Origin: Bdellovibrio bacteriovorus
GTDB taxonomy: Bacteria > Bdellovibrionota > Bdellovibrionia > Bdellovibrionales > Bdellovibrionaceae
Assembly (NCBI RefSeq): GCF_001592755.1
Contig: NZ_LUKF01000014.1
Location: 841 to 64,840, forward strand
Direction of reading: 5' to 3'
Length of the DNA stretch: 64,000 nt
The position numbers and the translations under genes were made by a program. Positions 1 through 64,000 of the stretch are shown here, piece by piece (within the stretch, counting starts at the first letter, position 1; each line of letters starts with the position of its first letter). Below the pieces are notes generated by a model. The model did no database searches. It saw nothing but the letters and a program-made list of their open reading frames with translations, and was not told the origin of the DNA.

Positions 1-1004
1 GCCAGAAGATTTGTTTGGAAAGAAATGTCTTCGATGATGTTGATGATGTCTTGCATTTTTTTCGAGCTGTCGCTGATCTTAGCCATCGACTGCATTAACT
101 GCTGAATGGCGTGCGACCCATCTTCGGCAGAACGTTTGGATTCTTCTGACGCTAGTTTTGCCTGCATCGCACGCTCGGCGCTTGTTTTTACGATGGATTC
201 AATTTCGGTCATGGAAGCTGTGCTTTCTTCTACCATTGCTGCGGCTTTACTAGATCCGCCATGAACCGTTTTGCTGGTTTCGGTCAAAGCAGATGAAGCT
301 TTGTGAACTTCTAAAGAATTTTCCGCTAAAGCCTCGCAGATTTTTTTAACTGTCTTACTAATAGAGATCGCCGCGACGAAGGAAACGACGCCCGCTAAGA
401 CGATGGAAACAATGGCAAATAAGCTCACCCATGTTTTAGATTCGGCTTCTGCTTTGTGGGCCAAAGCGGAAGCTCTTTCCGCATACTCAACCTGATATTG
501 GGTTTCACGCAATAGCGGAGCATAAACTTTATCGGCCTTTTCCGGGCAAACCTCGCGAATCAGATTCGTGATTTTTACTTCGTTAGTTTGAAAGTCCTGG
601 GCCAACGTAAGAACTTCGGCGCCAAAATTTTTAAATTCCTTCCAGCCGGTTAAAAACTCCTGAAAACTCGCTCGCTGAGAGGCCGCAGGATCTATCTTCA
701 TATAGCGTTCGATGTGTTCTTCAAATAGGGCTATTTGTTTTTTAGATTGCTCTGCGTATTTTGAAACGTCTTGCTGATTGTTGCCGGACAACCCGATACT
801 CCGCACGTGAATGCGCAGTTCGCGAATGGTGGCACGCAGATCCGCGAGTTCTTTGAGAGAAGGAAGATTTTCATCAGCAACAATACTGTATTCGTCAGCA
901 ACTTCGTTTAGGAAATAAAAACCAATCGCTCCGCTTGTCGCAGCTAGTAGCGATACAAACAAACCCATGACTGTAAGCTTCGCTTTAAGACTCCAAGATT
1001 TCAT
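1..1004 (-). CDS. Methyl-accepting chemotaxis protein, N-terminal part
   Basis: Partial gene: the start is inside the window and the C-terminus lies beyond the left edge. About 334 residues are visible. A first membrane segment (residues 10-32) is followed by a helical periplasmic sensor of the four-helix-bundle type (33-188) and a second membrane segment (190-212). Then comes a cytoplasmic coiled coil with short heptads such as KAAAMVEESTASM and, near the edge, IIEDISFQTNLLA, which is the start of the conserved MCP signalling tip. There is little room for a classical HAMP domain after the second membrane segment. It should signal through CheW/CheA. A candidate sigma-28 promoter lies just upstream. 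Family assignment is firm; the ligand is unknown. Confidence 0.93.
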   Translation of the reverse strand, partial: MKSWSLKAKLTVMGLFVSLLAATSGAIGFYFLNEVADEYSIVADENLPSLKELADLRATIRELRIHVRSIGLSGNNQQDVSKYAEQSKKQIALFEEHIERYMKIDPAASQRASFQEFLTGWKEFKNFGAEVLTLAQDFQTNEVKITNLIREVCPEKADKVYAPLLRETQYQVEYAERASALAHKAEAESKTWVSLFAIVSIVLAGVVSFVAAISISKTVKKICEALAENSLEVHKASSALTETSKTVHGGSSKAAAMVEESTASMTEIESIVKTSAERAMQAKLASEESKRSAEDGSHAIQQLMQSMAKISDSSKKMQDIINIIEDISFQTNLL

Positions 1005-1041
1005 AAACGTCTACTCCAGTTGGTAAAGGTTCCTAAAGAAT

Positions 1042-1068
1042 TCATCGGCTGGAGTTGTGAAAGATGTA
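1042..1068 (-). promoter_or_regulatory. Candidate sigma-28 (FliA) promoter for the chemoreceptor
   Basis: On the minus strand TACATCTT, an 11-nt spacer and GCCGATGA match the FliA consensus TAAAGTTT-N11-GCCGATAA at 5/8 and 7/8 positions. The site lies about 38 nt before the chemoreceptor ATG. Chemoreceptor genes are typical late-class flagellar genes. Recognised by eye only. Confidence 0.45.
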
Positions 1069-1200
1069 GAAGAAAAGATCACAAAAAATAAACTTCATGT
1101 TTTTTTGGACCTAAACATTTCGACGAAAATTAGACATCACAAAAGTAAGTTTAGCAGAATGAAAATTAAATGGAAATGTGATGTGGAAAAGTAAACGAGA

Positions 1201-1219
1201 GGGGGAAAGAATTGCCCCC
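1201..1219 (-). terminator. Terminator of the sensory operon
   Basis: On the minus strand GGGGG and CCCCC arms flank a 9-nt loop, followed by a T-rich stretch. The hairpin sits 8 nt after the stop of the last sensory gene. The rest of the 222-nt gap up to the chemoreceptor start holds only the candidate promoter. Confidence 0.6.
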
Positions 1220-1226
1220 GAAGTAT

Positions 1227-2819
1227 CTAATGCAAGACTTCCTTTGGAGAAAGAAGCTTAATAATAAGTTCTGTCAGTTCTTTGCGGCGAACAGGTTTTG
1301 TCATCACCTCATCGCATCCGGCATCTAAGCATTTCTTGGCTTCTTCCTTCATTGCATGAGCAGTGAGGGCGATGATAGGACCGCCGTAACCGTTATCACG
1401 GGCTCGTCCTGTGGCTTCATAACCGTCCATCAAGGGCATTTGAATATCCATCAAGACTATATCCGGCTTTCTATCGGATATCATGCTCAGAGCTTCTGCG
1501 CCGGAGCTGGCCTCAATGATTTCTGATCCGGAGTGTTTCAAATAGCGATCAATCAAAAGGCGGTTATCACTCACATCATCAACGACAAGAATCTTTTTAC
1601 CTTCCAGAACTTCAACTTTAGCTTGGCTGCCTTCTTGAGGAAGAGTCGCTAAGTGAGGAGCGTTGGCCAGGGCTTGCGAATTCTCTAAAATCATTGAAAT
1701 TTCAAATGTGGAACCTTCGCCAGGCACAGATTCTTTTAGAATCAAATCCCCATGAAGTGTTTGAGCTAAGTGCCTAGAAATCACTAAGCCTAATCCCGTG
1801 CCACCAAAGCGACGTCGAGTCGAAATATCCGCCTGACTGAAAGGTTGGAAAAGATTTTTCTGTTCGTCTTTGGAAATTCCGATACCAGAGTCTTTCACTT
1901 TGAAAAACAATCGCGTGGAATTTCTGCCAGCTGGCTCGGCGGTCACTTCGACGTCGACGCTTCCTTTTTCCGTAAACTTCACGGCATTACCGATGATGTT
2001 TAAAAGAACCTGCTTAATACGAATCGGATCAGAATAAAATTTAGATTGCGGCAAGAATCGGCGAATGCGCAGAGCGATGCCCTTTTGTTCACAGCGCAAG
2101 TTCAATGTCGCGCTGATATCATCAATCACTTCATCCAAAGAAAATTTTGCTTTTACCAATTGAAGCTGTTGCGCTTCGATTTTTGAAAGATCCAAAATAT
2201 CATCGATAAGACGCAGAAGAAGTTCTCCGTTACGACGGATGGCCGCTAAACAGTCCAATCTTTCATCTTCGCTCAGAACTTCCTGGGAAAGAACGTCAGA
2301 AAATCCTAAAACCGAAGCCAGGGGCGTGCGAATTTCGTGAGACATGTTCGCTAAGAACTGGCTTTTTGCCATATTGGCGTCTTCTGCTCTTCTGCGAAGG
2401 TTTTCAACTTCCTTCATCTGTTCACGCAAAAGACGAGCTTGATAATCTAGCTGAACGAAGGCCTGCACTTTGCTGCGAACGATGTAGGGATCCAAAGGTT
2501 TAAACATTAAATCGATGGCACCGGTTTCATAGCCCTCGAAGATGATGGACTGATCGCGCTGTTCTGCCGTCACAAAGATAACTGGCAGATTGCGGGTGCG
2601 ATGCACACCACGAATAAGTCTTGCGAGTTCAAAACCGCTGACCCCAGGCATTTGAATATCTAAAAGCGCCAATGCGAAATCGTGCTCCAGAATATGATTT
2701 AAGGCCTCTTCCGCATTGACGGCAGAGTATATATCGATGTCATCATTCGCAATCAGCTCTGACATCGCAACAATGTTTTCTCGGTGGTCATCCACGACGA
2801 GAATTTTTGTTTTATCCAT
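1227..2819 (-). CDS. Hybrid histidine kinase, REC-HisKA-HATPase-REC
   Basis: Cytoplasmic hybrid kinase of 530 residues with no membrane segment. The N-terminal receiver (residues 5-120) has the phospho-acceptor Asp54 in LLDIQMP and the conserved Lys in FKPLD. A short coiled coil leads to the HisKA domain with the phospho-His161 (NMSHEIRTPL). A HATPase domain follows with N, G1 (DSGIGIS) and G2 (GGTGLGL) boxes, then a C-terminal receiver (about 412-525) with VLMDIQMP and TKPV. The chosen ATG has GGGAGA six bases upstream; an ATG 14 codons earlier lacks such a site. The REC-first layout suggests it takes phosphate or allosteric input from the large kinase encoded upstream in the same operon. 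The output is unknown. Confidence 0.92.
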   Translation of the reverse strand: MDKTKILVVDDHRENIVAMSELIANDDIDIYSAVNAEEALNHILEHDFALALLDIQMPGVSGFELARLIRGVHRTRNLPVIFVTAEQRDQSIIFEGYETGAIDLMFKPLDPYIVRSKVQAFVQLDYQARLLREQMKEVENLRRRAEDANMAKSQFLANMSHEIRTPLASVLGFSDVLSQEVLSEDERLDCLAAIRRNGELLLRLIDDILDLSKIEAQQLQLVKAKFSLDEVIDDISATLNLRCEQKGIALRIRRFLPQSKFYSDPIRIKQVLLNIIGNAVKFTEKGSVDVEVTAEPAGRNSTRLFFKVKDSGIGISKDEQKNLFQPFSQADISTRRRFGGTGLGLVISRHLAQTLHGDLILKESVPGEGSTFEISMILENSQALANAPHLATLPQEGSQAKVEVLEGKKILVVDDVSDNRLLIDRYLKHSGSEIIEASSGAEALSMISDRKPDIVLMDIQMPLMDGYEATGRARDNGYGGPIIALTAHAMKEEAKKCLDAGCDEVMTKPVRRKELTELIIKLLSPKEVLH

Positions 2820-2910
2820 GTTTCTCCCAAACATGCCATCTCCACGAACGTACCGAATCATGTAAACAAGTTGTTATAGCTGTTGTCCACATCTATTACA
2901 GAATCATTAA

Positions 2911-3753
2911 TTACACTTTTCTCATTTTCTTTGCTACTTGCATTGGATTCTTTTGATAAATTCTTTGTCCCGCATCAATCTCATCAAACGATTCGTTGTG
3001 CTGCGAAAAGCGCAAAGTTTCTTTGGAACCCAAGCCTAAAAATCCGCGATCACTTAAAGAGTTATAGAAAAGATCAAAAACCCGTCCTTGCAACTCTCGA
3101 TTGAAATAGATCATCACGTTGCGACAGAAAATTACGTTGTGCTCTAAGAAAGACTCATCAGTCGCCAAATTATGATCAGAGAAGACAACGTGATCACGCA
3201 AGGAAGACCGAAAGCGCGCTAAGTTATAGTCTGCCGTATAGTACTCCGAAGGACTTTCTTTTCCGCCAGCGGCGGTATAGTTTTTCGCGAAGGCGCGCAT
3301 GCTTTCAACGCTATAAATACCTTCTGAGGCGGTCTTTAAAGAATTGTGATTTATATCAGTCGCGTAGATCAGCGACCTTTCATACAAACCCTCTTCTTGA
3401 AGCAAAATAGCTAAACTATAAACTTCTTCTCCGGTACTACAGCCCGCGATCCAGAAGTTGAGCGCGGGGTAAGTCTTCAGCATGGGCACAACTTTTTCAC
3501 GAAACGACAGAAAAAACGAAGGATCGCGAAAAAGCTCCGTCGTCGAAACCGTCAATTGAGGAACCAGTTCCGCAAAAAAGCGTGGATCGCGCAGAATACG
3601 AGCCATAAGCTCTAACTCATCTGGCAGACCGTACTTCGTCAACAGACCTTCAATTCTGCGGGTGAACGAGCTTTCATTATAGCCAGTAAAGTCGTAGCCG
3701 TACTTCTCGTAAATTCCCTGCAGTAAAAGTTTTCTTGCCAGAGCATCGTTCAT
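2911..3753 (-). CDS. CheR-type protein-glutamate methyltransferase
   Basis: 280-residue CheR-family SAM-dependent methyltransferase. An N-terminal helical domain (about 1-75) precedes the catalytic domain with the SAM-binding sequence AGCSTGEEVYSLAI and the family motif FCRNVMIYF. Such enzymes methylate glutamates on chemoreceptors or related sensors. Its ATG overlaps the upstream kinase stop as TAATG, which implies translational coupling. Lacking a local chemoreceptor or CheB partner in the operon, it may act on the neighbouring kinase sensors rather than in classical chemotaxis; that is inference. It has no TPR extension. Confidence 0.9.
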   Translation of the reverse strand: MNDALARKLLLQGIYEKYGYDFTGYNESSFTRRIEGLLTKYGLPDELELMARILRDPRFFAELVPQLTVSTTELFRDPSFFLSFREKVVPMLKTYPALNFWIAGCSTGEEVYSLAILLQEEGLYERSLIYATDINHNSLKTASEGIYSVESMRAFAKNYTAAGGKESPSEYYTADYNLARFRSSLRDHVVFSDHNLATDESFLEHNVIFCRNVMIYFNRELQGRVFDLFYNSLSDRGFLGLGSKETLRFSQHNESFDEIDAGQRIYQKNPMQVAKKMRKV

Positions 3754-6700
3754 TAAACAACAGTCTCCAAGGAAGAAATCCACACTTTCAATACCGAAAC
3801 CAAACTGCCTAAATTGATCGGCTTCGGTAGATAATCATTGGCACCGACTTGAATGCACTTCTCGTGATCGCCCTTCATGGCTTTGGCTGTCAATGCGATG
3901 ATTGGTGTTGTTGCGTACTGACTTTTTTCACGGATTTTCTGGATGGTTTCATATCCGTCCATACGTGGCATCATGATATCCATAAGAATCACGTCGATTT
4001 TGGGAACTTCATCCAGCTTTTCAAGAGCTTCGATACCATCGCGGGCAACCACGACCTTAAAGCCTTTGCTTTCTAAAACATGGGTTAGTGAAAATAAGTT
4101 TCGCAGATCATCATCGACCAGAAGAACTGTTCTGCCTTCAAAGCTTTGCTCGCGGCTGCGCAACTGCTTTAATATATCCCGTTGCGATTCTGGTAAATCT
4201 CCTTCAACTCGGTGAAGGAACAAGTTCACTTCATCTAACAAGCGTTCCGGAGAACGCACGCCCTTAAGAATAATGCTTTCGGCGTACTGACGAAGTGCTG
4301 CTTCTTCGTCGCGAGAAAGATCCTGACCTGTATAGATAATAACCGGAGGCAGGTGAGAGCTAACGGCGTTCAACTTATCCAGGAATTCCGCACCGCTCAT
4401 GTCTGGCAATGCAAGATCCAAAACCACGCAATCAAAATTTTCTTTTCTTAAATGTTCTAAAGCTTCTTCGCCGTGGCTAGCACCCACTATTTTAAGGTCT
4501 AAACCTTGAACCAGACTGATAATCGCTTCTCGTTGGGCCTGATCGTCTTCGATAACTAAAAGGCTGCGGGCTTTTTTCGAAATCAAAGCTTCAATTTGGC
4601 TAAGGGCTGTGCCGACATCTTTTGTCGAAGTCGGTTTTGCTAGGTAACCCATGGCCCCCATGCGCATCGTGTTGTGTTGGTAGTCCAGAGCCGAGATCAT
4701 GTGAACCGGAACGTGACGCAGGCGAGGCATCTGCTTAATAGTTTCCAGCAAGCCTACGCCGCTGATCCCGGGCAGTTTAATATCTAGCATGATCGCCGTC
4801 GGAACATACTCTTTTAAAACGGCTAAAGCCAGTTCTCCCGAAGATGCTTCTAGTGATTGGTAACCGTAGCCTTTGGCCGTCTCGGCAATCAAGCGGCTTG
4901 TGGCTTCGTCATCCTCGACGATTAATAAAGTTTTTCTTTGGGGTTCCAAAGATGAAATCATGGTTGAAACTTTTTCGTCGACGATCACAGAGGAACGTTC
5001 CGGTCGCGTTGGAGCGGTGTATTTAACCACCTGTTGAGAAGCCGTTTCGCTATGAGGTGATGAGCTCGCTCCAGGAAGTGTTTGCGGAATTTCCAAAGTA
5101 AACGCGCTACCGTAGCCAACTTCGCTGTCCACGTAAACATGTCCACCTAAAAGCGATGTCAACTCGCGAGAGATTGTCAGTCCTAATCCAGTACCGCCAT
5201 AACGTCGACTGATGGAACTGTCTGCTTGCTCGAAGGCTTCAAAGATGGTGACGCGTTTTTCGTCAGAGATGCCGATACCTGTATCGATGATTTTGATAGT
5301 CACGAAATCTTTATGTGTCGACGAATGTTCCGCTTTAATGGTGATGCTTCCTTTTTCAGTGAACTTCACCGCATTGGAAAGGAAGTTGCGCAGGATTTGT
5401 TCAACACGCTGTAAATCTGTGTTCATGGGAAGTGCTTTGATCTCTTCCGAAGCGTCAATCACCAGACGCAGATTCTTTTTATTTGTTTGCGGCAAGAATG
5501 TGGATTGAAGCTGGGAAATCAAGTGGCCCATCGTGAATCGTTCGGCTCGCAAAGTCAGCTTGCGTGCTTCAATTTTAGAGATGTCCAGGATATCACTGAT
5601 AAGACCCAACAAATCATTTCCGGCATCATAGATCGTAGAAGCAAAACCGATTTGCTGCTCGTTCAGGTTGCCCTCTTTGTTTTCTTTAAGCAGTGTCGCT
5701 AGAATCAGTAAGCTGTTCAGTGGGGTGCGCAGTTCATGCGACATCTTGGCTAAAAATTCTGACTTGTACTGATTGGTCTTTTCTAAATCCAGGGCTTTGG
5801 CTTCTACTTCCTTACGCGAAAACTCCAATTCACGGTTTTTATTATTTAAGTTTTCTTGTTGAATTTCCAAAGCACGTGCTTGTTCCTCAAGTTCTTCATT
5901 GCTTGCACGAAGCTCTTCTTGTTGTGCTTGCAGTTCGAGGGCTTGTTCTTGAGTTGTATTCAATAAACGCTGCAAATCTTCTTTCGCATGCGCGGTGTTG
6001 ATTCCCACGGCGACGACTTCGCGCAGACTGTTTAAAAGCGCGCGCTCGTCGTCAGTAAGATCGCGGAAGAGTGCGAACTCTAAAATGCCCACCGGTCTGC
6101 CATACTGATAAATCGGAAAGAACAGTATCGACTTTGGATCTGTGATGCCCAGACTAGATTCGATTTGCAGATAGCCGCTGGGAACATTGCGGATTTTAAA
6201 CATCTCATCTTTTTGAACGGCTTCTCCTAAAAGAGTTTCACCGATTTTAATACGTTCAATCCGTCTATGTGCGAAGGCTTTGCTTTCAGCGTACGTCGCC
6301 TTCAATAGCAGACTGTCCCCATCCGTAATGTAAAGACGAGCCGCCGGAATTTGCAGCAGACGACAAAGATAGTGCAGGACTTTGTCGCCAAGTTCGACCA
6401 TCGTAAGATCTTCCGCTAAGATGGCGGACACTTCTGCCAGTCGCGACTTCATCCAGGTTTCACGTGCTTGACGTGCATTTTCAGCACCCTGTTGGCGCCA
6501 ACTACGACGAATAAGATAAAAAGCCGTACCAGTTAAGGCTAAGTTCACCGCAATCGAAAAGAACCAGGATATAAAACCAATGTCTTCAGAGTTCTGCGCT
6601 TTTTCTTGGCGATCTTTAAGCAGTCTTTGTTCTTCCGCTTTCATGTGACCGACTTGATCGCGCAACTTGTCCATGACAAGTTTACCCTCACCGGGTAAAG

Positions 6701-7124
6701 CCGCGTCTTCGCCGACGGAAGTGTTATTGCGAAGGGAATTTTTGAAAGCCGCTTCTCGATCCGCTAAAGTTTTTTCGATATCGTTCAAAGAGGCTTGCTG
6801 TCGAGGATTGTCGATCGTGAGACTGCGCAGATGTAGGTAGCGTTCGCGGGCTTCTTTCACGCCAGAAAAATACGGATCCAAATAATCTTTACGATTTGTC
6901 AGAAGATACCCGCGCACGCCCGTCTCAGCATCTTTCACGGCTGACATCATCAGATCGAGTTCGGAAATAACATTCGCTGTATGCTGCACCCAAATCTGCT
7001 GTTGGCGAATATTTCTAAAGACATTCAGAAGAAGAATCGAATTAAAAACGATCAGAACGGCAGCGATCAGAAAGAAGGTTTTTAATGTCGTAAAGCGAGA
7101 GCTTTTTTCGAAGGTTTCAGTCAC
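3753..7124 (-). CDS. CHASE3-GAF hybrid histidine kinase with three receivers
   Basis: 1123-residue membrane sensor. Membrane segments at about 13-36 and 184-206 bracket a periplasmic CHASE3 domain whose hallmark DAETGVRGYLLT is at 65-76. A GAF domain (about 225-380) and a long Glu/Gln-rich coiled coil (380-455) lead to HisKA with His463 (KMSHELRTPL). A HATPase domain follows (DTGIGIS, GGTGLGL). Three C-terminal receivers carry MLDIKLP, VLDLALP and LMDIMMP. The middle receiver lacks the usual Lys-Pro and has ILKG instead, so it may be divergent. Translation probably starts at GTG with AAAGG six bases upstream; a nearby ATG is out of frame and stops at once. First gene of the sensory operon. 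Confidence 0.92.
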   Translation of the reverse strand: MTETFEKSSRFTTLKTFFLIAAVLIVFNSILLLNVFRNIRQQQIWVQHTANVISELDLMMSAVKDAETGVRGYLLTNRKDYLDPYFSGVKEARERYLHLRSLTIDNPRQQASLNDIEKTLADREAAFKNSLRNNTSVGEDAALPGEGKLVMDKLRDQVGHMKAEEQRLLKDRQEKAQNSEDIGFISWFFSIAVNLALTGTAFYLIRRSWRQQGAENARQARETWMKSRLAEVSAILAEDLTMVELGDKVLHYLCRLLQIPAARLYITDGDSLLLKATYAESKAFAHRRIERIKIGETLLGEAVQKDEMFKIRNVPSGYLQIESSLGITDPKSILFFPIYQYGRPVGILEFALFRDLTDDERALLNSLREVVAVGINTAHAKEDLQRLLNTTQEQALELQAQQEELRASNEELEEQARALEIQQENLNNKNRELEFSRKEVEAKALDLEKTNQYKSEFLAKMSHELRTPLNSLLILATLLKENKEGNLNEQQIGFASTIYDAGNDLLGLISDILDISKIEARKLTLRAERFTMGHLISQLQSTFLPQTNKKNLRLVIDASEEIKALPMNTDLQRVEQILRNFLSNAVKFTEKGSITIKAEHSSTHKDFVTIKIIDTGIGISDEKRVTIFEAFEQADSSISRRYGGTGLGLTISRELTSLLGGHVYVDSEVGYGSAFTLEIPQTLPGASSSPHSETASQQVVKYTAPTRPERSSVIVDEKVSTMISSLEPQRKTLLIVEDDEATSRLIAETAKGYGYQSLEASSGELALAVLKEYVPTAIMLDIKLPGISGVGLLETIKQMPRLRHVPVHMISALDYQHNTMRMGAMGYLAKPTSTKDVGTALSQIEALISKKARSLLVIEDDQAQREAIISLVQGLDLKIVGASHGEEALEHLRKENFDCVVLDLALPDMSGAEFLDKLNAVSSHLPPVIIYTGQDLSRDEEAALRQYAESIILKGVRSPERLLDEVNLFLHRVEGDLPESQRDILKQLRSREQSFEGRTVLLVDDDLRNLFSLTHVLESKGFKVVVARDGIEALEKLDEVPKIDVILMDIMMPRMDGYETIQKIREKSQYATTPIIALTAKAMKGDHEKCIQVGANDYLPKPINLGSLVSVLKVWISSLETVV

Positions 7125-7377
7125 ATCACACCTTTAAAAAGTTACAAATTGAATGCGATATTGCAGAGATAGCGACCCTTCCTATCACACCAGAAATAAA
7201 AATCCACAAAGGGACGTACTTTTCTCAGAAATTTGATGTACGCATCATAAAAAAGAAAATACTTAGCACTGCAAGTTCAGAAAGAAAACAGCAACGTGTT
7301 TTGATTTTTGAACGCTTTTTAACAGCAGCCTGTTTTCAGAGAGGAAATTCAGGAAATTCTTACAAGGATGTAATAGA

Positions 7378-7403
7378 CGCGCGCTCCGATGTTGGAGCGC
7401 GCG
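7378..7403. terminator. Strong GC hairpin downstream of msrB
   Basis: CGCGCGCTCC and GGAGCGCGCG form a perfect 10-bp stem with a 6-nt loop, 12 nt after the msrB stop. There is no clear T tract on either side, so its direction is uncertain. The rest of 7125-7377 is AT-rich leader sequence upstream of the sensory operon, in which I see no gene and no convincing promoter. Confidence 0.55.
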
Positions 7404-7415
7404 AAGAAATTTGAA

Positions 7416-8021
7416 CTATGGTTTATAAGGATTCTTTTTAGCTTCGGCCCAATCTTTTTCGTTAAAATCTTTGAGCCAATCTTCATAACCTTCCGCCTCC
7501 ATTTTTTCTAATGGAACGAAACGCAAAGAGCCGGAGTTAATACAATAGCGCAAACCATCTTCTCCGGGACCGTCATCAAAAACATGGCCCAAGTGTGAAT
7601 CTGCGCGAGAAGATCGAACCTCAGTTCGAACCATGCCGTGAGACATGTCTTTCTTTTCTTTCACGGTGCCTTTACTGATAGGTTTACTAAAGCTCGGCCA
7701 TCCCGTACCAGAATCAAATTTGTCCTTTGACGAAAATAACGGCTCTTTAGAAATCACGTCGACGTAAATTCCGGGATGATGATTATTCCAATAGGTATTT
7801 CTAAAAGGAGCTTCGGTTGCATTACGTTTTGTGATTTCGTATTGCTCGGGACTTAAGAGTTTTCTTAATTCCGCATCATCTTTCGGAAAGGCGCAAGTTT
7901 CAGGGTTGTACTTTTCAGTCTTCACGGATTCCTCCTTCGGGGGAGTCGCTTTTTTGCTAGGAGCTGCCGTAGCACCAAAGGCCAGTGTCACAAGCAGCGA
8001 AATAAGTGCAGGTGTTCTCAT
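7416..8021 (-). CDS. msrB: Exported peptide-methionine (R)-S-oxide reductase
   Basis: 201 residues with an N-terminal signal peptide (about 1-20, ending GATAA), so it probably repairs oxidised methionines in the periplasm. The MsrB fold is marked by [23 protein letters not shown] and [13 protein letters not shown]; Cys160 is the catalytic residue. The two CxxC zinc pairs of zinc-type MsrB are absent. The usual resolving Cys in SGCGWPSF is Thr106 here, leaving Cys43 near the N-terminus as the only other cysteine. GGAGG precedes the ATG. It has its own sigma-70-like promoter and appears monocistronic. Confidence 0.93.
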
Positions 8022-8041
8022 AAGAAAAACCTCCGACGTAT

Positions 8042-8070
8042 ATTCTACGGCGAATGAGGGGCTTTCTCAA
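8042..8070 (-). promoter_or_regulatory. Sigma-70-type promoter of msrB
   Basis: On the minus strand TTGAGA, a 17-nt spacer and TAGAAT each match the -35/-10 consensus at 5/6 positions. The -10 lies about 20 nt before the msrB ATG. Confidence 0.6.
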
Positions 8071-8117
8071 TAGTCCTGCGAGGAATAGTGTGAAGAGGGC
8101 TGGAGGAAAAGTGGTAT

Positions 8118-8145
8118 CCACGGCGTCTCTTGCGAGTCGCCGTGG
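8118..8145 (-). terminator. Hairpin downstream of the CsbD-like gene
   Basis: CCACGGCG and CGCCGTGG form a perfect 8-bp stem that continues with CTC/GAG inside. It lies just after the CsbD-like stop; a short T-rich tract follows on the minus strand. Confidence 0.5.
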
Positions 8146-8157
8146 AACTTCCGAATT

Positions 8158-8379
8158 TTAGTGCTTTTTCTTGTCGGGACCGTACTTTTTCAAAAGAGAA
8201 GTCAAAACGCCTTTGACCTCTTCTTCATGCAGACCGCATTTTTGTTGAACTAAGCCGTAGATAGATTTGATACTTCCGTGAGTCATATCTAATTCTTCAC
8301 TAGAAATGTCTTCCCATGTCTTTTGTAGCTCGGCTTTAAGTAAAGGCCATTTCTCTTTTGAAATCTGTGTATTCATCAT
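8158..8379 (-). CDS. CsbD-like stress protein
   Basis: Small soluble charged protein of about 73 residues. The pattern KEKWPLLKAELQKTW followed by a helical segment with YGLVQQKCGL matches the CsbD family, which is induced by general stress and has no defined biochemical role. The start is the first of two adjacent ATGs, with AGGAG six bases upstream. A sigma-54-like promoter lies about 32 nt upstream, which would be unusual control for this family. It appears to be a single-gene transcript. Confidence 0.72.
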   Translation of the reverse strand: MMNTQISKEKWPLLKAELQKTWEDISSEELDMTHGSIKSIYGLVQQKCGLHEEEVKGVLTSLLKKYGPDKKKH

Positions 8380-8410
8380 ACCGCTCTCCTGCGTTATGTG
8401 AATAAGAAGA

Positions 8411-8426
8411 AGCACAGGCGGTGCCA
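8411..8426 (-). promoter_or_regulatory. Candidate sigma-54 promoter of the CsbD-like gene
   Basis: On the minus strand TGGCACCGCCTGTGCT matches the -24/-12 consensus TGGCACG-N4-TTGCW at all but two fixed positions, with the correct GG-to-GC spacing. The expected start of transcription is about 20 nt before the ATG. Confidence 0.45.
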
Positions 8427-8483
8427 GCGGTTAAAAACGTCCTGATCAGTTTAAATGATTCGGATGGGGTATAATTCCACACA

Positions 8484-8502
8484 GCCGGGAATTGCTCCCG
8501 GC
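8484..8502. terminator. Hairpin after the small secreted protein gene
   Basis: GCCGGGA and TCCCGGC form a 7-bp stem next to the stop codon of the minus-strand gene. The T-rich side lies on the plus strand, so its direction as a terminator is unclear. Confidence 0.4.
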
Positions 8503-8508
8503 TTTTGC

Positions 8509-8931
8509 TTATTTACAGGAAAAACCGGGACCCGCACCAGAGTCGCGGAAGTTAAAATAGTCTCGTGTCTCAAGATCGTTCACAAAAAGCTGCCCTGTAT
8601 AGTGAGAGAACTCAGATCCTTTAAACTGCGGATACAATCTGAGGTAAACGCCTTCGGCATCACCACGCATACTGATGTCGCTATAATACACTTCGGGTGT
8701 CATGCGAATATTCGAGTTCGTATAATTCTGTGCGAAACCTTTTTCTTTCACGATCAACGTGGCCCCGAAATTATAACTGCCGATAAAAGGAGTTTTTGGG
8801 TCGATGGCTTTATTGAAAAGCACCTCAATTTGCACGTCATCATTCTGAGACGGAATACAAATCAAACGGGTGACGGAAGCAAGTGCGGATGAAGAGGACA
8901 GGGCAATTAAAATGGAAATCAGTGTTTTCAT
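8509..8931 (-). CDS. Small secreted protein of unknown function
   Basis: 140 residues starting MKTLISILIALSSSSALA, a clear signal peptide. The mature part has two cysteines (in RLICIPSQ and in the C-terminal FSCK), which could form a disulfide. It has alternating beta-like segments (QIEVLF, ATLIVKE, GVYLRLYPQF). I do not recognise a family. The reading frame opens 21 codons earlier, but the signal peptide argues for the inner ATG. No strong Shine-Dalgarno is visible. Flanked by hairpins on both sides, it is probably a single-gene unit. Confidence 0.65.
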   Translation of the reverse strand: MKTLISILIALSSSSALASVTRLICIPSQNDDVQIEVLFNKAIDPKTPFIGSYNFGATLIVKEKGFAQNYTNSNIRMTPEVYYSDISMRGDAEGVYLRLYPQFKGSEFSHYTGQLFVNDLETRDYFNFRDSGAGPGFSCK

Positions 8932-8996
8932 AGTGAAGGGAATTAACGATCCCGGATCACAAACGCAAATAAAAAAACTCCGTGGAAAGCTCAATG

Positions 8997-9027
8997 AGAA
9001 AATGCGGAGGATGGCTCCGCATTTTCT
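8997..9027 (-). terminator. Terminator of the ggt/VOC transcript
   Basis: AGAAAATGCGGAG and CTCCGCATTTTCT form a perfect 13-bp stem with a 5-nt loop. It is A-rich before and T-rich after the GC core on both strands, so it could work in both directions. Confidence 0.8.
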
Positions 9028-9042
9028 TAGTCGAAAACAAAA

Positions 9043-9471
9043 TTAGAATGTGATTTTCACGGAATCTGCTGATTTTTTCGCTGGTCCATGAAATACCGCC
9101 TCGATGTTGTTGCCATCAGGATCGATCACAAAAGCAGCGTAATAGCCGGGATGATAGGGACGTTCCCCTGGGGCGCCATTGTCTTTGCCGCCGGCTTCTA
9201 AAGCGGCTTTATAAAACTTCTGAACCATGTCGCGATCCTGAGCTTGAAACGCTAAATGCACACGGCCCGTAAGTTTTCCAAGGGCGGCTTTGCTATCTGA
9301 CGACGACACAAACAATTCATCGACCCAGAAATAATCGGGGCCTTCACCGCCCAAGGGAATTCCCAGGGTGTTGAAGACAGCCATATAAAACTTTTTGCTG
9401 GCGGCAAGATCTTTAACTACTAATTGAATATGGTCGATCAAGCGACCGCGGTGAAGCTCGTTTGTTTCCAT
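9043..9471 (-). CDS. VOC (glyoxalase/bleomycin-resistance) family protein
   Basis: 142-residue vicinal-oxygen-chelate fold protein. The N-terminal module has DHIQLVVKDLAASKKFY and the C-terminal module FVIDPDGNNIEAVFHGP, the usual double beta-alpha-beta-beta-beta pattern. His14 and the Glu in NIEAV are candidate metal ligands. Substrate unknown. Its AAGGAG ribosome site overlaps the end of the upstream gamma-glutamyltransferase gene (11-nt gap), so the two are co-transcribed. Confidence 0.85.
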   Translation of the reverse strand: METNELHRGRLIDHIQLVVKDLAASKKFYMAVFNTLGIPLGGEGPDYFWVDELFVSSSDSKAALGKLTGRVHLAFQAQDRDMVQKFYKAALEAGGKDNGAPGERPYHPGYYAAFVIDPDGNNIEAVFHGPAKKSADSVKITF

Positions 9472-9482
9472 GAGGACTCCTT

Positions 9483-11201
9483 TTATTTTGCGACACTAAT
9501 TCCGATATCACGTGGGTCGGCGACGCCGTGAAGAGTGTCTCTTTCATTTGCAACGGCCATGACATAACAAGGCACCGGCTCGATTTTTACGTCGTATCCC
9601 ATCCCTTGAAGTTTTGCGATCACATCCGCTCCAGGTCCTGGGGGATCAATATACAAAACATCCGGTTGCCATTGGTGGTGATAGCGTAGCATAGCGACGG
9701 AATCATACAACGATGTTTTAAACTCGACATAGTTTAAGATTGTTTGCGCGACACAGCTAATGATGCGAGTGCCACCGGGGGCGCCCACTGCTAACACAGG
9801 TTTCTTGTTACTTAAAAGCAAAGTCGGCGACATGCTGCTTAAAGGTGTTTTTTGAGGAGCAATAGCATTGGGTTTTCCGCCAATAGCCCCAAATAAATTA
9901 GACCCGCCTTCTTGGGCTGAGAAGTCGTCCATTTCGTTATTCAAAACAATACCCGTGCCCGGAGCGACAATCGCAGCACCCATCCAGCCATTGATAGTTT
10001 GAGTGGTGGCAACAGCGTTGCCTTCTGCATCCATCAAAGACAAGTGCGTGGTTTCCGTAGATTCGTAACCTGGAGGTTTACCCGCCGCCACTTCCGCGGC
10101 TTTGCGAGCGCGATCTAGAGACACTTCGTTACGCCGGCTTTGCACATAATCTTTAGAAATCAAACCTTCAACGGGCACCTTCACAAAATCGGGATCACCC
10201 AAGTATTTCGCGCGGTCGGCAAAGGAAGACTGTAATGCCGAAGCGGCAAGATGGATGGACTTCGCGGTAAGGGGACCTTCTTTTTTTAGCTGATCTCTTT
10301 CAAGAAATTCTAAAAATTGGATAACGTGAACTCCGCCAGAGCTGGGCGGCGGCATAGAAACCACTTCATATTTTTGAAACTTTCCGACCAATGGTTTACG
10401 CCACTTCACTTGATAGCTGTCGAAATCTTTTTGGGTGATAATGCCTTTGTGTTTCTTAGACAGCTTGATGATGGATTGAGCAACATCCCCTTTATAGAAT
10501 CCACTCTTTCCATTTTTCGCAATCAAACGAAGAGTTTTCGCTAAATCTTTTTGTACCAAAATCGTTCCTATCGCAGGCACCTTGCCGTCAGCGGTTAAGA
10601 AGACCTTTTTCGCTTCAGGATCTTTAGCAAGAACTTCCGCGCGATTTTCTAAAGCCCGATGGAATTCGGGGTAAATGGGAAAACCATTTTCCGCGAGTTC
10701 AATCGCGGGTTGTAAAACCGTTTCCAGAGGTAAAGAGCCAAAGCGTTGGTGAATCTCTAAAAGCCCCGCCACTAAGCCAGGAACCGCGACAGCTAACACG
10801 CCGTTTTGAGATTTATCGGCATCAGCCTTACCATCTTTCCCGATATACATATTCTTGGTGGCTTTTAATGGAGCGCGTTCACGAAAATCTATGGCATAGG
10901 TTTCTTCACTTTTAGCGTCGTGAAAGATCATAAAGCCGCCGCCGCCAATGCCGGTTGATTGCGGACGCTCCACCGACACCGTGAATGATGCCGCGACGGT
11001 GGCATCAATGATATTTCCGTTTTGCGCAAAGATTTTCTCTGCGGCCTGAGAGGCGAACCGTCCTTGCGTAGAAACGGCGTAACGTGAACCATAGGCTTGA
11101 GCCGTCTCGCGATCGACACGTTCTTTGTCTGTGCGTATGACTTTGTTTTGACAGCTTAAAAGTAAAGCGGTGAAGGAAAGAAAGAGCAGTCTTTGTTTCA
11201 T
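9483..11201 (-). CDS. ggt: Gamma-glutamyltransferase lipoprotein
   Basis: 572 residues. A lipobox LLLSC near residue 17 predicts a membrane-anchored periplasmic or surface enzyme. The proenzyme is expected to self-cleave before the Thr of TTHLSLMD to give large and small subunits. NNEMDDFS and the Gly-rich GAPGGTRI motif are the expected small-subunit sites, and RPQSTGIGGGGFM is typical of the large subunit. It hydrolyses or transfers gamma-glutamyl groups from glutathione and related peptides. ATG is preferred over a TTG two codons upstream because AAGGA is eight bases from the ATG. It follows the uridine kinase gene by 40 nt and may share the pyrimidine operon's transcript. Confidence 0.93.
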   Translation of the reverse strand: MKQRLLFLSFTALLLSCQNKVIRTDKERVDRETAQAYGSRYAVSTQGRFASQAAEKIFAQNGNIIDATVAASFTVSVERPQSTGIGGGGFMIFHDAKSEETYAIDFRERAPLKATKNMYIGKDGKADADKSQNGVLAVAVPGLVAGLLEIHQRFGSLPLETVLQPAIELAENGFPIYPEFHRALENRAEVLAKDPEAKKVFLTADGKVPAIGTILVQKDLAKTLRLIAKNGKSGFYKGDVAQSIIKLSKKHKGIITQKDFDSYQVKWRKPLVGKFQKYEVVSMPPPSSGGVHVIQFLEFLERDQLKKEGPLTAKSIHLAASALQSSFADRAKYLGDPDFVKVPVEGLISKDYVQSRRNEVSLDRARKAAEVAAGKPPGYESTETTHLSLMDAEGNAVATTQTINGWMGAAIVAPGTGIVLNNEMDDFSAQEGGSNLFGAIGGKPNAIAPQKTPLSSMSPTLLLSNKKPVLAVGAPGGTRIISCVAQTILNYVEFKTSLYDSVAMLRYHHQWQPDVLYIDPPGPGADVIAKLQGMGYDVKIEPVPCYVMAVANERDTLHGVADPRDIGISVAK

Positions 11202-11241
11202 GCGCAACGTCCTTGATGCTAGGCTTTTTGCGCAAAAACTT

Positions 11242-11859
11242 TTAGGAATCTAAGTACGTGTTCAGTCTTTGGCAAAAAGAGTTTAAAGTTTCTGAGTACT
11301 CTCCAAGATCTTTTACCACGATATCGGCAAAGCTCTTGGAAGGTTCGACAAACTCATTGTGCATCGGACGCACTTGAAGTTCAAATTGCTTTTTAACCCC
11401 GTCAGGCGTGCGACCGCGGTGGTGAACGTCGCGATGAAGGCGACGTTGGAAACGCAGTTCTTCAGGAGTATCAAAGAAGACAGCCTCGTTAAGTTCGGCA
11501 CGCACTAAATCCGAGTGCAGAATCAGGATTCCATCCACTAAAACTATTTTTGTGGGGCTTTTGGTCAAAGTTTCTGGGCGTCGTGTGTGAGTTTTAAAAT
11601 CATACAGAGGGACTTTAATGTCCTGACCCTCTTTAAGTTGGCGAAGACCTTGCGCCAATAAAGAAAAATCCAGGCTGCTAGGATGATCGAAGTTCACAGA
11701 TCCGCCATCGCCATCAAAGCGGGCCGACTGATCGATGTAGTAGTTGTCTTGATACAGGATCATGCAATTGTCTTCACCCAATTGCTTTTGTAACTCTAAG
11801 GCGAAGTGAGTTTTGCCTGATCCGCTGCCACCTGTTACACCGATAATGTAAACGCTCAT
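11242..11859 (-). CDS. udk: Uridine kinase
   Basis: 205-residue P-loop kinase. The Walker A motif GGSGSGKT is at residues 10-17; YQDNYYID and NFDHPSSLDF are the substrate-site motifs of uridine/cytidine kinases; RRLHRDVHHRGR is the lid region. It phosphorylates uridine or cytidine to the monophosphate. AGGGA precedes the ATG. It lies 9 nt after the uracil phosphoribosyltransferase stop, so nucleoside (udk) and base (upp) are both funnelled to UMP by one operon, ahead of the putative URC degradation steps. Confidence 0.92.
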   Translation of the reverse strand: MSVYIIGVTGGSGSGKTHFALELQKQLGEDNCMILYQDNYYIDQSARFDGDGGSVNFDHPSSLDFSLLAQGLRQLKEGQDIKVPLYDFKTHTRRPETLTKSPTKIVLVDGILILHSDLVRAELNEAVFFDTPEELRFQRRLHRDVHHRGRTPDGVKKQFELQVRPMHNEFVEPSKSFADIVVKDLGEYSETLNSFCQRLNTYLDS

Positions 11860-11868
11860 GCATGGTCC

Positions 11869-12501
11869 CTATTTGGTTTGAAACAATCTGTCTCCGGCAT
11901 CGCCCAGGCCTGGGACTAAGTAGCCCATTTCGTTGACCTGTTCTTCGATGTTGAGCGTGTAGATCTCTACATCCGGGTGAAAGTGCAAGATTCTATCAAG
12001 CCCGTGATGGCTGGCTAAAATACTTAAAACCTTCACTTTGCCGACGCCGTAGTTTTTTAAACGATCTATAGCTGCCACAATAGTGTCCGCCGTGGCAATC
12101 AAAGGATCGCAGAGTATAATTTCTTTATTCTGAACATCCTGAGGAAGTTTAAAATAATACTCCACGGTGTTTTGAATAAATTTGTCTCTATAAATGCCTA
12201 TAAAGCCCGTAGAGGCGCGCGGGATCATCGACAGCACGGCATCCAGCATCCCGTTCCCGGCACGCATTATAGACACGACGACGGGGGGCTGAATAATACG
12301 TTCGGCGACGGTTTTAGCAATGGGAGTCTCAATAGGAACTGATTCCAAATGCTTCCAGTCGCGCATGGCCTCATACACCAGAATTTTTGAAATCTCTTTT
12401 ACGATTTCCCGAAATTCATGGGAGTACGTGTCCTTATCGCGCAAATAGCCGAGTTTATGTTTAAGTAAGGGATGTTCAATGACTTTGACTTGAGTATGCA
12501 T
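11869..12501 (-). CDS. upp: Uracil phosphoribosyltransferase, URC6-like context
   Basis: 210 residues; makes UMP from uracil and PRPP. Family marks are EHPLLKHKLGYLRD, SIMRAGNGMLDAVL, FIGIYRD and the C-terminal uracil-binding LVPGLGDAGDRLF. The PRPP loop, usually DPMLATGGS, reads DPLIATADT here, a notable change in an otherwise ordinary enzyme. The internal ATG is chosen because GGAG lies seven bases upstream and the protein then has the normal length. It is 13 nt after the DUF1688 gene. In yeasts the URC6 enzyme supplies the uracil-catabolic pathway, and the same role is inferred here. Confidence 0.9.
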   Translation of the reverse strand: MHTQVKVIEHPLLKHKLGYLRDKDTYSHEFREIVKEISKILVYEAMRDWKHLESVPIETPIAKTVAERIIQPPVVVSIMRAGNGMLDAVLSMIPRASTGFIGIYRDKFIQNTVEYYFKLPQDVQNKEIILCDPLIATADTIVAAIDRLKNYGVGKVKVLSILASHHGLDRILHFHPDVEIYTLNIEEQVNEMGYLVPGLGDAGDRLFQTK

Positions 12502-12514
12502 ATCAAAACTCCAA

Positions 12515-13729
12515 TTAAAATACGGTTCCATCGCTCTCAATTTTTAAAGGAGGCGAGCTGTCTTTTCTGAGGGATCCAGCGGCTTTACGACCTGCCCACC
12601 ACGTGCCCCCTTCAAGAACTTTTGCTAATGGAAAATCTTCGTCGGACTTGTTTAATTTTTTGCGAACTTCAGCGCCGATTCTGTCCAGCAACGAAATTGT
12701 CAGGCCTCGCCACTCAATTACCAAATCTGAATCCGGTCGGTGAGGACGCTGCTGCAACTCATTTTGCTTTAAAGAGATCAGTCCTAAATCCAAAAGCAGG
12801 CCGCCATTGCGGTACTCGGCTAAACCGGTCAGTTTTTCGATACCGGTAATTTCAAATCCCGCTTCCATCAACGGCTCCATTAAAGAATAGCTCATCCACT
12901 GTGAAAGCTTGTGAAAGGCGGCAAGGCCTCCCGGGATTTTATCGTAAGACCAGATGTCGCCCAGATTGGTGGTGCCGACTTTCACGCGTCCCGGCCAAAT
13001 ATCGCCGAAGCCATCTAAAACAGCGCGCAAAATTTGCGGACCGGTCACGGTATATCCATAGCGAGCCAGAAGATAATCCACCAATCCGCCGGGACGTTCG
13101 CCTTTGAATAAATCTTTTTTACGCGCCAGAACTTCACCTAGGTTTTTTAACAGAGCCAGGCGACCTTCAACGCCCACAAGAGGGTTGTCAGGGCGCACTT
13201 GAAAAGCCGAACGCAAAGTTTTTTCGTTAAGGCTTCGTAAAGCCAAGGAGTCCACTTGCAAAGGATTCGTACGATGGCTGGAAAGATGCCCTTGGATAAA
13301 AAGATAGAAGCTGGCGACGGCTAAGCCTTCTGAACGCGAGATTTTTTTACCAGTCAGTCTTTCTTCGTAAATCCACGAATCTCCGGCCCCGGCATCTAGC
13401 AACACCGAGGTGATAACGAGATCTAGCTTTGTGCGCGCAATTTCTAACGCATCTTTTTCTGAAAGCTTGGCCTCTAGAATCTTCACGCGATCCACCTGTC
13501 CTGCACGGAAGTGGCCCCAACGTGAATGAAATGGAATGTCCAAGGTCGGATATTTATCGCGAATCACATCCACGACATAGTTTACGACTGAACTCATTTT
13601 TTCCGGATGATAGTTGAAGTGGGTTTTCCCATCTTCAGTCAGTTGCAAAATCTTTTCGGCACTGTCTCTGATTGCAGAAGGTGATAAAAGAAAGTCCAAA
13701 TCTTTTTCTGTGTAAGTATGACTATTCAT
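12515..13729 (-). CDS. DUF1688 protein, URC4-like (uracil catabolism)
   Basis: 404-residue soluble protein matching the DUF1688/URC4 family by its N-terminal LLSPSAIRDSAEKIL, FHSRWGHFRAG, LDAGAGDSWIY and GRLALLKNLGEVL segments, and by the C-terminal WRGLTISLLDRI and LAKVLEGGTWWAGRK. URC4 is essential for uracil degradation in Lachancea kluyveri but its reaction is unresolved. The start overlaps the upstream cyclohydrolase stop by 8 nt (ATGAATAG), and GGGAG lies eight bases before it. Family recognition is from memory of motifs, but the neighbours strongly agree. Confidence 0.82.
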   Translation of the reverse strand: MNSHTYTEKDLDFLLSPSAIRDSAEKILQLTEDGKTHFNYHPEKMSSVVNYVVDVIRDKYPTLDIPFHSRWGHFRAGQVDRVKILEAKLSEKDALEIARTKLDLVITSVLLDAGAGDSWIYEERLTGKKISRSEGLAVASFYLFIQGHLSSHRTNPLQVDSLALRSLNEKTLRSAFQVRPDNPLVGVEGRLALLKNLGEVLARKKDLFKGERPGGLVDYLLARYGYTVTGPQILRAVLDGFGDIWPGRVKVGTTNLGDIWSYDKIPGGLAAFHKLSQWMSYSLMEPLMEAGFEITGIEKLTGLAEYRNGGLLLDLGLISLKQNELQQRPHRPDSDLVIEWRGLTISLLDRIGAEVRKKLNKSDEDFPLAKVLEGGTWWAGRKAAGSLRKDSSPPLKIESDGTVF

Positions 13730-14993
13730 CGATAGGTCTCCCGATAACTGTTTTTAATTCTTCTGCTGATTTGCTGACGTCGGCGGTGAAATAACCTTTG
13801 GCTTTTTTCGCTTCAATTTCGACCTGGGCATCTGGAGGAATTAAATGCGGAGGAATACAGACTCGGTTGACCACTTCGATGCCGCTTTTGACGATGGCAT
13901 CGTATTTCATATTACTCATCGAGTGCAGATTGTGGATTTTTGTAATGCCAAAGAAATGCAAAATATCAGGCATTAATTCTTGAAAGCGAGCATCTTCAAC
14001 ACCCGCAACACATTCCGTGCGGTGAAAATAGGTCGCTGCCGAATCGCCGCCTTGCTGGCGTTTGCGAGCATTGTAGACCAGGAACTTCGTGACCTCTCCG
14101 AGGGCGCGACCTTCCTTGCGGTAATAGGCGATAATTCCCACGCCGCCGTTCTGCGCTGTGCGAGCCGCATCTTCAATACCGTAGATCAAATAAGGACGGC
14201 ATGTGCAAATATCTGAACCGAACACGTCAGAACCATTGCACTCATCATGCACTCTGCATGTCAGCTCGACGTCGGGCTTTGCCAAGTCTTGAGGATTGCC
14301 AAATATATAAACTGTGGTGTTACCGATCGGTGGCAGCATGACTTTAAGATCAGGCCGTGTCACTAGCTCCGGAAACATGCCGCCCGTTTCTTGGAATAAA
14401 ATTTTTCTTAAGGCGCCTTCTTCCACACCCAAACGCTGGGCGATTCCTGGAAGGTACCAAACAGGTTCGAAAGCGACTTTCGTGATTTTAATATCTTTGT
14501 TTTTTGTGATGATCTTGCCATCAATATGTAAGCGCCCGGCAGCGATGGCCTCGTTGATCTCAGGAATTTGCAAATGAGCTTGGGTCACAGCAACGGTCGG
14601 ACGAATATCGTAACCTTCTTCGAAATACTCTTTGAAGTGATGAGGAACATCAAAACCCCATGGGTCAATAGAGACGATTTTTTTTGAATCATACCAAGAG
14701 GCATAAGGTCCGATCTTCACCGGGCTTTCGGTATTGTGAAGATCTGGCTTATGCAGCGTCGAGTATCTGCCTTGGGCTATAGAAAGAGCCCGGTAAACTG
14801 TGTAACTGCCACTGTGAGTGCCAATAGCGTTTCTTTTTTTCGGCTCGGTTAAAGAGGCAATCACAGGGCCGCGCTCTTGAGGGGACGATGCTCCCCACTT
14901 TATCGGCGGGCTTCCTCGAAAAACCTGACTGGAATGTGACGTCAAAATAACGTGCGACGATCTTTTCATATCTATCCCTGTTACGACATCCAT
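13722..14993 (-). CDS. GTP cyclohydrolase II homologue, URC1-like
   Basis: 423 residues, about twice the length of riboflavin RibA. A 200-residue N-terminal extension precedes the cyclohydrolase II core. The zinc cysteines are kept (Cys252, Cys263, Cys265 in CRVHDECNGSDVFGSDICTC), as is the loop YYRKEGRALGE (RibA: EGRGIGL). URC1 of yeasts has this fusion-like form and is thought to open the pyrimidine ring of a uracil-derived nucleotide rather than make riboflavin. AGGAGG seven bases upstream picks this ATG, 13 nt inside the end of the dehydrogenase gene, giving translational coupling. Role inferred from context. Confidence 0.85.
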   Translation of the reverse strand: MDVVTGIDMKRSSHVILTSHSSQVFRGSPPIKWGASSPQERGPVIASLTEPKKRNAIGTHSGSYTVYRALSIAQGRYSTLHKPDLHNTESPVKIGPYASWYDSKKIVSIDPWGFDVPHHFKEYFEEGYDIRPTVAVTQAHLQIPEINEAIAAGRLHIDGKIITKNKDIKITKVAFEPVWYLPGIAQRLGVEEGALRKILFQETGGMFPELVTRPDLKVMLPPIGNTTVYIFGNPQDLAKPDVELTCRVHDECNGSDVFGSDICTCRPYLIYGIEDAARTAQNGGVGIIAYYRKEGRALGEVTKFLVYNARKRQQGGDSAATYFHRTECVAGVEDARFQELMPDILHFFGITKIHNLHSMSNMKYDAIVKSGIEVVNRVCIPPHLIPPDAQVEIEAKKAKGYFTADVSKSAEELKTVIGRPIDE

Positions 14994-16456
14994 GTGGTGT
15001 CCTCCTGTTTTTCCCATTTCACTGTGACTTTTTTGATATTCGACCAGAAATCCAAAGAGTGATGGCCGGTGATATCACCGTGACCAAACTTAGAAGCATT
15101 GACGCCGCCAAAAGAGAAAGGCTCGCGGGGAACGGGGACGCCGACATTGACTCCCACCATTCCGGTCGAGGCCATCCGCACTACTTTTTCCGCCAAGTTT
15201 CCATTTGAAGTGAAAACAGAGCAGGCATTTCCGTACTCGACGCTGTTTTCAATTTTCATCGCTTCTGAAATATCTTTACAGCGAATGATGCTTAATACGG
15301 GTCCGAAGAGTTCAATTTTCGCGATCTCACTTTGAGGTGATACCTGGTCAATGATTGTCGGCCCGATCCAGTGACCTCCCTCATATCCCAAGGGAGCGCG
15401 TGCTTTTCTTCCGTCCAGCAGAATTTTCGCGCCTTCCTGTTCCGCTTTGGCGATGGCTTTGTTTAAAAATTCCACTTGGCCACGAGTGATAATGGCGCCC
15501 ATGTCCTTTCCTAACTCTAAAGACTTTGCTCTTTCGATGATTCTTTGAATGTGTTTATCCACGTCACCGACGGCAAGAAGGACGGCCGCAGCCATACAGC
15601 GTTGTCCCGCGCAACCAGTGAAAGAATCACTGATACCTAAGCCCGAAAGATCGGGATTGGCATCTGGTAAAAGCACGATGTGATTCTTCGCGCCACCCAA
15701 TGCCAGCACGCGCTTACCCTGTCGTGTTCCACGCTCATAAACTTGTTGAGCGATTTTTGTTGAGCCGACAAAGGCGACGGCCTTAACCAGCGAGTGGTCG
15801 ATGATGGCTTCGACAGTTTCTTTTCCACCTTGAAGGACTTGCAGAAGACCTGCTGGCAATCCCGCTTCGTGAAAGGCTTCGGCGATTTTTAAGGAAGTTA
15901 AGGGAGTTTTTTCTGAAGGCTTCCAGATATAGGCGTTTCCCAGGGTGAGCGCGATCGGCATTGTCCATAACGGCACCATCGCTGGAAAGTTAAAAGGCGT
16001 CACACTTGCGACGACACCCAAAGGCTCGCGACGGTATTCACACGTGACCCCGCGAGAGACTTCTGTCTTTCCGCCTAAATCCATATTCTGTAAAGCAATA
16101 GCAAACTCTAAGACTTCGATACCTTTAAGCAGGCCGGCTTTACCTTCAGTAAAACTTTTTCCGGATTCAGCGCTTTTCAGATGTGCGATTTCTTCCAAGT
16201 CGCGAAGAAGAATGTGACGAAGGTTGAACATCACCTTGGTGCGCTCTTTCATGGGAATCTCCGCCCACTCTTTTTGCGCCTTCGCCGCGGCTTTCACGGC
16301 GACATCAACGTCTTCTAAATTGGAATGATGGAATTCACCGATCTTTCGGCCATTGTAAGGACTGACGATCTCACTTTTAAATCCTGAGGCCTTGTGGAGT
16401 TTTCCAGAGACGAAGTTTCTGCAATCAATGACATAGTCAGGGACTTGTACGTTCAT
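14981..16456 (-). CDS. mmsA: Methylmalonate/malonate-semialdehyde dehydrogenase
   Basis: 491-residue aldehyde dehydrogenase of the CoA-acylating MmsA group. Catalytic Cys287 lies in GCAGQRCMA; the cofactor site has WKPSEKTPLT and FVGSTKIA; GGAKNH replaces the general-base ELGGK motif, as expected for MmsA (no catalytic Glu). The C-terminal FSFGGVNASKFG is also typical. It oxidises malonate or methylmalonate semialdehyde to acetyl- or propionyl-CoA. AAGGA lies eight bases before the ATG; an upstream in-frame start is less likely. First gene of the pyrimidine operon, where it could consume the C3 product of uracil breakdown. Confidence 0.9.
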   Translation of the reverse strand: MNVQVPDYVIDCRNFVSGKLHKASGFKSEIVSPYNGRKIGEFHHSNLEDVDVAVKAAAKAQKEWAEIPMKERTKVMFNLRHILLRDLEEIAHLKSAESGKSFTEGKAGLLKGIEVLEFAIALQNMDLGGKTEVSRGVTCEYRREPLGVVASVTPFNFPAMVPLWTMPIALTLGNAYIWKPSEKTPLTSLKIAEAFHEAGLPAGLLQVLQGGKETVEAIIDHSLVKAVAFVGSTKIAQQVYERGTRQGKRVLALGGAKNHIVLLPDANPDLSGLGISDSFTGCAGQRCMAAAVLLAVGDVDKHIQRIIERAKSLELGKDMGAIITRGQVEFLNKAIAKAEQEGAKILLDGRKARAPLGYEGGHWIGPTIIDQVSPQSEIAKIELFGPVLSIIRCKDISEAMKIENSVEYGNACSVFTSNGNLAEKVVRMASTGMVGVNVGVPVPREPFSFGGVNASKFGHGDITGHHSLDFWSNIKKVTVKWEKQEDTTWMS

Positions 16457-16536
16457 TCTAGTTTTCCTTTGCCAGAGCAATAAAAACCAGAATGATTGTT
16501 CAATGACGTGTTTATGCCAAATTAAAAGGGTGTACT

Positions 16537-18756
16537 CTACTTTTTAAGAATGTAATCCAATGAGTGGGCACGCATTTCAAAATAGTCGATGACGAATTCT
16601 TTTGAGCCTTGTGACTTCAGAATGTCGATATTACTTTGAATCTTTTTAAGCATTGAGTCCTTGTCGAACTGAATTTCTTGTCCGTGAAGATAATAAGCCT
16701 GTAGGTGCTTCTCAAGCGAAGACAGGCGTAATAAAACGTCTTTCTCAAAAATATTTAAACCACCTTGAGTGCTCATATATGTTTCAATGTCGGTGCAACG
16801 ATAAGCAAACTCTTTAAGAATGCAGTCTTTGCGGTCAAGACCGTTGAGCTTGCAATTGCGTCCTTCTGAAGAGCGATAAAAGTTTAAAATTTCTTCTGTC
16901 GACTGCTCTTGATATGTGGCAGATGGCATAACACCGTTCTTCGTGAAACCTTTTTTATTTTCAAGATAAGTGTATCCATGGACTTCAGATAAAAAAGCCG
17001 CAGGGAGAAGACGACCTTTTTGATCGACTCTTCGAAAGGCCACGATGTCACCGGCTTTAAGCTGATCTAGGTTTACGGATTGGCATAGGGGCGATTCAAT
17101 AAGAAAAGCGAATTCACTTCCAAAAGTATGATGAACGCCTTGAGAAAGTCCGGCTAAAAGAGTTGAAGAGTTCCAACAATTAGGGCCTTCTTGGCGAGCG
17201 GTAGAATTTTTTAGAAAATCAATGCGCCCTTTTAAAAGTGCAGCTTTTGTGTCGGCATATCCTTTGGAAAGGACGGGGGCTTCAGGCGTCATCACCTGAG
17301 CGGTTTCAATAAAAAGTTGGCGGATTTGAACGGCACTTAAGTGGGGAAGTTCCATCCACACTTTGGCAACTTCGTGAACCATGAAGGGTGTTGCCATCGA
17401 AGTTCCACTGTGTGCAATCAGGCCACCGCCAATGCTGGCCGCGACCACTTTTGCTCCCGGGGCCAGAATGTCGACAGTTTTCGAGCCGTAGTTGCTGAAA
17501 TCAGCCATCTTCGCATTTGCAGGTGTGACTTTACTAAAGTCAGCTGCATCCAAAGCGCCGACTTTTAAAACATTGGGTTGTTCGAAGCTTGCCGGATACT
17601 GGCGATTTTTTCTGTCGTCGATATTTAAGGACTCGTTGCCGGCCGCGACCACAAAGAGAGTCTCTGGATTTTCATCAATCATGCGGCGATAGGCCTTGAT
17701 TCCATCGCGAAGACCCAGAAGATCTTTGGTGTCTGGGGGAAATCCAATGCTCAAATTTACAATTCGCACTTTGTGCTTTTTAAGAAAGGCAGAAATTTTA
17801 TCGATATAACTGGCTTGAGTATAATCACCCGCGAAACCCACAAGGGCCGCATTCGTCAAATCACCAATAGCAATATGAGCCACATGGGTTCCGTGCGAAA
17901 GGGGACGATCATCGCGCTGAAAAGAGGTCGAAGACTCGGTAGGAAGCCCGACATTCTTTACTTGTTCCCAGCCAAAATTATCATCCACCCAGCCATTGCC
18001 ATCGTTATCTTTGCCATCAATGGGATCATCAGGGTTGTTCCACCACTTCGTCACCAATGCGGCGTGATTGTAGTCGAATCCCGAATCAATAATCCCGATA
18101 AGAAATTTACCGGGGTTTTCGCGATGACGCTTATACAGACGAATCTCTTCTTCCGATTTTCCCAGGGAGCGTAAACGTTGTACAAGATCATAGGGTTCAT
18201 ACATTGAAAAACGCGTTTTTATTTTTCCATCTGGAGTAACCTCGACAAATCCCGTAGGCTTTTCATGACGGTCATTGGAGGCATAAGAAAAGGTGATCGA
18301 TGAAAGGGCTTGGCCTTTTTCATTTTCATAATCTTTGCCGATCACGCGAAACGGTGTTTGCGTTTCGTAGCGTTCGATGAACAGAAGCTTGCGAGGGGCT
18401 TCATCGCTATAAACCCATTTGCGAAATAGAATTGAAGATTCGGTCTCACGGTTTTTTGAATCTAAGTTGGAAAGTTCTAACTTGGAAGTGATTTGCCCGT
18501 AGTCTTCTTTTTCAACTGAAAGATTGATGCGAACGGTGTGACCGTTTTCAAGGTAGCTGTAGCGGGACCAGCCCGAGAATCTTCCTGCGATATCAAAGTG
18601 TCGCTCTTCAACAAGTTGGGTGTCTTTGAAATAATATTCTTTAGAAACAACGCCGTTGTCGAATTTCTCTTTACGGACTTCGAACTCTGCCTGTGCAGAG
18701 GTACTTCCCAGAATGAGACACAATGTGAAGATCGCGCGAAAGGAAGAACATTTCAT
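16537..18756 (-). CDS. Secreted subtilisin-like (S8) protease
   Basis: 739 residues with a signal peptide ending STSAQA. An N-terminal domain (about 24-215) has short antitoxin- or MORN-like beta repeats (KEYYFKDTQLVEERHFD). The S8 catalytic triad is intact: Asp224 (GIIDSGFD), His288 (SHGTHVAHIA) and Ser453 (GTSMATP), with the oxyanion Asn374 (AAGNES). A DGKDNDGNGWVDDN insertion after the Asp looks calcium-binding. The C-terminal 240 residues are unassigned and contain several cysteines. GAGG precedes the ATG by six bases. Likely an exported or cell-envelope protease; a predation role is possible but not shown. Confidence 0.9.
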   Translation of the reverse strand: MKCSSFRAIFTLCLILGSTSAQAEFEVRKEKFDNGVVSKEYYFKDTQLVEERHFDIAGRFSGWSRYSYLENGHTVRINLSVEKEDYGQITSKLELSNLDSKNRETESSILFRKWVYSDEAPRKLLFIERYETQTPFRVIGKDYENEKGQALSSITFSYASNDRHEKPTGFVEVTPDGKIKTRFSMYEPYDLVQRLRSLGKSEEEIRLYKRHRENPGKFLIGIIDSGFDYNHAALVTKWWNNPDDPIDGKDNDGNGWVDDNFGWEQVKNVGLPTESSTSFQRDDRPLSHGTHVAHIAIGDLTNAALVGFAGDYTQASYIDKISAFLKKHKVRIVNLSIGFPPDTKDLLGLRDGIKAYRRMIDENPETLFVVAAGNESLNIDDRKNRQYPASFEQPNVLKVGALDAADFSKVTPANAKMADFSNYGSKTVDILAPGAKVVAASIGGGLIAHSGTSMATPFMVHEVAKVWMELPHLSAVQIRQLFIETAQVMTPEAPVLSKGYADTKAALLKGRIDFLKNSTARQEGPNCWNSSTLLAGLSQGVHHTFGSEFAFLIESPLCQSVNLDQLKAGDIVAFRRVDQKGRLLPAAFLSEVHGYTYLENKKGFTKNGVMPSATYQEQSTEEILNFYRSSEGRNCKLNGLDRKDCILKEFAYRCTDIETYMSTQGGLNIFEKDVLLRLSSLEKHLQAYYLHGQEIQFDKDSMLKKIQSNIDILKSQGSKEFVIDYFEMRAHSLDYILKK

Positions 18757-18830
18757 GAAACACCTCAATAGGGATAAGAGGTGCAACAGGGGTGCCCTGA
18801 CAGATTGAATACGCTGACGGCGGGCACGGA

Positions 18831-18857
18831 TCCTCTGTCAAAAAAAGTGACAGAGGA
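18831..18857 (-). terminator. Terminator after glutathione peroxidase gene
   Basis: TCCTCTGTCA and TGACAGAGGA form a perfect 10-bp stem 21 nt after the minus-strand stop. The loop on the minus strand is CTTTTTT. Confidence 0.55.
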
Positions 18858-18878
18858 CCCAGAGCGACACTAAGGAAA

Positions 18879-19364
18879 TTATTTGATCGCTGCCTGAATA
18901 TCAGGTGTCAAATTTTTAGGTTCTTCTTGAGGTGGATAACGTTTGATGATCTTACCGTCTTTGCCAACTAAGAATTTCGTGAAGTTCCATTTGATCATCT
19001 CGGTTCCGAGAAGCCCCGGAGCGGCTTCTTTCATCCATTTATAGACGGGATCTGCACTGTCACCATTCACGTCGACTTTGGCCATCACTGGAAATTTCAC
19101 GTTGTAATTCAAACTGCAGAACTGCTGAATGTCGGCGTTACTGCCAGGCTCTTGGGCGCCAAACTGATTGCAAGGAAAGCCAAGAACCGTAAAGCCCTGG
19201 TCTTTGAATTGTTCATACAGATTTTCGAGTCCCTCGTACTGAGGCGTGAATCCGCATTTGCTTGCGACATTCACAACGAGCACCACTTGCCCTTTGTATT
19301 TATCTAAAGGGACGTCAGAACCGTCGGCAGCTTTCACGGTGAATGAATGTAATGTCTTTTCCAT
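18879..19364 (-). CDS. Glutathione peroxidase family thiol peroxidase
   Basis: 161-residue thioredoxin-fold peroxidase. The peroxidatic Cys37 lies in NVASKCGFTPQY; FPCNQFGAQEPG supplies the Gln of the catalytic tetrad and a candidate resolving Cys; KWNFTKFLV supplies the Trp and Asn. No signal peptide, so cytoplasmic. Bacterial members usually reduce hydroperoxides with thioredoxin. Divergently placed from the Cys/Gly-rich gene pair across a 163-nt AT-rich gap in which I see no certain promoter. Confidence 0.93.
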   Translation of the reverse strand: MEKTLHSFTVKAADGSDVPLDKYKGQVVLVVNVASKCGFTPQYEGLENLYEQFKDQGFTVLGFPCNQFGAQEPGSNADIQQFCSLNYNVKFPVMAKVDVNGDSADPVYKWMKEAAPGLLGTEMIKWNFTKFLVGKDGKIIKRYPPQEEPKNLTPDIQAAIK

Positions 19365-19527
19365 TGACCACTCCTTAACTGAATTTTTGAATTACTATTC
19401 TGTCATGTGTTCTCATCTTGAAACAACCTGAATCATATAAAGCTGTTTATTTCGTGTCGAGGGAAATGCCGATTAAAACTTATGAACTTCTCTTTATATT
19501 ACAGAAGTGTGGACCGATAATGAAACC

Positions 19528-21015
19528 ATGGGGACTTGGTATATCTGGATACTCTTCATGATAGCGATATCTTTTTCGCCGGCGCAAGCTGCTGATCCAT
19601 TTTTGGGTTGTGCAGATTACTGTGCGATGCGCTTTACAGCTGGCAGCAAAGCTTGGGATAACTGTATAGTTCAAACGCAGAACGAAGGATATTGCGGTCG
19701 TCCACCGAGTTCATCTACTCCCACACCTTCACCAGCACCTCGAGAAACTCCCAATCAGAGCACCGGAAATAACCAGAACCGAAATCAAAATCAGAATCAA
19801 CAAAGTCAGTGTTATGCGCAGTATGAAAGTTTGCTGCAGCAATGTAACACACAGATCGAAGACACGTCTTACACTTGCGACGAAAAAAATGATTCCGGTA
19901 TGAATAGCGTCGCGAATACCGCGTCCCAATTGGCTTTGCTGATGGGCCAACAAACTTCCGCGAGCGTTCAAGCCGCATGTTCCAGAATGGGTGATCTTTC
20001 TCAGGCAGCCAGCGGTGCTTTGGCCGCTTATCGACTTACTTGCAGTGAATCGATGAAAACGTGCCGTACAACATGTGATGCAGCCGTGGATTACGTGAAG
20101 GCAAATACCACATGCTTTCCAACCAACTCTGCAACACAGTTGAGTGCCGTGAATGCTTTGTCTCAGGCGCAATCTCGTCGCGATAAGTGTAATAACTTTG
20201 AAAGTAAAATGAATGAAGCGCAACAAGCGATTCAAAACTATGGTGCGACTTCGGCAAATGCCTCTCAGTGTGAAGAGCAGAATAAGGGTGAAGCTACATC
20301 CACGACGCCGGATTTCTGTAAAACGACTCCGAACTATCCAGGGTGTAATCCGGCGGAACCTGTTGATTGTACAAAACCCGAGTTAGCGAGTTCGAACAAA
20401 GTTTGTATCTGTACGAAAAATCCATTGGATTCTGCGTGTTTCACGCAGGAAAAAACAACGGGAAATGCTCAGGTAGGAAATCTTATCGATTCATCCAGTC
20501 GTTTAGCGGCTAAAGGTGGCGACGACTTAGGCGGAGATCTTCCTGGATTGCCAGGCATCGAACACGGCCAACTTCCTTCTGGTGGTTATGGTGATGCTGT
20601 CGATGGGGCTCAAGGCGGAGGCGGATCGAGCCTGGGTGGTGAAAGTAGCAGCGGTGGAGGCAGTTATGCTGACGCCTTAAATGGTGAAGGCAATGCTGCG
20701 GCTAACGAAAAAGCTTCTAACGTGAATGGTGGATACTACGGCGGCGGCGGAGGAAGTGGAAGCGGACTTGGTGGCGGAAGCGGCAGCGACGGCCAACCCG
20801 GAGTTCGCCAACCTTCAGCTGCGGGCACCGGAGGCGTTGCTGGCAAAGGCGGTCCCGATCTTCGCCAGTTTTTACCGGGTGGAAAATTTGATCCGCGCCT
20901 CCGTGGAGTAGCGGGTGCTTCGGGCCCCGATGGTATCACGGGACCTCATTCGAATATTTGGCATAAGATCCAAAACAGATATAAGGTGGTCAGCCCTTCG
21001 TTGCTACCATATTGA
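19528..21015 (+). CDS. Exported Cys-rich/Gly-rich protein, tandem paralogue 1
   Basis: About 495 residues, not a family I recognise. A signal peptide (ending SPAQA) is followed by a short N-terminal Cys segment and an N/Q/P-rich linker. A Cys-rich helical domain contains IEDTSYTCDEKNDSGM, ASQLALLMGQQTSAS and KVCICTKNPLD. Next comes a Gly/Ser-rich tract (about residues 350-440). The last 45 residues include FDPRLRGVAG and SGPDGITGPHSNIW, nearly identical in the next gene. The start is set by the signal peptide; the Shine-Dalgarno is weak. Probably an outer-surface or secreted structural protein. The conserved tail after a Gly linker may be a sorting or binding tag (inference). Confidence 0.78.
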   Translation: MGTWYIWILFMIAISFSPAQAADPFLGCADYCAMRFTAGSKAWDNCIVQTQNEGYCGRPPSSSTPTPSPAPRETPNQSTGNNQNRNQNQNQQSQCYAQYESLLQQCNTQIEDTSYTCDEKNDSGMNSVANTASQLALLMGQQTSASVQAACSRMGDLSQAASGALAAYRLTCSESMKTCRTTCDAAVDYVKANTTCFPTNSATQLSAVNALSQAQSRRDKCNNFESKMNEAQQAIQNYGATSANASQCEEQNKGEATSTTPDFCKTTPNYPGCNPAEPVDCTKPELASSNKVCICTKNPLDSACFTQEKTTGNAQVGNLIDSSSRLAAKGGDDLGGDLPGLPGIEHGQLPSGGYGDAVDGAQGGGGSSLGGESSSGGGSYADALNGEGNAAANEKASNVNGGYYGGGGGSGSGLGGGSGSDGQPGVRQPSAAGTGGVAGKGGPDLRQFLPGGKFDPRLRGVAGASGPDGITGPHSNIWHKIQNRYKVVSPSLLPY

Positions 21016-21089
21016 GACGTTTTGAATTGAGATAGTTTATACTTTTGTAAAGTTGTCGATCCCGAGATCCGATAAATGGGTCTATGGGA

Positions 21090-22610
21090 ATGAAGTTTTT
21101 TGCCGCAGTTTTCTCTTTCTCCTCACTTTTATTAAGTGCTTCACCTACCTTGGCCGCAGAGGCCTGTGGCTCGATGACCTGTCGAGACGATCACTACTGC
21201 GAGCGCAAAAATAATCTCGTGGGCAAATTGACGGAAACATGTAAGCCTAGATCCAACTACACGGCTCCCGATAGCACTTCAGGAAATGCAGCGCAAGCAT
21301 TGGCCGACTGCCGTAGAACTTGTCAGTCTCCCAATGTCTGTAATGCCGACAACAGTGAGCGCACGAGCTATTCATGTCGTGCGCCTGATGGCAATCGCGC
21401 CAACGCGAATAACGCTCCAACGTGCAACCAGCAATTCCAACAATTGATGCAAGCTTGTACCTCGCAAATTGAAGACACATCTTACACTTGCGACGAAAAA
21501 AATGACTCCGGCATGGCCGAAGTCACTAACACAGCTTCGCAACTAGCTCTTCTCATGGGTCAACAAACCTCGGCAAGTATTCAAGCGGCGTGTTCGAAGA
21601 TGGCATCTTTATCACAAGCGGCTAATGCCGCTGTTGCAGCTTACCGTTTGACATGCAGTAACTCTATTGGAAGTTGTAAATCGGCTTGTGGAGCAGCGAA
21701 AACTTACGCTCAACAACAGGCGACTTGCCTTAGTGCTGGAAACGCTGCTTTAGCTGTCCAACTTGCTTCTCAGGCGGACACAGAGTTAAAACGCTGCGAC
21801 AGTTTTGAAAACAAAGTCAGCGAGGCCAATCAAGCGATTTCAAACTTCGGTACGACTTCCGCAAATGCTTCGCAATGTGCTTCTTTGACTTCCGGTGAAG
21901 CAGCTCCAACACCCGAGTTCTGTACGGCGAATCCCACTTATCCAAGTTGCGTGGCTCAACAAGCCGTGGATTGTACAAATCCATCGCTTGCTACCACGAA
22001 CAAAGTTTGTATCTGTCAGAAAAATCCGATGGACCCTGCCTGTGTAACAGAGCAAAAAGTGGGTGACAGTGGCTCTGTGGCTTCGATGATTGACTCGTCT
22101 TCGCGTGTCGGCGCCAAAGCGGGTGAAGATTCTTTCGGCGGTGATTTGGGTTCCACTCCACCTATTCAACATGGTCAACTTCCTTCTGGGGGAGCAGGCC
22201 AATCGGTTGACGGTTCCCAAGGTGGTGGCGGAGGCTCTTTAGGTGGAGGCAGTGGCTCTGGCGGTGGTTCTTATGGATCCGCAAGTGGCGGTGGCGCCGC
22301 TGGTGAAGACGGAGCCAATGTGAATGGTGGTTTCTATGGCGGTGGCGGCGGCAGTGGTCGTTCTTTCGCTGGGAGCGGATCGGGCGAAGGCGGTGGCGGC
22401 CCAGGCGGAGCTGCGGGTATGCCCGGTTCGGGTGTTCCTGGGGCGAATGGACCTGATTTAAGAAAGTTTCTTCCGGGCGGGCAGTTTGATCCAAGACTTC
22501 GTGGCGTTGCCGGTTCTTCGGGACCCGACGGTATTACGGGACCGCATTCAAATATTTGGATGAAAATCCAAAACCGTTACAAGGTGATGGTGCCTTCTTT
22601 GTTGCCTTAG
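21090..22610 (+). CDS. Exported Cys-rich/Gly-rich protein, tandem paralogue 2
   Basis: About 506 residues with a signal peptide (LLLSASPTLAA). It shares the whole plan of the preceding gene: the Cys domain with IEDTSYTCDEKNDSGM and LALLMGQQTSAS, the Gly/Ser-rich tract, and the C-terminal DLRKFLPGG, FDPRLRGVAG and SGPDGITGPHSNIW block. Its N-terminal mini-domain is different and richer in cysteine (CGSMTCRDDHYCERKN). An ATG two codons upstream (21084) is equally possible. It lies 74 nt after paralogue 1 and ends before a strong terminator, so the two probably form one transcript. Confidence 0.78.
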   Translation: MKFFAAVFSFSSLLLSASPTLAAEACGSMTCRDDHYCERKNNLVGKLTETCKPRSNYTAPDSTSGNAAQALADCRRTCQSPNVCNADNSERTSYSCRAPDGNRANANNAPTCNQQFQQLMQACTSQIEDTSYTCDEKNDSGMAEVTNTASQLALLMGQQTSASIQAACSKMASLSQAANAAVAAYRLTCSNSIGSCKSACGAAKTYAQQQATCLSAGNAALAVQLASQADTELKRCDSFENKVSEANQAISNFGTTSANASQCASLTSGEAAPTPEFCTANPTYPSCVAQQAVDCTNPSLATTNKVCICQKNPMDPACVTEQKVGDSGSVASMIDSSSRVGAKAGEDSFGGDLGSTPPIQHGQLPSGGAGQSVDGSQGGGGGSLGGGSGSGGGSYGSASGGGAAGEDGANVNGGFYGGGGGSGRSFAGSGSGEGGGGPGGAAGMPGSGVPGANGPDLRKFLPGGQFDPRLRGVAGSSGPDGITGPHSNIWMKIQNRYKVMVPSLLP

Positions 22611-22633
22611 TAAAAATAGAAAATCTAAGTAAT

Positions 22634-22663
22634 AAAAAAGGGAAGATCACTCTTCCCTTTTTT
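22634..22663. terminator. Bidirectional terminator between convergent genes
   Basis: AAAAAAGGGAAGA and TCTTCCCTTTTTT form a perfect 13-bp stem around TCAC. It lies between the converging paralogue 2 and lysC. Confidence 0.9.
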
Positions 22664-22685
22664 TATTCTATTTGTTCGAGTTAGT

Positions 22686-23873
22686 TTAGATAAGTTGATG
22701 CAAGCTTTCGATGACTTGCTTTCTTAGTGGTGCATCTACCAGAACGGTAACGCTCATAGCGCTCATCATTAATTTGCGTGTTTCCAATTTCTTTTCTGAC
22801 AAAGCATTCAAAACTTTTTGCGTGATTTCCGGCGAGGTGGCACCGGTGCACGTCAACGTCACTGTGGAAAAATCTGTGGGCAGTAATGTGAACTGAGCAT
22901 GATTCTGAAGTTCTTTCTTAATGGCTAAGATAATTTCAGAAGGGCCCGTTAACAACATTTCTGTTTTATCTAAATTCATTTCGTAATGCAGAAGCTGTGG
23001 GAATGGAATCTGCTTTTCATCAAAAAGAACTTGAAGGTCTTTTAAGGCTTTCGCCGGATTTTTTTCCTTACTTAAAATTCCAACAACTGTTTCATGAGAG
23101 TTCAAAGAAAGGGCTTTGCAGGATTCAAACATATTCAATCCTTTTTTAACAAGTGTTCCATCAGAAGTTTTACTAGAAGCAGGGCCGATGTACAAAGTGA
23201 CATCGCGAAGTTTAGCCAGCTCTACCGAGCGGTAATGCAGAACTTTGGCGCCCCAGAAAGTCATATCCATCAATTGATCATAGCTGAGTTCTTGAATGGG
23301 TTTTGCCGCCTTAACAACGTTTGGGTCCGCAGTGAAAACGGCAGGAACATCTTTCAGAATCTCACAGCGTTCCGCATTGAATGCCGCTGCCATCGCAACA
23401 GCTGAAGTATCCGAGCCGCCACGACCCAATGTCGTAATCTCTTTTGTCACGGGCGATACACCCTGAAAGCCAGCCAAGATAACAACCTTGTCGGTTTTCA
23501 AAGACTCTTCCACGCGCATTGGTTTTACATCTTTGATGAAAGCGTTGACGTGCGAATCGTCAGTGAAGATTCCAGCCTGACTTCCTGTAAAGCTGATCGC
23601 CGGACAACCTAAGTCATTGAGCGCCATGCTCATCAGTGACATACTGATTCTTTCACCCACAGTCAGAAGCATATCCATTTCGCGACGCTGAGGATGAGCA
23701 GAAACTTGGTTTGCTAGATCGATCAAAGAATTTGTTGTCTTACCCATAGCACTGACAACAACGATCAAGGAATTTTCTTTAGATTGAGAAGCGACTCGCG
23801 CAGCGACAGACTTGATTTTTTCAGGATCTGCCAAAGTGGCGCCGCCGTATTTTTGTACAATCAGAGGTTTCAT
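22686..23873 (-). CDS. lysC: Aspartate kinase
   Basis: 395 residues; catalyses the ATP-dependent phosphorylation of aspartate that opens lysine, threonine and methionine (and diaminopimelate) synthesis. Marks are IVQKYGGATLAD (usually KFGGTSV), VVVSAMGKTTN, the aspartate-site TLGRGGSDTSAVAMA, and VPAVFTADPNVV. Two ACT regulatory domains form the last 130 residues, implying feedback control by amino acids. The start overlaps the upstream transglycosylase stop as ATGA. Both proteins touch peptidoglycan metabolism, which may explain the pairing. Confidence 0.93.
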   Translation of the reverse strand: MKPLIVQKYGGATLADPEKIKSVAARVASQSKENSLIVVVSAMGKTTNSLIDLANQVSAHPQRREMDMLLTVGERISMSLMSMALNDLGCPAISFTGSQAGIFTDDSHVNAFIKDVKPMRVEESLKTDKVVILAGFQGVSPVTKEITTLGRGGSDTSAVAMAAAFNAERCEILKDVPAVFTADPNVVKAAKPIQELSYDQLMDMTFWGAKVLHYRSVELAKLRDVTLYIGPASSKTSDGTLVKKGLNMFESCKALSLNSHETVVGILSKEKNPAKALKDLQVLFDEKQIPFPQLLHYEMNLDKTEMLLTGPSEIILAIKKELQNHAQFTLLPTDFSTVTLTCTGATSPEITQKVLNALSEKKLETRKLMMSAMSVTVLVDAPLRKQVIESLHQLI

Positions 23874-24838
23874 TCCAATGCAACTTTCCGACTAAACTGG
23901 TGCACGTAAGAGGAAACAAGCTGTCCCGCACCTTTAGGCACGCGAATAAAATGTTTCTCGACCTGACGAGGAATGTACCCCAGATAGAGTTCGGCGTTCA
24001 AATCTTTTAATGATTTTCTTGTGACACTCAAATGATCCGCTAATGCATCCAGATCTGTGCCACCTGGCACAAGAACGATTTCGTATTCGAGCGGGTCCAT
24101 CTTTTCTAAGTCGCGAAAGCCATAAAGGTTGGGTGCTTTGGCAATCAACATAGCCGCAAGAATTTTTGGAACATACTCCTGCGTTTCGACGGGAAGTGCA
24201 TTGAGTTTTATGAGTGTCCAGTAATCTTTGGTGCCATATTTCTTGATGCGATTGCGAAGGCCGTTTTCACCCATGTTGTAACTCGCGGCAACCAAATACC
24301 AAGAGCCAAACTCTTGATGCAGATCTTTCAAGTAGCGAATGGCGGCAAGCGTACTTTTCTTTAGATCACGACGCTCATCCAACCACCAAGTTTTACTGAG
24401 GCCGTAACGAGTGCCAGTCGCTTCGATAAATTGCCAAGGCCCTACGGCGTCAGCGTGGCTGATGGCGTTGGGTGCAAATCCGCTTTCGATCATCACCATG
24501 TAGGCCAAATCCAAAGGTAAGCCCGCTTTTTTTAACTCCGCTTGGATAAAGGGCATGTACTTGTAAGAGCGCTGCAACCACTCGCGAAACCACTTACTGC
24601 CGCGAGCTCCCTGATAGTGGGCGATCCACTTGCTGACTTTTTTATTGTAGGTCACTGGCAAATCAAAAATCAGATTGTCAGACTGAACATGAGTGGAACG
24701 TGAGGTGAGAGCTTTTAACTTCTCTTTTAAAGTCAAAGCCGGAGCGGGAGCTGCGGGTGTTACAGACGTTCCCGCCTGCGCAAATTGGATAATAAAAGTA
24801 GATAAAAGGACTGCGACCCACGTGCTCATAAAGTTCAT
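23870..24838 (-). CDS. MltD-type lytic murein transglycosylase
   Basis: About 322 residues from the first ATG that gives a signal peptide (MNFMSTWVAVLLS to FAQA). The reading frame extends 59 codons further upstream, but that part is not signal-like, and an ATG at 24829 is an alternative. The SLT domain has catalytic Glu in MVMIESGFAPNAIS, followed by AVGPWQFIEATGTRYGL and YNMGENGLRNRI, as in family 1D enzymes. The C-terminal 80 residues (VPGGTDLDALADHLSV) look like a single degenerate LysM-type binding module. It cleaves glycan strands in the periplasm. It is divergent from the flagellar rod genes. Confidence 0.87.
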   Translation of the reverse strand: MNFMSTWVAVLLSTFIIQFAQAGTSVTPAAPAPALTLKEKLKALTSRSTHVQSDNLIFDLPVTYNKKVSKWIAHYQGARGSKWFREWLQRSYKYMPFIQAELKKAGLPLDLAYMVMIESGFAPNAISHADAVGPWQFIEATGTRYGLSKTWWLDERRDLKKSTLAAIRYLKDLHQEFGSWYLVAASYNMGENGLRNRIKKYGTKDYWTLIKLNALPVETQEYVPKILAAMLIAKAPNLYGFRDLEKMDPLEYEIVLVPGGTDLDALADHLSVTRKSLKDLNAELYLGYIPRQVEKHFIRVPKGAGQLVSSYVHQFSRKVALE

Positions 24839-25009
24839 TATGAAGCCGATTCTTTGACACTGTCGACAAAGAACTGACAACACCGCAATGCCATCGACAA
24901 AGGTCAATGCACGGTCAAATCCAAAAAAACTTGAGTCCAAGAATTTCTTTTGCGACGAAGGTCCAGCGTGGAAATCATTTCCTAGACGAAGATCGGTCCT
25001 GTCAAAACA

Positions 25010-25025
25010 TGGCACACGCCTTGCT
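25010..25025 (+). promoter_or_regulatory. Sigma-54 promoter of the flagellar rod/hook operon
   Basis: TGGCACACGCCTTGCT matches the -24/-12 consensus TGGCACG-N4-TTGCW at every fixed position except one. The expected start is near 25036, just before the GGAGGAG ribosome site and the flgF ATG. The rest of the 213-nt divergent gap is AT-rich with no gene. Sigma-54 control of rod and hook genes is well known in other polar flagellates. Confidence 0.78.
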
Positions 25026-25051
25026 GCTCAACAATGTGTGGAGGAGTGTTC

Positions 25052-25870
25052 ATGGGTGTAAAAGGGGTCTATACAGCTCTTAGCGGAGCGATCGCGCAAA
25101 GTACAAAGCTAGATACCATCGCCAATAACTTGGCGAATGTGAACACGCCCGCTTTCAAACGCGATCAGCAACTTTTCCAAGAATATTTAACTGCAAACGA
25201 AAAGCCACCTGAGACGACACAAATTCCTCGCGACGTCGCTTCGATCGAAAGCTTCTATAATATGCAAGGTGGCGACAAAAGTTACGTTGATGCCAAAGGC
25301 ACCTTCACGGACTTTTCTCAAGGTGGTTTAAAACACACAGGAAATCCCATGGACGTTGCCATTGATGGCAAAGGCTTCTTTGAGGTTGCCACTCCCGGCG
25401 GTGTTCGTCTGACTCGTGCGGGAAACTTTACTTTGGATGGAAATGGTCAATTGGTGACTAAAGAAGGATTCCCGGTTCTTCGCGCGGGCGAACCAGGTGC
25501 TGATCCTGCTTCGCGCGTGATTCGCCTTCAAGGCACAGGTCTTCCACTTTCTATTAATGATAATGGTGATGTTTTTGAAGGAACTGAAAATATCGGACGC
25601 GTTTCTTTGGTGAACGTGAATAATCCCGATTCTTTACAGAAAATGGGAAGTTCGCTTTATTCCTTTAAGCCAAACATGGCTCCTGAATTGACGAATGTTA
25701 ACAATCCAAGCTTAAAACAAGGTTTCTTAGAAGCTTCTAACGTCAACATCGTTCAAGAAATGACAGACATGATTTCCACCAATCGTGTTTTTGAAAGCAC
25801 TCAGAAAGCCATCACCGCTTATGATCAGATGGCAGATAAAATGGTTAACGTGGTGGGAAAAACAAACTAG
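25052..25870 (+). CDS. flgF: Flagellar proximal rod protein FlgF
   Basis: 272 residues. The N-terminal rod motif YTALSGAIAQSTKLDTIANN and the C-terminal GFLEASNVNIVQEMTDMI are the paired helices of axial flagellar proteins. The central D1 part has GNPMDVAIDGKGFFEV. It assembles the rod across the periplasm after export by the type III apparatus (no signal peptide). The inner ATG is preferred over one six codons upstream because GGAGGAG lies directly before it and the upstream ATG would leave almost no leader from the sigma-54 start. First gene of the operon. Confidence 0.93.
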   Translation: MGVKGVYTALSGAIAQSTKLDTIANNLANVNTPAFKRDQQLFQEYLTANEKPPETTQIPRDVASIESFYNMQGGDKSYVDAKGTFTDFSQGGLKHTGNPMDVAIDGKGFFEVATPGGVRLTRAGNFTLDGNGQLVTKEGFPVLRAGEPGADPASRVIRLQGTGLPLSINDNGDVFEGTENIGRVSLVNVNNPDSLQKMGSSLYSFKPNMAPELTNVNNPSLKQGFLEASNVNIVQEMTDMISTNRVFESTQKAITAYDQMADKMVNVVGKTN

Positions 25871-25932
25871 TCAGGATGACTGGTTTGCATGGATTTGATT
25901 TTTAAATAAGCAATTAATGGAAGGATTCTTTA

Positions 25933-26718
25933 ATGCTTAAAAGTTTAAATACAGCAGCGACAGGTATGGCGGCCCAACAGACAAATATGGACGTCATCTC
26001 AAATAACATCGCCAACGTTTCTACGAATGGCTTTAAGAAATCGCGCGCTGAATTTGAAGATCTGATGTACCAAACTCAAAAAGAGCCAGGTGCTCAAAGC
26101 GGAATGAATGCGTATTCACCGAACGGTGTGCAAGTCGGTTTGGGTGTTCGCACCGCCGGCATTCAAAAGAATTTTGAAAATGGCAGCGCCGCGGTTACCA
26201 AGAATCCTCTTGATATTCAAATTGAAGGTTCTGGTTTCTTCCAAATTCTGACTCCGGATGGCCAAATCGGTTACACGCGTGATGGTGCCTTTCAAAAAGA
26301 TCCTAATGGTCGTGTCGTCGATAAAAACGGAAATCTTCTTCAGCCTGAAATCACAGTTCCACCGGATGTAGCGGGTCTTGAAATCGCTCCGAACGGTGAA
26401 GTTCGTGTGATTCAAGGTTTGAACTCCGCTCCGCAAACTATTGGTCAAATTGATCTTGTGAACTTCGTAAATCCTGCGGGCCTTAAAGCTGTAGGTAAAA
26501 ACGTCTTTATGCCAAGCCCTTCCAGTGGTCAGCCCGTTGTGGCTCGCCCAGGTATGAACGGAACAGGTTACTTGGCGCAAGGACAGCTAGAAACTAGTAA
26601 CGTCAATATCGCTGAAGAAATGGTGAATATGATCACGGCGCAAAGAGCTTTTGAGACGAATTCAAAAGTGATCCAGGCCTCTGATCAAATGCTTCAATCT
26701 GTGAATAGCATGAGATAA
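25933..26718 (+). CDS. flgG: Flagellar distal rod protein FlgG
   Basis: 261 residues, the normal FlgG length. LKSLNTAATGMAAQQTNMD and ISNNIANVSTNGFKKSRAEF mark the N-terminus, and LETSNVNIAEEMVNMITAQR with AFETNSKVIQASDQML the C-terminus. It forms the distal rod on which the L and P rings and hook are built. AAGGA is seven bases before the ATG. Immediately followed by flgA. Confidence 0.97.
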   Translation: MLKSLNTAATGMAAQQTNMDVISNNIANVSTNGFKKSRAEFEDLMYQTQKEPGAQSGMNAYSPNGVQVGLGVRTAGIQKNFENGSAAVTKNPLDIQIEGSGFFQILTPDGQIGYTRDGAFQKDPNGRVVDKNGNLLQPEITVPPDVAGLEIAPNGEVRVIQGLNSAPQTIGQIDLVNFVNPAGLKAVGKNVFMPSPSSGQPVVARPGMNGTGYLAQGQLETSNVNIAEEMVNMITAQRAFETNSKVIQASDQMLQSVNSMR

Positions 26719-26721
26719 TTG

Positions 26722-27654
26722 ATGAATAAGTTTTTGTCTTTGGCACTTTTATTTTTCAGTGTTCCGTCTTTCGCAAGACCTGAGATCACCATTCCAGCCA
26801 GCGTTGAGATTTCTCAACGTGAGCTTTTGCGTTTAAGTGATATCGCGACGGTGAAGGATGGCACGCCGGAACTTCTTTCGTTTATGGAAAGTGTTGTGAT
26901 CCGCGAAGACGCACGTGAGCTTTTGTTGTCACAAAAACTTCCGTCTTCAGAAATTTTGACCAAAGTGCGTGAAGCGATGAAGAGCCAATCCGGTCTTCGC
27001 GCTTTAAATCCTGCTTATAAAATTCCTTCGCAAGTGGCGGTGGCGTTTGCTTCAACACCGATTTCTCGTGAAGAAATTCAAAGGAAAGTTCTGAATCATC
27101 TTCAGGTTCGCTGCAATGAGTGCGAATACAAAGTCAGTATTCAAAGCACGCCGGCTCCGGCACAAAAGCAATGGGATCTCGATTTTACGCAACTTACAGG
27201 CAAAGGAGGCTTCCTTTTGCCACTGCGCGACGGCGATCAGCGCCAATTAAAATGGATTTCAGGAACAATTCGCGTGTCGCAATTAACCCCGGTTGCGTCT
27301 CGTTTGATCTTACAAGGAGAGAGAGTGCAACAGGAAGACGTGCGCATGGTGATGACCGATGTGACGTTTGCTAAAGACAATGCACTTCGCCTGGCTGATA
27401 TCCAAGGACAATTGGCAGCTAGATCTCTTCCCGTCGGTACGGCTATCTGGTCGACCGATCTCAAACGTGAACCGGCAGCTAAGAAGGGACAGATTGTAAA
27501 GGCATTGCTTGGCGATGAGGGATTTGAAATCTCCGTCAATATGCAGGCTGAAGACAACGGCTTTGTTGGGGATCTCATTAAAGTTAAAAACTTGGATAAT
27601 CAAAAAGTTCTCTCAGGCGTCGTGATTGAAAAAGGTGTGGTGAAGTTGCAATGA
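26722..27654 (+). CDS. flgA: P-ring assembly chaperone FlgA
   Basis: 310 residues with a signal peptide (FLSLALLFFSVPSFA). The C-terminal SAF-like domain (RLILQGERVQQEDV, RSLPVGTAIWSTDLK, VKNLDNQKVLSGVV) is typical of periplasmic FlgA, which helps FlgI form the P ring. The ATG is three bases after the flgG stop. The N-terminal 100 residues are more divergent than the rest. Confidence 0.92.
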   Translation: MNKFLSLALLFFSVPSFARPEITIPASVEISQRELLRLSDIATVKDGTPELLSFMESVVIREDARELLLSQKLPSSEILTKVREAMKSQSGLRALNPAYKIPSQVAVAFASTPISREEIQRKVLNHLQVRCNECEYKVSIQSTPAPAQKQWDLDFTQLTGKGGFLLPLRDGDQRQLKWISGTIRVSQLTPVASRLILQGERVQQEDVRMVMTDVTFAKDNALRLADIQGQLAARSLPVGTAIWSTDLKREPAAKKGQIVKALLGDEGFEISVNMQAEDNGFVGDLIKVKNLDNQKVLSGVVIEKGVVKLQ

Positions 27655-28415
27655 GACTTAAATCTTTCTTCGTAACTATTTCTTCGTTGGTGGCTCTTAC
27701 GTTGTTCACAGGTTGTGCGACGATGAATGATCTTTTGGCTTCATTGGATGGTCCCAAAGAAAACCCGCCATTAGAAAAAATCAATACGGCTCCTCGCTAT
27801 TCTGACACTCAGAATTTGGGAGTACCGACAGATCGTCAATACAAACGCATGACTCGCAATCGCATGGAAGAAGAATCGGACTTAGGCGCCAATGCCGGTT
27901 CGACTTGGGTGATGGAAGGTCAAGGCGCTTATTTGTTCGCGCAAAACAAAATGCGTCGCGAAGGCGATCTTTTAAATGTGAAATTGGACGGACCTGCTTT
28001 GAAACAAGTAGAAACAAAAGTTTCTGTGATCAAAAAACTTTTGAAGCAGCTTGAAGAGCAACAACAACAAAGTTTGAATAACTCTTTAGCAGCAAATGGC
28101 ACGGATGCATCTCGTACTCCGGCGTCGACAGAGGCAAAAAAGCCGGAAGCGGCTAAGCCCGCAGAAAAAGAAGACGACAAGGACGCTTTGGCGGATGTGC
28201 AAAACATACCCACTCGTATTGTCGAAAAATTGGCTGATGGAAATTACCGCATCAAAGGGCAACAGCCTTTTATGATCGGAAAACGTGAATACAAAGTCAT
28301 CGTGACGGGTTTGATCCGTCCAGAAGACTTCAACGATCAAGGTATCGTCTCTGATAAACTTCTTGATCCGCAATATGATGTCGTCAGCATCAGAAGGAAC
28401 GCACGCAATGAATAA
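27651..28415 (+). CDS. flgH: Flagellar L-ring lipoprotein FlgH
   Basis: 254 residues with lipobox LFTGC near residue 22. Family marks are GSTWVMEGQGAYLF, RREGDLLNVKLDG and the C-terminal GLIRPEDFNDQGIVSDKL. An inserted low-complexity segment (about residues 125-180, Gln-rich then Ala/Lys/Glu-rich) makes it longer than the classical protein of about 230 residues. It builds the outer-membrane ring. The start overlaps flgA by 4 nt. Confidence 0.95.
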   Translation: MRLKSFFVTISSLVALTLFTGCATMNDLLASLDGPKENPPLEKINTAPRYSDTQNLGVPTDRQYKRMTRNRMEEESDLGANAGSTWVMEGQGAYLFAQNKMRREGDLLNVKLDGPALKQVETKVSVIKKLLKQLEEQQQQSLNNSLAANGTDASRTPASTEAKKPEAAKPAEKEDDKDALADVQNIPTRIVEKLADGNYRIKGQQPFMIGKREYKVIVTGLIRPEDFNDQGIVSDKLLDPQYDVVSIRRNARNE

Positions 28416-29415
28416 ACTATTTAGCGTTATCGTACTAACGGCTTTTTTTGTGATGGTGGCTTTTGAAGCGGCGAACGCGGCTCGCTTGAAAGACATCGCC
28501 AGCATCCGTGGTGTGCGTGAAAATCAACTTTTGGGTTACGGTATCGTCGTCGGTCTTAAGGGCACCGGTGACGGTAAAAATGAATTCATGAGTAAGAGCA
28601 TGGTGCGCATGCTTGATAAATTGGGAATGAAACTAGATTCGCCTGAATTCGCAAGTAAGAACGTGGCGGCCGTGATTATCACCGGCACGATGCCTGCGTT
28701 CGGTAAAGCAGGGAATCCGATTGATGTCACGGTGAGTGCTATCGGTGATGCTTCTTCACTTCAAGGTGGTACTTTGTTGCAAGCACCTTTGCGTGCGGCG
28801 AATGAACAAGTTTACGCTGTCGCTCAAGGAAGCATCATTATCGGTGGTGACGGAAAAGATCAGCATCTCACTTCAGGAAGAATTCCGAATGGTGCAACGA
28901 TTGAACGAGACATGACAGCGGATTTTGCTTCTCGCAAAATGTATCGTCTGACTTTGATCAATCCGGATTTCACGACGGCGGCTCGCTCGGTATTGACGAT
29001 CAATAAAGAATTGGGTGGTCACTACGCTTCCGCAAAAGATTCAGGAACGATTGATATTATCACTCCATTTGCCTATGAAAATCGCGGTGTGGAATTGTTG
29101 GCAACGATTGAATCTATCGAGATCAATCCCGACATGAAAGCGCGTGTTGTTGTGAATGAAAAAACCGGCACGATTGTGATCGGTGATAAAGTGAAGATTT
29201 CAAAAGTCGCTATTTCTCACGGTTCACTCTCTGTAAAAGTTGGAGAGGGAAAAAATGCGAAAGATGAGAAAGTGGCTGTTTTAGAAAGTGGTGTCAGTGT
29301 TGGGGAACTCGTGCAAGCACTAAACAAATTAGGTGTCTCGCCGAAGGACCTGATAACTATACTTCAGTCCATCAAGTCAGCTGGAGCTTTGCACGGGGAA
29401 CTCGAAGTATTATGA
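28408..29415 (+). CDS. flgI: Flagellar P-ring protein FlgI
   Basis: 335 residues with a signal peptide (MNKLFSVIVLTAFF to FEAANA). RLKDIASIRGVRENQLLGYG, IVVGLKGTGDG and VIIGGDGKDQ are diagnostic, and the C-terminal VGELVQALNKLGVSPKDLI closes the family. It forms the periplasmic P ring in peptidoglycan. The ATG overlaps the flgH stop by 8 nt with AAGGA nine bases upstream. An earlier in-frame ATG at 28363 would lie deep inside flgH and is rejected. Confidence 0.97.
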   Translation: MNKLFSVIVLTAFFVMVAFEAANAARLKDIASIRGVRENQLLGYGIVVGLKGTGDGKNEFMSKSMVRMLDKLGMKLDSPEFASKNVAAVIITGTMPAFGKAGNPIDVTVSAIGDASSLQGGTLLQAPLRAANEQVYAVAQGSIIIGGDGKDQHLTSGRIPNGATIERDMTADFASRKMYRLTLINPDFTTAARSVLTINKELGGHYASAKDSGTIDIITPFAYENRGVELLATIESIEINPDMKARVVVNEKTGTIVIGDKVKISKVAISHGSLSVKVGEGKNAKDEKVAVLESGVSVGELVQALNKLGVSPKDLITILQSIKSAGALHGELEVL

Positions 29416-29771
29416 AATTTGTGTTTCGAAATGACACACTATGCAATAGACTTAATTTTATAGTTTCAGACACATGGACGTGTTTGGAACGCGGGGAGGG
29501 TGAGGAAGAGATCGCGAACCATGGAAGGTCAAGAGTCAAAAGTTTCTCGCAGGAAACAGGAGCAATAGGTCAGCAGGCACCAAGGATTGGTGAACACGAG
29601 CCGAAGCTACACTCTAAGAATCAATTGCAGGATGCATATGATTCTCCGACTCTCACTCCCCTTTTTTCTCTTTCTTCAAATGACATCGTTGCGTTGGAAT
29701 CTGTGAGTAGTGGGTTGCTGGAACCTGCTGCTTCGGACAGTCCTCGCGCTTGGAGATTTTCTTGGCTTTGA
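29412..29771 (+). CDS. Doubtful ORF coupled to flgI
   Basis: 119 codons starting in an ATGA overlap with the flgI stop, so it would be translated by re-initiation. I recognise no family. The predicted protein is hydrophilic with no signal peptide, and its last quarter is encoded by the left arm of a perfect inverted repeat (LESVSSGLLEP). It could be a remnant or chance frame in a spacer. The surrounding 624-nt gap (29416-30039) has no other convincing gene. Its second half turns G+T-rich on the plus strand. Confidence 0.3.
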   Translation: MKFVFRNDTLCNRLNFIVSDTWTCLERGEGEEEIANHGRSRVKSFSQETGAIGQQAPRIGEHEPKLHSKNQLQDAYDSPTLTPLFSLSSNDIVALESVSSGLLEPAASDSPRAWRFSWL

Positions 29772-29872
29772 TGTCGGGTCGTTTTCTTTCTTTTTGTTGC
29801 TACTGCTGGCGTTCGCTGGCGCTGCGGAACTTGCATCAGGTTCCAGCAACCCACTACTCACAGATTCCAACG
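29692..29872. repeat. Perfect 36-bp inverted repeat in the flgI-flgJ gap
   Basis: The arm at 29692-29727 (beginning CGTTGGAATCTGTG) is the exact reverse complement of 29837-29872. They are separated by 109 nt that contain a small hairpin-prone CTGGCGTTCGCTGGCGC stretch. As RNA it would form a very stable long stem in the middle of the flagellar transcript. No target-site duplication or transposase is seen. Confidence 0.9.
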
Positions 29873-30039
29873 ACGCGTTCGCTTGTTGGAAGCGAAGTTG
29901 GGGGTGGAGGGGGAATCAGTTCTTCTGGTTTTCTTCGAGTGGGGGCTTCTTTTGTTTTTGGGTTCTGGCCGTCTTTGACGGCGTTTTTTTCTCTGCTAAT
30001 TTTTGATTTTCAGTTTTCTAACTTCGCTGGGAGCTTCTT

Positions 30040-30762
30040 ATGAGTGATGCTGCTGGTGGGGCTGGAAATTTTAAGGCTTTTGGGTCTAAGTTTCTTTCTC
30101 GGCCTGTGTCTAAATCTCCGGAGCAGAAGCTTCGTGAAGTTTCGGATATGTATGAGAAGCATTTTCTTCGGGAGATGACTAAGGCTATGCGTTCCACTAT
30201 TCAGGAAGGTGGATTTATTCAGACTAGTCATGCGGAAAAAATTTTTCGTGAGCAGTTGGATGATCACTATGTTGAGAAGTGGGGAGAGCGTGGTGGTGTT
30301 GGGCTCTCTGATATGATTTACACTCAGCTGGTTGAAAAATTTGGTGTGATGATGGGAATTAAGACTCAGGTGTCTAAGCCTCAGGGTCCTCTCCCTCTTG
30401 ACACGAAATCTTTCGCGGCTCGTCCGTTTCAGCATCCTGGTAAAAAACAATCCGTGTCTTATCGAATTGATAATACGCAAGGTCCGCAAGGTGCAGATAA
30501 AGCGCCTGAAGCTGTCAAAGCCCCATGGGACGGGGTTTTGCTGGGGAAGAAGACTTTGGCGGATGATCAGACAATGATTGAAATTGAGCACGACAATGGT
30601 CTTAAAAGTCAGATGGTTTTTAAGGGTGGAGTGTCTAAAGTTTCGACAGGGGAAAAACTGCAAGCTGGCGACACCCTTGGGTTTTTAAGTCCTGAGGCGA
30701 AGTCACTCTATTGGACAGTCGAGAAGGGTGCAGAACCTGGACCAGAAACTGTCTCAGAATGA
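30040..30762 (+). CDS. flgJ: FlgJ rod-binding protein fused to a degenerate M23-like domain
   Basis: 240 residues. The N-terminal Rod-binding domain (about 20-105) has EQKLREVSDMYEKHFLREM and AEKIFREQLDDHY, as in FlgJ rod caps. Instead of the muramidase domain of enteric FlgJ, residues 160-235 look like a LytM/M23 beta-fold (PWDGVLLGKK, IEIEHDNGLKS, VSTGEKLQAGDTLGF). It lacks the zinc ligands: no HxxxD, and LYWTV where LHF-type HxH would be. It probably binds rather than cuts peptidoglycan. The first 110 codons use G- and T-ending codons (GGG, CGG, TCT) more than neighbouring genes. GGGAG is six bases before the ATG. Confidence 0.87.
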   Translation: MSDAAGGAGNFKAFGSKFLSRPVSKSPEQKLREVSDMYEKHFLREMTKAMRSTIQEGGFIQTSHAEKIFREQLDDHYVEKWGERGGVGLSDMIYTQLVEKFGVMMGIKTQVSKPQGPLPLDTKSFAARPFQHPGKKQSVSYRIDNTQGPQGADKAPEAVKAPWDGVLLGKKTLADDQTMIEIEHDNGLKSQMVFKGGVSKVSTGEKLQAGDTLGFLSPEAKSLYWTVEKGAEPGPETVSE

Positions 30763-30763
30763 T

Positions 30764-30792
30764 TTGGTGTAACTGTCCCATTGTGATACTAT
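30764..30792 (+). promoter_or_regulatory. Weak candidate promoter for flgM
   Basis: TTGGTG, 17 nt and TACTAT could form a weak sigma-70 promoter ending about 49 nt before flgM. The -35 matches only 3/6 positions. Confidence 0.28.
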
Positions 30793-30804
30793 GAAAAGAA
30801 CAAA

Positions 30805-30822
30805 GAGTGTATTCTAACACTC
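30805..30822 (+). promoter_or_regulatory. Inverted repeat before the flgM ribosome site
   Basis: GAGTGT and ACACTC flank ATTCTA, six bases upstream of the AGGAGG site of flgM. It could be an operator or an RNA hairpin; too weak to be a terminator. Confidence 0.4.
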
Positions 30823-30840
30823 GAAAGCAGGAGGCCTTCA

Positions 30841-31170
30841 ATGAAGATCACGCACAACAAAGTTGGACAGAATTTGAATCTGACAGATTCTTCTCGCTCT
30901 AACAAAGCGGATGCAATTAAAAATAATTCCGCTGGTGCGCCGACAGCAAAAGCAGATGCTCTGACTGCGTCGACTCTCGGTGAATCTTCTCGTGTTGAAC
31001 TTTCTCCACGTGCGCAAGAAGCAAAAAGAATCAAAGAACTTGCGATGTCGGCTCCTGATGTTGACGAAGCCAAAGTTGCTAAGTTCAGAAAATTGATCGA
31101 CGACGGAAAATACAACGTCGATGCAAAAGCTATCGCCGACAAAATGGTCGACGAACACTTAGATTTCTAA
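30841..31170 (+). CDS. flgM: Anti-sigma-28 factor FlgM
   Basis: 109 residues, disordered Ser/Ala/Lys-rich N-terminal half and the conserved C-terminal sigma-28 binding helices VAKFRKLIDDGKYNVDAKAI followed by ADKMVDEHL. RVELSPRAQEA is also typical. FlgM holds sigma-28 inactive until the hook is finished and FlgM is exported. AGGAGG lies six bases upstream. Its presence implies sigma-28 targets, two of which (csrA and cheA promoters) are proposed in this window. Confidence 0.93.
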   Translation: MKITHNKVGQNLNLTDSSRSNKADAIKNNSAGAPTAKADALTASTLGESSRVELSPRAQEAKRIKELAMSAPDVDEAKVAKFRKLIDDGKYNVDAKAIADKMVDEHLDF

Positions 31171-31252
31171 ATTGCCGGAAGCCGGTAGAGCTAGCACCCA
31201 TGCAGGGGTTTATTAACAACCTCACCGCCCAGGCGGCATCAAGGATGATGAA

Positions 31253-31774
31253 ATGATGGACGCAACAGTAGAAAGAGCGTTTCAAAAGTTAGAAGCCAAT
31301 CTCGAAGAACTCACAAAGATCTATCGTTCTCTTCTCGATATCGTACGCAAAGAAAAAGACCTTCTTCTTCAAGCGGATCGCGATGCTTTGGATGAAAGCA
31401 ATAAACTCAAAGAAGAATTGCTTTTCAAACTTCGCGCGCAAGATGCTTTGCGTTCTCGCTATGCGATGGATCTAGCAACTATGGTCGGAGCCGACGTTGA
31501 GAATCCTCGTTTGTTGGAGCTTGCCCAAAAATTGGCAGGCACTCCCGCAGCCGATCGTCTTCGCACTCAGCATTCCGCTTTGGATATGTTGATCAAAAGA
31601 ATCACAGATATTAACAAAGATAATGAAGAATATGCTAAGTCCGCTTTGCACTCGTTGAATGGTGCTCTTGGCGAAATCAAAGATACTCTCTCTGGTAAAA
31701 AAACTTACGGAGGCAAAGGCCAATACAAACAAGGCCCTCAAGTATCTGGCAACTTCGTTAGTAAAGAAGCGTAA
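31253..31774 (+). CDS. flgN: FlgN-family export chaperone
   Basis: 173-residue all-helical protein with a long N-terminal heptad pattern (KLEANLEELTKIYRSLLDI) and a charged, Gly/Lys-rich disordered tail (GGKGQYKQGPQ), the usual FlgN pattern. It escorts the hook-filament junction proteins FlgK and FlgL to the export gate, and the next two genes are exactly those. AAGGA precedes the ATG; a second ATG follows directly. The 82-nt gap from flgM has a CCGG-AAG-CCGG hairpin and CCGCC-CA-GGCGG, possibly a diverged copy of the repeats described next. Confidence 0.82.
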   Translation: MMDATVERAFQKLEANLEELTKIYRSLLDIVRKEKDLLLQADRDALDESNKLKEELLFKLRAQDALRSRYAMDLATMVGADVENPRLLELAQKLAGTPAADRLRTQHSALDMLIKRITDINKDNEEYAKSALHSLNGALGEIKDTLSGKKTYGGKGQYKQGPQVSGNFVSKEA

Positions 31775-31822
31775 GCGCGGAAGCGCGCAGAGCCGCAGGG
31801 CGGAGCCCGAAGGCTGAAGCAG
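31775..31822 (+). repeat. Structured intergenic repeat, copy A (flgN-flgK)
   Basis: 48 nt directly after the flgN stop. GCGC-GGAA-GCGC forms a first hairpin. AGCC, an inner GGGC-GGA-GCCC hairpin and GGCT form a second, stacked stem. The ends (24 and 11 nt) are nearly identical to copy B, while the inner hairpin differs but keeps pairing. Confidence 0.8.
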
Positions 31823-31852
31823 TAACAACGACCCACCGAAGATGAGGATAGG

Positions 31853-33259
31853 ATGTCTAAAATCTCGGCTATGATGGATACGGGTAAGCGCTCTCTGATG
31901 AACTCTCAGACAGCATTGCAAACGGTCGGTCATAACATCGCCAATAAATCAACCGAGGGCTTTTCACGCCAGCGTGTTGAGCTATTGTCGAATCAGCCTA
32001 TCGGTGAAGGAAATCTGCAAATCGGTATGGGTGCCCGTGCCGGTGTCGTGACTCGTGTTAACAATCCTTGGTTAGAAAAACAAATTCAAAAAGAAGGCAT
32101 GAACATGGGTTTCCATGATTCTCGTGCCGATGCTCTGGGCCGTGTTGAGCAAATCTACAATGAGCAAAACAATAAAGGCCTGAATCAGTACATGACTGAT
32201 TTCTTCAACTCGTTCCGTGAACTTTCTAATAACCCTGAAAGCTTGGCATCAAGAACTTTGGTGCGTGAGTCCGCTGTGGCGATGTCTAAAGATTTCGGTC
32301 GCGTGGTAGGGCAGTTGAAAGCCGTTCAGGAAGATTTGGATGGTCAGGTTAAGACAACCGTGAACGAGATCAATCAGTTGACGAAAGAAATCGCGCAACT
32401 GAATGAAAAAATCCAAATGATCGAAGTTCAAAAAACTCCGGCCAATGATGAGCGCGATCGTCGTGACCTAGTTCTAAAAAAACTAGGTGAAAAGATCGAC
32501 ATCTCTTGGGCGGAAGGCCGAGACGGCATGGTGACAGTTACTGCTGGTCGTACAGGTATCCTGGTTTCAGGTATCGGTTCTTCGGAATTGAAGGCTGAAC
32601 AAACCGGCAGCCGTGACCGTGTCGAAGTTTTCTTCGTGGGTACGGGAACTCCCGCGAACATCACAGATCAAATCACGGGTGGCCGTATTGGTGGTGCCTT
32701 GGAAGTTCGTGACCGTGTGATTGAAGATCTTTTAAATCACGTCGACAACATGGCTTACACATTGGCGAAAGAAGTCAATAAAGCCCATATCGAGGGATTT
32801 GATAAAAGCGGTCGTCCCGGTGTTTTATTTTTCGAAATGCCGGAACAGTCAAAGGGAGCCGCATCAGTTATCGGATTAAATAAAACAATCTTTAACGATG
32901 TTGGCAGAATCGCGGCCGGAGCCCAGTCCGGTGCGACTGGTGATAATACCGTCGCGAACGTGATCTCTTCTTTGCAGCACCGTCAGGTGATGGATGGTGG
33001 GACATCGACGTTAGACGATTACTACAACACGCAAGTCGGTCAGATCGGTGCGATCTCCCAACGTGCGGTGAAGTCACAAGAGTCTCAGAGAAACGTGATG
33101 AACCAACTTACAAATATTCGTGAGAGTATTAGCGGTGTTTCTTTGGACGAAGAGACAACAAAAATGATCGAGTTCCAAAAAACTTACGATGCCTCTGCTC
33201 GTTTGATCAAAACAGCAGATGAAATGTTTGATACAGTATTGAATTTAAAACGGTTGTAG
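31853..33259 (+). CDS. flgK: Hook-filament junction protein FlgK (HAP1)
   Basis: 468 residues, within the family range. TALQTVGHNIANKSTEGFSR and VELLSNQPIGEGNLQIGMG mark the N-terminus. The middle has a long coiled coil (VKTTVNEINQLTKEIAQLNE), and the C-terminus has SLDEETTKMIEFQKTYDASA. It joins hook to filament. AGGATAGG precedes the ATG. It is flanked on both sides by the structured repeats. Confidence 0.96.
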   Translation: MSKISAMMDTGKRSLMNSQTALQTVGHNIANKSTEGFSRQRVELLSNQPIGEGNLQIGMGARAGVVTRVNNPWLEKQIQKEGMNMGFHDSRADALGRVEQIYNEQNNKGLNQYMTDFFNSFRELSNNPESLASRTLVRESAVAMSKDFGRVVGQLKAVQEDLDGQVKTTVNEINQLTKEIAQLNEKIQMIEVQKTPANDERDRRDLVLKKLGEKIDISWAEGRDGMVTVTAGRTGILVSGIGSSELKAEQTGSRDRVEVFFVGTGTPANITDQITGGRIGGALEVRDRVIEDLLNHVDNMAYTLAKEVNKAHIEGFDKSGRPGVLFFEMPEQSKGAASVIGLNKTIFNDVGRIAAGAQSGATGDNTVANVISSLQHRQVMDGGTSTLDDYYNTQVGQIGAISQRAVKSQESQRNVMNQLTNIRESISGVSLDEETTKMIEFQKTYDASARLIKTADEMFDTVLNLKRL

Positions 33260-33308
33260 GCGCGGTAGCGCGCAGAGCCGCAGCGCCTAGGCGCGCAGGC
33301 TGAAGCAG
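33260..33308 (+). repeat. Structured intergenic repeat, copy B (flgK-flgL)
   Basis: 49 nt starting at the base after the flgK stop. The first 24 nt match copy A at 23 positions and the last 11 nt (GGCTGAAGCAG) are identical. The inner hairpin is GCGCC-TA-GGCGC here instead of GGGC-GGA-GCCC. Confidence 0.8.
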
Positions 33309-33328
33309 CATAAGGATAGAAAGACTTA

Positions 33329-34411
33329 ATGAGAATTGCAGATAAAATGTCATTCAATCAAGTAAACCAGAATCTGACGAAGAATCGTTCAGATATGGCA
33401 GACTTGCAGAATCAGGCTGCAACTCAAAAGCGTATCAATAAACCTTCGGACGACCCTTTAGCGTCCGCGCGTGTTTTGGCTTCTCGTACTGAAGAACGAG
33501 GAAACTCTCAATTCATTAAAAATATCAATAACGCTCGTTCCTTCCTGGAATTTTCCGACCAATCTTTGGGCGAACTTTCAGAAATCCTAGTGCGTGCAAA
33601 AGAACTGGCTGTCAGCCAATCGAATGATGCCAGCGGAAATGAAGAAACGCGTTTGGTCACAGCGTCTGAGATCGAGCAGATCTACAATCAGGCGATTCAA
33701 ATCGGAAATCGTAAACTCGGTGAGCGTTACGTTTTCGGTGGCTATAAAACTCAAACCACTCCGTTTAATCAAGCCGGCGAATACTTCGGTGATGACGGGG
33801 ATATGAAGATCCAAACTCACAAGGACTCTTTCGTTGCCATGAATATTCCGGGCAGCAAGGTCTTCTTGGGTAAAGGTTTGGGTGGTGATGGCATCGTACG
33901 AGCTCGTTACGAAGCGCCAACAACGGTTGAGCAATTAAAGCAGTTCCAAAAAGAAGAACAAGAGCGTGAAGAGATCAACCGTGAAGTGGAAAGCAACTTC
34001 GTTGAAACGCGCGGTCCGGCTTCAGAGCGCCGTTCAAGTCGTTTTGACAAGCAAGATCCGGTGACCGGTGGCGGGGGAACAAACATCTTTTCGACCATTA
34101 AGGACCTTGAGATTTCTTTGCGCACCAATGATAAGCAAGGCGTTCAAGCGGCCTTGGATACCCTGGATCAGGCGATTTCTCAGGTGGTTTTGACCCGTTC
34201 TGAGGTTGGGTCCAGAATCATGGCTGTGAACAACACCATGGACTCCCTGCAAAAAGCGGTGGTGGACAATAAGGTGGCAGCATCCCAATTGGAAGATGCT
34301 GATGCATTCCAGGTTATTTCAGATATCAATAAGACCGATAGCACCCTAAAAGCGACTCTCGAAACGTCGGGAAAGCTTATTCAACCAAGCCTTCTTGACT
34401 TTCTAAGATAA
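33329..34411 (+). CDS. flgL: Hook-filament junction protein FlgL (HAP3)
   Basis: 360 residues. The flagellin-like N-terminus has RIADKMSFNQVNQNLTKN and RINKPSDDPLASARVL. The middle contains YVFGGYKTQTTPF, typical of FlgL. The C-terminus LTRSEVGSRIMAVNNTMDSL completes the coiled-coil pair. A charged segment around residues 195-250 (EEQEREEINREVES) is an insertion. It forms the distal junction zone before the filament. Confidence 0.95.
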   Translation: MRIADKMSFNQVNQNLTKNRSDMADLQNQAATQKRINKPSDDPLASARVLASRTEERGNSQFIKNINNARSFLEFSDQSLGELSEILVRAKELAVSQSNDASGNEETRLVTASEIEQIYNQAIQIGNRKLGERYVFGGYKTQTTPFNQAGEYFGDDGDMKIQTHKDSFVAMNIPGSKVFLGKGLGGDGIVRARYEAPTTVEQLKQFQKEEQEREEINREVESNFVETRGPASERRSSRFDKQDPVTGGGGTNIFSTIKDLEISLRTNDKQGVQAALDTLDQAISQVVLTRSEVGSRIMAVNNTMDSLQKAVVDNKVAASQLEDADAFQVISDINKTDSTLKATLETSGKLIQPSLLDFLR

Positions 34412-34421
34412 AAATAATACC

Positions 34422-34448
34422 TACAGTTCCGCTTAAAACTACCGATAA
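34422..34448 (+). promoter_or_regulatory. Sigma-28 (FliA) promoter of csrA-fliW
   Basis: TACAGTTC, an 11-nt spacer and ACCGATAA match TAAAGTTT-N11-GCCGATAA at 6/8 and 7/8 positions. It lies 24 nt before the csrA ATG, inside the flgL-csrA gap. Confidence 0.65.
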
Positions 34449-34471
34449 CGACTGCAGCAAAAGGAGTTGTC

Positions 34472-34699
34472 ATGCTGGTTCTCACACGGAAGTTGGGTGA
34501 AAGCATCGCTATCGATGACCACATCAAAATCAGAGTAGTTCAGATCAAAGGTAAACAGGTTCGTTTAGGCATTGAAGCGCCCAAAGACACCAAAATTCAC
34601 CGTGAAGAAGTCTACGTAGCTATTCAGGAACAAAACCAGCAGTCTGCAAGTGTGCCCGCTGATAAGACACGTAGTGTCGCTAAATTGCTAAAACCGTAA
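34472..34699 (+). CDS. csrA: Carbon storage regulator CsrA
   Basis: 75 residues, slightly longer than the usual 61-65. MLVLTRKLGESIAIDDHIKI and VRLGIEAPKDTKIHREEVY are unmistakable. It binds GGA motifs in mRNA leaders; in bacteria with FliW it represses flagellin translation until FliW is freed. AAAGGAG precedes the ATG. A long imperfect inverted repeat begins two bases after the stop and includes a terminator-like hairpin, so csrA may be transcribed partly apart from fliW. Confidence 0.97.
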   Translation: MLVLTRKLGESIAIDDHIKIRVVQIKGKQVRLGIEAPKDTKIHREEVYVAIQEQNQQSASVPADKTRSVAKLLKP

Positions 34700-34700
34700 C

Positions 34701-34822
34701 GGTCGATGAAAAGGACCCGTCTGACTGCGTTGTCGGGCCTTTTCCTTCACTCCGACGTGCTTCAGCACGCCTCCGTTTCGAAAAAGACCCTCCGCCTTGC
34801 ATCCGAGTCCTTTTGATCGACC
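34701..34822. repeat. Imperfect inverted-repeat element after csrA
   Basis: The arm at 34701-34719 (GGTCGATGAAAAGGACCCG) matches the reverse complement of 34804-34822 at 17/19 positions. The 84-nt interior holds CGTGCTTCAGCACG. A shorter alternative fold (AAAAGGACCCG with CGGGCCTTTT) ends in T-rich sequence and could be the csrA terminator. The following 173 nt up to fliW show only CCTAAAT/ATTTAGG, a small inverted repeat. Confidence 0.75.
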
Positions 34823-34995
34823 TCTCTTTCCTAAGAACTCTCTAAGCCGTGCTAGCAGCGGTGAAGCGGGGTGTTATCTCTCCTAAATTTTAATTGAGTC
34901 TCCCTAGATTTAGGTCCAGATTTATAGGTGTATTCACCATCATGCCGTCTTGGTGTGTCTAAAATTATGGATGAATACGTTTTCCGGGAGGATGA

Positions 34996-35523
34996 ATGAT
35001 CATTTCGACATCGCGCTTCGGCCAAGTTGAGCTGAAACAGGAAGATGTTCTGACGTTTCCAGAAGGCCTATTGGGTTTTGGGGATCTACGTAAGTTCGCT
35101 CTTCTTGATGATCCAAATGACGAAATCTTCGCCTGGTTGCAAAGCTGTGAAGCGCCTCAGATCGCTTTCCCAGTTTTAGAGCCGGAATTGTTTGCTCCTC
35201 AATACAAAGCCACATTGACGAAAAGTGATATGGAAGCTTTGAAGTTGTCAGCACAAGAAAAAGCTCGCTACTTCTCTATCGTAACTATTCCAGATGATCC
35301 TACGCAAATGACGGCGAACCTAAAAGCGCCTGTCGTTGTGAACGTAGAAGCACGCACAGCTCGTCAATGTGTCCTTCAAGACAACAACTTGGCGATCCGT
35401 GAGCCTATCTTCACAAAACTTCAACAGCGCGTGGTTCAAAACCCTGCGGTGGCTATTAAGAACCAATCTTCTGGTATCGACGTAGCAACGAAATTGAACA
35501 TTGTGAAAGAAGCGGGATTATAG
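34996..35523 (+). CDS. fliW: Flagellar assembly factor FliW
   Basis: 175 residues. ISTSRFGQVEL, LTFPEGLLGFGDLRKFALLD and FAWLQSCEAPQIAFPVLEP are diagnostic, and the core ends with ANLKAPVVVNVEARTARQCV. A 30-residue tail beyond the core is extra. FliW binds CsrA and flagellin by turns and so ties flagellin synthesis to export. GGGAGG lies four bases upstream. The gene ends before a strong terminator, closing the flagellar block. Confidence 0.96.
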   Translation: MIISTSRFGQVELKQEDVLTFPEGLLGFGDLRKFALLDDPNDEIFAWLQSCEAPQIAFPVLEPELFAPQYKATLTKSDMEALKLSAQEKARYFSIVTIPDDPTQMTANLKAPVVVNVEARTARQCVLQDNNLAIREPIFTKLQQRVVQNPAVAIKNQSSGIDVATKLNIVKEAGL

Positions 35524-35545
35524 TTCCGAATCAAAATTAAGAATG

Positions 35546-35575
35546 AAAAAAGGCTTGGTCACCCAAGCCTTTTTT
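35546..35575 (+). terminator. Terminator of the flagellar block
   Basis: AAAAAAGGCTTGG, TCAC, CCAAGCC and T6 make a classical Rho-independent terminator 22 nt after fliW. Confidence 0.93.
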
Positions 35576-35659
35576 ATTTGTCCGAGCAACAGACTTCCAC
35601 TGATCTTTTATCTACTCGATTGATTCTTGTGTTGAAGTCAGAATTGCAAATAAGAAAGG

Positions 35660-35872
35660 CGGCCTCAAGACCGCCTTTTCTTATGGATGAGAGTCCCCTC
35701 ACTCAAGGAGGCTCTCTATGAAAAATACCCCTGAACAAGGTACTTTTCGGAAGTTTATAGAATTACTTAAGTTGTTAATCCTGATTCTGTTTTTACTAAT
35801 CAGTTCGTGCAGTTAAGTTGTTAAGCTTGCCATAACCGGGATTCATCAAGGATGAAGCGGTTTTGAGGCCGC
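35660..35872. repeat. Inverted hairpins flanking a micro-ORF
   Basis: GCGGCCTCAAGACCGC at 35660-35675 reappears inverted at 35857-35872 (15 of 16 bases equal). Each copy is itself a hairpin; the left one, extended to 35653-35683, has a T-rich end and resembles a terminator. The right one overlaps the rmuC stop. Between them lies the 32-codon micro-gene. Confidence 0.7.
35718..35816 (+). CDS. 32-residue hydrophobic peptide (toxin-like or micro-lipoprotein)
   Basis: ATG is preceded six bases upstream by AAGGAGG, the best ribosome site nearby. The peptide has a charged start (MKNTPEQGTFRKFIE), then LLKLLILILFLLISSCS. The end is a lipobox (ISSC) with only Ser after the Cys. Alternatively it is a single membrane helix like type I toxins; the Ibs peptides of E. 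coli end in a similar LLLISFSAY. GAGAGTCCCCTC upstream can pair with GAGGCTCTC over the ribosome site and hide it. TTAAGTTGTTAA occurs twice (35767 and 35813). Family not established. Confidence 0.55.
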   Translation: MKNTPEQGTFRKFIELLKLLILILFLLISSCS

Positions 35873-37096
35873 TTAAGCATTCTCTAACTGCGGTAATGAT
35901 TTTTCCGTTTTAGCACCCAAGCGTTTGAGATCTTCCACTTGATCGATCAAGTTTCCGCGACCTTCCGAAACTTTCTTAATCACATCTTCATGCGCTTTTT
36001 GAGCCGCGGAAAGTTTTTCGCCTAGGTTTTGAAGGTCTTTTAGAAGGCCTGCGAACTTTTCGTAAAGAAGGCCACCGCGCTTCGCGATTTCAAGCGCATT
36101 TTTTTCCTGACGATCTTGTTTCCACAAAGCTGCCACAGTTCTTAGTGTCGCTAGCAAAGTCGTTGGGCTGACGATCGCCACGTTTCTTTCCCAGGCATAT
36201 TGGAACAGTTCAGGCTTCAGTTTAAATGCCAAAGCAAAAGCCGGCTCTAAAGGCATGAACAAGATCACGAAGTCCGGTGAAATCAATTTATCGGCGGCGT
36301 GATACTTTTTCTCAGACAGACCATCGATATGCTTTTTCAAAGACTCAACATGAAGTTTTCCCGCACGCTCAAGATCTTCAGGAGTTTCTGCTGAAGAATA
36401 CTGTTCGTAAGCAATCAATGTCATCTTCGAGTCGACGATCAAGTGTTTTTCGTCTGGTAAACTGACGATCACGTCAGGACGAAGAATTTGTCCGTCCTCA
36501 CCACGCAAATCCAGGTCTGTTCCCTGAATGATGTACTCTTCGCCTTTGCGAAGACCAGAACGTTCCAAAATATTTTCTAAGATCAGCTCGCCCCAGTTCC
36601 CTTGTGTTTTTACTTCACCTTTAAGGGCCTTGGTGAGGTTTTGAGTTTCCGCTGACATGACTTTGTTCAGTTCCATCAACTTCGAAAGCTCACCGCGAAG
36701 CATGCCGCGTTCGGAGCGCTCTGTAGAGTAAGTCTCTTCAACTTTCTTTTCGAAGTCTTTGATACGCTCTTTAAGAGGTTCCAAAACAGAGGCGATGTTT
36801 TTGTGATTTTGGTCTGTGAATTTCGCCGATTTTTCTTCAAAGATCTTTTGCGCCATCACTTCGAACTGCGTGTTCATTCTTTCGGCCAAAGCCTCTTGTT
36901 GCTTGCGAGCGTCTGTCATCAGAACTTTTTGCTCGGCCAGGCTTTGTGAAAGAAGGTCATTTTTCATCTGCAAAGCTTGCACATCAGCCTGCAACTGAGC
37001 TTTTTCCGATGTCGCTTGGGCTTTCATTTTAAAATAGACGACGAGGCCCGCGATAAGCGCTCCGGCGAAAAAAGAAAGGATGACAAAAAGATTCAT
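35873..37096 (-). CDS. rmuC: RmuC family protein
   Basis: 407 residues. One N-terminal membrane helix (about 2-22) is followed by a long coiled coil (about 25-140). The PD-(D/E)XK-like RmuC core contains GNWGELILENILERSGL, RPDVIVSLPDEKHLIVDSKM and FVILFMPLEPAFALAF, and a C-terminal coiled coil closes it. RmuC limits inversions and may process DNA at aberrant replication or recombination intermediates. The inner ATG is chosen because GGAGG lies seven bases upstream and it gives the membrane helix at the very start. Divergent from menA. Confidence 0.93.
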   Translation of the reverse strand: MNLFVILSFFAGALIAGLVVYFKMKAQATSEKAQLQADVQALQMKNDLLSQSLAEQKVLMTDARKQQEALAERMNTQFEVMAQKIFEEKSAKFTDQNHKNIASVLEPLKERIKDFEKKVEETYSTERSERGMLRGELSKLMELNKVMSAETQNLTKALKGEVKTQGNWGELILENILERSGLRKGEEYIIQGTDLDLRGEDGQILRPDVIVSLPDEKHLIVDSKMTLIAYEQYSSAETPEDLERAGKLHVESLKKHIDGLSEKKYHAADKLISPDFVILFMPLEPAFALAFKLKPELFQYAWERNVAIVSPTTLLATLRTVAALWKQDRQEKNALEIAKRGGLLYEKFAGLLKDLQNLGEKLSAAQKAHEDVIKKVSEGRGNLIDQVEDLKRLGAKTEKSLPQLENA

Positions 37097-37195
37097 GGAA
37101 AGACCTCCGACGGTTTCTTTTTGCACTTAGAAATTGCGTTGGTCATCAGAAAAAGTTCTGATAGAAGTGAATCAGAATTAACTCTCAATGGTGCA

Positions 37196-38095
37196 ATGCA
37201 AAATATGACTTCTTCTGCTATTCAAATCAAAAGTATCCTTCTGGCATTCCGTCCAAAAACTCTTACGGCGGCTTTAGTGCCTTGCCTAGCGGGAACCGCC
37301 TTGGTTCGCGCCATCGGTCTTTCTTGGGATGGTTGGGTTTTATTTTACGCTTTAGCAGCTTCGTTTTTAATTCAAATCGGAACGAACTTGGTTAATGACG
37401 CCGTTGATTTTAAAAAAGGCGCTGACACAGAAAAACGCATTGGACCTCAGCGTATCACGCAAGCGGGAATTCTGACGGCAGGTCAGGTCATGGCCTTAGG
37501 TTCCGTCTGCTTTCTTCTGGCTGTTCTTTGCGGTATTCCCCTGGTGATGAAGGGGGGCTGGGTCATCGTGGCCATCGGGATTGCTTCTGTGTTGATGGGT
37601 TATTCCTACACGGCGGGTCCTTTTCCTTTAGCTTATCTAGGTTTGGGTGATCTTTTCGTTATTTTGTTTTTCGGTCTTCTGGCCGTGATGGGCATCGTCT
37701 TCTTAAATACCGGCGAATGGATGCAAGAAGCTTTTGTCCTGGGATTGCAGATTGGGTTTCATGCCACTGTTCTGATTGCGATTAACAATCTTCGCGATCA
37801 CAGTGGAGACGCCTTGGTGAATAAGAAAACTTTGGCAGTTCGTTTCGGTGTGAAGTTTTCTCGTTACGAAATCGCGACATTGTGTTTTCTGCCATTTGTA
37901 CTCAATCTTTACTGGTGGTTTGAAGGCTACAAGATTCCAGCGATGCTTTCGATGTTTGCGTTGCCCTTGGCTTTTAAGATTACAAAAAATGTTTTCGGAA
38001 CAGAGCCCAGTCCGGCCTATAATAAATTTTTAGGTCAGGCTGCGGGACTTCACTTGGTCTTCGGCCTTTTATTGGCGATAGGATTTGCATTTTGA
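37196..38095 (+). CDS. menA: 1,4-dihydroxy-2-naphthoate polyprenyltransferase
   Basis: About 299 residues; an ATG three codons on (37205) is an alternative, and the ribosome site is poor. FRPKTLTAALVPCLAGTAL opens the family. The two Asp-rich prenyl-binding motifs are present: NDAVDFKKGAD and NNLRDHSGD. There are eight or nine membrane helices. It attaches a polyprenyl chain to DHNA to give demethylmenaquinone in the membrane. The next gene, menC, starts within the stop codon (TTGA), so the genes are coupled. Confidence 0.93.
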   Translation: MQNMTSSAIQIKSILLAFRPKTLTAALVPCLAGTALVRAIGLSWDGWVLFYALAASFLIQIGTNLVNDAVDFKKGADTEKRIGPQRITQAGILTAGQVMALGSVCFLLAVLCGIPLVMKGGWVIVAIGIASVLMGYSYTAGPFPLAYLGLGDLFVILFFGLLAVMGIVFLNTGEWMQEAFVLGLQIGFHATVLIAINNLRDHSGDALVNKKTLAVRFGVKFSRYEIATLCFLPFVLNLYWWFEGYKIPAMLSMFALPLAFKITKNVFGTEPSPAYNKFLGQAAGLHLVFGLLLAIGFAF

Positions 38096-39084
38096 TTCAA
38101 ATTTCATACAGCCCTTACTCTTTACAACCCTTGCAGGCGCTCAACGCGGTGGCGGGGGCTGGCGCTCGTGAAGGAGTGCTGCTGAAAATAGAGTGGGCCG
38201 ATGGATTGAAAGGTTATGCAGATCTGCATCCGTGGCCAGAACTTGGTGATTTAACTTTAGAAGAACAGCTTTCAAATCTTCGCCGTGGCAAGATGTCGGC
38301 GCAAATTGAGCAGTGTTTTTGGCTGGCACGTCGAGATGCTCAAGCGCGCAAAGATGGCAAAAGTCTATTTGATGCCGGCGAAAAGTTAAAAAATAATTTT
38401 CTGCTTTCAGACTTCTCCGCAGTAAAGCCGGGTTTTCTTGATGAACTTAAAAAAGAAGGTTTCACCACTTTGAAAATTAAAGTGGGCCGCAATCTTCAAG
38501 AAGAGGCTGAGCTCCTCACTCATATTGCCGCTGCCGGATTAAAAATTCGCCTGGATTTCAATGCCGTGGCGACGTGGCAGATCTTCGAACGTTTTATGGG
38601 AAGTTTACCCGCAACCGTGAAGCCCTCTATTGAATACGTGGAAGATCCATTTCCTTTCGATGTAGCTGCGTGGTCTGAGGCAAAAAAACTCGTCAAGATT
38701 GCGGTTGATAACCAATACGACAAAGTGCCTTGGGAGAAATTACAGAAGGCGCCTTTCGATGTGATAGTCATTAAGCCAGCGAAAATCGACGTCGATAAAG
38801 CCATCTCGCAATGCAAGCAGTGGAATCTTAAAGCCACGGTGACTAGTTATATGGATCACGCGGTAGGAATCGCGCATGCGGCGGCTGTTGCGATGGAATT
38901 AAAAAAGCTGCACGGTGAGATGATATTGGAAGCCGGCTGCCTGACTCATCGTCAGTTTAAAATGGACACTTTTTCGGCTGAGCTCAACACTCAGGGACCC
39001 TACTTATTGAAAGTGAAGGGTCACGGTATCGGCTTTGATAAGCTGCTTGAGGGGGTGCCATGGCATCAGCTCAAGAAAAGTTAG
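38092..39084 (+). CDS. menC: o-Succinylbenzoate synthase
   Basis: 330-residue enolase-superfamily enzyme starting at TTG, which overlaps the menA stop. The catalytic Lys pair is in TLKIKVG; metal ligands are in RLDFNA, EYVEDPF and AVDNQ; the second lysine is in VIVIKPAK. It dehydrates SHCHC to o-succinylbenzoate in menaquinone synthesis. menE overlaps its end by 25 nt. Confidence 0.92.
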   Translation: MIQISYSPYSLQPLQALNAVAGAGAREGVLLKIEWADGLKGYADLHPWPELGDLTLEEQLSNLRRGKMSAQIEQCFWLARRDAQARKDGKSLFDAGEKLKNNFLLSDFSAVKPGFLDELKKEGFTTLKIKVGRNLQEEAELLTHIAAAGLKIRLDFNAVATWQIFERFMGSLPATVKPSIEYVEDPFPFDVAAWSEAKKLVKIAVDNQYDKVPWEKLQKAPFDVIVIKPAKIDVDKAISQCKQWNLKATVTSYMDHAVGIAHAAAVAMELKKLHGEMILEAGCLTHRQFKMDTFSAELNTQGPYLLKVKGHGIGFDKLLEGVPWHQLKKS

Positions 39085-40220
39085 ATTTATATTCAGATAA
39101 AAATGAAATCTTGCTCAACCCGCGTCTTCCTAAAGAAGACTACGAGGCGCTTTATTCCCTGGCAGTTGCTATTCAAGACGAAAGAAAATTGACGGGACAT
39201 GTCTGGATCGCGACATCGGGATCAACGGCGGATTCGGCGGCTCGGACAAAGCTGGTGGCTCTTTCCAAAGAAGCTTTAAGAAGTTCTGCTTCAGCCGTGA
39301 ACTTTCATTTACAAAGCACTTCACAGGACGTGTGGACGCAAGTACTTCCGCCTTTTCATGTCGGTGGATTGGGGATTGAAGTGCGAGCCGAGCTTTCGGG
39401 TGCGAAAGTCATTTCCGCATTGAAAGAAGGCCGATGGGACGTCCATCACTTTTACGAAATTCTTAAAAGTGAAAAATGCACTTTGTCCGCCCTAGTGCCG
39501 ACTCAAGTGTACGACCTGGTTTCTCATTCTTATCAAGCGCCTTCGACCTTGCGAGCGATCATCGTGGGTGGAGGCGCTTTTGAAGCAGAGTTATTTAAAA
39601 AAGCGCGTTCATTAGGTTGGCCCGTTCTTCCCAGCTATGGAATGACCGAAACGGCTTCGCAAATTGCAACGGCCGGCCTGGATTCGTTAAAAAGCGGCGA
39701 GTTTCCAGAAATGCATTTACTTTCGCATGCTACAGCCAGAACCAGTGAAGAAGGTTTTTTACAAGTGCAGGCCCGGTCACTTTTCACATGTTATGCGCAG
39801 AACACTTCGGAAGGGCCAAGATCTTGGGACCCCAAGAGCGACGGTTGGTTTACGACGGAAGATCGCGGCCAGGTGATTGAGGGGGCTCTTCATATTCAAG
39901 GCCGAAGCAAGGACTACATAAAAATTGGCGGCGAGGGGACCAACGTCGCGCAGTTAAGATCTGTTCTAGAGAATTGCGCCCTGGCTTTGAATCCTAGTTT
40001 TCCTTTGAAAGTGACGTTGCTTGATATGCCATCTGAAAGGTTAGGGTCTGAAATTCACATTGTCAGTCTGCTTTCAGAAGCAGAAACTGATAACATAGTG
40101 AAAGCCTATTCTGATAAAGTGCTTCCGTTTGAAAAACCTCGCAAGGTTCATTACGTGAAGAGCATTCCACGCAGCGACTTGGGCAAAATTTTGTGGGCGC
40201 AATTGAGGAGCTTGTTATGA
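39060..40220 (+). CDS. menE: o-Succinylbenzoate-CoA ligase
   Basis: 386-residue AMP-forming ligase, short for the superfamily. The phosphate loop ATSGSTADSAARTK is a variant of the usual TSGTTG; LPPFHVGGLGI, SYGMTETASQIA and DGWFTTEDRG are the next core motifs; RSKDYIKIGGE and the C-terminal RSDLGKIL Lys complete it. It activates OSB with CoA. GAGGGGG lies four bases before the ATG. The menA-menC-menE order and the overlaps support the substrate assignment. Confidence 0.9.
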   Translation: MASAQEKLDLYSDKNEILLNPRLPKEDYEALYSLAVAIQDERKLTGHVWIATSGSTADSAARTKLVALSKEALRSSASAVNFHLQSTSQDVWTQVLPPFHVGGLGIEVRAELSGAKVISALKEGRWDVHHFYEILKSEKCTLSALVPTQVYDLVSHSYQAPSTLRAIIVGGGAFEAELFKKARSLGWPVLPSYGMTETASQIATAGLDSLKSGEFPEMHLLSHATARTSEEGFLQVQARSLFTCYAQNTSEGPRSWDPKSDGWFTTEDRGQVIEGALHIQGRSKDYIKIGGEGTNVAQLRSVLENCALALNPSFPLKVTLLDMPSERLGSEIHIVSLLSEAETDNIVKAYSDKVLPFEKPRKVHYVKSIPRSDLGKILWAQLRSLL

Positions 40221-40540
40221 TTAAAAAAGAAGAAAATCCATGGTCGAAGGGCATCGTGCTTGTTTGTACGAAGTGCCACAAATCTATCAGCTCTAAAAGT
40301 TTGCACGAAGAAGGCAACGCCGGAGAAAATCTCAAAACTTTTCTAAAAAAATCATTTAAGGAAAGTGGCGATCTCTCTAAAATTCGTATTGTTACTTCGA
40401 GCTGTCTTGATGTCTGTATTGATGAGTTGCAAGCTTTATCCTACGCCAGTGTCGACGGGAAGACAGAGACATTCACGGTCCACCCCGAGGCAGACCGTGA
40501 AGAGTTGATGCAGATGTTACGTCAGAAAATTAAGGGCTAG
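40217..40540 (+). CDS. (2Fe-2S) thioredoxin-like ferredoxin domain protein
   Basis: 107 residues in an ATGA overlap with menE, with GAGGAG six bases upstream. Four cysteines in the order CTKC and SSCLDVC, about 45 residues apart, resemble thioredoxin-fold [2Fe-2S] ferredoxins, although the first pair is closer together than usual. It may serve redox chemistry linked to the menaquinone genes. It ends 4 nt into the convergent lipoprotein gene. Confidence 0.62.
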   Translation: MIKKEENPWSKGIVLVCTKCHKSISSKSLHEEGNAGENLKTFLKKSFKESGDLSKIRIVTSSCLDVCIDELQALSYASVDGKTETFTVHPEADREELMQMLRQKIKG

Positions 40541-42459
40541 TTAGAAAGAGTTCCCATCAGACTTTCTGTATAGAATCCAGGAAGCACCGGTGACACTGTT
40601 AGCTGCGTTCCATTTGGGATGCCGGACTTCGAGATATAGAAAGTTGCAGAGGCCATTCCACCTGGAATGGTCACAGAAGATCCCAGTGCTGTTGCACAGC
40701 TCGAATCACTGTAAAGTCGATCATTCACGCCGTCACCAAAACTGACGTTCAACGGAACGTTCAGACTTGTTGGTAAAAAGACAGGATTAGAAGCCTCATC
40801 TTTGCGAGTCACTGTCACGGCTACACAGCTAGGAGCCAAGGATAGATTCCAAAGACCCGAATCGGCGTGAAGAGCCATGCGACTAGCAACGGTTTTGACT
40901 CTGATCTCTGTATTATTGTTTGCAGTCAGACCACTTAATTTAAAGTGATAAGTGCCATCACCGATAGTGGGCTTGAAATACACCTTGGCTGAATCAGCAC
41001 CCGCAGAAACCACGGCCTGTGTGACTTCATAGCCTGCGTAACAACCCGATGTCGCATAGAAGGTACCCACCGCACTTTCCACAGTTGCAAGATGGAGTGT
41101 CATGTCGGTGCTAGCTGGCATGCGAGTGCCATTTTCATTCATCACCACGACTTGGTATGCCTGACAAGAATGGCGAGCCACATCTCGAGGCCCCCAAATA
41201 TCTGCTTTCGTGACTGTGTTTTGGCTCGAAAGATCCACCTTCATTTTGTATGGTGCAAAGTCATAACCGTAAGAACTACCCGATGCCGTCGTCGCGGAAA
41301 TATTAAATAACTTATAGGCCTCTGTTTCGGTTCCAGAAACGTATTTCATATGGACTGTGAATTCATTGCTGTACGAGGGCAGGTTTACATTCGTCGATTC
41401 CGTGGTACAGGTGTTGTCTGCATAAAACTTCACCTTAGGGTCAGAACTGGTAAGGCTGAGAACGCCACCGGCATTGTTATCCACGGTCGAGTGGTTGTAG
41501 TTATTTGTGCGCATTTTCATCGGATAGCAGATGTCTTTGTAAATCTGATAGCGATGGTCTTCCAATGAAATCCAACGTGTCGCCGTCGAAGCAGAATCGC
41601 GCATGGTCACTGAATAACCTGTTGGGTTTGCCGTCAAAGCTGATGGAGAAATTACTTTGAAAGTCATGATGCCGGATTTGGCATCAACCGGAAATCGATA
41701 AATAATATCCACGCCATCTTGAGCCGCAGGAATGGAAAACGTTGTTAAGCCCGCAGTTCCCGCGGTATCGCTTTCACAATCTTGAAAGTTAGTATAGGCC
41801 GCAATTGGAGATGAAAGACTCTGAAAAGTTTTTTGAACGGAAAAACTAAGAGCCGACGTATGCGAAGCACGATGGCCCTGAGCATTTGTCAGATAGACCC
41901 TCATGTAATCACATTGTCCAGAGCCCGCAAAGCCTGCGGGCCAAGTTTTTTCAATATTCACTGTCGTGGCGGCTCCGGAGCCTCCGCCACCATGGTCTTC
42001 AGGATCTTGCAGAACAAGAATCGCCGTATCACCAATCAGCGTTTCGCCTTTGATATAGATGTAATCAACATCGGTGCCGTTACTTCCACCTACGATGCCC
42101 CAAATGTTTTCTAAATCATTCTTCGTAAGATAAAGATCGAAGGCTCCATCAGAACAGTCGCGATCGTTGGTCACGCCTGTAAGATTTGTTCCCGTTAAAT
42201 CGGGAGTTGAAGGCGGTTGATGCCACGTCGTCTTATCAAAGCTTAAAAGAATATTTCCCACGCGGGCATCGCAGCTTCCTTGGATGCGCACATAGTTTTG
42301 CAAATCAAAATCCTGATCAAAAGGACTTGAGCCTTTCAGCGAAGGCGCTGGCAACTTTTTACCCAACGAAGCCACTTCCAATTCAGGACTTTTGCAACTT
42401 GTTAACAAGGCCGCAGAAAGGAATAAAACAGAGAGATATTTAGAGCTTACGTTCTTCAT
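40537..42459 (-). CDS. Large lipoprotein with beta-rich repeats, unknown function
   Basis: 640 residues. Signal peptide with lipobox LLTSC at about residue 22. The mature protein is Ser/Thr-rich and predicted all-beta, with many paired cysteines (GSCDARVG, DRDCSDG, NFQDCESD, DNTCTTES, TSGCYAGY, PSCVAVTV, DSSCATAL). Repeated units of about 100 residues each contain one such Cys and a Gly-rich turn, suggesting Ig-like or adhesin modules. I do not recognise the family. Likely surface exposed. Monocistronic, between a convergent gene on one side and a 118-nt gap on the other. Confidence 0.75.
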   Translation of the reverse strand: MKNVSSKYLSVLFLSAALLTSCKSPELEVASLGKKLPAPSLKGSSPFDQDFDLQNYVRIQGSCDARVGNILLSFDKTTWHQPPSTPDLTGTNLTGVTNDRDCSDGAFDLYLTKNDLENIWGIVGGSNGTDVDYIYIKGETLIGDTAILVLQDPEDHGGGGSGAATTVNIEKTWPAGFAGSGQCDYMRVYLTNAQGHRASHTSALSFSVQKTFQSLSSPIAAYTNFQDCESDTAGTAGLTTFSIPAAQDGVDIIYRFPVDAKSGIMTFKVISPSALTANPTGYSVTMRDSASTATRWISLEDHRYQIYKDICYPMKMRTNNYNHSTVDNNAGGVLSLTSSDPKVKFYADNTCTTESTNVNLPSYSNEFTVHMKYVSGTETEAYKLFNISATTASGSSYGYDFAPYKMKVDLSSQNTVTKADIWGPRDVARHSCQAYQVVVMNENGTRMPASTDMTLHLATVESAVGTFYATSGCYAGYEVTQAVVSAGADSAKVYFKPTIGDGTYHFKLSGLTANNNTEIRVKTVASRMALHADSGLWNLSLAPSCVAVTVTRKDEASNPVFLPTSLNVPLNVSFGDGVNDRLYSDSSCATALGSSVTIPGGMASATFYISKSGIPNGTQLTVSPVLPGFYTESLMGTLSN

Positions 42460-42577
42460 GAGTATCTCTTCGACAAAGGACGAGGGGTCCTTAAGATTCA
42501 GAATGAGATTCTTAGAAGAACTAAATTTCTTGTAAGCCTATTGATTCAGACTGAGACAAAAAGAAGAATGGGCTCGG

Positions 42578-43033
42578 TTATTTGCCCCAACCCTTCTCAC
42601 TTTGAATTTGTTCGCGCAATTGCGCTTCAATTTTTTCTGCGGGAATCACTTCGCCACGACCGACACCAGGGCAGAAGGCTTTGACGTCTTTGGCCCAAGA
42701 TTTCGCATTCATCACTTCAGGCCAGAAGGGCCATGTACGACATTGAGTCGGGCGTGCTTCATAAGCTCCGCAGCTTTTTCCTTTAAGAAACATACAGTCT
42801 GGATTTTTTGGATCTTCTTTGAGATGCCAGATGCCGTCGCTGCGAGCGCAGTATTTTTTTGTGAACTCTCCCACACGCATGTTGAAGTGCTTCGCAAAAC
42901 GTTTGCGGTCTTCAAGACTTAAAAAGACATAGCCATATTCACCATGGGACGTGCAGCATTTTCCAGAGCCCGTACATTCAAAACGAACTCCCTTACGCCA
43001 CCATTCATCACCCGTAAATTTGAACTCTTCCAT
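42578..43033 (-). CDS. YkgJ-family Cys-cluster protein
   Basis: 151 residues. CTGSGKCCTSHGEYGYVFLS, KYCARSD, DCMFLKGKSCGAYEARPTQC and RTWPFWPE form the Cys cluster of the YkgJ family, thought to bind zinc or iron. Its ribosome site (AAAGG) lies in the last codons of the thioesterase gene one base upstream, so translation is coupled. Function unknown. Confidence 0.87.
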   Translation of the reverse strand: MEEFKFTGDEWWRKGVRFECTGSGKCCTSHGEYGYVFLSLEDRKRFAKHFNMRVGEFTKKYCARSDGIWHLKEDPKNPDCMFLKGKSCGAYEARPTQCRTWPFWPEVMNAKSWAKDVKAFCPGVGRGEVIPAEKIEAQLREQIQSEKGWGK

Positions 43034-43034
43034 C

Positions 43035-43457
43035 TTAGCCTTTCAATGCTTCCAAGTAAGGTTCCAAGCGCGATTTCATTTCGGCAGGCAAAGCTGCTTT
43101 TTGCTTGGTCTTTCCGTCGACGACAGAATGAACCATGTGAACCACCGCGTTTGTTTTGCCAGACTGAGTGAAAACATACTTCATTTTGAAAGAAGTTTCA
43201 CCAAAACTCGCCACCGTCACTGCGATGTCGTAGGTTTGCCCAGGAAAAAAAGGAGACAAAAAGTCAGATTCCGTGTGGCGAATAGGAATGATCAGGTCAC
43301 GCTGTCCAAACCAGCCCTGATAAGTGTAGCCGGCGGCTTGAATAAACTCTTCAAATGCGTCGTGGGCGAACCCGAAAATATTCCCGAAAAACATGATCCC
43401 CGCAGGGTCGGATTCCCTGAAAGTCAGGGTCTTTTTGGTGTGAAAGATTTTATTCAT
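43035..43457 (-). CDS. Hot-dog thioesterase, possibly DHNA-CoA thioesterase
   Basis: 140-residue 4-hydroxybenzoyl-CoA-thioesterase-type hot-dog protein. FRESDPAGIMFFGNIFGFAH carries the Asp-x-Ala-Gly and Tyr/Phe pattern of this family, and the next helix is DAFEEFI. Cyanobacterial and plant DHNA-CoA thioesterases look similar. The nearness of menA/menC/menE and a polyprenyl synthase makes hydrolysis of DHNA-CoA a reasonable guess. It is divergent from the polyprenyl synthase gene across 91 nt. Confidence 0.72.
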   Translation of the reverse strand: MNKIFHTKKTLTFRESDPAGIMFFGNIFGFAHDAFEEFIQAAGYTYQGWFGQRDLIIPIRHTESDFLSPFFPGQTYDIAVTVASFGETSFKMKYVFTQSGKTNAVVHMVHSVVDGKTKQKAALPAEMKSRLEPYLEALKG

Positions 43458-43548
43458 ATTGTCTCGAACTTTAAGGCCGGAGAGCCCTTGACAGCAAGCA
43501 GATAAATCGACAAGTTATCGGCTTACGACCCACCTTCAGGAGTTCAAA

Positions 43549-44505
43549 TTGCAGCGAAGTGTCATTGATCTTAAAGTCTATGATCCAAAGGATTTTCCGG
43601 CTTATTTGCCGAAGCTGAATAAGCTTTATGATGATCTCTTCGCTGGTGGAAAAGGCTTCCGCGCAAAACTCATCCGTATGATGAGTTCCAATCTTTCTTT
43701 AGATCCAAAAGCGGAACTTCTTTTAGGCCAAACCATTGAATTCATCCACAATGCTTCTTTGCTTCATGATGATCTTATTGATCGCTCCCATCTTCGCCGT
43801 GGCAAAACAGCGGCTTGGTTGAAGTACACTCCTGAATACGCCGTGCTTGCGGGCGATTATCTTTTGGCGCGCGTGATGGTGAATCTTTCCGGCCACGGCA
43901 ATATCAAGCTTGTTCAATACACAGCGGAAGTGATCTCGGACCTTTTAGAAGGGGAGTGGCTTCAAGATTCTGTGGTGGGTGACTTCTTCGTGACCCTTGA
44001 ACAATTGGATCGTATTCACAACTTGAAGACAGCCAGCCTGTTTAAGTGGTGTATTCGTGCGCCTTTCATCGCTCAAGAAAGATACGATGAAGAATTGCAC
44101 CGTGTTCTTGAAGAGATGGGAACTTTGTTGGGACAGCTTTTCCAGCGCAGTGACGATCTTTTGGATTACGACATTCGTAACAACGAAGGCAAAGCCATCC
44201 TGGGTGATTTGAAATCAGGGTACTTGAATTCTTTCGGTGCCTTCGTATCTAAGGGCCGCTCTCGACAAGAGATCGACACCTTGGTGAAAAGCAAAAATCT
44301 TGAAGAGTATTACGCTAGCATCGGTGGCAAAGCTCAATTCGATCAAAAACTTCTTGAGTTCGACGAAATGAACAAAGGCTTAATCCAAATGTACAACCAT
44401 CACTTGGAGCGCCTAAAAACTTTCTTAAAACCCGGTGAAGAAGGTTTGATCGAACAACTTCGTCCTTTGACCGAGATTCTTTATTGGAGAAGGAAACCGT
44501 CGTGA
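43549..44505 (+). CDS. Polyprenyl diphosphate synthase
   Basis: 318 residues starting at TTG with AGGAG six bases upstream. The first Asp-rich motif (LLHDDLIDRSHLRRG) and the second (QRSDDLLDYD) are intact; GGKGFRAKLIRMM carries the IPP-binding residues. It makes the C30-C45 side chain for quinones. Followed by a UbiA-like gene in a GTGA overlap. This probably supplies menA. Confidence 0.92.
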   Translation: MQRSVIDLKVYDPKDFPAYLPKLNKLYDDLFAGGKGFRAKLIRMMSSNLSLDPKAELLLGQTIEFIHNASLLHDDLIDRSHLRRGKTAAWLKYTPEYAVLAGDYLLARVMVNLSGHGNIKLVQYTAEVISDLLEGEWLQDSVVGDFFVTLEQLDRIHNLKTASLFKWCIRAPFIAQERYDEELHRVLEEMGTLLGQLFQRSDDLLDYDIRNNEGKAILGDLKSGYLNSFGAFVSKGRSRQEIDTLVKSKNLEEYYASIGGKAQFDQKLLEFDEMNKGLIQMYNHHLERLKTFLKPGEEGLIEQLRPLTEILYWRRKPS

Positions 44506-45569
44506 GTGAATTGATCACGCTTTCCAAGAATTCTCCTGAGTTTGAATCTTACTTGCTGGGCACATTCTCAAAAACTCAGCGCGCTCTTCCCGTGCAAACA
44601 CTGAACGTAAACTCGGCGTCTGAAACAGTGACATTTCGTGTTTTGCCTATTGAAAGCATCAAGAAACCTTCTTCATTGACCGTGCTTTTGCAAACTTTCA
44701 AAGCGCGCAGTTTTTTACTGATTTTGGCGCCCTTGTTTTTGGTGTTAACAAAGAACATTGCCTACCGCACCGTCGTAGACCCTTTAACGACGGCTATTGC
44801 GACCATCGGCGTTTTGTTAGCTTTTATCGCCGTGAATTTGCGGAACGACTACATGGACCATATGAAGGGTGTGGATCGTGTGCTTGAAAGAAGTGGCAGC
44901 CGTTCAATCCAAAACGGGTGGGTGACGGCTTTTCAAGTCAAAAATTATTCGACGGTGCTTTTAAGCCTCGCGATTCTGTGCGCTCTTCCCATCATCTTTG
45001 CGTTCCCCGAAGTTGCAGGCGTGATTTTTTTAAGCCTGATTATCGGATTGTGGGCGCAGTTTAAAAAACAGAATTCATTCAAGTATCAAATCGGCGGAGA
45101 ATTTGCGCTCTTCTTGATGCTGGGGCCATTGTTAACCGTCGGATATCAGCTTGCTATGGGAGCTGGTTTTGACTGGGAAAGCGTGTGGCTGGGCTGCCTT
45201 TGGGGCTGGCTCGTTCTTTTCGTCGTTCAATTGAAAAACTTCATGAACATCTTTCCAAGTGCACAGGCGGGCTTCACAAATACTGTGAACTGGCTAGGTT
45301 TTGATAAAAGCCGTCGTCTGTTGGCGGTTTGGTGGATCTTGTTTTTAGGTTTCAATCTGCTCTTCCATGTGAAGTACGCAGGATTCTATTGGGGATTTTA
45401 TTTATCTTTGGTTTTAGTTTTTCTTTCTTTTAGTTTTATCTATAAGCTTAAAAATATTTCCAGTCCTGTTGGCAGCGAACTGCGTGCCGTTTTCAAAGCG
45501 GGATTTTATCTTTTCCTGATCACCATAGGCCTGTGGGTATTTGAATGTCTGTGGTATCTGGGAACGTAA
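44502..45569 (+). CDS. UbiA-superfamily membrane protein, divergent
   Basis: 355 residues, GTG start inside the previous stop with AAGGA seven bases upstream. A soluble N-terminal stretch of about 70 residues precedes eight or nine membrane helices. The first Asp motif, NDYMDHMKGVD, parallels MenA's NDAVDFKKGAD. At the site of the second motif it reads QLKNFMNIFPSAQ, so the second Asp cluster is missing. It could be a prenyltransferase with another acceptor, or an inactive paralogue of MenA. Confidence 0.75.
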   Translation: MSELITLSKNSPEFESYLLGTFSKTQRALPVQTLNVNSASETVTFRVLPIESIKKPSSLTVLLQTFKARSFLLILAPLFLVLTKNIAYRTVVDPLTTAIATIGVLLAFIAVNLRNDYMDHMKGVDRVLERSGSRSIQNGWVTAFQVKNYSTVLLSLAILCALPIIFAFPEVAGVIFLSLIIGLWAQFKKQNSFKYQIGGEFALFLMLGPLLTVGYQLAMGAGFDWESVWLGCLWGWLVLFVVQLKNFMNIFPSAQAGFTNTVNWLGFDKSRRLLAVWWILFLGFNLLFHVKYAGFYWGFYLSLVLVFLSFSFIYKLKNISSPVGSELRAVFKAGFYLFLITIGLWVFECLWYLGT

Positions 45570-46303
45570 GTTCAACTCGAACTTGTATTTTAGCTTCTGA
45601 AAATGCTTTAGAAAAAGCTCAGCAATGGGCTTCCTTTTTAAATTGTCCTGTAAATCCTGTAAATAAAGGCGATTTCTTTTTTCACTTCTTTGTGGAAGCA
45701 GACCGTGTGTACGTACGCGATCAGGAACGTCGTCTTTTGGAAATTGACTTTGATAAAAACCATCTGGATTACGAGCGCAAAGGTCATCGCGGTAAAAATG
45801 AACTTATCGCAAAGGCTTTGGGCGTCGCTAAGGGCTGTCGAAAAGTTTTGGACCTTTCTGTGGGCCTGGCCGTAGATAGCGTGTTTTTGACTCAACTGGG
45901 ATTTCAAGTCACCGGCGTTGAAAGATCGCCTGTGCTTTATGCTCTTTTGAAGGAAGCGTTTGAAAAGACTCAGAAAGAGTATCTTAAATCTTACGAACTT
46001 TTTTATTCCGATAGTCTGAAATTTTTGAAAGAAAAAAAAGGCCAGATCGAAATCGACAGTATTTATTTTGATCCGATGTATCCCCATAAAAAGAAATCAG
46101 CCTTGCCGAAACAAGAGATGGTCGTTTTTCGTGATCTCGTAGGACATGATGACGACGCGGTCGAAGTGCTGAAAGAAGCTCTGACGTGGCCGGTGCAAAG
46201 AGTGGTTGTAAAGCGTCCACTGCATGCAGAGGAATTGTTACCCGGGGTTCGTCACGCGTACGAAGGAAAGGTGGTCCGATATGATACTTATGTGGTTGGG
46301 TAG
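45545..46303 (+). CDS. rsmJ: 16S rRNA m2G1516 methyltransferase
   Basis: 252 residues. The RsmJ pattern is clear: DFDKNHLDYERKGHRGKNEL, IAKALG, VLDLSVGLAVDSVFLTQLG (SAM site), GVERSPVLYALL and the catalytic YFDPMYPHKKKSAL. It methylates guanosine 1516 of 16S rRNA. It overlaps the previous gene by 25 nt and the next by 23 nt. Confidence 0.93.
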   Translation: MSVVSGNVSSTRTCILASENALEKAQQWASFLNCPVNPVNKGDFFFHFFVEADRVYVRDQERRLLEIDFDKNHLDYERKGHRGKNELIAKALGVAKGCRKVLDLSVGLAVDSVFLTQLGFQVTGVERSPVLYALLKEAFEKTQKEYLKSYELFYSDSLKFLKEKKGQIEIDSIYFDPMYPHKKKSALPKQEMVVFRDLVGHDDDAVEVLKEALTWPVQRVVVKRPLHAEELLPGVRHAYEGKVVRYDTYVVG

Positions 46304-47441
46304 TTTCTTTCTAGTGATGTATGGTCTGATGGAATCCCAAAAACATCTCGGGACGCTTTTCTCATCACTGCACAAAAAAGTTCTCAACATGGGGATGGAA
46401 ACAAGCTTGGTGAAGACCTTCATCCGCTGCGCTGATGTGGTGGTTTTTGAAGTTTCGCCACAACGTTCATTGTACACCGGGATGGCCCTCTACAACTTGC
46501 GTGTTCTGCCGTTGGCTCCAGCGACTTTGATTATGGCGATGAGCACTTTGGGTGCTTGGTGGATTGCGATTCTAAGCCTTTTGTTCTTGGGCTTCAGCGG
46601 TTATTTTGTTTTAGGCCTTTGTATTTTAGGTCTGTTTATTTTTACTTCCAGTGCGAAAGCGAAAACACTTTTGCAATTTGCTTTCAGTGTAGGAATTTTT
46701 TTGATCGGCGGTGAGAGTATGATCAAAAATTCCACGGTGATTCAAAATCTTTTGGGGCAAAGTGATCTGGCTTTCTTTTTAGCTGATGGTCGCTTTCCTG
46801 CGGTTTTCACACTTCTTTTAGCAAGTCTTTTATTAAGTCTTGTTATTAAAGCCGAGTTTTGGACGCTGGTTCTGGGATTGAGTCTTCTTATGACCAGCAC
46901 CGTTTCTTTAAACGGCGTGATGGGACTTGTTGTGGGTGAAAGAATAGCTCGCATGATTTTGTTCTGGTGGCACTCTCGAGCTTTGAATCAAGATTGCCAA
47001 CGCATCGGAAAGCAGCTCTCGGCCGTTTCCATTCTTGGGGTGTTGATTGGTTTTTGGCTGGCGGGGGAAGCACGCAATCTTTTTTATTTTAATTTTTCAA
47101 CGGACATGGCTTCGTTTCAGGATAAGAGCCTGCAATTTGTCGGACTCTTTTTGATGGTCTTAGTTTGTCAGTTCTTAGCGCAAATGATTTGGGGCCACTT
47201 CGGCAGCCGCGTCAAAGTCGATGAGCTGCAAGAGGCTCGCTATTTCCCATCCATGTGGAACGAGCGCGAATATCTTTCTTTACCTGCGATGGCCTGGGCG
47301 AAAGAGAAAGTGCAAAAACGTTTGAGCGAAATCCGTTACCATCTGCAAGGTCTGAGCTCTCTGAAAGAGGGGCAGGTGCCAGAGCACATTCAGAACCGCC
47401 TGAAAGATGAAGAACAGCAGCTAGCTCGCCTGACGTTCTAA
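46281..47441 (+). CDS. Polytopic membrane protein of unknown function
   Basis: About 386 residues, starting MILMWLGSFFLVMYGL (an ATG three codons on is possible). Roughly eight hydrophobic helices lie between residues 1 and 300, and a charged helical tail ends in EEQQLARLTF. The opening helix and the Gly-rich SLNGVMGLVVGERIARM faintly recall Na/phosphate symporter repeats, but the signature QSSS motifs are not there, so I leave it unassigned. The start overlaps rsmJ by 23 nt. Confidence 0.72.
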   Translation: MILMWLGSFFLVMYGLMESQKHLGTLFSSLHKKVLNMGMETSLVKTFIRCADVVVFEVSPQRSLYTGMALYNLRVLPLAPATLIMAMSTLGAWWIAILSLLFLGFSGYFVLGLCILGLFIFTSSAKAKTLLQFAFSVGIFLIGGESMIKNSTVIQNLLGQSDLAFFLADGRFPAVFTLLLASLLLSLVIKAEFWTLVLGLSLLMTSTVSLNGVMGLVVGERIARMILFWWHSRALNQDCQRIGKQLSAVSILGVLIGFWLAGEARNLFYFNFSTDMASFQDKSLQFVGLFLMVLVCQFLAQMIWGHFGSRVKVDELQEARYFPSMWNEREYLSLPAMAWAKEKVQKRLSEIRYHLQGLSSLKEGQVPEHIQNRLKDEEQQLARLTF

Positions 47442-47509
47442 ACCTCGACTAAAGGCTGTGACTTGCGTTAAGGATGACACTCTCGAGTGTCCTCCTTACA
47501 ATATTTTTC

Positions 47510-48400
47510 ATGGCAGACGAGACTGATTATAAAGAGCGTATTTCCGAACTCGAACATGAACTCGCGGTGAAAGATGCCGAGCTTCATCGTTATCGATTAG
47601 AACTTTCCAAAGCGAACACGGCTCTTGAAAAACTAATCACCCAGATTAGTCAGGAACTGAAGTTTGCGCAGACGCTGCAAAAGTTTCTTTCTCCAACTGA
47701 ACTTCCCAATGTTCAAGGTTTTGAATTCAGCACAAAGTTTTTGCCGGGCACGCGATCTGGAGGCGATTACTTTGATATCTTTGAACATGAAGACAAATTA
47801 AAATTCGGAATTCTGATTTCCAGCGCCAGTGGCTATTCCCTGTCTTCGCTTTTGCTTTCGGTAATTATTAAAATCTCTTCGCAGATGGAAGCACGTCGTG
47901 GGCTTGAGGCTCACAAGGTCGTGGCTCTGCTAGCCAAAGAGATCGTCCCGCACATTCTGAACGAAGACAAAGCCAGTGTATTCTATGGCGTCGTCGACCG
48001 CCGCAGCTATGAAATGCAATACTGTTCTGTCGGAGTCATCGACGGCTTTTTGCAGGTCTATGGTCAAGATGGCCTTGTCGAGCTTTTGCCAACGGGGCCC
48101 AGCTTTTCCAAAGATTTTAACACGGAGCCTCAAGGTCGCACAGTGCAGCTCAACCCCCGCGATCGTCTGGTGATTGCCACTGAGGGTCTGAAGAATTCTC
48201 AGAACTCTTTGGGTGTGAACTGGGGTGGACACGGCCTCTCTGAGGCGATTGCCCGGGCGCCGAAGCAAGGCGTTCACGAACTGCGCAATGAGATCTTATA
48301 TTCGAACGAAAAGTACACCGGTAAGACGGATCCCGTGCGAGACCAAACCTTGATTGTCACGGAAGTGAAAGACAAGGTTATTAAGCTCGCTAAAACTTAA
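47510..48400 (+). CDS. PP2C/SpoIIE-like protein lacking metal ligands
   Basis: About 296 residues. A coiled coil (5-50) leads to a SpoIIE/RsbU fold: RSGGDYFDIFE is the first motif and VRDQTLIVTEV the last (the DD-x-T equivalent). Where active enzymes have GDVSGHG this one has ISSASGYS, and TDG reads ATEGLKN, so two metal-binding Asp are gone. It is likely a regulatory pseudo-phosphatase, or very weak. The start is uncertain; a frame extension begins at 47474, and no ribosome site is clear. Confidence 0.78.
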   Translation: MADETDYKERISELEHELAVKDAELHRYRLELSKANTALEKLITQISQELKFAQTLQKFLSPTELPNVQGFEFSTKFLPGTRSGGDYFDIFEHEDKLKFGILISSASGYSLSSLLLSVIIKISSQMEARRGLEAHKVVALLAKEIVPHILNEDKASVFYGVVDRRSYEMQYCSVGVIDGFLQVYGQDGLVELLPTGPSFSKDFNTEPQGRTVQLNPRDRLVIATEGLKNSQNSLGVNWGGHGLSEAIARAPKQGVHELRNEILYSNEKYTGKTDPVRDQTLIVTEVKDKVIKLAKT

Positions 48401-48423
48401 CGGCTATAAGAAGTTTTGTGAAA

Positions 48424-48444
48424 AACGCTCTTCTCCAGAGCGTT
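48424..48444 (+). terminator. Terminator after the PP2C-like gene
   Basis: AACGCTCT, TCTCC, AGAGCGTT followed by CTTTTCTT: an 8-bp perfect stem 23 nt after the stop. Confidence 0.82.
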
Positions 48445-48547
48445 CTTTTCTTGAATTCCAGCTCCATTTTCGTGGGTTCTTCGCCGGGGACCAAATCGTT
48501 TTCAACTACGAGTTTATGGGACTTTGGATGTGTAAGTCCGTGACTTG

Positions 48548-48575
48548 TTGTTGAATTTCTTGTTATGAGTACAAT
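48548..48575 (+). promoter_or_regulatory. Candidate promoter of citrate synthase
   Basis: TTGTTG, 16 nt and TACAAT form a plausible sigma-70 promoter 31 nt before the ATG. Confidence 0.4.
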
Positions 48576-48606
48576 GTTTAAGTGAAAAGTCAGAAAGGAA
48601 ACTACA

Positions 48607-49746
48607 ATGGCTGAAGTAAATATCTACGAAGGCGCCTTGGATAAGGGTTTGGAAGGCGTTGTTGCGTGTACGACGAAAGTATCTTTTATCGTCGGTGATT
48701 CTTTAAATTTCCGTGGTTACACAATTGACGATCTAGCGGAAAACTCAACATTTGAGGAAGTTACTTACCTTCTTTGGAATGACAAAATGCCTAACGCGAA
48801 AGAGCTAGAAACTTTTTCCGCGACACTTCACAAAGAAATGGCATTGAGCCCAGAATTTATCAAAGTTCTTAAAGCAATCCCTACGAACGTTCACCCCATG
48901 GGTTGGTTGCGTACAGCTGTTTCATTGATGGCTCACTGGGATTCTGATGCTAATGACAACTCTCCTGAAGCGAACCTTCGTAAATCAGTTCGTTTGACAG
49001 CAAAAATGGGAACTTTGCTTTGTGCATTTGATGCTATTCGCAAAGGCCAAGAGCCTGTTCAACCGAAGACTGATAAATCTATCGCTTGGAACATGATGTA
49101 CATGCTTGGTGGCGGCAAAGAGCCTAATGCTGAGCACGTAAAAGTCATGGACACGTGCTTGATCCTTCACGCGGACCACGAATTGAACTGCTCTGCATTT
49201 GCAACTCGTGTAACGGCTTCTTCATTGTCAGATCTTCACTCTGCGATCGTTTCTGCGATTGGTGCGTTGAAAGGACCTCTTCACGGTGGTGCCAACGAAC
49301 AAGTGATCTTGATGCTTCAAAAAATCGGCACAATGGACAAAGCACAACAGTTTGTTAAAGACGCTTTGCAAGCCAAAGAAAAAGTCATGGGTATCGGTCA
49401 CCGCGTTTATAAAAACGGCGACCCTCGTGCTCGTATCTTGCGTGGCATGTCTGACAAATTGACTAAAGCCGCTGGCATGCACCACATGTACGAAATGTCG
49501 ACTTTGATTGACGACACTATGTACAAAGAAAAAGGTTTGATGCCAAACGTAGACTTCTATTCAGCAACTGTTTACTTCTCTATGGGTATCCCAACAGATC
49601 TATTCACTCCGATCTTTGCGGCTTCTCGTATTTCTGGCTGGTGTGCGCATGCGTTTGAACAATACGCAAACAACCGCATTTATCGTCCTCGTGGTAAATG
49701 GGCAGGTAAAGAAGGTCTTAAGTGGACTCCTGCAGCTCAAAGATAA
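48607..49746 (+). CDS. gltA: Citrate synthase
   Basis: 379 residues, the short type without the N-terminal beta domain of hexameric enteric enzymes. Catalytic residues are seen in LHADHELNCSAF, GPLHGGANEQV and GIGHRVYKNGDPRA, with the Asp in NVDFYSATVY. It condenses acetyl-CoA and oxaloacetate at the entry of the TCA cycle; a 2-methylcitrate role cannot be excluded. Strong codon bias (GCT, CTT, GAA) suggests high expression. AAAGGAAA precedes the ATG. Confidence 0.95.
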   Translation: MAEVNIYEGALDKGLEGVVACTTKVSFIVGDSLNFRGYTIDDLAENSTFEEVTYLLWNDKMPNAKELETFSATLHKEMALSPEFIKVLKAIPTNVHPMGWLRTAVSLMAHWDSDANDNSPEANLRKSVRLTAKMGTLLCAFDAIRKGQEPVQPKTDKSIAWNMMYMLGGGKEPNAEHVKVMDTCLILHADHELNCSAFATRVTASSLSDLHSAIVSAIGALKGPLHGGANEQVILMLQKIGTMDKAQQFVKDALQAKEKVMGIGHRVYKNGDPRARILRGMSDKLTKAAGMHHMYEMSTLIDDTMYKEKGLMPNVDFYSATVYFSMGIPTDLFTPIFAASRISGWCAHAFEQYANNRIYRPRGKWAGKEGLKWTPAAQR

Positions 49747-49775
49747 TTTGTTGAGCTTCAAATTTTCTACTTCGA

Positions 49776-49800
49776 AAGAGGAGACTTCAGGTCTCCTCTT
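49776..49800 (+). terminator. Terminator of citrate synthase
   Basis: AAGAGGAGAC, TTCAG, GTCTCCTCTT and a run of T: a perfect 10-bp stem 30 nt after the stop. Confidence 0.93.
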
Positions 49801-49925
49801 TTTTTTGCTCTTTTGCATAATATTTTTTTTTCGAAATATATGCGTCCCTAGCCCACTCAGCGCTGCCCAAATTCCCTAATTCGGAACAGAATTTTCTTTA
49901 ATGAATGGAACCTGAGGGGGAGGCT

Positions 49926-51452
49926 ATGAAATTGTTTCTAATCGCTTTTCTTCACACGTTGCTGTTGGTGAGTACACAGGCTAACGCGCAATTTACGCAG
50001 GCCGCACGCGCAGACTACTTGAACATCATCGATGAACTCGATTTGGGTGACATGCGAAACACGATGCTCAACGTGGGGAATGAGGGGCTGAATCCCAGCC
50101 GCTATTGGACGACCTCCATGGAACAAGCCTGGAAGGTCGGAGGCTATTGGGATGCGAATCTGAAGCGCCAGGCGAACGAAAATTTTCTTTTGCTTCTTGA
50201 AGACATGCACGGAGGAGTTGTCGATCCAAGCACGATGGGTTCCGACATCAAAATGTCGAAGAAATCTTTTGTCAGCGATAAGCAGCTTCGGGTGCTGATG
50301 TACACTCATGGTTTACGCTCACAACCATTGTTGATGAGTTTTTCTCCGCAATCCGCGCCATACATCTCTTTAAAAGAAGCTCTTCGTCGTATCACTTACT
50401 ACTGTAACAACGGCATGTGGACGAATCTTCCGACACCCGCGAAAAAAGTAGAACTTGGCGGAAGTGATCCGGCGATTCCTGCATGGAAAGAACGTCTGCG
50501 TCTTCTGGGATATAAAATCTCTAGCGTGGATCAGACTTTCGATACGCAGATGATGACGGCAATCAATGACATTCAGTGGTTGAACAAAGTCGTGCCGGAC
50601 GGTTCCATCACGGCCAGTGGAAGTACTTATAAGTATTTAAACACCGGTTGCATTGAAAGAGCTCGTCAGATTCGCTTAGATATGGAAAAGCTTCGTTGGT
50701 TCCCACAAACTTTCGAAGATCGTTATATCTATGTGAACTTGGCGATGACTCAATTTAATTTGGTCGACAAACAAACAGGCACGAGTATGAACTTCCGTAC
50801 GATCAATGGTCGTACCGCGCGTCCTTCACCCACGATGAAGGACAAAGTGGTTTATATCGTGATCAACCCGTATTGGGTCGTGCCGCCGACAATTTTCCGT
50901 GAAGATAAAATGGAAGATTTAAAAGGATTAAGCCCTTCACAAATCACAGAGTATTTCGATAGTCATAACTATGAACTTTGGAATAGCTCTTTCACGAAGC
51001 GTGTGGATCCTTCAACGGTGGATTGGAACAGTCTGGACCCTAACTCAGATAACTTGTTTTATATTCGTCAGCGTCCTCACTTAGGAAATGCTCTGGGAGT
51101 CTTGAAGTTCATGATGACAAATCCTTACGCGATTTATCTGCATGATACAAATCAGCGCGAGCTTTTCGCGGATGGACAGCGACAGTTGAGTTCGGGCTGC
51201 ATTCGCTTGGAACACCCCGTTGAATTGGCGGAGTATCTTTTGAAAGGGACGAACTGGAATCGCAGTGCTATTGAGGCGGCGATGGCGAAGCCTGGGGAAG
51301 TCATGGAAAACGACACCCGCGTTAACTTGCAAAAGCCTATTCCGGTTTATCTCGTGTTCCAGACTTCGAGTTTGAATTCGGATGGGGTTATTCGGTTCTC
51401 TGAGGATACTTATCGTCAGGGAGCGCGGATGCTTCAGCGCGGGGCTTACTAG
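49926..51452 (+). CDS. YcbB-type L,D-transpeptidase
   Basis: 508 residues with a signal peptide (LLLVSTQANA). An N-terminal scaffold and a peptidoglycan-binding-like segment (LRLLGYKIS to TMMTAINDIQWLN region) precede the YkuD domain. That domain runs from YIYVNLAMTQFNLVD to the catalytic SSGCIRLEHPVELA, with HDTN upstream. The SSGC form instead of SHGC is usual in YcbB. It makes 3-3 crosslinks or attaches or exchanges groups on tetrapeptides. Predatory Bdellovibrio use L,D-transpeptidases on self and prey walls, so a predation role is possible. The start follows from the signal peptide and the GGGGG site. Confidence 0.9.
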   Translation: MKLFLIAFLHTLLLVSTQANAQFTQAARADYLNIIDELDLGDMRNTMLNVGNEGLNPSRYWTTSMEQAWKVGGYWDANLKRQANENFLLLLEDMHGGVVDPSTMGSDIKMSKKSFVSDKQLRVLMYTHGLRSQPLLMSFSPQSAPYISLKEALRRITYYCNNGMWTNLPTPAKKVELGGSDPAIPAWKERLRLLGYKISSVDQTFDTQMMTAINDIQWLNKVVPDGSITASGSTYKYLNTGCIERARQIRLDMEKLRWFPQTFEDRYIYVNLAMTQFNLVDKQTGTSMNFRTINGRTARPSPTMKDKVVYIVINPYWVVPPTIFREDKMEDLKGLSPSQITEYFDSHNYELWNSSFTKRVDPSTVDWNSLDPNSDNLFYIRQRPHLGNALGVLKFMMTNPYAIYLHDTNQRELFADGQRQLSSGCIRLEHPVELAEYLLKGTNWNRSAIEAAMAKPGEVMENDTRVNLQKPIPVYLVFQTSSLNSDGVIRFSEDTYRQGARMLQRGAY

Positions 51453-51471
51453 TCTTTCGCTTCGAACGGGG

Positions 51472-51630
51472 GATTTGGCCTGAAGAAAGATCTTCGTGCT
51501 GAGTCGCTTCGTTCGGGCACGCCCTCCAGGCTCTGTCGGTGCCGAGGCTTCGCCTCGGTTCGCGCCATCGTGGCGCCACCGAAGGCCCTCACTTCGGACT
51601 CATCCCGAAGATCTTTCTTCAGGCCAGATC
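51472..51630. repeat. Inverted-repeat element between ldt and Met-rich gene
   Basis: The arm at 51472-51496 (GATTTGGCCTGAAGAAAGAT and five more) matches the reverse complement of 51606-51630 at 24/25 positions, 21 of them in one perfect block. The 109-nt interior holds CCGAGGC-TTC-GCCTCGG and GCGCCA-TCG-TGGCGC hairpins. It fills about half of the 331-nt gap 51453-51783; the remainder, to 51783, has no gene that I can support. Confidence 0.87.
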
Positions 51631-51783
51631 TTGTTCGTACCGGAGCTTGTAATCCCGGCTGTTTTTTCACGTCTTTGGATAGATCTAGGAATGAATAAAA
51701 TTTGAATTTTGTTGTGAGTTTGGAAATGAAGCTGAGGAATTATCTTCAGCTTCGTTTCGGTATTTTGGCTTACGCTTTTTTGG

Positions 51784-53589
51784 TTAGCGGCTGGAGGGGA
51801 TTATTGTTGAGGTTGTTCCTGTTGTTCCGATCACGCTGCCGGGGAGGGGAGTTAGGATCGAGGTTCCTGTTGTTGTTCCTAGTGAGGTGAGGCCTATTGA
51901 GCTTGTGGAGCCAATGTAGCTTGTTCCGTAGCCGTATTGGATTTGTTGGATTCGGGACATTAAGTTGTACATTTCTTGTTGGAGTGAGGATACGGCTTGG
52001 TATTTTTGCAGTGTTTGCGATTGGTACTGTTGTTGGTATTGCATCATGCTTTGATATTGTTGCATCTGCATTTGCATCATTTGTTGTTGATACTGGGATT
52101 GCATTTGCATCATTGTGGAGTCGTAGCCGGTCATTGTTCCCATGCCCATCATGTTTCCGTAGCCCATCATATTTCCATAACCCATCATGGATCCTGTCAT
52201 TGAGCCCATCATTGAACCCATCATTGATGCCATGGGATATCCTGACATCATGGTGCCCATTCCCATCATCGATCCCATTGGATAGCCGCTCGTCATTGCT
52301 CCCATCATAGAACCCATCATGTTTCCCATTCCCATGATGCCGCCGACACCCATCATGCTTCCATAGCCACCCATCATATTACCCATGCCCATCATTGGGT
52401 AACCGCTCATGCCGCCATAACCGGACATTCCCCACGGGCCCATGCCTCCGTTGAAGATGCCGCCGCCCATAGTGTTTCCCATCATGCCTGCGGGATAACC
52501 GAAGGCGCCGCCCATGCCCATGTTTCCGTAGAGGCTTCCGGTGCCATAAGCGCCCATCATGCCCATCGGGCCGTTCATGTTTCCGGTTCCACCCATGCCG
52601 CTTCCACAGCCGAAGGCTCCTTGACCCGTGCCGCCACCTAGGGCGCCGTAAATTCCTGCGGCTAAGTAGGGGAAGCCGTAGCTCCAGCTGGGGTAACTTT
52701 GTGTGGGCCATCCGATGTTGGAGTTGTATTCCGCCACCATCTTATTTTGTTGATATCCTGTGTACGTCGCTAGTAATCCCGTTCCGACGTTGGCGATCAC
52801 ATTCGCCCAATCTGTTTGGGGTTTTTGATATTGATAACCGCCGTTACCTTGTTGCATACACTCGACACAAATGCCGCCTTCGGTTTGCGCGGTCATGCGT
52901 TCGCGTTGCTCTTCTAAAGCGTTTTGTTTGGCGTCTTTTAAATCTTCTTTCGAGCGTTCGATCAGTGATTCTAAACTTTCAATTTCGCGCTGAAGTTTTT
53001 GCGACTTGGCGTAGGACTTTCTGTATTCACCCAAGCCTTTTTTACAAGTATTTGCATCCGCACGTCCACCTTCACTGGGTTTGAAACGCGAGTTCGAACA
53101 AATAGAGGCGCTGACCGAACCGGCTTTGCCTGGATCACAATACTGTTTCCATTCAGAAATCGTGAACCCATGAACAGGAGTCATCGCTGTGCCAGGAAGT
53201 TGCTCAGAGCCTTGCTGGCCTTGCGCTGAAAACTCACCTTCGTCTTGCAAGCCTTTATATTCATAACACTGACGATTGTTTTCAATGTGTTCAAAGACGA
53301 ACTGGGCATAGTCATCGGAAACCGTTTTTTCAATGTCCGCCTTGTGTCTTTCAGATTCGCGATCGGTCTTTTTCTTTTCAGACTTCTTTGTCTTTAGCTG
53401 CTTTTGCGCTTCGCTGATCGCAGACTGAATTTCTTTAGTCTCATCATCTTGATTGGTAGCTCCGTTGCCGGCGCGGGTTAGGTATGAGCAGCCCTGCATT
53501 CCGCCCCACATGCCCGTGCCCCACATCGATTGGGCCCAAGAAGCGATCGGGCAAGAAATCAAAAGTACTAAACCTAAATTGCGAAGCAT
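51784..53589 (-). CDS. Exported Met/Gly-rich low-complexity protein
   Basis: 601 residues, family unknown. A signal peptide (ending SWAQ) and a WGTGMWGGMQGC segment are followed by a charged coiled coil (about 55-245, with paired cysteines such as ICVECMQQ). Residues about 325-500 are almost only Met, Gly, Tyr, Ser and Asn, built from MMG, MGNMMG and SGYPM units. A Gln/Met tract (QYQQQMMQMQMQQ) and a Thr/Ser/Ile/Gly tail end it. AAGGTGG precedes the ATG. Dense Met suggests soft-metal (copper) binding or an assembly-prone fibre; both are inference. Confidence 0.82.
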   Translation of the reverse strand: MLRNLGLVLLISCPIASWAQSMWGTGMWGGMQGCSYLTRAGNGATNQDDETKEIQSAISEAQKQLKTKKSEKKKTDRESERHKADIEKTVSDDYAQFVFEHIENNRQCYEYKGLQDEGEFSAQGQQGSEQLPGTAMTPVHGFTISEWKQYCDPGKAGSVSASICSNSRFKPSEGGRADANTCKKGLGEYRKSYAKSQKLQREIESLESLIERSKEDLKDAKQNALEEQRERMTAQTEGGICVECMQQGNGGYQYQKPQTDWANVIANVGTGLLATYTGYQQNKMVAEYNSNIGWPTQSYPSWSYGFPYLAAGIYGALGGGTGQGAFGCGSGMGGTGNMNGPMGMMGAYGTGSLYGNMGMGGAFGYPAGMMGNTMGGGIFNGGMGPWGMSGYGGMSGYPMMGMGNMMGGYGSMMGVGGIMGMGNMMGSMMGAMTSGYPMGSMMGMGTMMSGYPMASMMGSMMGSMTGSMMGYGNMMGYGNMMGMGTMTGYDSTMMQMQSQYQQQMMQMQMQQYQSMMQYQQQYQSQTLQKYQAVSSLQQEMYNLMSRIQQIQYGYGTSYIGSTSSIGLTSLGTTTGTSILTPLPGSVIGTTGTTSTIIPSSR

Positions 53590-53645
53590 AAGACCACCTT
53601 GTTCGTGATCTTAGGTTAGCTAAGAAGTATGGAGCGAATATGGAG

Positions 53646-55052
53646 CTAGGACTTCGTGAATGAAAATGAGACTTTTGCACCCAGGACTTTGCCATCTTCA
53701 ACCTGGTTGGCGGCGCGAAGCTGTCCTCCATGCAGTTGAGCAATTTCTTTCATAATGACGGATCCAATACCGACAGAAATGCGCTTGTTGTCCAATGACT
53801 CTGAAACCAAAGTGCGACTGGATTTTTTGTGGCCGAATTCTAAAAGGCCCTTTTCGCTAAAGCCGGGACCATCATCGATAAGTTGAAGCCGCAAATCTTT
53901 TCCCGATTGAGTCAGCTCAATACGGATTTTAGATTTAGCAAAGGAACTGGAGTTCTCGAAAGCATTGCGAAGCATGCGATCAATAAGGCGAGGCGCACCC
54001 ATCAACGCAAAAGCGTCTCCTGTTTTCTGAAAATCAAATTGCAGTCCAGGATAGCGTTGTCTGAAAACGGTGACTTGTTCTTGCACTCTCTCCTCAAGGT
54101 GAATTGTCTCGGTTCCTAAAGAGTATTTCGGCTCTGTGATTTGAGCTAAGAACAAAAGATCCTCAACCAGTTTACCAAAGTACTCAACTTCGGTAAAACT
54201 CAAGGATAATACTTCCTGGCGCTTTTCCTCTGAAAGCTGGTGGTTGGCAGTTTGCAAAGTTTCCAGAAAGGATCGCAGTGAAGCCAAAGGAGTTCGTAAA
54301 TCATGAGCAAGATCTTGCAACAATTCACGACGCGTGCGATCCGCCTTGCGCAATTGTTCGACCATGTTTTCTAAGTCACCCGCCATTTCGTTAAATGCAT
54401 TGGTCAGTAACGCCAACTCATCAAACTTGCGTGACGGAAGGCGCGCTGAAAGATTTCCTTCACGCAAAGAATTAAGTACGTCCAAGGCTTCGCGGGAGCG
54501 TTCTTGATACTTAGAAAATTGATAAAGCAAAGCAATCCCGATAGAAATAATGATACAAGCGATCAACGCAATCAAAGTGACGATCGGTCCAATAGGTGGC
54601 TTATCCTGTGACCCACCAAACTTGCTTAAAAGGAAAACTCCTTCCTGATTGGTGACGGAAATCACTTCTGGAGGAGGGCCCGGCATGCGCTGAGTTTCAG
54701 AGGGGCTTGCGGAAATCGCGAGATCTTTTTGCAAAGCACGCAGTTGATCGGCGGTCAGGGAAGACGACAAAACTTTTTTTCCCGTCGTCAAACTCACACC
54801 GTCGGCATTGATCAGATCATGTTGTTCTAAGCCATTTTTGCGTGAAAATTCATTTAAAAGAGGCAGGGCCTTAAAAGGATCTTTGTCATAAGCATCTAAA
54901 AGGGCTCGGTTCATCCCCGCAGGTCGTAAGAACATTCGATCTCGCTCAAAACTTGTCAGAATCCATGAGGAGGCAATCGCTACCACCACGAAAACTAAAA
55001 TGATCGAAACAAAGATCAAAAAGTTCTTACGAAAAAGCGGTTTAGTTATCAT
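53646..55052 (-). CDS. Sensor histidine kinase
   Basis: 468 residues. Two membrane helices (about 10-33 and 155-178) enclose a periplasmic sensor of 120 residues without a known signature. A HAMP domain (about 180-235), HisKA with DLAHDLRTPLASL and a HATPase with NAFENSSSF, DDGPGF and GIGSVIMKEI follow. The N box is shorter than usual. It is coupled to the response regulator gene by an ATGA overlap. Confidence 0.92.
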   Translation of the reverse strand: MITKPLFRKNFLIFVSIILVFVVVAIASSWILTSFERDRMFLRPAGMNRALLDAYDKDPFKALPLLNEFSRKNGLEQHDLINADGVSLTTGKKVLSSSLTADQLRALQKDLAISASPSETQRMPGPPPEVISVTNQEGVFLLSKFGGSQDKPPIGPIVTLIALIACIIISIGIALLYQFSKYQERSREALDVLNSLREGNLSARLPSRKFDELALLTNAFNEMAGDLENMVEQLRKADRTRRELLQDLAHDLRTPLASLRSFLETLQTANHQLSEEKRQEVLSLSFTEVEYFGKLVEDLLFLAQITEPKYSLGTETIHLEERVQEQVTVFRQRYPGLQFDFQKTGDAFALMGAPRLIDRMLRNAFENSSSFAKSKIRIELTQSGKDLRLQLIDDGPGFSEKGLLEFGHKKSSRTLVSESLDNKRISVGIGSVIMKEIAQLHGGQLRAANQVEDGKVLGAKVSFSFTKS

Positions 55053-55726
55053 ACCGCTTTCTCAAGCCGGTATCCTTGTCCATAGACCGAATTGATTTTA
55101 ACACCTTTGACTCCATTTTTAGAAAGCTTTGAACGGATATGGCTGATATGTGAATCCACGGTGCGATCAAAGATCTCTTCACCGGAAGCCAAACGCTCTA
55201 TCAATTGCTCTCTGGTCACAATCGTCTCAGGGTGTTCAAAGAAAGTCGTCAAAATTTCAAATTCACGACGGTTTAAACTAATCAAAGCTTCGCCGTGTTT
55301 TAAGACCTGCTGATTTTTGATCAGTGTCACTCCGTTGAAGCGCACTAAATCCAAAGTGGCCTTCATGTCAGAAAGCTGATTGCGGATGCGAAGGGCTAAT
55401 TCTTTTTGATTGAAAGGTTTGCGAATATAGTCATTCGCTCCTTCCTCAAAACCACGAACCACACTTTCTTCATCCGTTCTGGCCGTCAAAAAAATCACGG
55501 GAGTGTTTAATTTTTCTCCACGCAGCCACTGACAGAAATCATAGCCGTTGCCGTCTGGCAGATTGACGTCCAATAGAAATAAATCCGGCGGCGATGTCAC
55601 AGAGGCTCTGTTCTTGGCCTCAGTTAAACTTTGCACCCATTCCACTCTGTAAGATTGAAGTTCCAGTTGAAGCTGGATGGCTTTTCCAAGAATGGGATCG
55701 TCTTCTAAAAGAAATATCGTCGTCAT
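55049..55726 (-). CDS. OmpR-family response regulator
   Basis: 225 residues. The receiver has acidic LLEDD, phospho-acceptor Asp53 (LLDVNLPDG), FLTART and the Lys in YIRKPF. The winged-helix output domain has LNRREFEILTTFFEH and RTVDSHISHIRSKL with GQGYRLE. It binds DNA as a dimer when phosphorylated by the partner kinase downstream. Targets unknown. Confidence 0.95.
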   Translation of the reverse strand: MTTIFLLEDDPILGKAIQLQLELQSYRVEWVQSLTEAKNRASVTSPPDLFLLDVNLPDGNGYDFCQWLRGEKLNTPVIFLTARTDEESVVRGFEEGANDYIRKPFNQKELALRIRNQLSDMKATLDLVRFNGVTLIKNQQVLKHGEALISLNRREFEILTTFFEHPETIVTREQLIERLASGEEIFDRTVDSHISHIRSKLSKNGVKGVKINSVYGQGYRLEKAV

Positions 55727-55848
55727 AATATTAGCCTACCATGTCAAGAGTGCTTACTCATGAGTTTATTCTCTACGGCAACTGTTGAAGAAACGTGGAA
55801 GTCTGGTCTAATGTCTCAGTACAGAACAATGGCGACAGGAGATTCGAG

Positions 55849-56250
55849 ATGGCCTCTATTTTCACAAAAATTATTTCTGGTGAACTTCCTTCTTACAAAA
55901 TTTATGAAGACGACCACGTGCTATCCTTCTTGGCTCTGGACCAAGTGAACTTGGGTCACACACTTGTGATCTGCAAAGAAGAGATCAATCATTGGACGGA
56001 AGTTCCTGCAGAAACCTACGCGCACCTGCACAAGATTTCTCAAAAAATCGGCAAGGCCATTCTCAAAGCGGCGGGCTCTCCTCGCGTAGGACAAATCGTG
56101 GCAGGATTTGAAGTGCCTCACTATCACTTGCACCTTATTCCGGCGTGGTCGATTCCAGATTTGGATTTCAAACGAGCGCAACGTCGCTCTGACACTGAAA
56201 TGAAGCAGATCCAAAACGAAATTATCAAACACTTAAATGAAATGAAGTAA
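55849..56250 (+). CDS. HIT family hydrolase
   Basis: 133 residues. FTKIISGELPSYKIYED opens the HIT fold, and the triad VPHYHLHLIP carries the HxHxHxx active site. Members hydrolyse nucleoside phosphoramidates or dinucleotides such as Ap4A. AGGAG is seven bases before this ATG; the frame extends 18 codons upstream without such a site. Co-transcribed with the DUF1653 gene 5 nt later. Confidence 0.92.
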   Translation: MASIFTKIISGELPSYKIYEDDHVLSFLALDQVNLGHTLVICKEEINHWTEVPAETYAHLHKISQKIGKAILKAAGSPRVGQIVAGFEVPHYHLHLIPAWSIPDLDFKRAQRRSDTEMKQIQNEIIKHLNEMK

Positions 56251-56255
56251 TCAAG

Positions 56256-56498
56256 ATGGCGGAACAAAATAGTTACGAAAACATTATTCCGGGAGCTATT
56301 TACCAACACTACAAAGGTAAACCTTACCGAGTGATCGGCGTCGGCAAGCATAGCGAAAGCTTGGAAGATGTGGTTTTGTACGAAGCTCTTTACGAAAATC
56401 CGTTGGGCCGTTTGTGGTGTCGACCGGCTTCGATGTGGTCTGAAATAGTCGAAGTCGATGGTCAGAAAGTGCCTCGTTTCAAATTCCTATTTAAGTAA
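56256..56498 (+). CDS. DUF1653 domain protein
   Basis: 80 residues. IPGAIYQHYKGKPYRVIGVG, HSESLEDVVLYEALY and LWCRPASMWSE are the DUF1653 pattern. Function unknown; a small cytoplasmic beta-barrel-like protein. Confidence 0.9.
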   Translation: MAEQNSYENIIPGAIYQHYKGKPYRVIGVGKHSESLEDVVLYEALYENPLGRLWCRPASMWSEIVEVDGQKVPRFKFLFK

Positions 56499-56597
56499 TA
56501 ATTTCAGGGCGTTCCACCACCGCCGGTGGGACTTCTCATTACGTTTTCATTTGGATATCAGGACCTTCTCAGTTGGAAACAAAATGGGGTCCCTCTT

Positions 56598-56626
56598 TTG
56601 ACCTTTACATGCCGCTTCTCTACAAA
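56598..56626 (+). promoter_or_regulatory. Sigma-70 promoter of the porin-imelysin-cytochrome operon
   Basis: TTGACC, 17 nt and TACAAA (5/6 and 4/6 matches) lie about 25 nt before the porin gene ATG. No Fur-like 19-bp palindrome was recognised. Confidence 0.55.
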
Positions 56627-56651
56627 CGGGCCTCACGGAGAAGCAGTATTC

Positions 56652-58019
56652 ATGAAACGTTTGTTATTAGCTATTTTTGCCCTTTCTAGTATCGCTAATG
56701 CCCAAGAGCCTACAAGCTCTTCCACAACGACAGCTCCGACGACAGAAATCCAGGCCCCGGTATCGGCCCCAACAACAACTTCCATCGAAGAAGAAGACGA
56801 AGATGACGAAAGCCGCGAAGCGGCCGTATCGACTTCAACAACAAATGGAAATGTTGAAAAGGCTTATCCTAAGTTCGAATTCACGTCGTACGGTTACATC
56901 GTTTTCGGCCAACGCGAAACTTTCAAAACAGTACAAAACCTAACGCCTATCACACGTCGTGAGATGGATCTGGCAGAGATTGCCTTTGAAGGTGAGTACA
57001 TTCTTTCTGACAGCTCCAAAATCGAGTTCGAAATAGAAATCGAGCACGGTGGGGTAGGAACTGTGGTTGAGTTCGACCCTTTCGAAGAGTTCGGTGAATT
57101 CGAACAAGAAATCGAAAAGGGCGGTGAAGTCGTTCTGCCTGAGTTGTACTACAAAAAAACTTGGAAGAAGACGAACACCGCTTTGAAGGTGGGTAAGTTC
57201 CCATTGTTCATCGCTTTGGGTTCTGTTCAGACGAAGCCGCATATGTATGCTTCGATCTTGGCTTCCGATCTTGAAGCTCGCATGATTCCATTGAACTGGA
57301 CAGAAACAGGCGTTCAAGTAGAACAAAAATTTTCCGATTTCACAGCGCGCCTGGGTGTTGTTAGCGGTTTGAACTCGGAGTTCTTCCGTACGTACAACTG
57401 GATCGGTGGCGGTTATCAACGTCACTTTGAAACAACAAATGCAGATGACCTTGCTACATTGGCAAGTATCGAGTGGGGCAGTGTTGCTAAAGGAAAGGGT
57501 TTTGCTCTTTCTTATTACGCAGGAAACACAACCGGCAACCGCTACAAAGTCGACAAATTGAAAGAGGACGCAGAAGTCACTCTTTGGACGTTGATGGGCG
57601 GTTATAAATTCGGAGGTTTCGGATTTAGCGGTGAAGTGATCGAAGGAACTTTGGAAAACTCCAATTTGGTTTCTGCGGCGAATGCGACTTTGGGTGGTTT
57701 GGCAAAACCAAAGGCGTTCGCTCCACTAGGTCATAAAGCTCGTTTAGAGTCTTTGCAAATCTACTACGATTTCGCATCTATCAGACTGACACCGTTCTTG
57801 AAGTGGGAACATGTGAACACGTTTGAAGAAGTTGAAGGCAACATCAATAAAAACCCTCGTTACGATGTGACTCGCAACTCGGGTGGTTTGATGTGGTTCT
57901 TTGATCAAGGGGCCTTCTTGAAAGCTCAGTACGCGACAGAAGTGACTGAACTTGATGGCCTGCCTGAAACGTATCAGGCAAACATTGCATTCGGTTTTGA
58001 TATAGACAGTTTTAAATAA
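56652..58019 (+). CDS. Porin-like outer membrane beta-barrel protein
   Basis: 455 residues. Signal peptide (LLLAIFALSSIANA) and then a disordered Thr/Pro/Glu-rich linker (about 20-75). The rest is a series of amphipathic beta strands with aromatic girdles (FTSYGYIVFGQRE, KIEFEIEIEHGG, SIRLTPFLKWEHV) ending in FGFDIDSFK; this suggests a barrel of 12-16 strands related to phosphate- or metal-selective porins. The very acidic segment FDPFEEFGEFEQEIEKGGE could line the channel or bind cations. First gene of a three-gene operon with imelysin and a di-heme protein. Confidence 0.78.
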   Translation: MKRLLLAIFALSSIANAQEPTSSSTTTAPTTEIQAPVSAPTTTSIEEEDEDDESREAAVSTSTTNGNVEKAYPKFEFTSYGYIVFGQRETFKTVQNLTPITRREMDLAEIAFEGEYILSDSSKIEFEIEIEHGGVGTVVEFDPFEEFGEFEQEIEKGGEVVLPELYYKKTWKKTNTALKVGKFPLFIALGSVQTKPHMYASILASDLEARMIPLNWTETGVQVEQKFSDFTARLGVVSGLNSEFFRTYNWIGGGYQRHFETTNADDLATLASIEWGSVAKGKGFALSYYAGNTTGNRYKVDKLKEDAEVTLWTLMGGYKFGGFGFSGEVIEGTLENSNLVSAANATLGGLAKPKAFAPLGHKARLESLQIYYDFASIRLTPFLKWEHVNTFEEVEGNINKNPRYDVTRNSGGLMWFFDQGAFLKAQYATEVTELDGLPETYQANIAFGFDIDSFK

Positions 58020-58038
58020 TCAATAAGGAGAAAAGCTC

Positions 58039-59124
58039 ATGAAAGCTTTGAAATTAATGGCTGCAGCTTTGGCCTTCGTAGGCGCAACGGCTCAAGCGGC
58101 GACAAATCAAGAGATCATTAATCACGTTTCTTACAATGTGATTCTTGCGACATACAACGACCTTGCTTCACAAGCGGCAAACTTAAATGCAGCTGTGAAC
58201 ACGTTGGCAGCGAATCCGACAGAGGCAAACCTTGCGAAAGCTCAAGATGCTTGGCGCGCAACTCGTATTCCTTGGGAAAGCTCTGAAGCTTTCTTGTTCG
58301 GTCCGGTAGATTCTTTGGGTATCGATCCTCTATTGGATACTTGGCCATTGAACATCTTAGATCTTGATTCTGTTTTGAAATCAAACCGCGCTATCACAAC
58401 TGATTTCGTACGCGCTTTGGGAACAAACCTTCAAGGTTTCCACACTATCGAATATCTTTTGTTCGGTGATGGTAAATCAGCAAACACAAAACCAGCTTCT
58501 GCTTTAACTGCAAAACAGTTTGAGTACTTGAAAGCAACAACGGCATTGTTGGCTGAAAACACGGCTTACCTTGCAAACTCTTGGTCTAAAAACTATGACC
58601 CAGAAAATCCATCTGCTCCAGGCTACGTGCAAGTTATCAGCGCACCGGGCTTCGACAATCCATTCTACTCTTCTGACAGAGCGGTTATGGAAGAGTTCGT
58701 TCAAGGCATGATGGGCATCCTTGATGAAGTTGCTAACGGTAAAATGTCGGACCCAATGGGTGCGGATATCAACTCTGCAAACATGGCATTGGTTGAATCT
58801 CCATTCTCTTGGAATTCTTTGAATGACTTCACAAACAACATCCGTTCTGTCTACAGCATCTACACTGGTCACTACAGAAGCACTAAGGGCCCAGGCGTAA
58901 AAGCTTTGGTTGAAAGAGTGGACGCTGCATTGGCAGCTCGTGTTGAAGGCGAAATCTTGAACTGCATGCAGTTGATCCAAGCTATCCGTCCTGCGGGTGG
59001 TGGTGACTTCGGTCAAGCGATCTTTACTCATGACGGTCGCGCTCGTGCACAAAAAGCTATCGATGCTTTGAATGCTCTTCACGCAACTATGGAAAACGAA
59101 GTTCTTCCAACACTAGATATGTAA
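58039..59124 (+). CDS. Imelysin-family (IrpA/ICMP-like) periplasmic protein
   Basis: 361 residues with signal peptide (ALAFVGATAQA). The imelysin hallmark GxHxxE is present as GFHTIEYLLFG, with AWRATRIPWESSEAFLFGP upstream. Despite the peptidase name (M75), these proteins are generally linked to iron uptake, and the family usually travels with di-heme oxidoreductases, as here. The GGAG site lies 12 nt before the ATG. Very T- and A-ending codon use suggests strong expression. Confidence 0.92.
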   Translation: MKALKLMAAALAFVGATAQAATNQEIINHVSYNVILATYNDLASQAANLNAAVNTLAANPTEANLAKAQDAWRATRIPWESSEAFLFGPVDSLGIDPLLDTWPLNILDLDSVLKSNRAITTDFVRALGTNLQGFHTIEYLLFGDGKSANTKPASALTAKQFEYLKATTALLAENTAYLANSWSKNYDPENPSAPGYVQVISAPGFDNPFYSSDRAVMEEFVQGMMGILDEVANGKMSDPMGADINSANMALVESPFSWNSLNDFTNNIRSVYSIYTGHYRSTKGPGVKALVERVDAALAARVEGEILNCMQLIQAIRPAGGGDFGQAIFTHDGRARAQKAIDALNALHATMENEVLPTLDM

Positions 59125-59136
59125 TTTGGAGATTCT

Positions 59137-60648
59137 GTGAAAGCCTGGATTCTACTTTCAGCTTTTAATATCTTCGTCGGAGGAGTTGCTCACGCAGCTC
59201 CTTTTGTCGATATGGACTATGTTCACGCGGTCAAATCCGGTGGTGATACGACGATCATGATAAAAGGGGAATCCATCCGGGCTTTCCGCAATCCTGCGAC
59301 GAATCTCACTGAAGAGGAAATCGCACGTCACTTGACGGGCGATGCTCTTTTTGAAAGAAATTTTTCTGATGACGCCAGCCGCTTTGATCACGGTTTGGGT
59401 CCGGTGTTTAACAATACAAGTTGTAACGCGTGTCACTCGAAGGACGGCCGTGGCGCCTTGCCAGTGATTCTTCCGGGACAAGAATGGGTGCAGCTTCGCC
59501 AGAATGAATCGATCTTTTTGCGCATCAGTATCGAGGACGGCATCCAACGTCCTAAAACTGCACAGAACCGCTGGGGTGCTCCAGTTGCGGTTCCGGGTTT
59601 TTCCGATCAACTTTTCCACTTAGGTTCCATGGGGGTTCGCAAAGACCTTCCCGGTGCGGGCCAAGCGCAAGTTTGGATGAAATATGATAAAAGCACGTTC
59701 ACTTATCCTGATGGCTCAGTGGTGCAACTTCGTAAGCCTGTCTTTAAAATCACGGCTGCTTACGATGAATATTTTGACTCCGTGACAGGCGAAACAAAAA
59801 GCCGCTTGTATGAAAAAGACGTAAAAACAAGTCCACGCATGGGAACTCCTATGATCGGCTTGGGACTTCTTGAAGCTATTAAAGAATCGGACATCCTGGC
59901 TTTGGCCGCTCGCGATCTTTCCGCTGAAGGCGTGAAGGGTTCCGTGAACTGGGTGTTTGATATTGAAAAAGCCATGGCCAACGATCCTTATCCGGTATCG
60001 ATGGGACGCTTTGGTTTAAAGAACAATACACCCTCAGTTTTGCATCAATCCTTGGGCGCACTTCGTGGTGACATCGGTGTTACGAATTATGCTTTCCCAA
60101 TGGAAAGTATTTTCGGGACAGCGCTGTTTGAATCCTTTGTTCAAGATCCAACAGTGCCTGCTCCTTTGGAAGCTAGCGATCAAGTCGCTAATGATCTGGT
60201 GTTTTACTCGCAAACTTTGGCAGTACCTTCACGTCGTAACGTGACAGAGGCCGAAGTGATTCGCGGCGCGCAGATATTTCATCAAGTCAGCTGCACAAGC
60301 TGTCATCAACCTAGCTTTGTGACGGGTCCTCATAAAATCGCCGCTTTCAGCAATCAAAAGATCTATCCTTACACCGACATGCTTTTGCATGACATGGGTG
60401 ACGGGTTGGCTGATGGACGCCAAGACTTCGATGCGAACGGGCGCCAATGGAAAACTCGTCCACTTTGGGGTATGGGTCACACACACACGATCAATCCGCG
60501 CGCTGGTTTCTTGCACGACGGTCGTGCACGTACGGTTGAAGAAGCGATTTTGTGGCACGGTGGTGAAGGCGAATATTCGAAAAACAAATTCGTAAATCTT
60601 CCCAAAGCGGACCGCTCCGCTTTGATTCAATTCATTCGCTCACTCTAG
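59137..60648 (+). CDS. Di-heme oxidoreductase (DUF1111), exported
   Basis: 503 residues starting at GTG with GGAG five bases upstream; signal peptide ends VAHA. Two c-type heme sites, CNACHSKDGRG and CTSCHQP, and the C-terminal RAGFLHDGRARTVEEAILWH follow the putative thiol oxidoreductase family. It probably passes electrons in the periplasm; with imelysin and the porin it may reduce or oxidise iron during import. It is the last gene of the operon. Confidence 0.92.
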   Translation: MKAWILLSAFNIFVGGVAHAAPFVDMDYVHAVKSGGDTTIMIKGESIRAFRNPATNLTEEEIARHLTGDALFERNFSDDASRFDHGLGPVFNNTSCNACHSKDGRGALPVILPGQEWVQLRQNESIFLRISIEDGIQRPKTAQNRWGAPVAVPGFSDQLFHLGSMGVRKDLPGAGQAQVWMKYDKSTFTYPDGSVVQLRKPVFKITAAYDEYFDSVTGETKSRLYEKDVKTSPRMGTPMIGLGLLEAIKESDILALAARDLSAEGVKGSVNWVFDIEKAMANDPYPVSMGRFGLKNNTPSVLHQSLGALRGDIGVTNYAFPMESIFGTALFESFVQDPTVPAPLEASDQVANDLVFYSQTLAVPSRRNVTEAEVIRGAQIFHQVSCTSCHQPSFVTGPHKIAAFSNQKIYPYTDMLLHDMGDGLADGRQDFDANGRQWKTRPLWGMGHTHTINPRAGFLHDGRARTVEEAILWHGGEGEYSKNKFVNLPKADRSALIQFIRSL

Positions 60649-60662
60649 GGAACTGTTTCATT

Positions 60663-60755
60663 ATGAATGGTTCAGAAAATCTGGACCAGGACGTAGTGGA
60701 AGTTTTCAATCTTGTTATAGTACCATCGATATCAAGCTTCTATTGGGGCTGGTAA
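60663..60755 (+). CDS. 30-residue peptide ORF
   Basis: ATG 14 nt after the di-heme gene. The peptide is acidic at first (MNGSENLDQDVVEVF), then hydrophobic and ends in SSFYWGW. The ribosome site is mediocre (AGGGA eleven bases upstream), and GGTTCAGA/TCTGGACC forms a hairpin over its first codons. It could be a leader or a small precursor peptide. No family. Confidence 0.35.
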   Translation: MNGSENLDQDVVEVFNLVIVPSISSFYWGW

Positions 60756-60768
60756 GGAGGTGGTGCTT

Positions 60769-60816
60769 ATGGTTAATACATGTGACATAACCAAGGCGGA
60801 GGTGGCGGTTTCTTAG
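60769..60816 (+). CDS. 15-residue peptide ORF with near-perfect ribosome site
   Basis: TAAGGAGGTG eight bases before the ATG is the closest match to the anti-Shine-Dalgarno in the window. Its TAA is the stop of the preceding small ORF. The peptide is MVNTCDITKAEVAVS. The stop falls in a GGTTTC-TTA-GAAACC hairpin. It could be a leader peptide or an RNA element. The rest of 60817-61026 holds a terminator and a candidate promoter. Confidence 0.35.
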   Translation: MVNTCDITKAEVAVS

Positions 60817-60862
60817 AAACCCCAGGGCCTTCGCCTAGGATTCGAAAGAATTCTTAAACCTT

Positions 60863-60886
60863 AGAGCGGCTCGCAAGAGTCGCTCT
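60863..60886 (+). terminator. Terminator before the chemotaxis operon
   Basis: AGAGCGGCTC, GCAA and GAGTCGCTCT form a 10-bp stem with one G-U pair, then TTCTATTT. Confidence 0.85.
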
Positions 60887-60953
60887 TTCTATTTCTGAGC
60901 CTTTCTTTATTATTTTTTGTCCGTTACGGTCCCAAAAATATTCTCTGTAATCC

Positions 60954-60980
60954 TAACTTAAATACTGAATATTCCGATAA
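60954..60980 (+). promoter_or_regulatory. Candidate sigma-28 promoter of cheA-cheW-cheD
   Basis: TAACTTAA, 11 nt and TCCGATAA match the FliA consensus at 4/8 and 7/8 positions. It is 46 nt before the cheA ATG. Confidence 0.42.
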
Positions 60981-61026
60981 ATTCCTAAGACTTCAAACAC
61001 TTGCATAAAGCGGGAATTTTCAATTC

Positions 61027-62772
61027 ATGTCTGACGAAAATAATAATAACGGAATTCCGGGACAGGATGACTCTGTCGTTCTGATCGACTTCGCGCAAGT
61101 GGAAGAAGTCTCTCGCGTCTTTTTTGAAGAATCCAAAGAGATTCTTGAAGAGCTTGATGCGCAAATCTTAAAACTCGAAGATGCTCCTTCAGACCAAGAT
61201 CAGATCAATGTTCTTTTCAGAAAAGTGCACACCATCAAAGGCAGCGTGGGTGCTGTTCCCGGAGGACAACTTTTAGGTTCGCTGGCGCATGAGTTTGAAG
61301 CGCTTTTGACTCGTATTAAACGTGAAAATCACACGGTCACCAAAGAGTGTATCGACCTCTTTCTGAAAAGCTCGCGCATTATGAAAGTCTTGGCGAAAGC
61401 GTTGCGTGATAAGAGCGAACTTTATCCTGAAGAACTCAGCGAAGCGATTGAACTTATTGCGAGCTATGGAAGCTTTGATTCTCTGAGTGATGCGGGAACA
61501 GCCGTAATAAAGAATCATAAACCACGTCCGTCCAGCACAGGCATGAACGCCGATGAACAGGGTGTCTGGTTGTCGTTGAATCAATTGAATGAATTTCTGC
61601 GCCTTTCCGGAGAGCTTTTAGTTCTTAAGAACTTCTTTCAAATGATGAATCAAACCGTGAACTTTCGTTTGCAACCTGAACTGTTTGAAAGACGCCAAGC
61701 CGATTTTTCTCAGAACTTGAATAAGATCAGCGATCAGTTTCAGAACCAAGTGCAAAGTGTTCGTAAAGAAAAAGCCAGCGAAAGCTTTAAGTCGTTGCAG
61801 TTGCTTGTCCGTCAAGCTTCAACGGAGCTCAATAAAAACGTTCAACTAGAAATCCTTGGCGGCGAACTGATGATTGATAAAGGCTTGGGACAAGATCTCT
61901 ATGAGACTCTGGTGCACATAGCCCGAAATTCAATTGACCACGGTATCGAAGATCAGTTCGAGCGTGCTCTGCAAGGTAAATCTCCTATTGGAAATTTAAC
62001 TCTTGAGATTCAAGAAAGAAACAACACCATTCATCTGTCATTTAAAGATGATGGTAAGGGTTTAGATAAAGAACGCATTCTTCAACGAGCTTTGAAGAAT
62101 GCTCTGGTTTCCGAGTCTGAAGTTTCGCAGCTTTCAGATGAGCAGATTTATAAGTTTATCTTTCACGCTGGATTTTCTACGAAGGACAAGGTGACGACCA
62201 TTTCGGGTCGTGGTGTCGGTATGGACATCGTGTTTGCCATCGTCGAAAAATACCAAGGTAAGATCCACATTGAGAATACCCCAGGGCAAGGCGCTTCTTT
62301 CCACCTTGAAATTCCCGTGCCTCAACACATTATGGTGGAAAGTGCTTTACTGTGTTCGTGGAATGATTTCCGTTTAGCCGTTCCATTGACGTCGGTCGCA
62401 CACATCAGTTCTTGCCATGAGCTGCAAATGACGACTGTAAATCGTCTGCGTTTCTGTCAGTTCAGTGGATTGACAGTGCCGTTACTAAATTATCACGAGA
62501 TCTTAAATCACCAAGTAGCGGCGTCGGAAGATCTGGTTCGCGGTTCTTCGGCTGTCTTTATTAAAGTCAAAGAAGGCGTATTCGCCCTTCTGGTGGATCG
62601 CATCGAAGCGCAAACAGATCTCGTCGTTAAGGGCTTTGGTAATATCGTCAAAGAACAAAAAGGCTTCAAAGGCGTTTCTATTTTAGCGGATGAAAAAGTC
62701 ACTTACATTGTTGATCCCGAAAAAATGATTCATTTCTTGTTTCAGCTAGATAGCATGCAGGAGGCCGCATGA
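61027..62772 (+). CDS. cheA: CheA-type chemotaxis histidine kinase
   Basis: 581 residues. The HPt domain carries the phospho-His68 (FRKVHTIKGSVG). There is no obvious P2 (CheY-binding) domain; a short linker leads to a P3 dimerisation helix pair (LNQLNEFLRLSGELLVL). The ATPase has HIARNSIDHGIE, DDGKGLD and GRGVGMDIVFAIVEKYQGKI. The CheW-like P5 domain fills the last 130 residues. It phosphorylates a CheY partner not in this window. The small size and missing P2 suggest a non-core or lineage-specific array. Confidence 0.94.
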   Translation: MSDENNNNGIPGQDDSVVLIDFAQVEEVSRVFFEESKEILEELDAQILKLEDAPSDQDQINVLFRKVHTIKGSVGAVPGGQLLGSLAHEFEALLTRIKRENHTVTKECIDLFLKSSRIMKVLAKALRDKSELYPEELSEAIELIASYGSFDSLSDAGTAVIKNHKPRPSSTGMNADEQGVWLSLNQLNEFLRLSGELLVLKNFFQMMNQTVNFRLQPELFERRQADFSQNLNKISDQFQNQVQSVRKEKASESFKSLQLLVRQASTELNKNVQLEILGGELMIDKGLGQDLYETLVHIARNSIDHGIEDQFERALQGKSPIGNLTLEIQERNNTIHLSFKDDGKGLDKERILQRALKNALVSESEVSQLSDEQIYKFIFHAGFSTKDKVTTISGRGVGMDIVFAIVEKYQGKIHIENTPGQGASFHLEIPVPQHIMVESALLCSWNDFRLAVPLTSVAHISSCHELQMTTVNRLRFCQFSGLTVPLLNYHEILNHQVAASEDLVRGSSAVFIKVKEGVFALLVDRIEAQTDLVVKGFGNIVKEQKGFKGVSILADEKVTYIVDPEKMIHFLFQLDSMQEAA

Positions 62773-63533
62773 GTGACTTCTTTAGTGACGACTTTACGGC
62801 CGAGCTGAAAGCCTATTTCCTGGATAGCGTCTGCAAAGAGGCCGACAAATTTATTGATTTGACTGACGAGTCGACATTACGTCGTATTCGTAACGAGGTT
62901 GCCGAGCAAACTCGTGCCTGGGCGGTCGACGCTAAAACAAACGAGTTTTTGCATTTTTCCCAATGGCTGGAACTGTTTGAAGAACGCACACAAAGTTTCA
63001 AAGAGCCCAGAGAACTGATCAAATCGCTTAAAACTCTGAAAGCCTACGCCGAAGCGTTGATTCAGGAAAAAACAGATACAGCGGATCATCCGGTGCGCTT
63101 TGCTCTTTCGGCAGAACTTAGACAAGATGTTCAGCTTTTGCATTGTCGTTGGGGGAGCCAGGATTTCGCTATTCCGTTATTAAATGTCGTCGAAATCAGC
63201 AGTCAAATTCCCCTATACCCATTGCCGGATAAAAAAGAAGGCCTTATGGGCGTGATTCCTTTCCGTGGTGAGGCTGTTCCCGTGATTAGTTTTCATGACC
63301 ACGGCTTTAACCAATCCGAAATTAAAAACACTTTTTACGTTATCTGCGAACATCAAGGCGTCCGCTTTTCTTTGCAGGTGACTGAAACCGATGACTTGAT
63401 GAGCTTAAAAGAATCTGAACTGTTGAATGTCGAAAGCCATTCCACCGTTATTCAGACGGCCTTTGTGTCGCAATTTTTTATTAAAGGTAACAAGAGCATC
63501 ATGATTCTAGATCTTGAAAAACTGGTGGCATGA
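62769..63533 (+). CDS. cheW: CheW-like coupling protein with N-terminal extension
   Basis: 254 residues, larger than the usual 160. The C-terminal half is a CheW fold (HCRWGSQDFAIPLLNVVEI, GVIPFRGEAVPVISF). The N-terminal 110 residues are helical and charged and match nothing that I recognise. It links chemoreceptors to CheA. The start overlaps cheA by ATGA. Confidence 0.86.
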   Translation: MSDFFSDDFTAELKAYFLDSVCKEADKFIDLTDESTLRRIRNEVAEQTRAWAVDAKTNEFLHFSQWLELFEERTQSFKEPRELIKSLKTLKAYAEALIQEKTDTADHPVRFALSAELRQDVQLLHCRWGSQDFAIPLLNVVEISSQIPLYPLPDKKEGLMGVIPFRGEAVPVISFHDHGFNQSEIKNTFYVICEHQGVRFSLQVTETDDLMSLKESELLNVESHSTVIQTAFVSQFFIKGNKSIMILDLEKLVA

Positions 63534-64000
63534 TGAATACCCATTATTTGTTTCCTGGAAAATTAGCGGCCTTTAAAGAAGAAACTGTGATCTCGACTTT
63601 GTTAGGTTCTTGTGTGGCCGTCGCTATTTTTGATCCGACTACGAAAATCGGTGGTCTGAATCACTATCTTTTACCTGAAGGCCTGCCTGAAGAAAGTCAA
63701 AATAGCCGCTATGGCAGCTACGCCATTCCTCAGCTGATTGAAGAGTGTGTTCGCCTAGGCGCCAACCGCAGTAAAATGCAGGCAAAAATTTATGGTGGCG
63801 GTAACGTTATCAGCGTTTCACAACTAGGTGACGGGATCGGGAAACGCAATATTGAAATTGCCGAACAGCTGATGCGTGAATTCAATATCCCTATCATCGA
63901 ACGCAATGTCGCCGGCGAAAATGCTCGCACCATTAAGATGAATACTTTCACTTTTGAAGTGATTCATAATTCACCGCGGGATACGGGCTCTGTGGATAAA
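63530..64000 (+). CDS. cheD: Chemoreceptor glutamine deamidase CheD, 3' end cut
   Basis: 157 codons visible with no stop before the window edge. LLGSCVAVAIFDP has the catalytic Cys and GLNHYLLP the His of CheD; KIYGGGNVI and GKRNIEIAEQLM complete the fold. It deamidates receptor glutamines. The start is one of two adjacent ATGs, the first overlapping the cheW stop as ATGATG. Confidence 0.93.
   Translation, partial: MMNTHYLFPGKLAAFKEETVISTLLGSCVAVAIFDPTTKIGGLNHYLLPEGLPEESQNSRYGSYAIPQLIEECVRLGANRSKMQAKIYGGGNVISVSQLGDGIGKRNIEIAEQLMREFNIPIIERNVAGENARTIKMNTFTFEVIHNSPRDTGSVDK

Follow-up and report, generated by a model that had tools for sequence, protein, structure and literature searches.

PEP-CTERM, GlyGly-CTERM and MYXO-CTERM sorting tags comprise a transmembrane helix at the C-terminus and, after it, a cluster of basic residues, and the C-terminal domain (CTD) of type IX secretion (T9SS) is a folded domain of some 80 residues. 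Among pilus systems, the minor pilins TadG and KilN of Myxococcus xanthus have been described as interchangeable, disulfide-rich tips of the Tad pilus, and a tip complex has been predicted for Bdellovibrio too, according to the accessible text of Herrou et al. (2025, PMC12075869). For Bdellovibrio bacteriovorus, the available portion of another report gives bd0109-bd0119 as the Flp/TAD locus and states that Flp pilins are needed for predation (PMC5430801). How Bdellovibrio-like predators recognize and grip their prey remains an open question, and only recently, in the accessible part of that work, were Tad-type pilus tips put forward as recognition modules that a different predator can interchange (PMC12075869).

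Here we describe a protein family of the Bdellovibrio order built from a head, a core, a linker and a constant tail of about 50 residues, starting from a tandem gene pair in a 64,000-nucleotide stretch of B. bacteriovorus DNA (the window). We also describe an order-wide neighbourhood composed of a TadG-like minor pilin, a family member and a third exported protein, which is new here.

The pair lies on the + strand at 19528-21015 (gene 1) and 21084-22610 (gene 2), with 68 bases between the two ORFs. It encodes proteins of about 495 (P0001) and about 508 residues (P0002) that are 55% identical overall, which bears out the preliminary description of two tandem exported paralogues. The ORF of gene 1 opens with GTG at 19507, but the proteins of many relatives begin with MG, which makes the ATG at 19528 (MGTW...) the likelier start. 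From the N- to the C-terminus, both proteins comprise a signal peptide, a Cys-containing head, the core, a Gly/Ser linker and the tail. The Sec signal peptides, recognized by eye from a hydrophobic start and an A-x-A site, probably span 19528..19590 in gene 1 (MGTW...PAQA) and 21084..21155 in gene 2 (MGMKFF...PTLA). They are followed by divergent N-terminal heads, assigned by sequence comparison and head clustering to cluster N1 (gene 1, 19591..19809) and cluster N2 (gene 2, 21156..21422). The putatively disulfide-rich helical cores occupy 19810..20439 and 21423..22043, as placed by alignment (of 89 relatives for gene 2) and structure models. The Gly/Ser-rich linkers (20440..20856 and 22044..22454), placed by pair alignment and composition, contain 38-45% Gly and 12-14% Ser. 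Alignment, tail profile and dN define the conserved C-terminal tails at 20857..21012 (DLRQFLPGG...FDPRLRGVAG...GPDGITGPHSNIW.KIQNRYK...) and 22455..22607. The two proteins had been said to have a Cys domain in common and unlike N-terminal parts, and aligned residues are indeed 59% identical in the core and 26% in the heads. Downstream of gene 2, a terminator-like hairpin with a T-run at 22634..22663 (+) was found as a scan match only, one of four against 3.4 expected.

Judged by eye from the translations, the pair is flanked by a glutathione-peroxidase-like gene and an aspartokinase gene, with flagellar flgF/flgG-like genes further out. B. bacteriovorus strain kdesi (L004) has the same neighbourhood, and this lysC (home) locus holds one to four family copies in same-genus genomes. 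As given in the accessible text of PMC12546842, RecA is Bd0512 and FlgF is Bd0530 in strain HD100, so the home-locus copies of that strain can be estimated to lie at about Bd0520-Bd0527. Homologues of the subtilase gene (PF00082) at 16537-18786 (-) of the window occur near the home locus in nine of the loci compared. Further along the window, 51784-53589 (-) encodes an exported protein of 601 residues, a long part of which consists of Gly/Met-rich (MMGxG) repeats.

Constraint on the protein is strongest in the tail. When the last approximately 47 residues of P0001 and P0002 are compared without gaps, the best 36-residue window has 33 identical residues, against a maximum of 12/36 when the second tail was shuffled 1000 times. 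The figure of 33/36 given in the preliminary description thus stands for this best window, but the 36-mer that begins with FDPRLRGVAG gives 32/36; over the whole tail, 88% of aligned residues are identical. Between the window genes, the tail has a dN of 0.145, compared with 0.336 for the core, 0.486 for the linker and 0.90 for the head, while pS is near saturation throughout (0.67 to 0.74 across all parts). The tail had the lowest dN in all seven comparisons made. Likewise, the mean share of 89 members agreeing with P0002 at each position is 0.64 in the tail, 0.39 in the core and 0.11 in the head. Because synonymous sites are near-saturated while dN is 0.145, the identity of the tails reflects constraint on the protein rather than recent copying of DNA. 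It is very improbable that the pair merely stems from a recent tandem duplication and that its 3' ends have had no time to diverge, or have been gene-converted. The two genes are indeed tandem paralogues, and on the core tree copies from one locus cluster in several cases, so that some homogenization does occur; but the synonymous sites of the tail (pS 0.67, dS 1.7) are near saturation, and genomes throughout the family and the order retain this tail. Chance or recent duplication was rejected as the source of the similarity on the grounds of near-saturated synonymous sites, low dN and the wide occurrence of the tail. For the two closest pairs compared (both with L035), tail pS is 0.25 and 0.33 against 0.62 in the core, which leaves room for slight homogenization of the tail in these two cases.

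Eight cysteines of the core (P0002 positions 125, 136, 170, 191, 198, 202, 238 and 265) are shared by 98% or more of 89 aligned relatives, and another four (297, 309, 311 and 320) by 91% or more; this alignment takes in 89 of the 91 family ORFs, leaving out a 107-residue remnant from strain kdesi and an ORF truncated where its contig ends. These residues presumably form disulfides. An AlphaFold2 model of the core, run with four sequences, consists of three long helices at a mean pLDDT of 62, and the whole-protein model (mean pLDDT 47) leaves linker and tail unresolved; confidence in the models is low to middling. None of 423 Foldseek matches of the core in the PDB reached E<=0.001. The tail has no invariant Cys and no transmembrane segment, the top 19-residue hydropathy over the last 56 residues being -0.07 and 0.03 in the two proteins.

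With a two-row profile, the family was found in 23/23 other genomes of the genus and in 63 of 118 relatives overall (E<=0.001). A 16-row profile extended this to 87 of 241 genomes of the phylum (E<=1e-5), of which 84 belong to the order, two lie elsewhere in the class and one elsewhere in the phylum. Three genomes of the same-family genus g3 (L139, L140, L141) carry a diverged family copy beside a TadG-like gene, which the two-row profile missed or scored weakly. In total, 91 family ORFs were collected from 62 stretches (L004, the window and L035-L094). The tail stands at the end of 90 of them, the sole exception being the ORF cut by a contig end, and in tail-bearing family ORFs it never stops more than 10 residues before the C-terminus.

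A motif search of the genome and its relatives, the check proposed in the preliminary description, shows that the tail is not confined to the pair, as it would have had to be for that description to be refuted. By profile search, four proteins of the window's own genome bear the tail. Besides the window pair these are C1:411091 (E 4e-21), a family member adjoining a TadG-like gene, and C16:142115 (E 2e-4). This fourth family protein (L100:430-1653, on contig C16) has the tail without a Gly-rich linker and lies near a gene that by eye resembles a Hint-domain protein. Two weaker matches in the same genome (E 0.015 and 0.98) were taken as chance, the first being a collagen-like Gly-rich protein. 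Across 15 chosen genomes, 74 tail matches were obtained at E<=0.01, three to 10 per genome, and 70 of these lie in family proteins. The exceptions are two remnants and two tandem proteins of one genome (G029); the tail of the latter is canonical (E 1e-17 and 1.5e-14), and their bodies match the core profile only at E 0.08 and 0.02. A lone-tail remnant lies at about 6000-6090 of L046 (genome G017), adjoining a trypsin-like gene. In strain kdesi there is the 107-residue remnant (L004:5983-6306), in which the end of the core is fused almost directly to the tail, with the head and most of the linker missing.

That tail and core occur nearly always together, in all but four of the 74 matches, would also be expected if the tail were a structural element, acting in oligomerization or as an intramolecular clasp that closes the protein on its core and needs no external partner. 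The window tails contain about five Gly-X-Y triplets, counted by eye, and such a stretch could suggest a collagen-like or trimeric element. However, the Gly-X-Y pattern is gone in the TadG-linked members, which have, for example, KNEVTGQGGKSNWEKVKERYR at the same place; as the repeats are not conserved, the idea of a collagen-like tail was dropped. The tail moreover outlasts a recognizable core in G029, a flexible linker of 100 residues speaks against a compact clasp, and the whole-protein model gives no confident tail structure. We consider a purely structural tail to be quite unlikely.

While the tail is constant, the heads vary. BLAST clustering of the heads of 62 same-genus members yielded N1 (22 members), N2 (15) and many small groups, where N1 is a single-linkage cluster that may merge two head types; these clusters were used instead of a regex classification, which had left 39/62 heads as 'other'. 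Ten tandem home loci (the window, L035, L036, L038, L039, L040, L047, L049, L051 and L057) have an N1 head before an N2 head. Others depart from this order, with N1 and N1 in L004 and L068, N1, N1 and N5 in L043, N15 and N1 in L054, and neither N1 nor N2 in L053, L066 and L067. On the core tree, which is a quick tree with long branches, the N1/N2 label requires at least seven changes for 37 rows, and same-locus copies group by genome in, for example, L038 (SH-aLRT 95), L067 (99) and L057 (92). This pattern suggests that bodies have been homogenized, or heads exchanged, with differing heads being retained.

The neighbours of dispersed copies form a side observation. Trypsin-like genes adjoin six of ten dispersed same-genus copies (L037, L042, L045, L046, L048 and L056, against L041, L044, L050 and L055), and Pfam confirms this identity for three of the genes. 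About 0.1 such genes per locus would be expected, because the six genomes searched carry 11-24 each; gene orientations vary and some loci look orthologous. By eye, genes resembling the N-terminal part of RHS-type proteins, without the remainder, lie near family copies in L037, L044 and L048.

The family member at C1:411091 belongs to a same-strand trio (L096:5042-10012, contig C1). Upstream of it lies the gene of a 742-residue protein with a TadE/G-like domain (PF13400, E 1.9e-8, above cut-off), and downstream that of a 344-residue exported protein ending in ...IGVAADSIFLMMTRRYK... Of 118 relatives, 114 have the TadG-like protein, with few exceptions as a single copy per genome, and 107 have the third protein. 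From the 114 genomes we selected 40 stretches downstream of TadG-like genes, two of which were cut by contig ends. In the 38 usable neighbourhoods, a family gene adjoins the TadG-like gene in 25, both partners are present in 24, and 13 have neither a family gene nor a gene for the third protein. The two copies in the window have no adjoining Tad gene. Three same-family genomes with no detected TadG-like gene still carry the Tad component RcpC, so co-loss of the family with the TadG-like gene is uninformative. The family tail and the tail of the third protein show a weak profile match (hhalign probability 15%, P 0.0017) and a similar order of features, namely Gly, Ile/Val-Gly/Thr, an aromatic residue and Arg-Tyr; we do not claim common ancestry for them.

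The tail could instead be a signal for secretion or outer-membrane anchoring by a non-Tad machinery, with the TadG-like neighbourhood being an old operon and nothing else. Such a signal would fit a tail that, after a flexible linker, forms the extreme C-terminus of many paralogues and of two dissimilar bodies. It would also fit the placement of most copies away from Tad genes, which in the majority of same-genus genomes means the lysC locus; C-terminal signals are also used in other phyla, as far as the accessible sources on the T9SS CTD and MYXO-CTERM go. However, the tail offers no hydrophobic anchor and matches no NCBIfam sorting family, no candidate receptor or processing enzyme was found, and the order-wide gene partner is the TadG-like protein. 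This alternative appears unlikely, while deserving serious consideration. The preliminary description had offered sorting, anchoring or partner binding as roles for a tag. That the tail is the tag of a family of exported proteins fits its C-terminal position in 90/91 ORFs, but a sortase-type anchor of the PEP-, GlyGly- or MYXO-CTERM kind is unlikely because the tail has neither a transmembrane segment nor an NCBIfam match. Among the three roles, partner binding, perhaps to a Tad-type tip, is the best fit.

We tentatively propose, as a possibility still short of probable, that the family combines exchangeable heads with a constant tail that serves for docking, most likely to a Tad-type pilus tip or a neighbouring surface component. 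Each family protein would be exported by Sec, and its tail would then act as a docking module that binds a common partner outside the inner membrane. That partner would most likely be the TadG-like tip complex of a Tad-type pilus, or an adjacent component. Our first candidate is the TadG-like protein, since no gene partner is kept more widely in the order and since TadG-type proteins make interchangeable, disulfide-rich tips in Myxococcus that are also predicted in Bdellovibrio, as the accessible text of PMC12075869 has it. The flexible linker may let core and head reach outward, and extra copies such as the window pair may present alternative heads on one body, perhaps for the recognition of prey or surfaces. 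The partner, the location and the role of the family are inferred, and a link to prey is suggested by lifestyle only. A fuller hypothesis, in which Bdellovibrionales use a lineage-specific C-terminal tag to load an exchangeable set of disulfide-rich heads onto a Tad-type tip or surface complex for prey recognition, with the tail binding the TadG-like complex and heads being added by tandem duplication and recombination, is more speculative, and we regard it as rather doubtful in its entirety.

The family matches no described one in the resources searched. Searches of Pfam, NCBIfam, PHROGs, PADLOC and PDB sequences gave nothing above cut-off for the window proteins, and tblastn against phage records gave no match. 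DUF885 scored 20 bits on P0001 against a cut-off of 32.4 and was taken as a chance match of helical sequence. In NCBIfam at E<=1, P0001 matched only halo_CC_star (E 0.37, below cut-off) and P0002 nothing, and PF13400 matched neither protein at E<=1. Open-access literature searches on the estimated locus tags of HD100 and on Bdellovibrio proteins with C-terminal tags returned no paper on the family, and the accessible portions of PMC3539863 and PMC2797640 contain nothing on these genes.

The combination of a constant tail and variable heads, genetically tied to an order-wide TadG-like protein, provides a concrete gene list. Should the link to Tad prove mistaken, a tag conserved at the C-terminus of several exported proteins in each genome would still point to an undescribed sorting or docking system.

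Compared with known systems, the family resembles T9SS cargo, as described in the accessible sources, in having a C-terminal element on Sec-exported proteins that otherwise differ; however, its tail has about 50 residues, and the Pfam and NCBIfam results contain no CTD match. With MYXO-, PEP- and GlyGly-CTERM it has in common a short conserved C-terminal element carried by the exported proteins of one lineage, but the family tail is free of a transmembrane helix, of an invariant Cys and of any NCBIfam match. The Flp/TAD locus bd0109-bd0119 represents the same kind of pilus system as the one implied by the TadG-like trio, but the trio lies outside it: genome G005 has RcpC at 104 kb, whereas its trio occupies 132-137 kb. 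In the accessible text of PMC12075869 the Bdellovibrio tip genes are unnamed, so that whether they correspond to the present TadG-like protein cannot be told. The window proteins differ from Tad (Flp, type IVc) tips in matching no Tad, TadE or TadG profile and in having, by eye, ordinary-looking Sec signal peptides rather than pilin leaders; they would be accessory proteins rather than minor pilins. The likeness to these tips lies in the order-wide TadG-like neighbour (PF13400) of the family and in its swappable heads, which recall the tips of Myxococcus.

Follow-up and report, generated by a model that had tools for sequence, protein, structure and literature searches.

What are two closely similar structured repeats doing at the ends of flgN and flgK, and do they belong to the flagellum at all? 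The window, by which we mean the whole 64,000-nt stretch of Bdellovibrio bacteriovorus DNA that was analysed, encodes FlgM, FlgN, FlgK and FlgL in that order, followed by CsrA and FliW, as identified with Pfam; the gene names flgM, flgN, flgK and flgL given in a preliminary description of the sequence are correct. That description placed the repeats at the stop codons, read them as RNA structures under selection, and suggested that they might set the order of export-chaperone use or translation for the two junction proteins. The features on which the question turns are the following.

31253-31774, plus strand: flgN, the gene upstream of copy 1 (PF05130, E 5.6e-24), with stop codon TAA at 31772-31774
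31775-31822, plus strand: element copy 1, 48 nt, in the flgN-flgK gap (covariance-model match of 62.1 bits, E 6.4e-11)
31775-31786, plus strand: H1 of copy 1, GCGC-GGAA-GCGC
31787-31790, plus strand: linker GCAG of copy 1
31791-31794 with 31812-31815, plus strand: P2 of copy 1, AGCC/GGCT
31795-31797 and 31809-31811, plus strand: internal loop of copy 1, GCA and GAA
31798-31801 with 31805-31808, plus strand: P3 of copy 1, GGGC-GGA-GCCC
31816-31822, plus strand: tail GAAGCAG of copy 1
31853-33259, plus strand: flgK, the gene upstream of copy 2 (PF22638, E 2.8e-60), with stop codon TAG at 33257-33259
33260-33308, plus strand: element copy 2, 49 nt, in the flgK-flgL gap (covariance-model match of 67.5 bits, E 6.4e-12)
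33260-33271, plus strand: H1 of copy 2, GCGC-GGTA-GCGC
33272-33275, plus strand: linker GCAG of copy 2
33276-33279 with 33298-33301, plus strand: P2 of copy 2
33280-33282 and 33295-33297, plus strand: internal loop of copy 2, GCA and GCA
33283-33286 with 33291-33294, plus strand: P3 of copy 2, GCGC-CTAG-GCGC
33302-33308, plus strand: tail GAAGCAG of copy 2
33329-34411, plus strand: flgL, the gene after copy 2, named from its flagellin domains (PF00669 and PF00700) and its adjacency to flgK

Each copy starts with the nucleotide that immediately follows the stop codon, in keeping with the place at or next to it that had been noticed, and their outer parts are near-identical (repeat finding returns direct repeats of 31 nt at 90% and 18 nt at 89% identity). 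The inner hairpin does change from GGGC/GCCC to GCGC/GCGC between the copies with its pairing retained. The folding energy of a single copy is modest when set against shuffled sequences (z of -2.35 for copy 1 and -1.35 for copy 2), and relatives were therefore compared, the cross-genome comparison serving as the proof of structure.

This comparison yields a common skeleton: a 4-bp hairpin (H1), the linker GCAG, a second hairpin made of P2 (3-4 bp), a GNA/GNA 3x3 internal loop and P3 (4-6 bp), and the tail GAAGCAG. The unpaired letters GCAG, the G-N-A on both sides of the internal loop (middle base free) and the terminal GAAGCAG are near-invariant, and the hairpin loops vary freely. Among 11 flagellar-gap copies, which align easily, 97.2% of stem cells are paired and 24 cells carry a double change, against 8.1 in shuffles; sliding the stem partners abolishes the pairing signal. 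In alignments fitted by the covariance model, which are biased toward structure and toward G-U over A-C, 97.2% of cells are paired across 66 copies (124 double-change cells versus 33.5 in shuffles) and 94.8% across 88 units from loci outside the model-building set (149 versus 29.5). The excess of G-U over A-C in the stems (32 versus 14) hints weakly at constraint on the sense RNA, the model itself favouring G-U.

The same holds at fixed sites over short evolutionary distances. In the close relative G018, 23 of 24 elements have an assignable orthologous position in the window's genome (G000); nearly all of these positions hold an element, and the same gene ends are occupied. Over 14 aligned element pairs from these two genomes, both sides differ in seven stem pairs, every one of which still pairs; five others differ on one side and remain paired, and six are broken; by arithmetic estimate from the single-site rate, about one double change would be expected. 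An entire H1 may be swapped between close relatives (e.g. GCGC..GCGC to GGCC..GGCC), and double changes are frequently clustered in blocks, which would also result from template switching within a hairpin or conversion between copies, and not solely from stepwise compensation. Two-sided stem changes, across the genus and between close relatives, thus bear out the conserved pairing that had been read as selection on structure.

A search of 60 related genomes returned FlgK orthologues in 58, and the flagellar gaps were read at 30 loci. In many Bdellovibrio species an element of this kind occupies the flgM-flgN, flgN-flgK or flgK-flgL gap, as a rule directly after the stop codon, while the remaining species have no copy, or unrelated sequence, in those gaps. 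A lack of pairing in orthologous gaps, which would have told against a conserved structure, was looked for, and pairing proved to be conserved in the gaps of relatives. A weaker look-alike had also been reported between flgM and flgN.

31174-31206, plus strand: putative decayed remnant between flgM and flgN (GCCGGAAGCCGGTAGAGCTAGC...), which by eye looks like H1 plus the beginning of the second hairpin

The resemblance stands by eye, but the look-alike receives no covariance-model score, even with filters off. Because the orthologous flgM-flgN gap of other species holds a full copy (loci L013, L014, L015, L016 and L020), it is at most a decayed remnant.

These gaps also hold other sequence. 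The flgN-flgK gap is a hot spot, with unrelated structured or repeat-like inserts at L012, L015, L020, L021, L023 and L025. A second repeat family occurs in the window at 29692-29872 (minus strand), its core RAGTTCCGCAGC...GCGAGGACTGTYYGA being enclosed by a long outer stem (40 bp with 98% complementarity; fold z of -10) and no match in Rfam; further copies lie in the flgN-flgK gaps of L012, L023 and L025 and at three other places in G000 (L380-L382), and their outer stems differ greatly in sequence and still pair. Behind csrA, at 34700-34800, the sequence CTGACTGCGTTGTCGGGCC...CTCCGACGTGCTTCAGCACGCC...CCTCCGCCTTGC resembles the L021 flgN-flgK gap insert, and the two probably represent a third repeat family.

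The two flagellar copies belong to a much larger set. A first covariance model, built from flagellar copies, found about 28 places in the window's genome, many of them far stronger than chance, and copies in most members of the genus; a wider model from 66 copies gave 24 matches at E<0.5, one of them weak and coding, on 1.64 Mb of the window's genome taken as whole stretches. By covariance model G000 holds about 26 copies. Exact and near-exact pattern searches of the genome missed the family, since its stem letters are too variable, and the inspected matches with one or two mismatches looked like chance. Within the genus Bdellovibrio the collected set amounts to 201 units at roughly 100 sites. 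In a family survey the element is present in 22 of 24 genus genomes and in one sister genus, which has one or two copies, and a phylum-wide sample of 291 genomes revealed it in no further genus. Copy number ranges from 0 to 41 per genome, with three species having none or one doubtful match, so the element is dispensable. Rfam gave no match at gathering or relaxed thresholds, viral contigs searched with the core pattern gave none, and none of the papers searched links Bdellovibrio with REP sequences, save for one survey of another organism. If genome G005 is HD100, its elements coincide with none of the attack-phase sRNAs listed for HD100 (PMC3627812). This is a previously unnoticed repeat family that occurs almost only in the genus Bdellovibrio, and it adds a well-defined, covariation-backed family to a model predator for which our searches turned up no REP-like family.

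Where the copies lie is sharply defined. The positional set comprises 187 arrays, 13 of them tandem, with 201 units in all. Measured from the sense-strand stop codon, the distance to the array peaks at 0, 1 and 2 nt. At most 3 nt separate array and sense stop in 92 of 155 intergenic arrays, where random placement in the gaps of the window's genome predicts 1.5%, versus eight arrays in the equivalent antisense position; 103 of the 155 lie within 15 nt of a stop codon, as stop-proximal REPs are delimited in E. coli. Merging orthologous places leaves 100 sites, 53 of which are sense post-stop, 3 antisense post-stop, 13 in sense ORFs and 4 in antisense ORFs, a few ORF assignments being uncertain. 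Spacing to the next gene is loose and that gene is sometimes convergent, so the anchor is the stop codon and not the next start codon. The genes that precede the element in G000 include those for a GspE-type ATPase, a flagellin, an H+-pyrophosphatase, a Jag-like R3H protein and a fumarase-family lyase, as well as nuoCD, nrdA, nrdB, nusA, pnp, gapA (GAPDH), bamA and murD. The element is found in at least two genomes for 32 of 86 gene clusters, including one for an ssb-like gene identified by eye. The preliminary description had named random, non-flagellar, REP-like places as evidence against its reading; the genome-wide covariance-model search finds places that are indeed largely non-flagellar and REP-like, but they are not random, being clustered after stop codons in the sense orientation.

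Copies also lie inside proteins. About 15 sites are in frame in unrelated proteins, in either orientation, with a length of about 51 nt, or 17 codons; hosts include linkers of dihydrolipoamide-acyltransferase-like proteins and a PheT-like protein (recognised by eye). Sense copies encode peptides like SADAGSAGAPAGAEAEAA, and antisense copies AAPASAPAGAPALPAAAS. One such host is the FlgJ-like (Rod-binding) protein encoded directly upstream of flgM, which carries the element in sense in G006 and in antisense in B. bacteriovorus kdesi; the window's own FlgJ-like protein is without the element.

L019, 141-190, and L062, 1501-1551: in-frame copies in the FlgJ-like protein, in the sense orientation in one species and antisense in the other

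That one protein region has been entered independently, and in both orientations, speaks for mobility and presents the element as a palindrome shifting between RNA-level and protein-level niches. Arrays also grow and shrink in tandem between genomes. Comparison with empty sites gave no clean insertion with a target duplication, spacers being replaced or unalignable, so that the case for mobility is indirect. Separately, parts of the element are locally amplified upstream of a full copy, as repeated GAGCTGAAGTCCCGTCAGGGGCA or CGGGCCTGCGCCCGGCAGAGCT units (L372, 2001-2050; L347, 2001-2053).

Taken together, we think the odds tilt slightly toward a mobile palindrome family of REP/RPE-like kind that is now retained chiefly as a transcribed structure where reading frames end. 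The element would spread, or would once have spread, as such a palindrome, and most copies would now be retained for what they do at the level of the mRNA. H1 would cover the 12-14 nt that lie under a ribosome on the stop codon and the second hairpin would start just past it, and for this reason the pair could slow or mark termination, or could keep downstream translation separate. By analogy with E. coli REPs near stop codons, it could also block 3'-5' exonucleases and so shield the preceding reading frame once operon mRNA is processed. A bolder form of this proposal, which the sequence pattern leads us to offer tentatively and with clearly less confidence, is that a formerly mobile, lineage-specific RNA structure has been recruited genus-wide as a stop-codon module whose position at 0-2 nt is itself selected; the terminating ribosome would melt the first hairpin and meet the second, and in this way termination, re-initiation or mRNA survival would be tuned for core genes. 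The competing view that the element is selfish or inert, a REP/RPE-like repeat that has no host function and survives where it does least harm, deserves serious weight, although we hold it to be short of probable. It accommodates in-frame copies in both orientations in unrelated proteins, the dispensability of the element, tandem growth and shrinkage and whole-H1 replacement between close relatives, and pairing could be kept by a need of mobility or by template switching that repairs one arm from the other. Under tolerance, however, copies should be scattered across the gap (median 85 nt) rather than peak at 0-2 nt from the stop codon, and a sense bias of 92:8, the occupation of the same gene ends genus-wide and the retention of pairing at fixed orthologous sites are left unexplained. 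Tolerance alone does not readily account for a post-stop distribution that is sharp, sense-biased and conserved by site.

More specific accounts fare worse. A GTAG-type REP moved by a genome-encoded RAYT transposase is improbable: G000 does encode one Y1_Tnp protein and most genus genomes 1-12, but no element was found at the 30 RAYT loci examined (of about 78), the counts are discordant (G007 has no RAYT and 19 copies, G022 has 12 and 3 copies), and of 186 arrays 19 carry a GTAG tag close to the 5' end and 13 close to the 3' end, too few for a REP tag. Intrinsic terminators or transcription attenuators between operon genes would fit GC-rich hairpins located 3' of genes, and yet we regard this account as very improbable, given that the 3' hairpin is followed by the conserved tail GAAGCAG and no U run, that separate T-run terminators follow some copies (e.g. 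L060, L065 and L288), and that the element is often intra-operonic, just ahead of the next gene. Least credible of all is a flagellum-specific regulatory RNA that orders FlgK and FlgL translation or chaperone use. Few sites recur as often as the flgN and flgK ends (seven genomes each), but the majority of sites are at non-flagellar core genes and many species lack the element in these gaps; with the same element following many non-flagellar genes and also lying within genes, the link to junction proteins or export-chaperone order falls away. The nearby downstream genes csrA and fliW, together with the GGA loop of copy 1, suggested CsrA binding, an idea that was rejected since loop sequences vary freely and copy 2 lacks a GGA loop. 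Repeated hairpins within one operon need not mean operon-specific regulation. More generally, the peak at 0-2 nt, the sense bias and the conserved sites make the family a clean natural system for asking how stop-proximal structures act on ribosomes and mRNA.

By form, the element is a REP/RPE-like palindrome, and it also behaves like one. REPs occur downstream of genes and inside genes (PMC3733652), and those of E. coli near stop codons are a device of translation and mRNA stability (PMC12306157); RPEs are known in frame within proteins (PMC10969869, PMC2229807). The element is, as a REP would be, a multi-copy imperfect palindrome mostly outside genes and, as an RPE would be, inserted in frame in unrelated proteins with a recurrent peptide, but a CGTC tag was seen in only 2 (5') and 4 (3') of 186 arrays, too few for an RPE tag, and with GTAG and CGTC tags absent and RAYT linkage not found it is not assigned to either. 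GTAG REPs of E. coli, Pseudomonas and others are likewise short, GC-rich, multi-copy palindromes, mostly downstream of genes, some intragenic and some directly post-stop (PMC3733652, PMC12306157); the Bdellovibrio element differs from them in its two unlike hairpins and fixed GNA/GNA internal loop, and in being strongly sense-biased, with a 0-2 nt post-stop peak and without GTAG or RAYT linkage. Rickettsia palindromic elements (including the CGTC-tagged RPE-4 and RPE-6), compared here by description, are similarly both intergenic and in frame in unrelated proteins with a recurrent peptide (PMC10969869, PMC2229807), but they are described as measuring about 105-150 bp and having terminal inverted repeats, whereas the element has about 51 nt, no CGTC, another lineage and a dominant post-stop sense position. 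The Caulobacter CIR likewise consists of a pair of distinct hairpins with a linker between them (PMC2229807); it is reported to be strictly intergenic with a GANTC motif, whereas the Bdellovibrio element is mostly post-stop and partly intragenic.
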